Part shown: piece by piece, positions 1-35,130 of the stretch
Position numbering within the stretch: the stretch's first letter is position 1
How the letters are laid out: the number at the start of each line of letters is the position of its first letter
Assembly: GCF_900009135.1 (NCBI RefSeq)
Contig: NZ_LT797688.1
Span: 118,120 to 153,249 of the forward strand
DNA from: Planktothrix sp. PCC 11201
Lineage (GTDB): Bacteria > Cyanobacteriota > Cyanobacteriia > Cyanobacteriales > Microcoleaceae
Length of the DNA: 35,130 nucleotides
Reading direction: 5' to 3'
Made by a program: the position numbers and the translations under genes
The notes under the pieces: generated by a model
Database searches by the model: none
Told to the model about the DNA's origin: nothing
The model's input: only the letters and a program-made list of their open reading frames with translations

Positions 1-1385
1 AGGCGAATGACGGCGGCATCTCCCCCCCCGGGAACTAAAACGGTGTTATTTTGAACTTGATGATCGTATTGACGATAAACCCAGCGTTTAGAAGCAATAG
101 AAGGGGTATCTAATAGGGTCAATAAAACTTGGTTCCACGATTGAAATTCTTCCTTAATTTTAATTCCTGAAACCGTAGATTCTGGTAAATTTTCCGGTTT
201 CCATTGCCAGGCTATTTGAACATATTCTGGGGGTTCTGATAGGATTTCTCGCGGATATAAGGGCGTATTTTCTGCTAAGGCATCGGCCGGAATTTCCGCA
301 GCAATTTCTCCTTGGAATAAAATTCTAACCAGGGGTTCAGCAATTACAGTTCCCGCCACAACGGCCTGTAATCCCCAACGATGGAAAATATCAATTAACT
401 CCTGTTCCCGTCCTTTTTGAGCGACAAATAACATCCGTTCTTGGGATTCCGATAACAGATATTCGTAGGGAACCATGCCCGTTTCTCGTACCGGAATTAA
501 GTCTAAATCTAGCTCAATTCCTACCCCCCCTTTCGCCGCCATTTCTGATGTTGAGCAGGTAATTCCTGCGGCTCCCATATCCTGGGCGGCGACCACCGCT
601 CCGGTTTTAAAGGCTTCTAAACAGGCTTCGACTAAAGACTTTTCTAAAAACGGATCTCCGACTTGTACGGCCGGACGATCTTGGATCGATTCTTCACTTA
701 ATTCGGCACTGGCAAAACTTGCGCCCCCCATGCCATCCCGTCCCGTTGTTGAACCTACATATAACACCGGATTTCCAATGCCTGAAGCACCCGATTTCAC
801 AATTTCTGGGGTTTCCATTAACCCAATTGCCATCGCATTAACTAGGGGGTTTCCGTTATAAGCCGGATCAAAATAAACCTCTCCCCCAACCGTTGCAACC
901 CCGAAACAATTACCATAATGACTAATACCAGAAACTACCCCTTTAAAGATTTGTCGAGTTCTGGAATCTTCTAATGAACCAAACCGCAAAGAATTTAAGG
1001 CGGCAATTGGACGAGCCCCCATGGTAAAGATATCTCTTAGAATTCCCCCTACTCCCGTTGCAGCGCCTTGGAAGGGTTCAATAGCCGAGGGGTGATTATG
1101 GGATTCGATTTTAAAGGCAATATGCAGCCCCTCCCCGAAGTCCACAACTCCGGCATTTTCTCCGGGGCCGACTAAAATCCGTTCTCCGGTGGTGGGAAAT
1201 TGTTTGAGGAGGGGACGGGAATTTTTATAACAACAGTGTTCGCTCCACATCACGCCAAACATCCCTAATTCCGCTTTATTGGGGTGTCTTCCTAAGCGTC
1301 GGACAATTTCTTCATATTCTTCGGGTTTGATGCCTTCAGAGGCGATTTCTTCAGCAGAAAAGGGACAGTTATTTTGGGTAGACAT
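1..1385 (-). CDS. purL: Phosphoribosylformylglycinamidine synthase subunit PurL (5' part, runs off window)
   Basis: Catalyses the ATP- and glutamine-dependent conversion of FGAR to FGAM, the fourth step of de novo purine synthesis, in the cytoplasm. Translating the minus strand from the ATG at 1385-1383 gives [18 protein letters not shown], followed by the family landmarks [38 protein letters not shown] and [14 protein letters not shown], all typical of the stand-alone bacterial PurL. About 461 codons are present, so roughly 60% of a usual 740-790 residue protein; the 3' end lies left of base 1. The reading frame is open to the window edge. A HIP1 octamer lies just upstream at 1394-1401. The tadA gene starts divergently about 200 bases away. 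Identity is very secure; only the missing C-terminal part is unknown. Confidence 0.96.
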
Positions 1386-1490
1386 CTCTAAAAGCGATCG
1401 CACTTTTCACCACAGCATTTCCTATTCTATCTTCTCCTAACTCAAAACTGATTTGATTAAAAAAATTGCCGAAAAAGATAGAAGCTACCC

Positions 1491-1519
1491 TTGACAAATT
1501 CCCGCAGCCATCGTAAAAT
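1491..1519 (+). promoter_or_regulatory. Sigma70-type promoter of tadA
   Basis: A perfect -35 (TTGACA, 1491-1496) is followed after exactly 17 bases by a -10 TAAAAT (1514-1519). Transcription would start near 1526, which leaves only about 9 bases before the GTG at 1535 but a normal 57-base leader before the ATG at 1583, so it favours the later start for tadA. Confidence 0.7.
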
Positions 1520-1582
1520 ATTCATACGGCTAATGTGAACATACGCTTGATTAAAAAGTCAACACACAAAAACACCCCCCTG

Positions 1583-2071
1583 ATGTCTGGTTCCCCAAAC
1601 CCAATTTTTAACGACTATTCCACCCATCAATATTGGATGAGTCGGGCTTTAGAATTAGCGCAACAAGCGGGAGAAGCAGGAGAAGTTCCGGTGGGAGCGA
1701 TTATTATTAATCAGAATAATCAACTCATTTCCCAAGCCCAAAACCGCAAAGAAAGAGACTGTGACCCCACCGCCCACGCCGAAATATTAGCCCTCAGACA
1801 AGCAGGAAAAGTCTTAAATAATTGGCATCTCAATACCTGTACTTTATATGTTACTCTCGAACCCTGTCCAATGTGTACTGGAGCCATATTACAAGCCCGT
1901 TTGGGGTTATTAGTTTATGGTGCTGATGACCCTAAAACCGGAACCATTCGTACCGTTATTAACCTTCCTGATAGTCCCTGTTCTTACCATAAATTATCGG
2001 TTTTAGGTGGAATATTAGAATCTCCCTGTCGTCAACAATTACAATCTTGGTTTGCTCAAAAACGCAGTTAA
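1583..2071 (+). CDS. tadA: tRNA-specific adenosine deaminase TadA
   Basis: Deaminates the wobble adenosine 34 to inosine in tRNA-Arg(ACG), in the cytoplasm. The zinc deaminase signature is complete: HAE (His65 zinc ligand, Glu67 proton shuttle, numbered from the ATG at 1583) and PCPMC (Cys95, Cys98 zinc ligands); spacing matches E. coli TadA. The N-terminal block HQYWMSRALELAQQAGEAGE and the VPVGA segment are family-typical. The open frame extends upstream to a GTG at 1535, but the promoter at 1491-1519 would give that start almost no leader, so I choose ATG 1583 (about 162 residues). It is followed by a PlsC-like gene 97 bases later on the same strand. A general cytosine deaminase is less likely given the tRNA-deaminase type motif set. 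Confidence 0.93.
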   Translation: MSGSPNPIFNDYSTHQYWMSRALELAQQAGEAGEVPVGAIIINQNNQLISQAQNRKERDCDPTAHAEILALRQAGKVLNNWHLNTCTLYVTLEPCPMCTGAILQARLGLLVYGADDPKTGTIRTVINLPDSPCSYHKLSVLGGILESPCRQQLQSWFAQKRS

Positions 2072-2167
2072 ACAGACAATGAAAAAACTGTCCTGATCAC
2101 GATCAATCAAACCCTTTAAACTGTTTAAGATCAAGTCAAGAGGTTTATTCAACCCGCGAAAACCGTT

Positions 2168-2887
2168 ATGCTCATCTTTGACTCTGATCAATCTTCTGCA
2201 AAAATGTCCATATCTACAAAGGAAACACAGGTTAATTCTGACGTTTCTCCCTTGCTGGCTTCCATTGTTTACCCCTTGGGACAACATCTGGTTTTACCCT
2301 TTTATTTTAAATCCTTAGAGGTCATCGGCCAAGAAAATCTTCCCCTACAAGGCCCGGTGATTTTAGCACCCACCCATCGTTCTCGTTGGGATGCTATTAT
2401 GATTCCCTTTGCTACGGGTCGCTATGTCACCGGACGAGACCTGCGGTTTATGGTCACCGTCGATGAAATGAAAGGACTACAGGGGTGGTTTATTCGTCAT
2501 CTGGGTGGGTTTGCAATTAACCAAAAACATCCCACTATTTCCACCATCCGTTATGGCGTAGAATTGCTGCACCAAGGAGAAATGTTAGTGATTTTTCCCG
2601 AGGGAAATATTTTTCAGGATGACCAAGTTCACCCCCTGAAATTGGGACTGGGACGTTTAGCAATACAAGCGGAAACTAGCCATGATAATTTAGGAATTAA
2701 GATTGTCCCGATTTCCGTACGCTATAATCCGATTATTCCCAGTCGGGGTTCTAGTGTTAAAATAAAAATCGCCACTCCCTTGTCTGTGAATGATTATTGT
2801 CAAGGTTCACCCAAAAAAGACGCTCAACATCTAATCCAAGATTTACAATTAGCACTGAACCAAATTGATCAACAAGAAGCCTTATAA
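2168..2887 (+). CDS. 1-acyl-sn-glycerol-3-phosphate acyltransferase (PlsC family)
   Basis: Likely transfers an acyl chain to lysophosphatidic acid (or a related lysolipid) during membrane lipid synthesis. The acyltransferase block I is seen as HRSRWDA (H-x4-D catalytic pair) and block III as the FPEGNIF motif; between them lies the hydrophobic FIRHLGGFAIN segment usual in this family. The protein is 239 residues, a normal PlsC length. The ATG at 2168 is taken as start, but a second ATG at 2204 (MSISTKE) would remove a poorly conserved 12-residue tail and is equally possible. It is 97 bases behind tadA and 34 bases before a small cyanobacterial gene. Cyanobacteria carry several PlsC paralogues with different substrates, so the exact substrate is not assigned. 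Confidence 0.87.
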   Translation: MLIFDSDQSSAKMSISTKETQVNSDVSPLLASIVYPLGQHLVLPFYFKSLEVIGQENLPLQGPVILAPTHRSRWDAIMIPFATGRYVTGRDLRFMVTVDEMKGLQGWFIRHLGGFAINQKHPTISTIRYGVELLHQGEMLVIFPEGNIFQDDQVHPLKLGLGRLAIQAETSHDNLGIKIVPISVRYNPIIPSRGSSVKIKIATPLSVNDYCQGSPKKDAQHLIQDLQLALNQIDQQEAL

Positions 2888-2924
2888 TTGATTTACTGGT
2901 AATTAATAAGCTGTTACGCGCGTG

Positions 2925-3353
2925 ATGGACTCTAGCTGCAATTTTAAGCCTGGTCAAATTGTGGGATTAAATCATCACAACAGTTGTCTGTATGCAGAAG
3001 TTATTCAAGTGGTCGAGGTTCGAGAAGTCTGTTGGGTCAGACCTTTGATGTTAATTCAAGGGTTATCTGATGATCCAGAAGACAATTTTTCGAGTTTGGG
3101 CTTTACCCCAAAAACATTTACTTTATCTGATTTACGCCAAAGCCCGGATTTAATTTGGCCGACGCGGTTATTTAAGGCGGCTTTAGATACGGAAGTTATT
3201 ACTTTCTTAGCCCAACTAGAGACTCCAGAGACCAATTCTCCAGGAGTTAAACGGGTAAATGCTGGTTCTGCTCACCAACAACTCCAAGACTTTATCGGTC
3301 AAGTTTGGCGAGCTTATACTGATGTTTTTGAGTCTGGAAATTTTAAAGATTGA
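2925..3353 (+). CDS. Conserved cyanobacterial protein of unknown function
   Basis: A 142-residue soluble protein without signal peptide or membrane segment. I do not recognise a named domain. The N-terminal half is rich in beta-type segments (KPGQIVGLNHHNSCLYAEVIQ, read here in part) and the middle reads like a proline- and tryptophan-containing beta fold; a helical tail ends AYTDVFES. The general pattern matches a small family I associate with cyanobacteria only. An in-frame GTG sits directly before the chosen ATG at 2925. It lies 37 bases after the PlsC gene on the same strand and may be co-transcribed. It faces the small minus-strand gene at 3359-3553 with only five bases between the two stop codons. 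Confidence 0.72.
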   Translation: MDSSCNFKPGQIVGLNHHNSCLYAEVIQVVEVREVCWVRPLMLIQGLSDDPEDNFSSLGFTPKTFTLSDLRQSPDLIWPTRLFKAALDTEVITFLAQLETPETNSPGVKRVNAGSAHQQLQDFIGQVWRAYTDVFESGNFKD

Positions 3354-3358
3354 AACCA

Positions 3359-3553
3359 TTAATGGCTAGAAACTAAGCGAATTCTACCAGCATCCATTTC
3401 TTCCATTAATAATTCTAAGGCCTCATAATCGACATCGGAAACATAACCCAGTCGGGTTAATTCGGTATTAATTGCATTTTCAATTTCAGGAGTCAGACAT
3501 CTAAAATAGAGAGCTTTTTCAACCAGTTTACGAATCATATTCGTTGCTGACAT
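3359..3553 (-). CDS. Small conserved cyanobacterial protein, function unknown
   Basis: Encodes 64 residues beginning MSATNMIRKLVEKAL, mostly helical, with an acidic centre (DYEALELLMEEMDAGRI). I recall closely similar short proteins, with the same TPEIE..IN and DYEALELLM.EMDAGRI patterns, in many cyanobacteria; none has a known function. No membrane segment or signal peptide is present. It is convergent with the preceding gene, with a gap of five bases, and its start region faces the 290-base AT-rich spacer before the radical-SAM gene. It has acidic residues and codon use like its neighbours, so I regard it as real despite its small size. Confidence 0.75.
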   Translation of the reverse strand: MSATNMIRKLVEKALYFRCLTPEIENAINTELTRLGYVSDVDYEALELLMEEMDAGRIRLVSSH

Positions 3554-3639
3554 AGTAGGTACGGATAACTCGCATATTTTTATTGTCTGATAAATCGTAA
3601 TTTTTACTTGTGATCATATCCTTTTATTTAAAGTGATCC

Positions 3640-3667
3640 TTGTCACTGAATATCTAGGAACTTTAAT
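3640..3667 (+). promoter_or_regulatory. Possible promoter for the radical-SAM gene
   Basis: In the spacer 3554-3843 a TTGTCA (3640-3645) and a TTTAAT (3662-3667) are 16 bases apart. The match is imperfect in an AT-rich region, so this is only a candidate. Confidence 0.3.
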
Positions 3668-3756
3668 AACATTTATTTCGTCCCAATTGCATCTATCTTA
3701 AGGTATGTTTAATAGTACATTTTAATACATTTATGGAATATTAAAAAATTAATTGT

Positions 3757-3786
3757 TTTTAGGGTTTGGTTTCCAAAACCCTAAAA
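3757..3786. other. Strong stem-loop in the spacer before the radical-SAM gene
   Basis: Two perfect 11-base arms, ttttagggttt (3757-3767) and aaaccctaaaa (3776-3786), enclose an 8-base loop that can itself add two G-C pairs. It lies about 58 bases before the GTG start of the radical-SAM gene, so it could be a leader structure of that gene, or an attenuator. The rest of the 290-base spacer is AT-rich and shows nothing else. Confidence 0.55.
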
Positions 3787-3843
3787 TAATTAATACTATG
3801 ACAACATCAGTGGTAATCTTAAAATAGTGTCGTTATCCATGGG

Positions 3844-6486
3844 GTGAGGTTTGCCTTGAATGTCGCAGTAGAGAAACTAATTACACCAGAAATTAATCAA
3901 CCAGCCCGTTATTTGGGTCAAGAGTTGGGCGCGAAACGCAAACCTTGGGAGTCCGCCGTTGTCCGTTGGTCGTTAACCTATCCTGAAGTTTATGAAGTGG
4001 GAGTCTCCAATCTTGGCCATGTGATTCTCTATAATATTTTAAATACTCAACCTCGGCAATTATGCGATCGCGCCTATCTCCCCGCGCCGGACTTTTCCCA
4101 AAAATTGCGCGAGACGAAAACCCCTCTGTTTGCAGTGGAGTCCCGTCATTTTTTAATCGATTTTGATATTTTAGGATTTAGCCTCAGCTACGAATTAGGG
4201 GCAACTAATATCTTAGAAATGTTAGATTTAGCGGGAATTCCTTTAACTTGGGAAGACCGACAAAATTATTCGGTTTGGGGTGATCCGCAAAATTCTGATC
4301 AACCCCATTATCCCCTAATCTTTGCCGGGGGACAAACGGCTACCTCTAACCCCGAACCCTACGCGGATTTTTTTGATTTTATCGCTTTAGGAGATGGGGA
4401 AGAATTATTACCCGAAATTGGATTAGTTTTAGAAGAATGCAAGAAAAAAGGTTTAGATAGAAAAGCCGTATTACTAGATTTAGCGCAAATTCCCGGGGTC
4501 TATGTTCCCCAATTTTATCAGATGGCAGAAGATGGTTCTATTCATCCCAAACATCCTGATGTTCCTGCCAAAATATTAAGACGGGTGGCCGCACCAATGC
4601 CCGCCTATTCGATTAAATTTGTTCCCTATGTGCAAACCGTTCATGATCGGTTAGTCATTGAAGTTAGACGGGGTTGTACCAGGGGATGTCGGTTTTGTCA
4701 ACCGGGAATGTTAACCCGTCCGGCGCGAGATGTGGAACCGGAAGATGTGATTCAAGCTGTTGAAAAGGGGATGAAAGAAACGGGTTATAATGAATTTTCC
4801 TTATTATCTTTGAGTTGTTCCGATTATTTATCCTTACCCTCGGTGGGAATGGAAATTAAGAACCGTCTGAAAGATTATAATGTCAGTTTATCTTTACCCA
4901 GTCAACGGGTCGATCGCTTTGATGAAAATATTGCCAATATTCTAGGAGGAGCGCGACAAAGTGGGTTAACTTTTGCCCCAGAAGCGGGAACCCAAAGAAT
5001 GCGGGATATTATTAATAAAGGGTTAACCAATGAGGAATTATTAACCGGAGTTAAAACCGCCTTTGAACAAGGTTGGGAGAAAATTAAACTCTATTTTATG
5101 ATTGGTTTACCCGGAGAAACCGATGGGGATGTGTTAGGAATTGCGGAAACCGTGGCTTGGTTACAACGAGAATGTTCTGCTAAAGATCGCAGAAAATTAA
5201 ACTTTAATTTAACGATTTCTAACTTTACCCCTAAACCCCATACTCCCTTTCAATGGCATTCGGTTTCTACTACTGAATTCCAACGCAAACAGAAATTATT
5301 AAGACAAGAATTTCGCCAAATGCGAGGGGTAAAAGTTAACTTTACTGATGTTAGAATATCTGCAATGGAGGATTTTGTCGGTCGGGGCGATCGCCGTTTA
5401 GGGCCGGTGGTGCGTCGGGCGTGGGAACTCGGGGCGGGAATGGACTCCTGGTGGGAAAGTTTGGATCGGGCCTTTGGTGCTTGGACACAGGCGATCGAAG
5501 AAGCGGGCTTGAGTTGGAAATATCGTCGGGTGGAAAGCGGGGAATGGAATTTAATTGAGGAAACAGGGAACAGTCAAGAACAGGATTATGCAGTATTATT
5601 AGATCAGCCCTTACCCTGGGATCATATTGACAGTGGAATTGATAAAAATTGGCTCAAAGAAGATTTAAAACGGGCTTTAGAAGCAGCTATAGTTCCCGAT
5701 TGTTCCTTTGAAAGTTGTTCCCATTGTGGGGTTTGTGGCACGGATTTTGGTCATAATATTGTGATTAAATCCCCCCCTATTCCCCAATTTGCCGGGGAAT
5801 TTATTCCCAATACTCAACGAGTCCAACGGTTAAGAGTGGGGTTTGGAAAATTAGGGGATATGGCTTTAGTTGGGCATTTAGATTTATTCCGATTATTTGA
5901 CCGGGCAATTCGTCGGGCTTCAATTCCCCTAGCGTTTACGGGGGGATATCGTCCAAATCCGAGGATTTCCATTGCCTTTGCCTTACCGTTAGGGGCAACC
6001 AGTAGCGGTGAAATTGTGGATTTTGAATTAACAGAATCCATGAATATAGAAGAATTTCGCCAAAAATTAGCTCAGGGTTTACCCGATACTATTCCTCTAT
6101 ATCAGATTCAAGAAGTGCCCCTAGACTTACCCTCCCTCACGGATGCGGTGGAAAAAGCCGAATATTATTTAACCCTAAATTGGATAGGGAAAGAAAACGC
6201 TATCCCGGAATGGTTAAATTGGATCAATGCGGTCAAAGCCACATCAGAAATTTTATGGGAGAAAACCACAAAATCAGGCAAAAAGAACATCATCAACTTA
6301 CGAGAACAATTATTTGAACTCGAGATGATTTCCCCCGAAGATCAGCGCCTCCGTTATGTGGGAAGTTGTCGGAATGATGGGACACAACTACGGCCCGAAC
6401 TGATGATCAAGATGTTAGAACAGGTAACTGGCCAAGAATTCCAAGTGTTACAGATTCACCGCCAGCAGCTTTTAACCCAATCTTAA
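3844..6486 (+). CDS. Radical SAM protein with C-terminal DUF2344 (TIGR03960/TIGR03936 type)
   Basis: An 880-residue protein of the family that is regularly found next to RNase E/G genes but has no proven reaction. Residues about 1-260 form an N-terminal domain with a cobalamin-binding-like look; the radical-SAM cluster motif is C278-T-R-G-C282-R-F-C285, ligating a 4Fe-4S cluster that cleaves S-adenosylmethionine. A second Cys group (Cys620, Cys625, Cys628, Cys631) could hold another metal centre. From about residue 660 the DUF2344 domain begins (LRVGFGKLGDMALVGHLDL). In many bacteria the two parts are separate genes; here they are fused. Start is GTG at 3844; the first residues are poorly constrained, and a TTG at 3856 is an alternative. 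rne follows on the same strand after 826 bases. Substrate unknown; an RNA or ribosome-related one is a guess from the neighbourhood. Confidence 0.88.
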   Translation: MRFALNVAVEKLITPEINQPARYLGQELGAKRKPWESAVVRWSLTYPEVYEVGVSNLGHVILYNILNTQPRQLCDRAYLPAPDFSQKLRETKTPLFAVESRHFLIDFDILGFSLSYELGATNILEMLDLAGIPLTWEDRQNYSVWGDPQNSDQPHYPLIFAGGQTATSNPEPYADFFDFIALGDGEELLPEIGLVLEECKKKGLDRKAVLLDLAQIPGVYVPQFYQMAEDGSIHPKHPDVPAKILRRVAAPMPAYSIKFVPYVQTVHDRLVIEVRRGCTRGCRFCQPGMLTRPARDVEPEDVIQAVEKGMKETGYNEFSLLSLSCSDYLSLPSVGMEIKNRLKDYNVSLSLPSQRVDRFDENIANILGGARQSGLTFAPEAGTQRMRDIINKGLTNEELLTGVKTAFEQGWEKIKLYFMIGLPGETDGDVLGIAETVAWLQRECSAKDRRKLNFNLTISNFTPKPHTPFQWHSVSTTEFQRKQKLLRQEFRQMRGVKVNFTDVRISAMEDFVGRGDRRLGPVVRRAWELGAGMDSWWESLDRAFGAWTQAIEEAGLSWKYRRVESGEWNLIEETGNSQEQDYAVLLDQPLPWDHIDSGIDKNWLKEDLKRALEAAIVPDCSFESCSHCGVCGTDFGHNIVIKSPPIPQFAGEFIPNTQRVQRLRVGFGKLGDMALVGHLDLFRLFDRAIRRASIPLAFTGGYRPNPRISIAFALPLGATSSGEIVDFELTESMNIEEFRQKLAQGLPDTIPLYQIQEVPLDLPSLTDAVEKAEYYLTLNWIGKENAIPEWLNWINAVKATSEILWEKTTKSGKKNIINLREQLFELEMISPEDQRLRYVGSCRNDGTQLRPELMIKMLEQVTGQEFQVLQIHRQQLLTQS

Positions 6487-6525
6487 AAAACTTCTATCTC
6501 AGGTCATAATTTGTATTGGCTCCAG

Positions 6526-6534
6526 TGTTATAAT
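6526..6534 (+). promoter_or_regulatory. Extended -10 promoter element upstream of rne
   Basis: TGT directly precedes a perfect TATAAT (6529-6534), giving an extended -10 (TGnTATAAT) without a clear -35. If used, it would give an rne transcript with a leader of about 770 bases. Confidence 0.45.
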
Positions 6535-6739
6535 AGGATGCGTTAAGCCAAGTTTTGTGGCATAGGGGCGGGTTCGTCCAGATCTAGGCTACAAACCGAC
6601 AATATTACTTAATCTCCCCGGTACTCAACTAGGGTTCTCAGAATCAAAAATTGCAGGTTCGCTGACGCTAGGATCAACCCAATTGAACCGGAATCCTATA
6701 CACTTACTAAAGGTTGGTGTATGGCATTCACGGGTGGCG

Positions 6740-6755
6740 CACCTGTTATCAGGTG
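6740..6755. other. Perfect hairpin in the rne leader
   Basis: Arms CACCTG (6740-6745) and CAGGTG (6750-6755) around a TTAT loop. GGTGG on either side (from 6733 and from 6752) and CCACC at 6766-6770 allow a competing fold, as expected of a regulatory leader, but no function can be read from it. Confidence 0.5.
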
Positions 6756-7210
6756 GCTGGAAAATCCACCCAAGCTTAATAGGGCTAAACATCACACCGA
6801 AGAAAGTAGCAAAAAAAACTTTGTTTGGCATCTGTCTTGATACCATAAAGAAACAAAAACATTTCAATGGCTAGATTCAAGTCTATTGAGGTGAATGGGG
6901 GAGAGATCATCTGGCTTAGAATGTGCGATCTAGGCTGTAGTCTCTGAGGTTTTCGTAGATACGGATACTATATTGGTGAGTTAGTCAAGAGGTCAAACCC
7001 AAGTATTGCTTTGGACAGAATCATGATGAAGGTAGATGGATAACAAATAACCGCCTATAATTTCATTTTCCCATAACCTTTGAAGGCTTACATTTGATGG
7101 ATTTTGGATATTAAATTTGGGTGTTTGTTAACCGTTGATTTTCAATGATCAAAACCTGATTCCCTCTTGCGGTTTGCCCGTTAGCTTGGTGTATCTTTGG
7201 TGTCTTCCTA

Positions 7211-7303
7211 ATGGCGCGAAAATTCGCATTAATCAATTTATTAATCACGTCAATATTGCTCAGTACACGCAGCGTAGGTGCTTTCAATATTGCTAAGTTT
7301 TGA
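7211..7303 (+). CDS. Putative 30-residue upstream ORF before rne
   Basis: ATG at 7211 opens a 30-codon frame, ending at TGA 7301-7303, nine bases before the rne ATG. The peptide begins MARKFALINLLITSILLST: two basic residues then a hydrophobic stretch, like a small membrane peptide or signal peptide. The stop codon overlaps the GAGG that would serve as ribosome-binding site of rne, so translation of the small ORF could affect rne initiation. No clear ribosome-binding site precedes its own ATG, and it may be chance; conservation in related genomes would decide. Confidence 0.3.
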   Translation: MARKFALINLLITSILLSTRSVGAFNIAKF

Positions 7304-7312
7304 GGGAATTGA

Positions 7313-9577
7313 ATGTCAAAGCAAATTATTATCGCAGAACAGCAACGAATCGCTGCTGTCTTTTCAGAAGATCAAATTCAAGAACTGGTTGTAGCGACCG
7401 GAAATCACCAAGTTAGTGATATTTATCTGGGTATCGTGGAAAATGTTCTACCAGGGATTGATGCGGCCTTTGTCAATATTGGAGACCCGGAACGGAATGG
7501 ATTTATCCATGTTTCCGACCTCGGGCCATTACGCTTAAAACGCAGTTCCGGTTCCATTACCGAACTATTAAGTCCCCAGCAAAAAGTGCTGGTGCAGGTG
7601 ATGAAGGAACCCACCGGAACTAAAGGCCCAAGGTTAACGGGAAATATTTCCTTACCCGGGCGGTATTTAGTGTTAATGCCCTATGGCAGAGGGGTGAATT
7701 TATCCCGCCGCATTCGCTCGGAAAATGAACGAAATCGTTTAAGGGCCTTAGCCATTTTAATTAAACCCGCCGGGATGGGATTATTAGTCCGTACAGAAGC
7801 GGAAGATATGCCCGAGGATGCGATTTTAGAAGATTTGGAAAGTCTACAAAAGCAATGGGAATTGGTGCAACAGGAAGCCCAATCTTCCCGTCCTCCGGCC
7901 CTGTTAAATCGAGATAATGATTTTATTCAACGGGTGCTGCGGGATATGTACAGTACCGAAGTGAACCGAATTGTGGTCGATACCAGCACGGGGGTGAAGC
8001 GGGTCAAACAACATTTGATGAGTTGGAGTGTGGGAAAAGCTCCCCAGGGGGTGTTAATTGACCACCACCGAGAACGAATTCCGATTTTAGAGTATTTCCG
8101 AGCGAATGCAGCCATTCGAGAGGCTTTAAGACCTAGGGTGGATTTACCCTCGGGCGGTTATGTTGTGATTGAACCAACGGAGGCCCTTACCGTAATTGAT
8201 GTTAACTCTGGCTCCTTTACCCGTTCGGCTACCTCCAGGGAAACGGTATTATGGACAAATTGCGAGGCTGCTACCGAAATCGCCCGTCAGTTGAGGTTAC
8301 GCAATATTGCTGGGGTGATTATTGTGGACTTCATTGATATGGATTCCCGCCGAGACCAATTACAAGTCTTGGAACATTTTAATAAAGTCCTGAAAGCCGA
8401 TAAAGCCCGACCCCAAATTGCTCAATTATCAGAATTAGGGTTAGTGGAATTAACCCGCAAACGCCAAGGCCAAAATATCTATGAGTTGTTTGGTAAAACC
8501 TGTAGCACCTGTGGAGGCTTGGGCCATATCGTTCAGTTACCTGGAGAACCCGAACCTGAACCCACAGAAACCCCAGAACGAGTCGTTATTCCTAGTAATC
8601 GGATTATTACGCCATCGAGCAGTGGCGACACCTCAGAACGGCCCAGTTTACGTCCGGTTCCAGTTTATGAACAGCCGTCTTCCCGGGAAGAACGGGAAGT
8701 TGTAGATTTTGAAGCCTCTGATGGTTTCCAAGAGTTAGAACTGCTCAACCATCCCAGTTATCAGGATATTGGTGCCAGCAATGCCCGTCGCCGTCGCCGT
8801 CGAATTCGGGATATGGATTCTTTAGGGCGAGAGGAGGAACTCCCCGCCCCTGGTGTTCGGGTGTCTCCAACGGTTAAATATGGGGAACCTCGCTCGGACG
8901 TTGGGTTTAGTGAGGGGTTCTCAGGACGAGGTGGATTGAGTGAACGCAGTCGCCCCACGAAATCCGAAATTATTAAACCTTCGGTGGAACCTACCGAGGT
9001 AATTTCGGTGGAAATGACTCCAGAGGAACAGGAAGTTTATGCGTTGATGGGGATTTCTCCGTTGATGTTATCCCATGAACAGGTGAAAAATTCTCGCTCT
9101 GTGATTGTCACGGTTCGCTCCCCAGGGGAAGCCCCGGTTTCTCCCACGACTTTGATGGATGAAGACTCCGATGAAGGACAAAACCTGCCGTTGTCGATTG
9201 GGTCGGGTGAAAGAACTATGCCTGAACGCTCGGTTTCTGAACGGATTATTCTTGACCGAACCCTGACCGATCGGACAAGTTTACCGGTGGTTATTTCTGA
9301 GCGCATTGTTCCCGAACGGTCAATTTCTGACCGGATTATTCTCGAACCCAAAAAACCAGAAATACCGGCAATACTAGAAATACCAGAAATAACAGAAACA
9401 CCGAAAATACCAGAAACCCTAGAAATTGAAGAACCTGAACCAACAATAGAATTTTTTGTCCCGCAAACCGAGGATGAGTCACCATCGGAGGATGCCTCTG
9501 AATCAGATACAGATCATCAACCGGGTGAACCGATTATTCGTCGCCGTCGCCGTCGGTCTTCGGCCCTAACAGACTAA
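7313..9577 (+). CDS. rne: Ribonuclease E (RNase E/G family)
   Basis: Endoribonuclease that starts mRNA decay and processes rRNA and other RNAs. The N-terminal catalytic half has the S1 RNA-binding domain (residues about 35-120, IVENVLPGIDAAFVNIG), the 5'-sensor/RNase H-like part, and the DNase I-like site with Asp296 and Asn298 (VIDVNSGSF) and Asp339 (IIVDFIDMD), equal to E. coli D303, N305 and D346. The zinc-link is C397-S-T-C400. The C-terminal half is disordered, with ERS/SERI-like repeats (about 622-680), a Pro-Glu-Ile repeat (about 680-710) and two six-arginine clusters (492-497 and 743-748). In cyanobacteria a C-terminal arginine run binds polynucleotide phosphorylase, so the last cluster probably does this. 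Length 754 is normal for cyanobacteria. A GAGG precedes the ATG. The rnhB gene that I recall after rne in Synechocystis is absent; proB follows. Confidence 0.96.
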   Translation: MSKQIIIAEQQRIAAVFSEDQIQELVVATGNHQVSDIYLGIVENVLPGIDAAFVNIGDPERNGFIHVSDLGPLRLKRSSGSITELLSPQQKVLVQVMKEPTGTKGPRLTGNISLPGRYLVLMPYGRGVNLSRRIRSENERNRLRALAILIKPAGMGLLVRTEAEDMPEDAILEDLESLQKQWELVQQEAQSSRPPALLNRDNDFIQRVLRDMYSTEVNRIVVDTSTGVKRVKQHLMSWSVGKAPQGVLIDHHRERIPILEYFRANAAIREALRPRVDLPSGGYVVIEPTEALTVIDVNSGSFTRSATSRETVLWTNCEAATEIARQLRLRNIAGVIIVDFIDMDSRRDQLQVLEHFNKVLKADKARPQIAQLSELGLVELTRKRQGQNIYELFGKTCSTCGGLGHIVQLPGEPEPEPTETPERVVIPSNRIITPSSSGDTSERPSLRPVPVYEQPSSREEREVVDFEASDGFQELELLNHPSYQDIGASNARRRRRRIRDMDSLGREEELPAPGVRVSPTVKYGEPRSDVGFSEGFSGRGGLSERSRPTKSEIIKPSVEPTEVISVEMTPEEQEVYALMGISPLMLSHEQVKNSRSVIVTVRSPGEAPVSPTTLMDEDSDEGQNLPLSIGSGERTMPERSVSERIILDRTLTDRTSLPVVISERIVPERSISDRIILEPKKPEIPAILEIPEITETPKIPETLEIEEPEPTIEFFVPQTEDESPSEDASESDTDHQPGEPIIRRRRRRSSALTD

Positions 9578-9593
9578 GCACAGCTAGGGGATT

Positions 9594-9626
9594 TTGAGGG
9601 TGAGCAGTTCAACTGTTAACCCTCAA
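9594..9626 (+). terminator. Stem-loop after rne
   Basis: Arms TTGAGGGT (9594-9601) and ACCCTCAA (9619-9626) are perfect, with a smaller CAGT/ACTG pairing inside. No long U run follows, so termination may be weak; the position 17 bases after the rne stop fits a 3' end structure. Confidence 0.5.
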
Positions 9627-9739
9627 CCCAAACCTAATCACTTAGGTAATTACCTGAATTCAATGATTTCTATATCCCCGATTTCTTGGTTCTCAACCAT
9701 GAATGTTTCGTGACTATTTCCGTTTAAACTAAACTGATT

Positions 9740-10927
9740 ATGTCTCAAACTATTGTTGTTAAAATTGGTACCTCGAGTTTAACCCAGTCGGCGACGGGAC
9801 ATTTAGCCCTATCAACTTTAGCCGCATTAGTAGAAACCTTGACCGGACTGCAAAAGCAGGGTTATCGGGTGGTTTTAGTGTCTTCGGGGGCTGTGGGAGT
9901 GGGACGCGATCGCTTAGGATTAACCGAACGTCCCCGCACCATTGCTTTAAAACAGGCGGTGGCGGCGGTGGGTCAAGGTCGTTTGATGCGGGTTTATGAT
10001 GATTTATTTAGTACCTTAAAACAACCGATTGCTCAGGTTTTACTAACCAGAGGGGACTTAGTTCAACGCAATGGTTATGTGAATGTTTATAATACCTTTC
10101 AACAACTTTTAAAATTAGGGGTGATTCCGATTGTTAATGAAAATGATACCGTGGCGGTAGATGAACTTAAATTTGGAGATAATGATACGCTTTCGGCTTT
10201 AGTTGCTAGTTTAGTTGAAGCGGACTGGTTATTTTTATTAACTGATGTAGACCGATTATATTCCGCCGATCCTCGGGAAAATCCCAATGCTCAACCGATT
10301 AGTTTAGTGACTAATATGGAACAACTGGAAGAATTTCAAGTTAAAACGGGAGATTCTCGTAGTGGTTGGGGAACCGGAGGGATGATTACTAAAATTGAAG
10401 CCGCTAGAATTGCTACGGGATCGGGGGTGAGAACGGTTATTACGGAGGGGAAATTCCCTCAAAATTTAGAAAAAATTCTGCAAGGAGAGGCTATTGGCAC
10501 GCAATTTGAACCCCATAATCGACCCGTTAATGCGCGAAAACATTGGATTGCCAATGTATTAGTTCCCATGGGAAAAATATATTTAGATGCCGGGGCAGTT
10601 CGAGCTATTTCTCAAGGCGGAAAATCCCTATTGGCGGCGGGAATTACTCAAGTTGAAGGCGGATTTAATCTTCAGGATTCTGTCCAAATTTGTAATTTAG
10701 ACGGACAGGAAATTGCTCGGGGATTAGTTAATTATAGTCAGGAAGAATTGCAAAAAATTAAAGGCTTACATTCGGATAAAATTCCTGAAATTTTGGGTTA
10801 TGAGGGAGCAGAAACGGTGATTCATCGGGATAATTTAGTCGTATCATCCTCATTATCTATAACAGGGAACAGGCAACAGGGAACAGGCAACAGGGAACAG
10901 GCAACAGGGAAAAATTTTTCACTGTAA
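9740..10927 (+). CDS. proB: Glutamate 5-kinase ProB
   Basis: Phosphorylates L-glutamate with ATP, the first step of proline synthesis, in the cytoplasm; usually feedback-inhibited by proline. The amino-acid kinase domain (about 1-255) starts [10 protein letters not shown], with [34 protein letters not shown] and the [12 protein letters not shown] substrate loop, all diagnostic. A C-terminal PUA domain follows (about 275-365, [18 protein letters not shown]). ProB usually ends near residue 367-375. Here the frame runs on to 395 because it reads through a 14-base tandem repeat at 10861-10910, giving a tail with [14 protein letters not shown]; this tail is probably a late addition without function. 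The gene follows rne by 162 bases and has its own start ATG at 9740. The ATL gene follows after 37 bases. Confidence 0.96.
10861..10910. repeat. Tandem 14-base (double-heptad) repeat inside the proB 3' end
   Basis: The unit aacagggaacaggc is repeated about 3.6 times. It is made of two related heptamers, AACAGGG and AACAGGC, of the short tandem repeat type widespread in cyanobacterial spacers. Because 14 is not a multiple of three, each unit is read in another frame. Similar heptads lie at 17313-17332, 32690-32721 and 35045-35083. Confidence 0.85.
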
Positions 10928-10964
10928 TCAATACTTTTTTAAAATCAATTTGAACTTGTTTTTT

Positions 10965-11282
10965 ATGTCAGTTTATAATACAATATACGAAATTGTCTAT
11001 CAAGTTCCTTGGGGAAAAGTTGCTACCTATGGACAAATTGCCGAACTCGCTAACCTAGGGCAAAAAGCTCGTTTAGTGGGTTATGCTTTATACAAAATTC
11101 CCTTAGAAACCACGGAGATTCCTTGGCATCGAGTGATTAATGCTAAGGGAGAAATCTCTCACTCGATTTGGCGTAAAGGGACGGACTATCTTCAGCGATC
11201 GCGCTTAGAATCAGAGGGGATTCAATTTAACAGCCAGGGTAAAATTAATCTTTCCGAATATCTTTGGAAACCTCCGGTTTAA
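10965..11282 (+). CDS. Alkyltransferase-like protein (ATL, MGMT-related)
   Basis: A 105-residue protein with the fold of the C-terminal domain of O6-alkylguanine-DNA alkyltransferase. The start VYNTIYEIVYQVPWGKVATY, the AELANLGQKARLVGYAL helix-turn-helix part and the VINAKGEIS wing are typical. The active-site motif, PCHRV in the repair enzyme, reads PWHRV (Trp54), so the alkyl-accepting cysteine is missing. That is the hallmark of ATL proteins, which bind O6-alkylguanine, bend the DNA and hand the lesion to nucleotide excision repair. The open frame goes back to a TTG at 10950, but ATG 10965 fits the family length. It lies 37 bases downstream of proB. Confidence 0.92.
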   Translation: MSVYNTIYEIVYQVPWGKVATYGQIAELANLGQKARLVGYALYKIPLETTEIPWHRVINAKGEISHSIWRKGTDYLQRSRLESEGIQFNSQGKINLSEYLWKPPV

Positions 11283-11321
11283 CGGGTGGGGACTTGAGCC
11301 AGAAAGACTCTCTAACCGCCG

Positions 11322-11338
11322 GGAATTCCACGAATTCC
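11322..11338. other. Small hairpin after the ATL gene
   Basis: Arms GGAATTC (11322-11328) and GAATTCC (11332-11338) with a CAC loop, extended outward by GCCG/CGGC after a bulge. No U run follows, so its role as terminator is doubtful. Confidence 0.4.
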
Positions 11339-11441
11339 ATGCGGCGTCTTGCTAATCCCTAATTCCCTGCTATAGTGTTATCTCGGCTGATGTTTGATAA
11401 AGTTCTTGGGCGAAATCGCGAACTTACAAGCAAAACCGAAC

Positions 11442-11447
11442 TATAAT
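11442..11447 (+). promoter_or_regulatory. -10 element before the signalling cluster
   Basis: A perfect TATAAT without a good -35 at the expected distance (only a weak GAACTT at 11420-11425). It would place a transcript start near 11454, about 43 bases before the coiled-coil gene, and is the most likely promoter of the cluster that follows. Confidence 0.4.
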
Positions 11448-11485
11448 TCCTGCATGGCAAATCACCCCTACCAGGAGCATCGATC

Positions 11486-11491
11486 AGGAGG
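11486..11491 (+). promoter_or_regulatory. Consensus ribosome-binding site of the coiled-coil gene
   Basis: A full AGGAGG lies five bases before the ATG at 11497. Most genes in this window have no clear Shine-Dalgarno sequence, so this points to strong translation of the first gene of the cluster. Confidence 0.75.
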
Positions 11492-11496
11492 TACAA

Positions 11497-12096
11497 ATGG
11501 CTGAAATTACTAAGGAAGAAATGCGGGAGCGTTTGGGCAATATTGACCAAATTCGTGATATCATATTTGGATCGCAACTTCGGGACTATAATACTAGGTT
11601 TGACAAGATCGAGTCTGATTTGGCACTATTACAGGAAGATGCCCAGGATCGGGTTGAACAACTCAAAACTATTTTAACGGCAGAAATCAAGTCTGTTGTT
11701 GAGAATTTAGACAAAAAAATTAAAACCCTGAGTTCAAATTCTCAGGAGGAGTTAACGGATTTAAGACAACAGGCTGATCGACTGAATCGGAAATTTTCCA
11801 GTAGTATTGAGGCGTTAGATGAGGCCTTAGATAGTCAAACTAATTCCTTGCGGGAAGAATTGGGACAAACCCGTGATCAGTTACAAGACGAAGTTCGCAG
11901 TCTGAAAAATCAAGTCTTAGAAGAATTAGAACGTCGATTTACTTTATTGACAGAGGCAAAAGTCTCCCGGGATGATATGGCTGAAGTTCTGTTTGAAGTT
12001 GGGATGCGATTAAAGGGGACTGAATTTGTTCCAGCTATTAAACAGGCGGCTGAGGAAAAAAATTCAGGTTTTGCCCTCCCAGAACATCATCTATAA
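11497..12096 (+). CDS. Coiled-coil protein, first gene of the GTPase cluster
   Basis: A soluble 199-residue protein, almost entirely predicted coiled coil between about residues 35 and 150 by heptad spacing of Leu/Ile/Val (for example DKIESDLALLQEDAQDRVEQ, then LDKKIKTL and LNRKFSSSIEALDEALDS). The N terminus (EITKEEMRERLGNIDQIRDI) and the C terminus (SRDDMAEVLFEVGMRLKG) look like small conserved helical caps. No membrane segment, no signal peptide, no known enzyme motif. I recall similar proteins in cyanobacteria but no function. It has the best ribosome-binding site of the region and is 16 bases from the next gene, so the two are surely translated from one mRNA. A role as a scaffold or effector of the GTPase is an inference from position only. 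Confidence 0.82.
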   Translation: MAEITKEEMRERLGNIDQIRDIIFGSQLRDYNTRFDKIESDLALLQEDAQDRVEQLKTILTAEIKSVVENLDKKIKTLSSNSQEELTDLRQQADRLNRKFSSSIEALDEALDSQTNSLREELGQTRDQLQDEVRSLKNQVLEELERRFTLLTEAKVSRDDMAEVLFEVGMRLKGTEFVPAIKQAAEEKNSGFALPEHHL

Positions 12097-12112
12097 TTAA
12101 TTCGGTCAAACT

Positions 12113-14824
12113 ATGACCTTTTCTCAGGGTGATTTAAGTCCAAACAATCAACAACAGGGGAATTCATCTCAACAAAATCCGTCGGATCAGGTTGAGAGTG
12201 ATCCCCTAGAATTGTTGGTGAATTTATTGATGGATTTAAACGGTTTTAATGAGGGTAAAACTGAGTCTGTCACCGCTTTACCCTCAGAAGATGATCATTC
12301 TAAATCTGATTTTTTAACTGCTTTACTCTCAGAAGATCAACAACCGAGTGATCATTCAAAATCCCATAGTTGTACCGATTTACCCTTAGAAAATCAACCC
12401 AGTATTGATGGGATAACAGCCGATGAGATTTCCTCTAAAATAGAATCTATTAACCCGATTCCCTCGATTCAGACTGGATCTTCGAGGACGGCAAAATCAG
12501 AAGATGATCTGATTTTGCGACTTCTACCTTTACTGGAAAAACCGCCCTCCGGGGCGATGGATGTGGACTATTCAGTCAGTAATATTGAAGAAGATGTACC
12601 GAGGATTTCTGCTAATCCTGTACCCCAATTAGAAACTTCTAAAAATCAGGATATTATTGAAAATATTAGTACCCCTTTACCCTTAGATCCAACTGATATT
12701 AACTCAAAATTAGATTCCGTTAATTTAGAAACAGATTTAACTAAAAATCTCTCCTCAAACCCTGAATTACCATCTCCCAGTCTATCCCCACAATCTTCAA
12801 CTATTCAGAGCAAAAATCCTGTTTCTAGGGGTAATGATCCTTTGGATAAATTACAGGAATTAATGTTTGGATCTAATTTAGGGGATGACTTAGATAATTT
12901 TAAAAACCATTTGTTGAATTCTGAGTTACCAGAAGTTCGAGAATTAGTCCAAAATATTAATAATAAACTCAGTCAAATTCAATTCCAAATTCATGATCCC
13001 GAACAATTAATTAAACTTTTACTGCCCACCATTGGTCAACTTTTGCATTTAAAAGTTACTGAGTCCAAAGAAGAATTAATTCAAGCGTTTATTCCGATTA
13101 TTGATCAGGTTATTAAAGGGAAAGGTCAAACCGATCGACAGGCGATGAGTGCGGCTATTGCTGATTTAATTCCTGAAGCAATTAGACAACAAATTCAAAA
13201 TTCTCCTAAAGAAATTGCTCAGGCTTTGGGGCCAGAAATGGGGGCAGCAATTCGAGAACAAATTAAAGTTGATCGGAATGAAATTGCCGCAGCTTTAGCA
13301 CCGACGATTGGACGCACCATTAAAGAACAGGTGAGTTTAGAACGAGATTCCATGGTAGATGCACTGTATCCGGTGATTGGGAGTACGATTACTCGTTATT
13401 TAGGGGAAGCAATTCAAGAAATCAATGAAAAAGTCAGTCAGACTTTTAGTGCTGAGGGTTTGAAACGGAAAGTTCAATCCAAAGTCCAAGGGGTATCGGA
13501 AGCCGAATTAATATTACGAGAAGTGAGTCGCTTTGTGGTGCAAGCGGTGTTTTTAATTCATAAAGGTTCGGGTTTAATTATTGCTGAAATTCAACAACCG
13601 GATCAAGCGCAAATGGAAGCGGAAATGGTAGCTGGAATGTTAACAGCAATTCGGAGTTTTGTTAATGATTGTATTATGCAGACGGGGGAAGTTTCCGAAC
13701 TGAATGAAATTGAATATGGGGATTGTAAAATCATCCTAGAAGTGGCGGGATATTGTTATTTAGCGGTGGTGGTAAAGGGGGACTGTCCGAAAGCATTTAT
13801 TAAAAAAATTCGCCAAACGATGAATACTTTAATTATGAAATATAGTCAGCCTATTGAAGAATTTGAAGGTGATCCAGATTCAGTTCCTGAAGGAGTTATT
13901 AGTCAGCTTGAAGGTTTAATCAGAGTCGCAACCCGTTTGAAGACTGAGCAAAAGCCAATAACTTTGTTGATTTTTGGTTCGGTGCTATTGAGTTTGATTC
14001 TAATTCCTTGGGGAATCTATCAATATAGACAACATAATTTCCGACAGTTAGAAACAACATTAATCACGGCTTTAGGAGTGGAGCCTGAGTTATCAATTTA
14101 TACTTTTAAAGTTAAAGCTCAGGATCAAACCTTAGTCTTAGAAGGGAAAGTTCCCACCGCTCGATTAAAAGATAAAGTTGAAAAAATTGCCCAACAAACC
14201 GCCCCAAATTTTCAAATTAATAATCGGATTATTGCGGTTAAAGTTCCTCCAGATCCCATAAAAGTTGCCACCGAAGTTAAGCAAATGGCAACTATAATGA
14301 ATCAAATTAGTGGGATATCAATTTCTGCTCATTATCAAAATTTCCAAGTGAATTTAAAAGGAAAAGTGATAAAATCTGAAGATATTCAGAAAATTACCCA
14401 AGCGTTTAAGAAAATTGAAGGGGTAGATTCAGTGATTGCCAATCTAACGGTGCAACCTTTACCGATAGCTACTAGAATTTATTTTAATTTTGGTTCGGCG
14501 GAATTAGTCTTAAAAGATATTCGAGGTAAACTTGTCCCTCTGGCTCAATATTTAAAACGATATCCTGATCTCAAATTGCAAATTATTGGTTATAGTCATG
14601 AACAGGAAAAATCCCGAAAACATCCTGATTTAGCCTTAGAACGGGCTCAAACCATCCAAAATGTTTTAGAGGATTTAGGAATTGATCGGCGACGGATAGA
14701 AACAGTGGGTAAAATTGAACGTCCCGAGGGAGTTGATCTCAATCAAGAAGTTTGGTTGAGTCAAACGGTTTTGTTTGAGATAATACCGTTACAGTTTCAA
14801 CAAAATAACCCCCCAAAACCATGA
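12113..14824 (+). CDS. Membrane protein: helical repeats, longin/roadblock-like domain, TM, two BON domains, OmpA domain
   Basis: A 903-residue protein. Residues 1-245 are acidic, Ser/Pro-rich and probably disordered. About 294-435 hold six copies of a 23-residue helical repeat (such as KEIAQALGPEMGAAIREQ and NEIAAALAPTIGRTIKEQ). About 455-580 form an alpha/beta domain with the strand pair VFLIHKGSGLIIAEI and LAVVVKG, which resembles longin/roadblock domains that partner small GTPases (pattern only). One membrane helix follows at about 615-637 (LLIFGSVLLSLILIPWG), then two BON-type domains (about 643-785) and a C-terminal OmpA-like peptidoglycan-binding domain (about 790-895, YFNFGSAEL, GYSHEQ, LERAQTIQNVLEDLGI). 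The likely topology is N-terminal part in the cytoplasm, BON-OmpA in the periplasm. Its stop overlaps the start of the small GTPase gene by four bases (ATGA), a sign of tight coupling. Confidence 0.85.
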   Translation: MTFSQGDLSPNNQQQGNSSQQNPSDQVESDPLELLVNLLMDLNGFNEGKTESVTALPSEDDHSKSDFLTALLSEDQQPSDHSKSHSCTDLPLENQPSIDGITADEISSKIESINPIPSIQTGSSRTAKSEDDLILRLLPLLEKPPSGAMDVDYSVSNIEEDVPRISANPVPQLETSKNQDIIENISTPLPLDPTDINSKLDSVNLETDLTKNLSSNPELPSPSLSPQSSTIQSKNPVSRGNDPLDKLQELMFGSNLGDDLDNFKNHLLNSELPEVRELVQNINNKLSQIQFQIHDPEQLIKLLLPTIGQLLHLKVTESKEELIQAFIPIIDQVIKGKGQTDRQAMSAAIADLIPEAIRQQIQNSPKEIAQALGPEMGAAIREQIKVDRNEIAAALAPTIGRTIKEQVSLERDSMVDALYPVIGSTITRYLGEAIQEINEKVSQTFSAEGLKRKVQSKVQGVSEAELILREVSRFVVQAVFLIHKGSGLIIAEIQQPDQAQMEAEMVAGMLTAIRSFVNDCIMQTGEVSELNEIEYGDCKIILEVAGYCYLAVVVKGDCPKAFIKKIRQTMNTLIMKYSQPIEEFEGDPDSVPEGVISQLEGLIRVATRLKTEQKPITLLIFGSVLLSLILIPWGIYQYRQHNFRQLETTLITALGVEPELSIYTFKVKAQDQTLVLEGKVPTARLKDKVEKIAQQTAPNFQINNRIIAVKVPPDPIKVATEVKQMATIMNQISGISISAHYQNFQVNLKGKVIKSEDIQKITQAFKKIEGVDSVIANLTVQPLPIATRIYFNFGSAELVLKDIRGKLVPLAQYLKRYPDLKLQIIGYSHEQEKSRKHPDLALERAQTIQNVLEDLGIDRRRIETVGKIERPEGVDLNQEVWLSQTVLFEIIPLQFQQNNPPKP

Positions 14825-15348
14825 TTTCTAAAAAAATTTGCTTAGTTGGTGATTTCGGAGTTGGAAAGACCAGTTTAATCCGCAGGTTTGTGGATAGACA
14901 GTTTAGTGATCAATATTTGTCCACCGTAGGAGTAAAAATTTCTCGTAAAATTGTTGATCTAACGGAATTCACTTCAGAAAAAACTGGATCTGTACAATTA
15001 TTAATTTGGGATATTGAAGGCCATACTAAATTTAAAGCGATCGCCCCGAGTTATTTACAGGGAGCGAGTGGTGTGGTAATTGTTGCCGATGTGACCCGAC
15101 AGGAAACCGTAGAAAGACTCCCGGAACATATTAATTTATTTCTGTCTGTGAATCCCAAGGGGTCGATCGTGATCGCGTTTAATAAAATTGATTTGATCGA
15201 TGCAACAGAACTTGAACATCTAATCAAAATAACCCCGGATTTAAAACAGTATGGACAGATTTTATCTAGCTATAAAACCTCAGCAAAAACAGGAGATGAT
15301 GTAGATACAATTTTCTATGAATTATCTCAGAAATTTATCTCTGGTTAA
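14821..15348 (+). CDS. Rab/Ras-like small GTPase
   Basis: A 175-residue small GTPase that looks more like eukaryotic Rab than like Era or Der. P-loop GDFGVGKT (10-17), switch I threonine in STVGV (Thr35), switch II WDIEGH (63-68), NKID (121-124) and SAK (154-156) are all present. The sequence FVDRQFSDQYLSTVGV is strikingly Rab-like. The switch II differs from the usual WDTAGQ: the catalytic Gln is His68, and Thr-Ala are Ile-Glu. An insertion of some residues lies between switch I and switch II. No C-terminal cysteine exists, so no prenylation. Ras-like GTPases with cognate roadblock or longin partners are known in bacteria, for example MglA/MglB of Myxococcus. The start overlaps the preceding gene by four bases, so the OmpA/longin-like protein is the prime partner candidate. 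Nearly certain GTP binding; function unknown. Confidence 0.93.
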   Translation: MISKKICLVGDFGVGKTSLIRRFVDRQFSDQYLSTVGVKISRKIVDLTEFTSEKTGSVQLLIWDIEGHTKFKAIAPSYLQGASGVVIVADVTRQETVERLPEHINLFLSVNPKGSIVIAFNKIDLIDATELEHLIKITPDLKQYGQILSSYKTSAKTGDDVDTIFYELSQKFISG

Positions 15349-15387
15349 AGGATTAAATCTAGTTTTTTCTGTATTCTGGGATGAATT

Positions 15388-17262
15388 ATGAATAACCTGT
15401 TAAAAAAAATCTTAGCACCAAAACGACTTGAATATTTGACTACTAATTCTGAGTGGGTCATTGTCGAGATGTCCTGGGGTGTAGCTAGATTTGCAGATTG
15501 TCCAGAACAATTGCGATTAGGAGAAGATGTCTGTATGGCTTTTCCTGAGTTCATTGGATTAGAAGAAACCTTTAAGAAAATTTTGTTGAGTCAAATCAAT
15601 CAGTTTGAACTCAAAGGAATTTCTAGGACAATTACTCAGGAACATACGATTTATTTTGATATTTATGTTTTGAAAAATACTGATAATTCTCGCTGTGAGC
15701 CAGAACTATTAATTGTATTTGAGGATACAACAGAATGGATTTTAAAGGAACAAAAGATTACTCAGGTTGCCAAGGAGTATGGATTGGCTTTAAGTGCTTT
15801 AGAAAAAACCAAAATCTATTTAGATAAAATTATTAATTCTATGACAAATATATTAATTGTCACAGATGATAAAGGAATGATCAAAATTATCAATCAAGCT
15901 ACATCGGTTTTATTAAAATATTCAAAAGCAGAATTAATCCAGCAATCTATTTTAACTATTTTTAAAGATAATCAACTTAAAAATTATCACCAAGTCAATC
16001 AATTTTTATTATCTTCTGATTTATTAAAACCCGTTGAAGTTATCTGTCAGACCAAAATAGGAACCAATTTTCCCGTCTCCTTTTCCTGTGCAGCCCTAAA
16101 TTTTGATCCCAATGATCCCCAGGAATTCGTTTGGATGGGTCAGGATATGACCGAACAAAAACGGGTAGAATTTCAGTTGTATCAACAAGCCGAACGCGAT
16201 CGGATCTTAAAAACCATTACACAACATATTCACCAGTCTTTAAGTCTACAGAAAACTTTAGAAACAACCGTGAATGAAGTTCTGACTTTTTTAAAAGCAG
16301 ATCGAGTTTTAATTTATCGATTTTACTCTTTAGAAGAAGGAAAAGTAATTGCTGAATCCTTAGCAAACTCTTGCATTAGTTCTATTGATAGCATTGTTTT
16401 TAGTCCAGATTTTAATTCTTTATTATTATCTTATTTTAAAGCGGGTAAAATTCATGCTATTGATGATATATATAAGATTTCAAATTATAAATATTTAGAT
16501 TATTTAGTTCAATTAAAAGTAAAATCTAGTTTAATAGTCCCGATTATAATTTATGATTCTTCTATTTCACCCCAGTCTAATACCAGTAATCAACTTTGGG
16601 GATTATTAATAGCCCATCAATGCCAGCAACCTCGGCATTGGGAAGTCTGGGAAATAAACTTATTAGAAGAATTAGCCCTACAAATCGCCATTGCGTTACA
16701 ACAGGCTGAACTTTATCAACAATTACAAATCGTCAATCAAGAATTAGAGCAATTGGCAATTGAGGACGGATTGACAAAACTGGCAAATCGTCGTCAGTTT
16801 GATCGGGTACTTGAGCATGAATGGAATCGCTGTAGACGAGAAGGAATACCCCTGTCCTTATTTTTACTAGATATTGATTATTTTAAACAATATAATGATC
16901 ACTATGGACATTTAGCTGGAGATTTTTGCTTACAACAAGTTGCTCAAGTTTTACGGAATGTCATTCAACGGAATACCGATTTAGTGGCTCGTTATGGGGG
17001 GGAAGAATTTGCTATCATTTTACCCAATACCGATATTAATGGCTGTATTCATCTCGCTCAAAAGGTTCGGAAAGCTGTTGAAGACTTAGAAATACCGCAT
17101 CTCAAATCAACGGTGAGCAAATATATCACAATTAGTATTGGAGTAGCGGGTTTAATTCCCGTTGCAGGTCTGACATCTGAAATGCTTATCTTTCAGGCTG
17201 ATCAAGCTTTATATAAAGCTAAAGAAAGTGGACGAAATTGTGTTTTTATTGCTACTCACTAA
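15388..17262 (+). CDS. Sensor diguanylate cyclase (PAS-like, PAS, GAF, GGDEF)
   Basis: A 624-residue soluble sensor that should make cyclic di-GMP from two GTP. The N-terminal module (about 1-135) is a PAS-like domain shared with the next gene (key pattern RLGEDVCMAFPEFIGLEE). A PAS domain follows (about 145-265, ILIVTDDKGMIKIINQA), then a GAF domain (about 285-450) with the WGLLIAHQCQQPRHW signature of cyanobacteriochrome-type GAFs but no Cys-His chromophore site, and the GGDEF domain (about 460-624). The active-site loop is GGEEF (537-541), competent in known cyclases; the inhibitory I-site RNTD (528-531) sits exactly five residues before, so product inhibition is expected. No EAL domain or membrane helix. 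The ATG at 15388 is 39 bases after the GTPase gene. It could respond to a ligand, redox or the GTPase. Confidence 0.93.
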   Translation: MNNLLKKILAPKRLEYLTTNSEWVIVEMSWGVARFADCPEQLRLGEDVCMAFPEFIGLEETFKKILLSQINQFELKGISRTITQEHTIYFDIYVLKNTDNSRCEPELLIVFEDTTEWILKEQKITQVAKEYGLALSALEKTKIYLDKIINSMTNILIVTDDKGMIKIINQATSVLLKYSKAELIQQSILTIFKDNQLKNYHQVNQFLLSSDLLKPVEVICQTKIGTNFPVSFSCAALNFDPNDPQEFVWMGQDMTEQKRVEFQLYQQAERDRILKTITQHIHQSLSLQKTLETTVNEVLTFLKADRVLIYRFYSLEEGKVIAESLANSCISSIDSIVFSPDFNSLLLSYFKAGKIHAIDDIYKISNYKYLDYLVQLKVKSSLIVPIIIYDSSISPQSNTSNQLWGLLIAHQCQQPRHWEVWEINLLEELALQIAIALQQAELYQQLQIVNQELEQLAIEDGLTKLANRRQFDRVLEHEWNRCRREGIPLSLFLLDIDYFKQYNDHYGHLAGDFCLQQVAQVLRNVIQRNTDLVARYGGEEFAIILPNTDINGCIHLAQKVRKAVEDLEIPHLKSTVSKYITISIGVAGLIPVAGLTSEMLIFQADQALYKAKESGRNCVFIATH

Positions 17263-17312
17263 GTCGTGGGACATTCATAAACCGAATGGTAAAAATGACT
17301 CAATTTCTGACT

Positions 17313-17332
17313 GTTGCCCGTTGCCTATTCCC
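17313..17332. repeat. Heptad repeat between the two cyclase genes
   Basis: On the minus strand this reads as GGGAATA-GGCAACG-GGCAAC, three linked heptads of the same class as those at 10861 and 35045. It lies in the 177-base spacer and inside the open frame upstream of the true start of the adenylate cyclase, which argues against a start at 17314. Confidence 0.65.
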
Positions 17333-17439
17333 GATTACTTGTCACCCAATATTCAACGGGTTTTTGTTTTGATTGCATCTATTTATCAACCATTTTTTTG
17401 ACTCCAAACTTAGAAAAAATTATCATCAATTCAGGGACT

Positions 17440-19602
17440 ATGAACCATTTATTTAAACAATTTTTAATAGCGCGAAAAATGGACTATTTGGTGATTAATC
17501 CAGAGTTAAAGATCCAGGATTTTTCTCAAGGGGTTATTCGGTTTGCTGAAGATTCAGAAGGTTTAAATCAAGGAGAAGATGTACACTTTTATTTTCCTGA
17601 ATTGATTGGAACAGAGGATATTATTGATGCCATTATTCAGGGACACCAAGATTACTTTGAATTAAATGCCATGAGTCGGCAAATTGAAGAAACAACATCA
17701 ATTTATTTTAATATTTACTTTCTAGGTGTTTCAATTCAAGGGGAACATATCCCCGAATTAATGTTACTGTTCGAGGATGTGACACAACGAATGGAACTAG
17801 AACAGGCTTTAGTTCAAGAAACCAATGAATCCCGTTTGCTGTTAAATGCCTATTCCCATTCCCAACAATATATTGATCGAATTATTACCTCAATGGAGGA
17901 TATTTTAATTGTTACGAATCAGCAGGGGATTATTCAAAAGATAAATCTCGCCACTTTATCCCTATTAGAATATAGTCAATCGGATTTAATTAATCACTCC
18001 CTTTCTTCCTTTGTGGAAGATGATACCTTTTTGCAAGAATATTTAAAGGAATCTTCCCTGAAAAAACAGGACTTTTTATTTAAAAATTTGGAGTTAACCT
18101 GTCAGAAAAAACATGGCGGTAAAATTATCCTAGAATTTTCGATCTCGACCCTAACAACGGATACGGATGATTCCCTAGACTTTATTTATGTGGGTCGGGA
18201 TATTACCGCCAGAAAACGCGCTCAACAACGGATGTTTACTCAGTATCAAATTTCTCGGATTCTGTCTGAAGCTCCGAATATTCATGAAGCTTTACTGCAA
18301 ATTTTACAATCAACTTGTGAAAGTTGGGGATGGATATTGGGAGAGGTTTGGATGTTAGAAAATTTCTCGGAAGCACCCTTAGTTTTGGGAAACAAACTCT
18401 CTCAAACCCATGCTTTTAAAGTCAATTCTACTAACCCCAAACTGGAGTGTATTAAACTCTGGATTAACTCAGATTCTGATCCCTCGAAAATTCAGGGACT
18501 TTATCAAAAAATTAACCTAGATTCTAATATGAGTTTACCAGGTAAAATTTGGCAAACTGGTTTTGCCCATTGGATCGAAGATGTGATGGTTAATGATCAA
18601 TTTACTCAAAAAGATATTGCGGAAATATTGGGATTACACAGTGGTTTTGGGTTCCCAATTAAAGATGGCAAAGAAGTCTTAGGAGTCATAATTTTTTTGG
18701 GTTCAGAAATTTGTTTTCCCGATCCTGAATTGATGCAAACTATGACCACTATTGGTAGTCAACTCGGTCAATTTATTAAACGAAAATTGGCTGAAATTGC
18801 TCTCCAATATCAACAACAACAAACAGAACGTTTACTTTTAAATATTCTCCCAGAACCGATTGCAGAACGTCTAAAAAAAGAACAAAAAACCATAGCAGAA
18901 CATTTTTCTGAAGTCACGGTTTTATTTGCCGATATTGTTGGATTTACGCAAATTTCATCTAGCTTAAGCCCGATTGCTTTAGTGAATTTACTCAATGAAT
19001 TATTCTCAGCTTTTGATCGATTAACGGAAAAATATGGCTTAGAAAAAATTAAAACTATTGGTGATGCCTATATGGTGGTGGGAGGATTACCCTATCCCTG
19101 TTCCAATCATGCAATCGCGATCGCAGAAATGGCTTTAGATATGCAAAAAGCAATTCTTGAATTTAATGAAACTCATAATCAAGTGTTAAGTTTGCGAATT
19201 GGAATCCATAGTGGGCCCGTCGTCGCGGGAGTGATTGGGATTAAAAAATTCCTTTATGATTTGTGGGGAGATACGGTCAATATTGCCTCACGAATGGAAT
19301 CCCACGGGTTAGCAGGACGGATTCAAATTAGTGAAGATACCTTCCATCTTTTACCCGATCAATATGTTATATTCAAACGAGGGATAATTTCAGTCAAAGG
19401 TAAAGGAGCGATGAATACTTATTTTTTATTAGGCCGAAAAGGAGAAAAAAGTCTCCCTATTATAGAGCAAATTATTCCCGAAAAAAATCAATGCAAAAAT
19501 GCCGCAGCACAGCATTTAGTTGAAGTGATTCATAATAAACTTCAAGACAGCTATCCCCTCAAATTCGATGAACTTACCGATCGCTCACCGGATTTAGGAT
19601 AA
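17440..19602 (+). CDS. Sensor class III adenylate cyclase (PAS-like, PAS, GAF, cyclase)
   Basis: A 720-residue protein that should make cAMP from ATP. Residues 1-250 repeat the PAS-like plus PAS module of the previous gene (compare GEDVHFYFPELIGTED). A GAF domain follows (about 260-460, MSLPGKIWQTGFAHWIEDV). The cyclase homology domain is about 485-670. Metal-binding Asp498 (FADIVGFT) and Asp542 (TIGDAYM) are present, as are the transition-state residues Asn614 and Arg618 (VNIASRM). Adenine specificity is indicated by Lys538 (KIKTIGD) and Asp607 (YDLWGD); guanylate cyclases have Glu and Cys there. All six residues for a homodimeric enzyme are thus intact. The open frame extends back to 17314 through a heptad repeat, but the N-terminal homology with the previous protein starts at the ATG at 17440. 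A 50-residue tail follows the cyclase domain. Confidence 0.93.
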   Translation: MNHLFKQFLIARKMDYLVINPELKIQDFSQGVIRFAEDSEGLNQGEDVHFYFPELIGTEDIIDAIIQGHQDYFELNAMSRQIEETTSIYFNIYFLGVSIQGEHIPELMLLFEDVTQRMELEQALVQETNESRLLLNAYSHSQQYIDRIITSMEDILIVTNQQGIIQKINLATLSLLEYSQSDLINHSLSSFVEDDTFLQEYLKESSLKKQDFLFKNLELTCQKKHGGKIILEFSISTLTTDTDDSLDFIYVGRDITARKRAQQRMFTQYQISRILSEAPNIHEALLQILQSTCESWGWILGEVWMLENFSEAPLVLGNKLSQTHAFKVNSTNPKLECIKLWINSDSDPSKIQGLYQKINLDSNMSLPGKIWQTGFAHWIEDVMVNDQFTQKDIAEILGLHSGFGFPIKDGKEVLGVIIFLGSEICFPDPELMQTMTTIGSQLGQFIKRKLAEIALQYQQQQTERLLLNILPEPIAERLKKEQKTIAEHFSEVTVLFADIVGFTQISSSLSPIALVNLLNELFSAFDRLTEKYGLEKIKTIGDAYMVVGGLPYPCSNHAIAIAEMALDMQKAILEFNETHNQVLSLRIGIHSGPVVAGVIGIKKFLYDLWGDTVNIASRMESHGLAGRIQISEDTFHLLPDQYVIFKRGIISVKGKGAMNTYFLLGRKGEKSLPIIEQIIPEKNQCKNAAAQHLVEVIHNKLQDSYPLKFDELTDRSPDLG

Positions 19603-19653
19603 AATAGTTAAACCCTCAGCCATTAAAAACTTCCTGACCCCTTAAAACCTTAA

Positions 19654-20778
19654 ATGACCCTAGCAGAATCTTGGACAAATCAGTGGCGTTTCCAACTGGA
19701 AAATGACTATCCTAACTCTAGTCAAGACCAACGAGAAAGTATCATTAATTGGTTACTGGGAGAACATTTTACCACCTTAGATTCCCTTCCTATTAACCAA
19801 CAAGAACGAATCAAATTAGGGTTAAACTTTCGCTATCGAATTTTGCAACAGCGCTATTTAGATACGCCGCCGGAAAAAGCCTATCGAAATTTAATGCAGC
19901 GATTAGGAAGTTTAATGATTCTACGCCAAAAAGTTCGTCTTTGGGTGGCAACGAGTCGAGATCGCCAACGTCAAGTGGTGGATGTTTTACAAGAAGTGGT
20001 ACAGGAAATGTTGAATAGTGATCGCTATTTACAACAACAAATCCAATGGATTTCTCAGTGTACAAGCGATCGGAAATTAAGTAATGCTTTACTATTCACA
20101 ACGGTAGAAGAATATTGTCTCCGTCCCATTCGGAATCAACCATTATTAGTTTATAGATTTGTTAACTATTTACGTCGTTCTCAACGGGGTGGATTAACCC
20201 AAGTTCCCGCCGGAGAATGGATTAAACAATTATCCGATGAAATTCTCTCAGAGGAAACCGAAGACACCATTAGTTTATTAGACAATCAAGCGATCATTCA
20301 ATACGAAGATGAACAATATTTTCAAACCCAACAAAACCAAAGGTTAAAAGTACAAACAGAATTTGAAGACTATTTAATTAAAAATGTAGATTCAACGGCG
20401 GCGGAATGGTTGCGACTTTATTTACAAGGATTATCTCAAGAAGCGATCGCTCAAAAGTTAAATTTACCCATTAAACAAATCTACCGACTGCGGGAAAAAG
20501 TTAGTTACCATGCAATTAAAAATTTTACCTTAAAACAGAATCCCGAATTAGTCACCAGTTGGTTAGGAACCTCTTTATCCGAACATCGTTTAGGATTAAA
20601 TTCCGAACAATGGCAACAATTTTGGCAAAGTTTAAACGATAACCAACGTCAAATTATTGAAGGATTAAAAGCCGGAGAAAATTTAGAAACTATTGCTAAA
20701 ATCCTCAACTTAAAAATTACCCAAATTCAGCAAGAATGGACTACAATCTATTTAATAGCTCAAGATCTTCGGAATTAA
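19654..20778 (+). CDS. HetZ-related protein
   Basis: A 374-residue soluble protein that I recognise as a member of the cyanobacterial HetZ-related family (the group often labelled HetZ-related protein 2). The landmarks are RYRILQQRYLDTPPEKAYRNL, read here in part, then RLGSLMILRQKVRLW, VEEYCLRPIRNQPLLVYRFV, and YLRRSQRGGLTQVP. Two helix-turn-helix-like segments, LSQEAIAQKLNLPIKQIYRLRE and GENLETIAKILNLKITQIQQ in part, lie in the second half, in sigma-factor-like style, so DNA binding is likely. HetZ itself acts early in heterocyst formation, but relatives occur in strains without heterocysts. The gene follows the adenylate cyclase by 51 bases on the same strand and may belong to the same transcript. 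Function in this organism is unknown. Confidence 0.75.
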   Translation: MTLAESWTNQWRFQLENDYPNSSQDQRESIINWLLGEHFTTLDSLPINQQERIKLGLNFRYRILQQRYLDTPPEKAYRNLMQRLGSLMILRQKVRLWVATSRDRQRQVVDVLQEVVQEMLNSDRYLQQQIQWISQCTSDRKLSNALLFTTVEEYCLRPIRNQPLLVYRFVNYLRRSQRGGLTQVPAGEWIKQLSDEILSEETEDTISLLDNQAIIQYEDEQYFQTQQNQRLKVQTEFEDYLIKNVDSTAAEWLRLYLQGLSQEAIAQKLNLPIKQIYRLREKVSYHAIKNFTLKQNPELVTSWLGTSLSEHRLGLNSEQWQQFWQSLNDNQRQIIEGLKAGENLETIAKILNLKITQIQQEWTTIYLIAQDLRN

Positions 20779-20832
20779 TTCTGAACAATAAAACCTGATC
20801 TCATAATCAACAGCTTCACCTATTTTTTTCCC

Positions 20833-20850
20833 GTAGGTTGAGTGACCTAC
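20833..20850. terminator. Bidirectional terminator between convergent genes
   Basis: Arms GTAGGT (20833-20838) and ACCTAC (20845-20850) with a 6-base loop, T7 before and A5 after it. It sits between the stop codons of the HetZ-related gene (plus) and the Uma2 gene (minus) and can serve both. Confidence 0.6.
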
Positions 20851-20851
20851 C

Positions 20852-21415
20852 CTAAAAAGAAATATCTTCATAAACAGCAGTCAGAGAACAAGAGAAACTA
20901 ACACTGGTTAACTCGAGTTCTTGATTTCCTCGATAACTATAAAGTTCCCATCTCCCTTCTGCATTCCGTCGAAAACAATCAACACGCTGGCGGTTTTGAC
21001 TAATTAATACATATTCTTGTAAGGTTTCTAATTCTTGATAATCAATAAATTTATCCCCTCTATCAAAAGCTTCGGTAGAGGATGAAAGCACTTCAATAAT
21101 TAAGCAGGGATAGCATTTAAAATATTCAAAATTGGCATCGCGGGAGTCGCAAGTTACCATGATATCTGGATAGTAGAAAATATTTAAAGTCTCAATTTTG
21201 GCTTTCATATCTGCAACATAAACACGACAGCCAGTTCCGCGAATATGATTTCTCAGGAGGGTCAGTAAGTTAGCGGTAATGGTAACGTGAGCATCACTCG
21301 CCCCAGCCATTGCATAAATTTGTCCTTGGATATATTCATGTTTAATCGGGCTATTCTTTTCGACTTCTAAGTATTCTTCCGGTGAAAGATAGGGATGAGC
21401 TTTGTTAAACGTCAT
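20852..21415 (-). CDS. Uma2 family (DUF820) putative nuclease
   Basis: A 187-residue protein of the Uma2 family, very abundant in cyanobacteria and predicted to have a PD-(D/E)xK nuclease fold. The start YLSPEEYLEVEKNSPIKHEY, the IYAMAGASDAHVTITANL segment, the motif YYPDIMV (Asp), and the LIIEVLSSSTEAFDRGDKF block (Glu, Lys) are complete, so the active-site residues appear to be kept. No target or reaction has been proven for most members. It starts 120 bases from sbcC in divergent orientation. A second, distant Uma2 gene lies on the other side of sbcC (24874-25581). Confidence 0.9.
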   Translation of the reverse strand: MTFNKAHPYLSPEEYLEVEKNSPIKHEYIQGQIYAMAGASDAHVTITANLLTLLRNHIRGTGCRVYVADMKAKIETLNIFYYPDIMVTCDSRDANFEYFKCYPCLIIEVLSSSTEAFDRGDKFIDYQELETLQEYVLISQNRQRVDCFRRNAEGRWELYSYRGNQELELTSVSFSCSLTAVYEDISF

Positions 21416-21535
21416 AAATTAATCATCCTAAAAATCTAATTCTAATTGTAGTCCAACTAACACAAATTGCGTTAATATAATATTGATCAATGCAACAACC
21501 TCCTAAAAATTCCCTATTTCCAGTTGTGAAAACCT

Positions 21536-24500
21536 ATGATTCCGCAAAAACTGACCCTAAAAAATTTCCTCAGTTATCGAGAAGCCACCCTAGATTTTAG
21601 TGGATTACATACCGCCTGTATTTGCGGTTCCAACGGGTCGGGAAAATCATCTTTATTAGAAGCAATGGCTTGGGCAATTTGGGGGGAAAGTCGGGCAGAA
21701 TCAAAGGATGATATTATCTATATGGGGGAATTAGAAACCCAGGTTGATTTTATATTTATTAGTCAGGGAAACTTATATCGGGTAATTCGTAACCGTCGCC
21801 GTGGTCAATCAGGAGCCTTAGAATTTCAAGTAGCAACCACCGTTTTACAAGAAATTGAAGATTTAGATCAAATTAAGTTTCGCACCCTCACAGAAAAGGG
21901 AATAACTGTCACTCAACAGAAAATTATAGACTACTTAAAACTAGATTATGATACCTTTACTAATTCCGCCTATTTGCGTCAGGGAAAAGCGGACGAATTC
22001 ATGATCAAACGTCCCGCCGAACGGAAAGAAATTCTGGCGAATTTATTAAAACTAGATCAATATGATGGCTTATCGGATCAAGCTAAAGATTTAGCCAAAA
22101 GTTATAAATCCCAAGCCGAAATCCTAGAACAAACCTTAACCAATAATCAAGTCCAAATTGACCAAAAAAGTCAACTGGAACAGGAAATAATTCAACTCCA
22201 AAATACCATTGATCAGCTTCAGGAAAAACAAGCCCAAGACCGAGATCACTATCAACAACTACAAGCCCAACAACATCATCGTCAAGCTTGGGAAAAATTA
22301 TTAACTGGACAACAACAACAGCATCAAACCTTTGCTCAAGATTATCGCAGATTACAACAGGAATTAACTACAACTCAACAGCAAAGTCAAAAATTAGAAG
22401 CAGTATTAAAACAAGAAACGGAAATTCAAACCGGATATACCCATTTTCAAACCCTACAAACTACAGAAGAAACCCTATCCGTTCAATTCAAAATCTATCA
22501 AGATTCCCAACAACAACGCCAACACTTACAAGAACAACAACGCCAACATCTCAACACCCTACAACAGCAAATTCAGGGGCTACAAGCTCGTTTAGAAGCC
22601 TTAACCCAACAGGAACAAGACTACTCCCAAATTTTAAGCCAAAAATCCGATATTGAGACAGGATTAGAACAGTTACAAGCCGCTCGAAATCGTTTAACTC
22701 AGTTTGATCAATTGCAATTAGAAGTTACTCCAATTTTACAACATCGTCAACGGCTACAAACGGAGTTAGATCGCGCTCAATCTCGTCAACAAGCTCGGTT
22801 AGAGGAATTAAAAACCTCCGTAGGAAAATTGCAACGGACTCTCAACCATCATCGCCCCCAATTAGAACAACAATCCCAAACCATTGCCAATCAAATTGTT
22901 GAACTAGATAAGAAGAAAGTGTATCAACTCAGAGTCAGGGAAAAAGGACAAGAACGCCATAGTTTTATTGACCGCTTGAATACCGTTAAACGGGATTATG
23001 AAGAAAAATTAGGGGAACTGGATCAGAAAATTCAACTGTTATCAAAATCGGAATCTGAAGCACTCGAAACTGAAGAATTACCGTTATTGCGATCGCAATT
23101 TCCCCCCTGTCCATTATGCGATCGCCCCCTAGACGAACATCACTGGAATTTAGTGATTTCTAAACAACAAAACCAGCAACAGGAATTCAGAAATCAAATT
23201 TGGGTAATCCATGAACAGTTAGTCGTTGCTGATCGAGAACTTAAAATATTACAGGAGGAATATCGACAAATTCAAGAGGATTTATTACCCTATCAAGAAT
23301 TGCGAGAACAACGGGGAAAAATTCAAGCTCAGTTAGAATCTTTAGATCAAGATGAACAACAATTACAACAATTAATATTAGAAGAAAAAGCCGTTCAAAC
23401 AATTTTAGAGACAGGTGACTATGCGACGGATTTATATGCAGAATTACAGGATTTAGAACAGAAATTAAGCCAACTAAATTATAATGAACAAAGCCATGCG
23501 TTAGCTAGGAATGAGGAAAAACGCTGGCGTTGGGCGGAAATTAAATATAGTCAAATTCGAGATGCTCAGGATAAATCAACGAAAATCCAGACTCAAAAAC
23601 CAGAATTAGAAACCAAAATTCAAACCTTAACCCAAACCTTAACCGAACAAAAAAATAACTCTGAAATACAACAAAAAATTATTGCTTTAGAGCAGAAAAT
23701 TAGCCAAATGGGTTATAATGTAGAGGAGCATAATCGTATTCGTGCAGAACTGCGTCAAGCTCAAATTTGGTTAACTAGAACCGAACAACTCAACCAAGCC
23801 AAACAACAATATCCCATCCTGCAACAACGCCTTCAAGAGTTAGAAACCATCACCCAAGAACGGGTTAAAAATTTACAAGCCATTCAAGAACAAATTGAAC
23901 TCTTACAACAGCAACTCAAAGATACCCCCGACCCCACGGAAGCCCTAAAACAATTAGATCAATTAATTCAACAACAACGACTAAAATTAGATTATTATTT
24001 AGGGCAATTTGGCAGTTTACAACAACAACAAACCCAACTCGATCAGTTAAATACTCAACAAACGGAACTCAAAACCCAATTAGACACCACCCGCCGTCAA
24101 TATCGGGTTTATGATGAATTAGGAAAAGCCTTTGGTAAAAATGGGATTCAAGCCCTGATGATTGAGAATATTTTGCCCCAATTAGAAGCAGAAACGAATC
24201 AAATTTTATCTCGATTATCTGCTAATCAACTCCATGTGCAATTTGTCACCCAACGCACTAGCGGGCGCGGGGGTAAATCCTCAAAAAATACTCCTAAAAT
24301 GATTGAAACCTTAGAAATTTTAATAGCAGATGCGCGGGGAACTCGTTCTTATGAAACCTATTCCGGGGGGGAAGCCTTTAGAATTAATTTTGCCATTCGG
24401 TTAGCCCTAGCTAAACTATTAGCACAACGGGCTGGAACTTCTCTACAAATGTTAATTATTGATGAGGGCTTTGGAACTCAAGATGCTGAAGGTTGCGATC

Positions 24501-24646
24501 GGTTAATTGCGGCGATTAATGCGATCGCGTCTGATTTTGCTTGTATTCTCACCGTCACCCATATTCCTAGTTTAAAAGAAGCTTTTCAAGCTAGAATTGA
24601 AGTTCATAAAACTAGCCAAGGTTCTCAAATTTACCTCTCAATTTAA
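21536..24646 (+). CDS. sbcC: SbcC/Rad50-type ATPase (exonuclease subunit)
   Basis: A 1036-residue SMC-like ATPase that with the nuclease SbcD opens hairpins and processes DNA ends. The Walker A motif GSNGSGKSS (31-39) lies near the N terminus; a long Gln-rich coiled coil is interrupted by a zinc hook C525-P-L-C528; the ABC signature YSGGEAFR (about 943) and Walker B LIIDEGFG (about 974) close the ATPase head. The length matches the family. The start ATG at 21536 fits the conserved N terminus LTLKNFLSYREATLDF. No sbcD gene is in the window; in cyanobacteria the two are often unlinked. A perfect TATAAT at 21476-21481 lies 55 bases upstream but has no clear -35. Coiled-coil codons are strongly CAA-rich. 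The gene is flanked by two Uma2 genes. Confidence 0.94.
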   Translation: MIPQKLTLKNFLSYREATLDFSGLHTACICGSNGSGKSSLLEAMAWAIWGESRAESKDDIIYMGELETQVDFIFISQGNLYRVIRNRRRGQSGALEFQVATTVLQEIEDLDQIKFRTLTEKGITVTQQKIIDYLKLDYDTFTNSAYLRQGKADEFMIKRPAERKEILANLLKLDQYDGLSDQAKDLAKSYKSQAEILEQTLTNNQVQIDQKSQLEQEIIQLQNTIDQLQEKQAQDRDHYQQLQAQQHHRQAWEKLLTGQQQQHQTFAQDYRRLQQELTTTQQQSQKLEAVLKQETEIQTGYTHFQTLQTTEETLSVQFKIYQDSQQQRQHLQEQQRQHLNTLQQQIQGLQARLEALTQQEQDYSQILSQKSDIETGLEQLQAARNRLTQFDQLQLEVTPILQHRQRLQTELDRAQSRQQARLEELKTSVGKLQRTLNHHRPQLEQQSQTIANQIVELDKKKVYQLRVREKGQERHSFIDRLNTVKRDYEEKLGELDQKIQLLSKSESEALETEELPLLRSQFPPCPLCDRPLDEHHWNLVISKQQNQQQEFRNQIWVIHEQLVVADRELKILQEEYRQIQEDLLPYQELREQRGKIQAQLESLDQDEQQLQQLILEEKAVQTILETGDYATDLYAELQDLEQKLSQLNYNEQSHALARNEEKRWRWAEIKYSQIRDAQDKSTKIQTQKPELETKIQTLTQTLTEQKNNSEIQQKIIALEQKISQMGYNVEEHNRIRAELRQAQIWLTRTEQLNQAKQQYPILQQRLQELETITQERVKNLQAIQEQIELLQQQLKDTPDPTEALKQLDQLIQQQRLKLDYYLGQFGSLQQQQTQLDQLNTQQTELKTQLDTTRRQYRVYDELGKAFGKNGIQALMIENILPQLEAETNQILSRLSANQLHVQFVTQRTSGRGGKSSKNTPKMIETLEILIADARGTRSYETYSGGEAFRINFAIRLALAKLLAQRAGTSLQMLIIDEGFGTQDAEGCDRLIAAINAIASDFACILTVTHIPSLKEAFQARIEVHKTSQGSQIYLSI

Positions 24647-24683
24647 GATGTCCCAACGATAAATTAAACATTAGTTGTTGTTC

Positions 24684-24728
24684 GTTGTTGGGCTTTAGCC
24701 CCTCCAGAAAGCGCTAAAGCTCAACAAC
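24684..24728. repeat. Imperfect palindrome after sbcC
   Basis: Arms of 16 bases, gttgttgggctttagc (24684-24699) and gctaaagctcaacaac (24713-24728), pair with one mismatch around a 13-base loop. It lies 38 bases after sbcC. It looks like the dispersed GGGCTTTAGCCC-type palindromes I know from filamentous cyanobacteria and may also end transcription, although no U run follows. Confidence 0.65.
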
Positions 24729-24873
24729 AAACTTACGATTATTAGGTCTGTTTAAATTGCATAGAGCAACTCATAAACCTAGTTTATTATCAAGTTATAA
24801 AATTACATTAGAAACTTGACAATCATCAAAATAATAATTAAAATATCAGTATATAGCTTATTTTTTAAGAACA

Positions 24874-25581
24874 ATGGCAACCTCAATCGCCAGTTTCAAA
24901 ATAACCTGGGAACCCCTTCCCGATGATTTTATTTTACCGGATGATCCTGTGGATAATATTAATCAACCTGCATTAGCCGCCGCCTTAACAGATAGTTTAC
25001 AAAATGCGGGAAAACTCCCCCCTAATAGTTTAACTCCAACCAATTATGGAATTTGTGCAACGGTTAATGACAAAATAGTCATTAAAGCCCCAGACTGGGC
25101 ATTTATTCCAGAAATTCGAGTTCCCAGAACCGATATTCAACGCAGTTATACCCCGCAATTACAAGGGGATATTCCGCTTTTAGTCATAGAATTTCTGTCT
25201 GATACCGAAGGCGGAGAATATTCGATTAAATCAACCTATCCTCCGGGGAAATGGTTTTTCTATCAAACGATTTTGCAAGTCAAGTATTATGTAATTTTTG
25301 AGCCACAGCAGGGCATTTTAGAAGTCTACGTTTTAAATGAAAATGGAGAATATCAGTTACAAACTGCTAATGCTAATAGCCGTTATTTTATCCCCGAAAT
25401 GAACTTATATTTAGGAGTTTGGCAAGGAACTCGAGAAAACAGAACCGGATATTGGTTGCGATGGTGGGATGAAAGCGAAAGCCTATTATTATGGGGATTT
25501 GAATTAGCAGAAATTGAACATCAACGGGCGGAAAGATTAGCTGCACAATTACGAGCAGCAGGTATTGAACCCGAAGTTTAA
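24874..25581 (+). CDS. Uma2 family (DUF820) putative nuclease, long type
   Basis: A 235-residue Uma2 protein, longer than and only distantly related to the one at 20852-21415. Central markers are KAPDWAFIPE (the PD-like Asp) and IPLLVIEFLSDTEGGEYS (the Glu). The C-terminal helix (AEIEHQRAERLAAQLRAAGI), with its ERLAAQLRAAGIEP ending, is typical of this cyanobacterial subgroup. Predicted cytoplasmic, PD-(D/E)xK-like fold, function unproven. It has no overlap with neighbours: 227 bases after sbcC with a palindrome in between, and 32 bases before the PuuE-like gene, so it may share a transcript with the latter. Confidence 0.88.
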   Translation: MATSIASFKITWEPLPDDFILPDDPVDNINQPALAAALTDSLQNAGKLPPNSLTPTNYGICATVNDKIVIKAPDWAFIPEIRVPRTDIQRSYTPQLQGDIPLLVIEFLSDTEGGEYSIKSTYPPGKWFFYQTILQVKYYVIFEPQQGILEVYVLNENGEYQLQTANANSRYFIPEMNLYLGVWQGTRENRTGYWLRWWDESESLLLWGFELAEIEHQRAERLAAQLRAAGIEPEV

Positions 25582-25613
25582 TTAAACTGAATGGCTTGGA
25601 GAAAATTGATCGG

Positions 25614-26540
25614 ATGTCTGAATATTATCCCCGAAATATGATCGGTTATGGTCGCCATACCCCCGATCCAAAATGGCCGAATCAAGCCCGAATTGCGGTA
25701 CAATTTGTGATTAATTATGAAGAAGGCGGCGAGAATTGTGTTCTACATGGCGATCAATCTTCCGAAGCTTTTTTATCAGAAATTATTGGGGCTGAACCCT
25801 TTCATGGACTGCGCCATTTAAACATGGAATCGATTTATGAATATGGCAGCAGAGCGGGGTTTTGGCGGCTGTATCGGCTGTTTACCCAACGTCATATCCC
25901 CGTGACCGTTTATGGAATTGCCATGGCCTTAGAACGCAACCCAGAAGCCGTTGCAGCCATGTTAGAGGCGGACTGGGAAATTGCTAGTCATGGTTATCGC
26001 TGGATTGATTATAAATATTTTGATGAAGAAATGGAGCGGGAACATCTACAAAAAGCGATCGCCATTCATACCAAAGTTACCGGAAATTCTCCCCTGGGTT
26101 GGTATACCGGACGCACCAGTCCCCATACCCGCAAATTAGTCGTAGAAGCTGGAGGATTTTTGTATGATGCTGATAGTTATGCCGATGATTTACCCTATTG
26201 GATTTATGATTATGGAAAGCCCCATTTAGTGATTCCCTATACCCTTGATAATAATGATATGCGATTTGCTACCAATCAAGGGTTTAACTGTGGTGATCAA
26301 TTTTTTACCTATTTAAAAGATGCCTTTGATTTGTTATATTCAGAGGGAGAAACCGCACCTAAAATGATGAGTATTGGGTTACATTGTCGTTTAGTAGGTA
26401 GACCCGGACGGGCGGCGGCATTGGCTCGATTTTTAGATTATATTCAAAATCATGATCACGTTTGGATCTGTCGTCGGGTTGATATTGCTAATCATTGGTA
26501 TGAGTATAATAGACCCATACCCGAAAACGACGGTCAATGA
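25614..26540 (+). CDS. Polysaccharide deacetylase family protein, PuuE allantoinase-like
   Basis: A 308-residue carbohydrate-esterase-4-like protein closest to PuuE, the cofactor-independent allantoinase that opens the hydantoin ring of allantoin. Typical blocks are YPRNMIGYGRHTPDPKWPN, AVQFVINYEEGGENCVLHGD, HGYRWIDY, and LGWYTGRTSPHTRKLV; the SIGLHCRLVGRPGR block near the C terminus is also a PuuE hallmark. The true polysaccharide deacetylases have a metal-binding H-x3-H; the PuuE-type pattern differs, so chitin or peptidoglycan deacetylation is less likely. No signal peptide. The open frame starts at TTG 25596, but ATG 25614 (MSEYYPRNM) matches the family. No other ureide or urate gene is near, so the in vivo substrate is not certain. 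Confidence 0.85.
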   Translation: MSEYYPRNMIGYGRHTPDPKWPNQARIAVQFVINYEEGGENCVLHGDQSSEAFLSEIIGAEPFHGLRHLNMESIYEYGSRAGFWRLYRLFTQRHIPVTVYGIAMALERNPEAVAAMLEADWEIASHGYRWIDYKYFDEEMEREHLQKAIAIHTKVTGNSPLGWYTGRTSPHTRKLVVEAGGFLYDADSYADDLPYWIYDYGKPHLVIPYTLDNNDMRFATNQGFNCGDQFFTYLKDAFDLLYSEGETAPKMMSIGLHCRLVGRPGRAAALARFLDYIQNHDHVWICRRVDIANHWYEYNRPIPENDGQ

Positions 26541-26567
26541 TTAATCAATTTTAACTTAAAAAATATT

Positions 26568-27212
26568 ATGACAGACACAACTGTTACTCTCGATAATAAT
26601 ACCTTTGTGTTTTTATTGGGAACCGATAACAATGATACCATATTAGGAGGGGTAGAAAATGACTTAATATTAGGACTTTCTGGGAATGATTTTTTATCGG
26701 GAAATTTAGGTAATGATTGGTTAAATGGAAATCTGGGTAATGATGCAGTTGTCGGAAATGAAGGCAATGATACCCTTTATGGAGGGCAAAATAATGATGT
26801 TTTAGATGGTCGAATTGGAGATGATTTACTATTTGGAAATTTAGATAGTGATGACCTAACCGGAGATGGGGGAAATGATACCTTATTTGGCGGTCAAGGA
26901 ACAGATATTCTGCGAGGAAATGATGGGGATGACTGGTTATATGGAGATAAGGATAATGATACTTTAATTGGAGGGTCTGGACGCGATCGCTTTATCCTAG
27001 CGAATAATTCAGGAAGCGATACTATCAATGACTTTACCCAAAGTGAAGATATAATTAGTTTAACTGGAGGGTTAACCTTTGCCCAATTAACTTTAGTTTC
27101 TGATCTGAATAATACCCTAATTCGTGTTACCAGTAGTAACGAAATATTAGCCACATTAATTGACGTTTCTGCGAATAGCTTAAATAGCAACGATTTTAAT
27201 ATCCTATCTTAA
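26568..27212 (+). CDS. RTX-type calcium-binding repeat protein
   Basis: A 214-residue protein made mainly of about 14 nonapeptides of the GGxGxDxUx type (for example GGVENDLIL, GNLGNDWLN, GGQGTDILR, GGSGRDRFI) between residues about 19 and 145. These fold as a calcium-filled parallel beta-roll. The last part (SGSDTINDFTQSEDIISL) is the usual cap of cyanobacterial RTX proteins and probably carries the uncleaved C-terminal secretion signal for a type I exporter. No N-terminal signal peptide and no enzyme domain, so it is a bare repeat protein, perhaps surface-associated. It ends eight bases before the next gene and follows the PuuE-like gene by 27 bases, which suggests one operon. No exporter genes are in the window. 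Confidence 0.9.
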   Translation: MTDTTVTLDNNTFVFLLGTDNNDTILGGVENDLILGLSGNDFLSGNLGNDWLNGNLGNDAVVGNEGNDTLYGGQNNDVLDGRIGDDLLFGNLDSDDLTGDGGNDTLFGGQGTDILRGNDGDDWLYGDKDNDTLIGGSGRDRFILANNSGSDTINDFTQSEDIISLTGGLTFAQLTLVSDLNNTLIRVTSSNEILATLIDVSANSLNSNDFNILS

Positions 27213-27220
27213 ATTTAACC

Positions 27221-28240
27221 ATGTCTCAACAGATATACCCCCTTAATATTAATATTCATCCCCAACTGGAAAAATCCCTAGGCTATCATTCTAACAATCG
27301 ATGGGTAGCTTGGTATTGGGAATCTGATATTGAACAAGCATTCTTTACCGATGGTCAAAATTTAGGAACAACTTCGGCTTTATCTTGGCAAATTTTATTA
27401 CAACATCCCAATATTAGTTCCAGTTTACAACAGTATTTCCCTGACCCGAATCAGCAATATGGGTTACTTTTAGATCGAAAAAACCGTAACCTTTATATCG
27501 CAGAGGGAAAACTGATTCAAAATTTATTAGAACAACCCGATAGTCTGAATTTACTTGCTTGTTTAGAGAATCAGAATCAGTCGTTTTCTAATATTAAATA
27601 TCAATGGAATCAAATCACCCATAATCCTTTACTGTTAAATCTATTAAAATGGGTTCCCTTAACTGTTGGTGTTATTTTTGTCACTATATTAGGCTTAAAA
27701 ACCGTATCTTCCCTAATTCCTAAAGTCGAACAGCAATTAAGATTAACTCCCCCTTCTCAACCAATTGTAGCTGGAAATCAAACCTGTGGAGTCGGAGGAT
27801 CTGATGATTTTAACCATTATGTGATTAAAACATCCCAGTCAAAAGAACTACATTTAATTGGAGTCTATGAAGCCGATCCTAATCATAGTGGAAATCAACG
27901 TTCTCCGGGTACAATTTCCGTTAACATTAACCGTCAGAATCAACCCATAATATTAGCTTTATCATCCTATGAACCCGTCACCTGGAAACTGGATATTAAG
28001 CCCGGGGTTATAATTGAAAAAATAATTTTAAATGGATATTATGATCAAAATATTATCGGGGTTTCGGGAATTCCAATTGAGGAGTATAGTCAAGAAGGAA
28101 CCCGTCAAACTTTAGGAAATTTTCCCTATCAATGGAATAGTGTTTCTTCCACTCTGATTAATCAACTTCAACAAAAAACAGGACTTGAAATTACCGCCTT
28201 TCAAGGTTGTTATCGGGGCACAGATTTCAAAATAGATTAA
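27221..28240 (+). CDS. Single-pass membrane protein of unknown function
   Basis: A 339-residue protein not assigned to a named family. Residues 1-140 are soluble and tryptophan-rich (WVAWYWESDIEQAFF, LLLDRKNRNLYIAEGKLI). One membrane helix lies at about 146-168 (VPLTVGVIFVTILGLKTV). The rest, about 183-339, is a beta-rich domain with LHLIGVYEADPNHSG, ISVNINRQNQPIILALSSYEP, and EKIILNGYYDQNIIGVSGIP. I have a memory of similar VGVYE/LSSYEPV domains in other bacterial proteins, without a known role. Two cysteines (TCGVGG near 188, GCYRG near the C terminus) could form a disulfide if this part is periplasmic. It starts eight bases after the RTX gene, so the two are probably made together; assembly or anchoring of the RTX protein is a guess. 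Confidence 0.72.
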   Translation: MSQQIYPLNINIHPQLEKSLGYHSNNRWVAWYWESDIEQAFFTDGQNLGTTSALSWQILLQHPNISSSLQQYFPDPNQQYGLLLDRKNRNLYIAEGKLIQNLLEQPDSLNLLACLENQNQSFSNIKYQWNQITHNPLLLNLLKWVPLTVGVIFVTILGLKTVSSLIPKVEQQLRLTPPSQPIVAGNQTCGVGGSDDFNHYVIKTSQSKELHLIGVYEADPNHSGNQRSPGTISVNINRQNQPIILALSSYEPVTWKLDIKPGVIIEKIILNGYYDQNIIGVSGIPIEEYSQEGTRQTLGNFPYQWNSVSSTLINQLQQKTGLEITAFQGCYRGTDFKID

Positions 28241-28288
28241 ATATGGAATAGGAATCAGTCAATAAATCAACTCTTACACTGATAACTG

Positions 28289-28349
28289 GTAGGGGCGGGT
28301 TCTGTGATATCTTTGTTAATTACCTAAATCTCGATGAACCCGCCCCTAC
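28289..28349. repeat. Perfect 14-base inverted repeat (MITE-like palindrome)
   Basis: Arms gtaggggcgggttc (28289-28302) and gaacccgcccctac (28336-28349) are exact reverse complements around a 33-base AT-rich centre. The element lies in the spacer between two convergent genes and is of a kind common in Oscillatoriales. It is not linked to a transposase. One arm-like copy (taggggcgggttc) occurs alone at 6563-6575. Confidence 0.75.
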
Positions 28350-28358
28350 AACTAAAAA

Positions 28359-28913
28359 TCATTGTTTTTGTTCAACTCCAAAACCCACTAATAATACGGT
28401 TTCTAAGGGGTGATCATCTATCGGTCGTTGATAATTAATAATCCGACGAATTCTTAACTTTGGATTAATTAAAGTAATCGAATCGACCGAAACAACACTG
28501 GTGTAGGTCGTTTTCATTAACAATTCCCGGGTTTCCGTATGGTAGCGAAAATGAGAGACCATCGGTTTCGCTTCCTCATAGGCTTTGTCCCGCAGATAAT
28601 CTCCTTCAATAATCGGGAAATCTAATTTTTTAGGGACAAAAAGAATATTTAATTCCTGGGAAACCTCATCCCCTTTTTCTGAAACCGTTTGAAACGCCAG
28701 TCGATATCCGGGGAGAGTCTGTAATTCTAAATTTGTTGATAAACGGTGATTATCTTCTAAGACTTTGGCTTTAGCCCCATTGTCTAGGGGATGAATCACA
28801 AATTCGGTATGCGATCGCTCAACTTCCCGATAACTTAGATAATGATAGGTACGTTCTGTGATCCATTGACCCACACAATGATCGAAAAACTCCTGGAATT
28901 GTCCAATCGACAT
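28359..28913 (-). CDS. Phycobiliprotein lyase, CpcS/CpeS family
   Basis: A 184-residue lipocalin-like chromophore lyase that attaches a bilin to a cysteine of phycobiliproteins, as part of phycobilisome assembly. The sequence begins MSIGQFQEFFDHCVGQWITE, then TYHYLSYREVERSHTEF, in line with the S-type lyases; the strand blocks YRLAFQTVSEKG and SHFRYHTETRELLMKT, with IRRIINYQRP close to the end, fit the ten-stranded barrel. The frame goes back to 28970, but the ATG at 28913 is the start that matches the family; the extra 19 codons are not conserved-looking. No phycobiliprotein or other lyase gene is nearby. CpcS, CpeS, CpcU and CpcT-type members cannot be separated with certainty by eye, so no symbol is given. 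Confidence 0.85.
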   Translation of the reverse strand: MSIGQFQEFFDHCVGQWITERTYHYLSYREVERSHTEFVIHPLDNGAKAKVLEDNHRLSTNLELQTLPGYRLAFQTVSEKGDEVSQELNILFVPKKLDFPIIEGDYLRDKAYEEAKPMVSHFRYHTETRELLMKTTYTSVVSVDSITLINPKLRIRRIINYQRPIDDHPLETVLLVGFGVEQKQ

Positions 28914-29023
28914 AATGAATATCACTCCTCTTAAATCATCTTTGCAACAGTTTTTAACATTTTTTAGCAAAAATCCCTAGTGATTCTAAGATCTAAACTA
29001 AATTATCCTGTTGATGAACTCCT

Positions 29024-30646
29024 GTGATTGACCCGGAATGTTTAGCCTATAGCGTCGGCCATGCAGGGGAAGGTGTCTGTCTGTTGGTGCGGATAGGATC
29101 TCATCGCATTCTATTAGATTGTGGTATTCAGGACATTTCACCCCTATTAGCATCCTCAGATCAACCCCTGGCCGACTTGGTTCTCTGTTCCCATGCCCAT
29201 GCGGATCATGCTCAAGGTTTACTCGCCTTTCATCAGGCATTTCCAGAAATTCCCATCTATGGGAGTCAGGTTACAACCCAACTGTTAGTCCTCAACTGGC
29301 CAGACTGGGAACCCGATCCCCATATCCCCCTATGTCACCCCTTACCCTGGGATTCTCCCGTTGAAATCCAGCCAGGACTCAGTGTTACCTTGTTTCCGGC
29401 GGGTCATTTACCCGGGGCGGCGGTAATTTTAATCAATTATGTAACACCCGAACGCAACTATAAACTAATTTACACCGGAGATTTTTTTCTCTCCAATTCT
29501 CGCCTAGTCGAAGGCTTACCCCTGGGGGAGTTGCGCGGACTCAAACCCGACGTTTTAATCCTAGAAGGCAGTTATGGAACGGCGCGCCATCCCCATCGTC
29601 GTCAACTGGAAAACCAACTAGCAGAACGCTTATATCGGGCAATAGAAGCCCAATATTGCCTCCTCCTGCCGACACCAACTTTGGGGTTAGGACAAGAATT
29701 GTTGATGTTGCTTCGCAGTCACCATTATTTTACCGGGCGAGATCTCGATATTTGGGTTGACGGCAGTGTCGCCACCGGATGTGATATTTACCTGCAACTC
29801 CTGCCCCATTTCCCCGCCAGCGTTCAGAATTTTGCCCAACATCAGCCCCTATTTTGGGATGACCGGATTCGCCCCAGAGTCCGACGACTCACCCCGGAAC
29901 ACCGCTCCCAACTCGGTCAAACGCCCTGTATTGTTCTCACCGATGAATCTGCCGATTGGAATTCCTATTGGGCCGATTCCATCCTGCCTTGGATGTTATT
30001 TTTACCCCAAAAACCCGGCCAAACCCTCGATATTATTCTGACTCCCGAATCGGAAGAAACGGGCTTTAGTCCCTGTATACCAAAGGTTGAAACCTATTTC
30101 ATCTCGGAACATTGTGACGGCCCTGGGACAACCCAACTGATTCATAACCTGCGACCCCAACATATTATTTTTGTTCACGGATCTCCCACCTATTTAGGGG
30201 ATTTGACCAATTTAGAAGAACTCAGAAACCGCTATCAACTCCATACCCCCAACCCCGGAACCCTTGTCGAGTTACCCATTGGAGAAACCTTCATCCAGCC
30301 GCCCCTGGCTGAAATTGAGTATGAGGGGGAGATTGCCGAGTTTGAAACTCAAATTCACATTACCCTTCCCCCAGGGTTAACCACCGATCCGCGCTGGTTA
30401 GGTTTTGCCGATACGGGGTTAGTAGAAGCCCGATGGCAAGGGGAAGAATTAGTATTGCGGGGGATTTCCCAACGGGAGTTCCTGAGTCAAGGCAGCGATC
30501 GCCCCATTCCCCGAGATCTCGATTGTTGTGGGAATTGCCAATACTATCGGGGACAACGCTGTTGGAATCAATCCTCGGCTCTTTATAGCTTCAAAGTCAC
30601 CTCCGATGGTTACTGCCCAATGTTTGAATCCATCGAAAGGATTTAA
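29024..30646 (+). CDS. Beta-CASP family metallo-hydrolase with C-terminal Cys cluster
   Basis: A 540-residue metallo-beta-lactamase-fold protein of the beta-CASP (RNA- or DNA-cutting) branch. Zinc ligands: H57-A-H59-A-D61-H62, His128 (PAGHLPG), Asp153 (YTGDFFL). Beta-CASP motifs: A is Glu181 (LILEGSYG), B is His363 (SEHCDGPGT), C is His385 (VHGSP). So both metal sites and the CASP motifs are complete and the enzyme should be active as a nuclease, like CPSF73/YSH1-type bacterial relatives; RNase J is a different subgroup. After residue 420 a separate C-terminal part ends in a cysteine cluster (Cys501, 502, 505, 513, 531) that may bind zinc or iron-sulfur. Start GTG at 29024; no other in-frame start is near. 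The bilin lyase is divergent, 110 bases away. Confidence 0.88.
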   Translation: MIDPECLAYSVGHAGEGVCLLVRIGSHRILLDCGIQDISPLLASSDQPLADLVLCSHAHADHAQGLLAFHQAFPEIPIYGSQVTTQLLVLNWPDWEPDPHIPLCHPLPWDSPVEIQPGLSVTLFPAGHLPGAAVILINYVTPERNYKLIYTGDFFLSNSRLVEGLPLGELRGLKPDVLILEGSYGTARHPHRRQLENQLAERLYRAIEAQYCLLLPTPTLGLGQELLMLLRSHHYFTGRDLDIWVDGSVATGCDIYLQLLPHFPASVQNFAQHQPLFWDDRIRPRVRRLTPEHRSQLGQTPCIVLTDESADWNSYWADSILPWMLFLPQKPGQTLDIILTPESEETGFSPCIPKVETYFISEHCDGPGTTQLIHNLRPQHIIFVHGSPTYLGDLTNLEELRNRYQLHTPNPGTLVELPIGETFIQPPLAEIEYEGEIAEFETQIHITLPPGLTTDPRWLGFADTGLVEARWQGEELVLRGISQREFLSQGSDRPIPRDLDCCGNCQYYRGQRCWNQSSALYSFKVTSDGYCPMFESIERI

Positions 30647-30691
30647 TCGGTTAAATTAAGTTTAAAATAGATTAAGTTCTTAATATTTCCC

Positions 30692-31228
30692 ATGAAAAAA
30701 TCAGTCTTGTCTATCGGTCAAATTTCCGGTTTTTCTATATTGTTAACGGCGATTATATTTGTTAGCAGTCTATTAGGATTAGTGCCTTCAGCTTTGGCTA
30801 ATACTACTTCTGTGTCTCCAATCATAGCTAGTATATTTTCTTTTTCTGGAAATCGACCCACAAACCTCGGCATTAAACAAGAAAAATTTGCCCCCTGTCC
30901 CACTTCTCCCAATTGTGTTTCCAGTCAAAGCCTAGATGCCCAACATCAAATTGAACCGTTTACCTATCAAGATACTGCTAAAAAAGCCTTTGAAAAGCTT
31001 AAAACAATTCTTGAAAATACTGAAAATGCCAAAGTTATTACGGCTGAAACAAATTATATTTACGCCGAATTTACTTCAGATTTGATGGGATTTGTGGATG
31101 ATGTGGAATTTTATTTAGACGAAAAAGAGGATTTAATTCAAGTGCGTTCTGCCTCTCGTTTAGGGGAATCAGATTTAGGAGTAAATCGGAAACGAATTGA
31201 AGATATCCGAGCCAAATTTCAATTGTAG
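30692..31228 (+). CDS. DUF1499 family exported protein
   Basis: A 178-residue protein with an N-terminal signal peptide (MKKSVLSIGQ, a hydrophobic core FSILLTAIIFVSSLLGLV and an ALA cleavage site at about residue 36). The mature part shows the DUF1499 signature: FAPCPTSPNCVSSQSLD (two cysteines six residues apart), YAEFTSDLMGFVDDVEFYLD, and VRSASRLGESDLGVNRKRIE. Members occur in cyanobacteria and chloroplasts, where they are thought to be lumenal or periplasmic; no activity is known. It starts 45 bases after the beta-CASP gene and ends before a terminator at 31231. Confidence 0.93.
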   Translation: MKKSVLSIGQISGFSILLTAIIFVSSLLGLVPSALANTTSVSPIIASIFSFSGNRPTNLGIKQEKFAPCPTSPNCVSSQSLDAQHQIEPFTYQDTAKKAFEKLKTILENTENAKVITAETNYIYAEFTSDLMGFVDDVEFYLDEKEDLIQVRSASRLGESDLGVNRKRIEDIRAKFQL

Positions 31229-31230
31229 TA

Positions 31231-31244
31231 AGCCCTTCAGGGCT
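31231..31244 (+). terminator. Terminator after the DUF1499 gene
   Basis: AGCCC (31231-31235) and GGGCT (31240-31244) close on a TTCA loop and are followed by TTCTT, a compact rho-independent type hairpin two bases after the stop codon. Confidence 0.65.
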
Positions 31245-31272
31245 TTCTTAAACCATTAATCCTCAAAAAAAC

Positions 31273-31303
31273 AAAATCCCCTACAAAAATTGTAGGAGAT
31301 TTT
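31273..31303 (-). terminator. Rho-independent terminator of psbD
   Basis: Arms at 31273-31285 and 31291-31303 pair over 13 bases. On the minus-strand RNA the single non-Watson-Crick position is a G-U pair, whereas on the plus strand it is an A-C clash. On the minus strand a run of seven U follows within ten bases. So it is built to stop psbD transcription, 50 bases after its stop codon. Confidence 0.75.
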
Positions 31304-31353
31304 AAAATTAATCAGATGTTTTTAAGAATGTCCTGAATAATTAGACTCTCTAA

Positions 31354-32412
31354 TTACAGAGCATTACCGCGAGGTAGCACTTCTTCAGGGAAAATAAAGT
31401 TTTCGTGGGGTTGATCCGCAGGAGCCATCCAAGCCCGCAGACCTTCATTTAACAGAATGTTCTTGGTATAGAACGTTTCAAATTCAGGATCTTCCGCCGC
31501 CCGTAATTCCTGGGAGACGAAATCATAAGCCCGTAGGTTCAGTGCTAAACCCACAATCCCGATGGAACTCATCCACAAGCCCGTGACGGGCACAAACAAC
31601 ATGAAGAAGTGTAACCAGCGTTTGTTGGAAAAAGCAATCCCGAAAATTTGTGACCAGAAGCGGTTGGCGGTCACCATCGAATAGGTTTCTTCCGCTTGAG
31701 TTGGTTCAAAAGCCCGGAACGTATTGGCTTTGTCTCCATCTTCAAACAGAGTATTTTCCACCGTCGCTCCGTGAATAGCGCACAACAGCGCACCACCCAA
31801 GATTCCCGCCACTCCCATCATGTGGAAGGGGTTCAGCGTCCAGTTATGGAAGCCTTGCAGGAACAGAATAAACCGGAAGATTCCAGCTACCCCAAAGCTA
31901 GGGCCAAAGAACCAACTAGACTGACCCAAGGGGTACATCAGAAATACACTGACGAACACCGCAATCGGCCCAGTAAAGGCAATGGCGTTATAGGGACGAA
32001 TACCGACTAAACGGGCAATTTCCAACTGACGCAGACAAAAGCCGATCAGGGCAAAAGCACCGTGGAGGGCAATAAAAGCCCATAAACCGCCCAGTTGACA
32101 CCAGCGAGTGAAATCCCACTGAGCTTCCGGCCCCCAGAGGAACAGCAGGGAATGTCCCAAGCTGTTGGCGGGGCTACTGACGGCGGCGGTGATGAAATTG
32201 CAGCCTTCTAAATAAGAGCTTGCTAAACCGTGGGTGTACCAGGAAGTCACAAAGGTTGTTCCAGTTAACCAGCCACCGAGAGCTAGATAAGCACAGGGGA
32301 ACAGCAGAACTCCTGACCAACCCACGAAGACGAAGCGATCGCGTTTGAGCCAGTCGTCGAGGATGTCAAAGGTGCCTCTCTCAACCTGCGGTCTTTCGAC
32401 TGCAATAGTCAT
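31354..32412 (-). CDS. psbD: Photosystem II D2 protein, stand-alone copy
   Basis: One of the two core subunits of the photosystem II reaction centre in the thylakoid membrane; 352 residues, the normal length. Essential residues are present: His117 (peripheral chlorophyll), Gln129, Tyr160 (YD), His189, His197 (chlorophyll of the special pair), iron ligands in [12 protein letters not shown] and the NKRWLHFF block, and the usual end [12 protein letters not shown]. The true start is ATG at 32412 (MTIAV), with GGAG ten bases before; an upstream in-frame TTG at 32418 should not be used. psbC, which overlaps psbD1 in cyanobacteria, does not follow, so this is a second, solitary copy. Compared with D2 sequences I remember, it has several odd residues (Trp99 for Gly, Ala121 for Gly, Cys126 for Met, Leu130 for Phe, Gly148 and Gly170 for Ala). 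Confidence 0.97.
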
Positions 32413-32480
32413 GGACAAAAATCTCCGAATATATAATTACAAGTCGTAAAGGGATTAGGACTCATGTTAAGCATCTCTCA

Positions 32481-32494
32481 TCTGCTATAGCAGA
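32481..32494. promoter_or_regulatory. Perfect palindrome in the psbD leader
   Basis: TCTGCTATAGCAGA is self-complementary over 14 bases, with a further CTCA/TGAG pair outside a small bulge. It lies about 70 bases before the psbD start inside the predicted leader, so it may be an mRNA stability hairpin or an operator. Confidence 0.5.
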
Positions 32495-32543
32495 ATCTGA
32501 GAAATTTTATGAGTACCGTTAATGTTTCTTTACGTCTGTTGAC

Positions 32544-32572
32544 ATTATAGAGGTAAATCTTCAGTTGATCAA
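32544..32572 (-). promoter_or_regulatory. psbD promoter
   Basis: On the minus strand TTGATC (32572-32567) is followed after 17 bases by a perfect TATAAT (32549-32544). Transcription would begin near 32537 and give a leader of about 125 bases. No other gene lies in 32413-32759; the rest of this stretch holds the gatC terminator and a heptad repeat. Confidence 0.65.
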
Positions 32573-32616
32573 CTCCCCAGCCACCAGAATTCAAAAAAAA
32601 TCCCACAACAACCCAA

Positions 32617-32647
32617 AACCCTGTTTCTGACCGACAAAAACAGGGTT
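32617..32647 (-). terminator. Terminator-like hairpin after gatC
   Basis: Arms aaccctgttt (32617-32626) and aaacagggtt (32638-32647) are exact reverse complements with an 11-base loop. On the minus strand TTTT follows directly and a T8 run about 20 bases later, so it can end the gatC transcript before the psbD promoter. Confidence 0.6.
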
Positions 32648-32689
32648 AAATCTCCGATCCCATCAGGAGGGCTGTTATTTTTGATATAG

Positions 32690-32721
32690 CAGGGAACAGG
32701 GAATGGGGAATGGGGAATAGG
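32690..32721. repeat. Heptad repeat downstream of gatC
   Basis: A run of related heptamers GGGAACA, GGGAATG, GGGAATG and GGGAATA. It is of the same class as at 10861-10910 and 35045-35083. Confidence 0.75.
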
Positions 32722-32759
32722 TGGAAAAAGACTTCAATTCAGGCAGTTTGGGCGGTTGG

Positions 32760-33053
32760 TCAGTCCTCGGCGATAATTTTGGGGACTTTGAAATAGTCTC
32801 CTTCCTGTTCCGGGGCGTTCGCCAGAATATCATCTCGTTGGGGATAGGATTCTAACTGATCAGGTCGAGTAATATTACTCAACTCAATAGCCCGGGTCAT
32901 GGGAGCTACCTGGGATGTATCGAGTTCGTTTAATTGCTCAAAATAATCTAAAATTTCACCCAGTTGAGTCGTAAATTGTTCTTCTTCCTGGGGTGTTAGC
33001 TCCAGTCGAGCCAAAAAAGCAACTTTAGAGACTTGTTCACGATCAATAGTCAT
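32760..33053 (-). CDS. gatC: Asp/Glu-tRNA amidotransferase subunit GatC
   Basis: A 97-residue subunit of the GatCAB complex, which turns Glu-tRNA(Gln), and in some species Asp-tRNA(Asn), into the cognate amide-charged tRNA. GatC stabilises the GatA-GatB contact. The family pattern is complete: [39 protein letters not shown], and the C-terminal LRPD-like TRPDQ then [11 protein letters not shown]. gatA and gatB are not beside it, as usual in cyanobacteria. It is 54 bases downstream of ycf3 on the same strand and may be co-transcribed with it. Confidence 0.95.
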
Positions 33054-33107
33054 GTTAAATCGAGCTTAAGGTAGGTTAGCAAACCGGTGATTGATTGAAA
33101 AGTTTAG

Positions 33108-33629
33108 TTAAAAATAGATATCGATTTTGCTTCTTCCGGTAACTTTCAGCCAATTTTGGGCTTCAATATAGTTATTCGGGGCTAAACGAATTGCCCTAAT
33201 CCAATATTCCGCCGCTTGCTTAAATTCTTCTTCTGCGGTGTCTTCGTCTCCCGCTTCCTTGGCTTTTTCCCCCTGATAATGGTAAATCACCGCAATATTA
33301 TTCAAAGCCTGGGGCATTCGGGGATTTAACTCGATCGCTTGTTGATAATATTCCAACGCTTCTTCATGTTCTCCATTGCTGGCATGAATTAAGCCCATAT
33401 TATAAAGGACAAAACTCCGATCATAGGGATCTTCCTCTAAGGTTAAGGCTTCCTGGTAGTTTTCTAAGGCTTCTGCATATTCTCCGTCCGCCTGGGCTGA
33501 CATTCCATCCCGATAATAGGCAAATGCTTCCTTAGCTTTTTTATTGGTAGGCAGCACCTTCAGAATCATATCTGCCATAACCGTAAAGGTTTTATCAATA
33601 AAGTTATCGTTACGTTGTGATCTGGGCAT
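33108..33629 (-). CDS. ycf3: Photosystem I assembly protein Ycf3
   Basis: A 173-residue tetratricopeptide (TPR) protein that helps assemble photosystem I at the thylakoid. The N terminus [20 protein letters not shown] is nearly invariant in the family. Three TPR units follow at about residues 35-68 ([20 protein letters not shown]), 72-105 ([20 protein letters not shown]) and 120-153 ([21 protein letters not shown], read in part), and the end [14 protein letters not shown] is conserved. In cyanobacteria and chloroplasts it is essential for stable photosystem I. The gene lies upstream of gatC on the same strand and close to psbD, although a common regulation is not visible. Confidence 0.97.
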
Positions 33630-33762
33630 AAAATTTTAATCTCCAAAGTTTAAGGCGGGAAACTCCATAATTTTAGGGAAGTTCCAGCAACAGCCTATCG
33701 CCTAATCTTACCTTAATCAGTTATCGGTCATCAGTTATCAGTGTCTGTACCATTAATTAAAT

Positions 33763-33790
33763 GTAGAGACGCGCCATGGCACGTCTCTAC
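33763..33790. repeat. 28-base palindrome (GTAGAGACG type)
   Basis: Arms GTAGAGACG (33763-33771) and CGTCTCTAC (33782-33790) are perfect; inside, GCC/GGC can add pairs after one mismatch. I know this GTAGAGACG...CGTCTCTAC palindrome as a highly repeated element of filamentous cyanobacteria. It lies in the 209-base spacer between ycf3 and the dehydrogenase gene, which also contains a run of GTTATCAGT-like and GGTTAAGGGTCAACCGTTAA-like short repeats. Confidence 0.8.
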
Positions 33791-33838
33791 GGGGAATCCG
33801 TTAACGGTCAAAGGTTAAGGGTCAACCGTTAACCCAAA

Positions 33839-34663
33839 CTAATGCAATGTTGCGTTAGCTTTGTGGAAAACAGGATAGGATTTGCGGATTTTGTGGGTCA
33901 CTGGAGAGGCTAATACCATAATCTTCTCCATCAACCAGGGGGCAAAACGGTTGCACCAAACGGCTAAATGGCTTTGCCATCCGACCAAGATTTCCGAGGC
34001 ATCTTTATCGATCCCAGCCACTAACACCTTAGCGACTTGTTCGGGGGTCATGGGGACGACCCAACGGAATAATTGCAAGTCCCGGGTCATATCCGTGTCC
34101 GTTAAGGTGGGCAATAGAGCCATAACCCGAATATTGTAGGGGGCTAATTCTTGGCGCAGCGCCTCTGTAAACCCCAAAATCGCGAATTTAGTCGCCGAAT
34201 AGGTGGACATCGTAGGGGCGGCAATTTTGCCCATCAAACTCGATACATTAATAATGGTTCCCGATTGGCGGGTGGCCATGCGTCGAGCGATAACGTGAGT
34301 AATGGTATACAACCCGATTAAATTCAAGGAGATTTCCTCCTGAACATCTGGGAGTTTGGATTCTAAAAACGGCTTTTGGTGGGCAACACCTGCACAATTA
34401 ATCAGAATTTCAATTGGCCCGTGAGAACGCCAAGCCTGGGCGATCGCAATATGAACTTGAACCGATTGGGTTAAGTCCAGGGCTAAGGTAATCACCTCTA
34501 CGCCCATCGGCTCTATTTCTGTGGCTAATTCTGCCAGTCGTTGACGATCGCGTGCCACTAGAATCAGACGTTTAACTCCATTTTTGGCAAATTCTAAGGC
34601 AATTGCCCGGCCAATTCCACGAGAAGCCCCAGTAATTAGGGCTGTTTTTCCTTGAATGTTCAT
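33839..34663 (-). CDS. Short-chain dehydrogenase/reductase (SDR)
   Basis: A 274-residue NAD(P)-dependent oxidoreductase with a Rossmann fold. Motifs: TGASRGIG (cofactor binding, residues about 11-18), the NCAG-type motif (INCAGVA), the catalytic Ser in INVSSLMGK and YSATK (Tyr and Lys). After the core comes a long C-terminal part with a hydrophobic stretch near WLMEKIMVLAS, as in membrane-associated SDRs that act on lipids or ketones; the substrate cannot be told. The ATG at 34663 is supported by AGGAGG eight bases upstream; the frame continues to 34714 but that part has no family similarity. It is followed by ycf3 on the same strand after 209 bases with palindromes, so it is probably transcribed separately. 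Confidence 0.9.
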   Translation of the reverse strand: MNIQGKTALITGASRGIGRAIALEFAKNGVKRLILVARDRQRLAELATEIEPMGVEVITLALDLTQSVQVHIAIAQAWRSHGPIEILINCAGVAHQKPFLESKLPDVQEEISLNLIGLYTITHVIARRMATRQSGTIINVSSLMGKIAAPTMSTYSATKFAILGFTEALRQELAPYNIRVMALLPTLTDTDMTRDLQLFRWVVPMTPEQVAKVLVAGIDKDASEILVGWQSHLAVWCNRFAPWLMEKIMVLASPVTHKIRKSYPVFHKANATLH

Positions 34664-35044
34664 TGCAAAAACCTCCTGTTGAGGAGGAATTCGGTGCGAC
34701 GGGGCGGGGTTCACCCACCCGTTTGAGTCGGGATTTTTTCATCCCAAGCGACCCTGACATCCTTTTATGCGCACCGATATTCCTCTATGCAGCGTGTAAA
34801 AAATCTGGGAATGCTAAAAATTTGGTGTCATGATTGTAGAGATTACTAATGGGTCATGATTAGACAACAGACCAGGCTATCTTTTTTCCTTAATTCCTGG
34901 TTAACAGAGCAACATTGATTTCAAGCATGGCTCAACTGTCTCCTCAATACGAGCGTTCATGGAAAGACCCTCTATGCACAATCTAGCAAGTCGATCAACA
35001 AGTTGCAACATTTTTTAATAAATTTGTCGTAATATTTCTTAACA
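34664..35044. other. Spacer without a recognisable gene
   Basis: Apart from the ribosome-binding site of the dehydrogenase gene near 34672-34677, I see no gene here. The longest plus-strand frame that looks gene-like is a 19-codon stretch from the ATG at 34927. The AT-rich part near 35010-35040 could hold a promoter for a gene to the right. Confidence 0.5.
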
Positions 35045-35083
35045 ATAGGGAATAGGGAACGGGGAATAGGCAATAGGCAATAG
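35045..35083. repeat. Heptad repeat run
   Basis: About five heptads in a row: GGGAATA, GGGAACG, GGGAATA, GGCAATA, GGCAATA. They are variations of the family at 10861-10910. Confidence 0.85.
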
Positions 35084-35087
35084 TTTG

Positions 35088-35130
35088 CTCCCCTACTCCT
35101 CCTACTCCCCCTACCTCCCCTACTCCCCCT
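35088..35130. repeat. Pyrimidine-rich CTCCCCTAC repeat at the window end
   Basis: From 35088 to the edge the plus strand contains only C and T apart from the A in each CTAC; it is built from imperfect copies of CTCCCCTACT and CTCCTACT. It directly follows the heptad run and continues beyond the window. Confidence 0.75.

Follow-up and report, generated by a model that had tools for sequence, protein, structure and literature searches.

Organization of the locus

The stretch of DNA analysed here, referred to as the window, covers 35,130 nucleotides of the genome of the filamentous cyanobacterium Planktothrix sp. PCC 11201. Five open reading frames lie in a row on its plus strand at 11497..19602, as originally predicted, and the features of interest, in window coordinates, are the following.

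11486..11491, plus strand: ribosome-binding site AGGAGG of gene 1, 5 nt from the ATG, read from the sequence
11497..12096, plus strand: gene 1, coiled-coil protein of 199 aa with conserved N- and C-terminal motifs
12113..14824, plus strand: gene 2, 903 aa, with a low-complexity N-terminus, a helical region, a longin-like domain, one transmembrane helix, two BON domains and an OmpA domain
13535..13921, plus strand: longin-like domain of gene 2 (aa 475-603), predicted from an AF2 model, VIA-align and Foldseek
13955..14020, plus strand: single predicted transmembrane helix of gene 2 (aa 615-636), from hydropathy
14480..14713, plus strand: OmpA domain of gene 2 (aa 790-867), found by Pfam; its GxxD motif reads GYSH
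14821..15348, plus strand: gene 3, Rab-like (putative Rup) GTPase of 175 aa
15007..15024, plus strand: G3 motif WDIEGH of gene 3, with His where the catalytic switch-II Gln is expected and the G3 Asp kept
15388..17262, plus strand: gene 4, predicted diguanylate cyclase (N-terminal PAS-like, PAS, GAF, GGDEF)
15763..15765, plus strand: codon of the linker-helix Gln126 of gene 4, a residue that is Q in 36 of 37 aligned rows
17440..19602, plus strand: gene 5, predicted class III adenylate cyclase (N-terminal PAS-like, PAS, GAF, cyclase)

The original prediction also gave gene 1 a perfect ribosome-binding site and genes 2 and 3 a four-base overlap; both details hold, the overlap being ATGA. In gene 2, Pfam recognizes an OmpA domain and two stretches of BON; it finds PAS, GAF and GGDEF in gene 4, and PAS, GAF and Guanylate_cyc in gene 5. 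The domains first listed for genes 4 and 5 are thereby recovered, while an additional N-terminal PAS-like domain had been missed in both. Gene 5 very likely begins at ATG 17440, since this codon lines up with the place where gene 4 begins, and not at the mechanically assigned TTG at 17314. Scans for promoters (45 hits where 35.2, sd 5.1, were expected) and terminators (6 where 7.6 were expected) were uninformative. A gene for a HetZ-related protein 2 (NF037965, E 1.1e-172; window 19654-20778) begins about 50 bp 3' of the cyclase gene, and the same order of cyclase and HetZ-related protein 2 genes occurs at loci L003, L004 and L005.

A Rab-like GTPase and its relation to known families

Gene 3 encodes a single-domain small GTPase whose length falls inside the 150-240 aa range of Group 1 Rup. 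The original reading of it as Rab-like is borne out by Pfam (Roc/Ras, E 1.9e-27 / 3.2e-26) and by a PDB sequence search, in which the nearest solved structures are Rabs (Rab22A, E 1.2e-22). The P-loop, NKxD and SAK motifs are present, and the C-terminus has no prenylation Cys. Of four Ras matches in the genome, gene 3 is the only short stand-alone frame, the other three being weaker and lying in frames of 471-1064 aa. Its four nearest relatives (88-91% identity) come from two Planktothrix records and two Oscillatoriales MAGs. The switch-II Gln is absent in 66 of 68 related GTPase rows, in which at least two loci are entered twice, and none of the 50 cyanobacterial GTPase frames is fused to a partner protein.

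The original prediction had likened the pair formed by this GTPase and its neighbour to MglA and its roadblock partner. We rejected this assignment on three grounds: the G3 motif keeps its Asp and has no PGQ, Robl_LC7 has no match in the window genome (G000) at E 0.01, and the two kinds of GTPase separate in a joint tree. This tree contains 11 MglB-coupled rows and 68 Rup-type rows from our own searches, the majority of them next to a longin gene and with two or more loci represented twice; it gives the MglA clade a support of 1.0 and the remainder 0.63. The G3 motif is WDxxG in all 68 Rup-type rows, whereas 10 of the 11 MglB-coupled rows have xG[TV]PGQ and the last has a gap. Because of the WDxxG motif and the missing Robl_LC7 match, we place the module with Rup rather than with MglA/MglB. 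The window system does resemble MglA/MglB and the actinobacterial conservons in pairing a Ras-like GTPase with a protein of the roadblock/longin superfold and with signalling enzymes; unlike the free roadblock protein of MglA/MglB, the partner here is a longin-like transmembrane protein.

According to the main text of Wuichet and Sogaard-Andersen (PMC4316618), Group 1 Rup GTPases lack the switch-II Gln and are never coupled to MglB. Around them lie genes for a coiled-coil protein, for a domain of unknown function after which a transmembrane segment and OmpA often come, and for an output enzyme, either GGDEF/EAL (diguanylate cyclase/phosphodiesterase) or a histidine kinase, with an invariant Gln in its N-terminus; the authors propose that this Gln is supplied to the GTPase in trans. 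The window locus shares with that description a Gln-less small GTPase, a coiled-coil gene, a gene combining an unknown domain, a transmembrane segment and OmpA, and a Gln-bearing output N-terminus. Every Rup feature that we examined is present, and we read the module as a probable Group 1 Rup GTPase system. The system is real and conserved; the same main text had described it as a neighbourhood but left it uncharacterized. Going beyond that description, our analysis predicts that the unknown domain folds like a longin and the N-terminal region like a PAS domain, and it adds class III cyclases as a further major output, two cyclases occurring in one putative operon here. The terms adenylate, cAMP, longin and 'PAS domain' do not occur in the main text of PMC4316618, and 'bacterial longin' does not occur among the literature matches listed, a search whose scope took in little of the subscription literature.

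A predicted longin-like domain in a membrane-spanning partner

The domain of gene 2 that had been called longin/roadblock-like finds its support in predicted structure. The AF2 model has N-terminal helices and then the order strand-strand-helix-strand-strand-strand-helix-helix, within which the longin fold order strand2-helix-strand3-helix-helix is present. Confidence in the model is moderate (mean pLDDT 69.5, falling to 46-60 at residues 101-140). Among the 50 structural matches listed are TRAPP, C9orf72-SMCR8, Fuzzy-Inturned and the longins Sec22b/Ykt6/VAMP7. At the level of sequence, the longin and roadblock Pfam models match none of 32 longin-region members (E up to 1, HMMER filters on), a PDB search with the region finds nothing up to E 10, and profile-profile comparison with roadblock is suggestive only. 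On the predicted structure, we assign a longin-like fold to aa 475-603 with moderate confidence. Like the eukaryotic longin/Rab platforms (TRAPP, C9orf72-SMCR8, Fuzzy-Inturned), the locus sets a Rab-like GTPase beside a partner of longin fold, predicted in our case; unlike eukaryotic longins, this partner is apparently operon-encoded, membrane-spanning and fused to periplasmic BON/OmpA domains, and it has no sequence match to Pfam Longin.

The partner had also been described as wall-anchored. The BON and OmpA domains are there; however, the Asp of the OmpA GxxD motif (GHTD-type) is His in four Planktothrix-type rows, including L003, L004 and L005, whereas it is kept in all 25 other cyanobacterial rows and in three other bacterial rows. 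The downstream Arg is kept. We take this Asp and Arg to be the usual peptidoglycan-binding residues, and since the Asp is replaced, wall anchoring by the OmpA domain appears doubtful in Planktothrix.

Ahead of the longin-like domain, at aa ~300-443 (window 13010-13440), gene 2 contains repeated amphipathic helical units with the pattern EIAxAL.P.IG..I..QI, to which partial hits also occur at L045 and L046. In the relatives L022 and L011 the longin/OmpA gene is broken into separate frames.

Two predicted cyclases with a common N-terminal domain

The N-terminal domain common to genes 4 and 5 has a predicted PAS fold. The GGDEF domain of gene 4 retains GGEEF and RxxD, presumably its diguanylate cyclase sites. 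The cyclase domain of gene 5 matches PF00211 (E 1.7e-67), and the alignment shows the residues to which we ascribe metal binding, substrate selection and the transition state; gene 5 is accordingly predicted to make cAMP. The genome holds 22 class III cyclase domains, so that one more beside a GTPase is not striking by itself. What is striking is that only the gene 5 cyclase coincides with a match to the shared N-terminal domain (10 of 19 candidates scored). Two short copies of this domain (~70 residues, equal scores) lie in 78-aa frames elsewhere in the genome (G000:C8:2627-2836 and G000:C28:232917-233126) and are possibly remnants of a duplicated piece.

Conservation across cyanobacteria

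The original prediction called for a neighbourhood search across cyanobacteria, which we carried out; the gene order is not confined to this locus and is conserved both in cyanobacteria and in Pseudomonadota, as is the proposed tie of the GTPase to c-di-GMP and cAMP enzymes at the level of gene linkage. We counted three families in 386 cyanobacterial genomes: the longin region, the GTPase and the N-terminal PAS domain are each present in 45 genomes, longin and GTPase together in 44 and the other two pairs in 41 and 41 (hypergeometric p ~1e-55, 6e-46 and 6e-46, uncorrected for the relatedness of the genomes). Of the 50 cyanobacterial GTPase genes, 46 are preceded on their own strand, at a distance of no more than 6 kb, by a longin gene. 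We fetched 39 GTPase loci, 34 of them cyanobacterial and three from other bacteria, and left out two weak ones (L039, L040; 27%). The 34 cyanobacterial loci, several of which are cut by contig ends, include 29 with a longin/OmpA gene, 29 with an output gene bearing the shared N-terminal domain and 23 with a whole coiled-coil gene; at L006, L007 and L035 neither a longin nor an output gene is in view.

With 22 class III cyclase domains in the genome, one might suppose that unrelated signalling genes had come together here by chance. The conservation of the gene order in two phyla and the co-occurrence of the families (p ~1e-55) already contradict this, and the flanking genes do not share that conservation: the sole loci with proB beside the module are L003 and L005, and these two also have sbcC there, which otherwise appears only at L006, about 2 kb away on the opposite strand. 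We regard chance as extremely improbable; the neighbourhood is more than chance.

Several observations count against the explanation that we favour, in which the GTPase would act on the output enzymes through their PAS-like domain. A gene with this domain lies within 6 kb of only 29 of the 50 GTPase genes, and it is missing from that range in 11 of the 12 members of a second GTPase subtype (37-44% identity). Genome G195 has the longin and PAS genes and no GTPase at E 1e-15; G024, G308, G340 and G360 have longin and GTPase and no PAS hit; in G197, G300 and G368 the PAS domain is the only one of the three. None of the three families was found in G255, a genome of the same genus as the window. 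The second-subtype neighbours that we examined are a kinase-like protein at L041, a degenerate-looking cyclase followed by a kinase at L043 and nothing recognized at L042. The L043 cyclase (L043:7297-8313; Nostoc-like subtype) looks catalytically degenerate in that its metal Asp, Asn and Arg positions are changed. At L031, two GTPase genes lie on the same strand with about 3.6 kb between them, and behind each stands a separate output gene with the shared domain, one a kinase and the other a cyclase.

The module in Pseudomonadota

The longin profile matches 47 of 349 Pseudomonadota genomes (49 matches; one per genome was read, leaving out the second matches of G540 and G603). A homologue of the coiled-coil gene is present at 46 of these 47 loci and a GTPase at 42; of the five others, four run off the contig and L136 has no GTPase in 10.5 kb. 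The gene after the GTPase is a class III cyclase at 30 of the 42 loci (a count that takes in the L114 cyclase), GGDEF-EAL at five and a histidine kinase at two; it is not recognized at four and is cut off by the contig end at one. At 15 of the 30 cyclase loci, the GTPase and cyclase genes share 4 nt.

The N-termini of 15 Pseudomonadota cyclases and the L043 cyclase, itself cyanobacterial, align with the cyanobacterial PAS-like profile across 118 columns (P 3.6e-6, with 0 of 201 controls as high; P 6.4e-6 without L043), and the histidine kinase of L131 has the same N-terminal domain as the cyclases. Six output N-termini from the second subtype and other phyla give a weak match (P 0.0062, a level that 2 of 201 controls attain; with the cyclase row removed, P is 0.023 over 48 columns). 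A second profile comparison, with no row common to both sides and run without a shuffled control, gives P 2.2e-4. It is the cyclase N-termini on which we base the claim that the PAS-like domain spans two phyla.

These data bear on another reading of the neighbourhood, according to which GTPase and longin protein form one unit, a membrane or polarity scaffold in the manner of MglA/MglB, and the cyclases and kinases are PAS sensors of small ligands that are merely co-transcribed or co-localized and not switched by the GTPase. The linkage of GTPase to longin (46/50) is indeed tighter than that of GTPase to PAS (29/50 within 6 kb), and the PAS fold predicted for the N-terminal domain often binds ligands. 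Against this, one PAS-like family stands beside the GTPases on kinases, GGDEF proteins and class III cyclases, in two phyla by profile comparison, and half of the Pseudomonadota cyclase loci have the 4-nt overlap. On balance, we consider such a division into separate units rather unlikely.

The linker glutamine

The count for the linker Gln comes with exclusions: alignment A2 leaves out four of the 41 N-terminal-domain rows (L002, L012, L022 and one of L019), all of which have the Gln when inspected by eye, and a short L026 fragment. Alignment A1 was made without L022 (a broken copy) and L001 (the window's own locus). All 16 cyclases of the second set (15 from Pseudomonadota, one cyanobacterial) also have the residue, which would correspond to the published invariant Gln of Group 1 Rup outputs. 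Exceptions are one L018 output, with His, and L038, without Gln; among the GTPases, L045 and L048 keep their own switch-II Gln. We also considered a reciprocal relation, in which a GTPase with its own Gln would have a partner without one, and rejected it: at L048 both partners still bear the Gln. The in-trans idea is strengthened by conservation of the Gln in two phyla, with L045, L048, L018 and L038 as exceptions. Since the residue lies in the PAS linker helix, its conservation could serve coiled-coil signalling alone.

The same residue invites a reversal of roles: the Gln-bearing PAS domain would be a GTPase-activating module through which cyclase or kinase signalling resets the GTPase, and the true effector would be the coiled-coil or the longin protein. 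Three things fit this reading: 66 of 68 GTPase rows lack the switch-II Gln, the linker Gln of the partners is near-invariant, and the main text of PMC4316618 puts forward the in-trans hypothesis. The Gln exceptions among both GTPases and partners argue against it, as does the exchange of catalytic domains among loci, which suggests that the enzymes are outputs and not regulators. We judge placement of the enzymes upstream to be improbable.

A possible route from the envelope to second messengers

The reading that we favour, by a modest measure, is a Group 1 Rup-type module in which a longin platform acts on the GTPase and the GTPase on the PAS-like domain of output enzymes. The original interpretation is partly supported: our reading keeps its Rab-like GTPase, its longin-type partner (as a predicted fold) and its gene link to c-di-GMP and cAMP, drops the MglA-type placement and leaves the wall anchoring in doubt. 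On the cytoplasmic side, the longin-like domain of gene 2 would be a membrane-fixed platform for the GTPase, setting its nucleotide state at the membrane, probably as an exchange factor and/or activator, while the BON and OmpA domains in the periplasm would relay the condition of the envelope. The GTPase, itself without a lipid tail, would engage the dedicated N-terminal PAS-like domain, and the PAS linker helix would carry the signal to the catalytic domain. In Planktothrix, synthesis of c-di-GMP and of cAMP may be switched together through the diguanylate cyclase and the adenylate cyclase; in relatives, the GTPase may act on a class III cyclase, a histidine kinase or a GGDEF-EAL protein. Following the idea in the main text of PMC4316618, the linker Gln may take the place of the Gln that switch II lacks and set the timing of the off-switch. 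What we observe directly is gene order, conservation, co-occurrence, predicted folds and motif conservation; physical binding, the direction of the signal, the exchange and activating roles and any link to gliding or attachment are inferences.

It is conceivable, though we hold it only tentatively, that this is a complete bacterial G-protein-to-cyclase pathway, running from a transmembrane longin exchange factor through a Rab-like GTPase to an adenylate cyclase, diguanylate cyclase or kinase via a PAS effector domain. If so, the Rab-longin partnership of eukaryotic trafficking would have a bacterial counterpart in envelope-to-second-messenger signalling, and a bacterial adenylate cyclase would be under small-GTPase control. 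Yeast Ras controls the adenylyl cyclase Cyr1 through leucine-rich repeats; here, too, a small GTPase possibly controls a class III adenylyl cyclase, but the link would go through a PAS-like domain. If the partner proves to be a longin and cAMP or c-di-GMP the output, standard GTPase and cyclase assays could probe the system directly, and it would bear on the origin of the Rab-longin pairing.

As for physiology, a review (PMC4284465) reports that Spirulina is stimulated by cAMP to glide and to form mats and that Synechocystis mutated to lack the adenylate cyclase Cya1 is immobile. Because cAMP affects movement in these cyanobacteria and the window genome has 13 cNMP-binding matches, 12 of them over the cut-off, a role of the module in surface behaviour is plausible by analogy.
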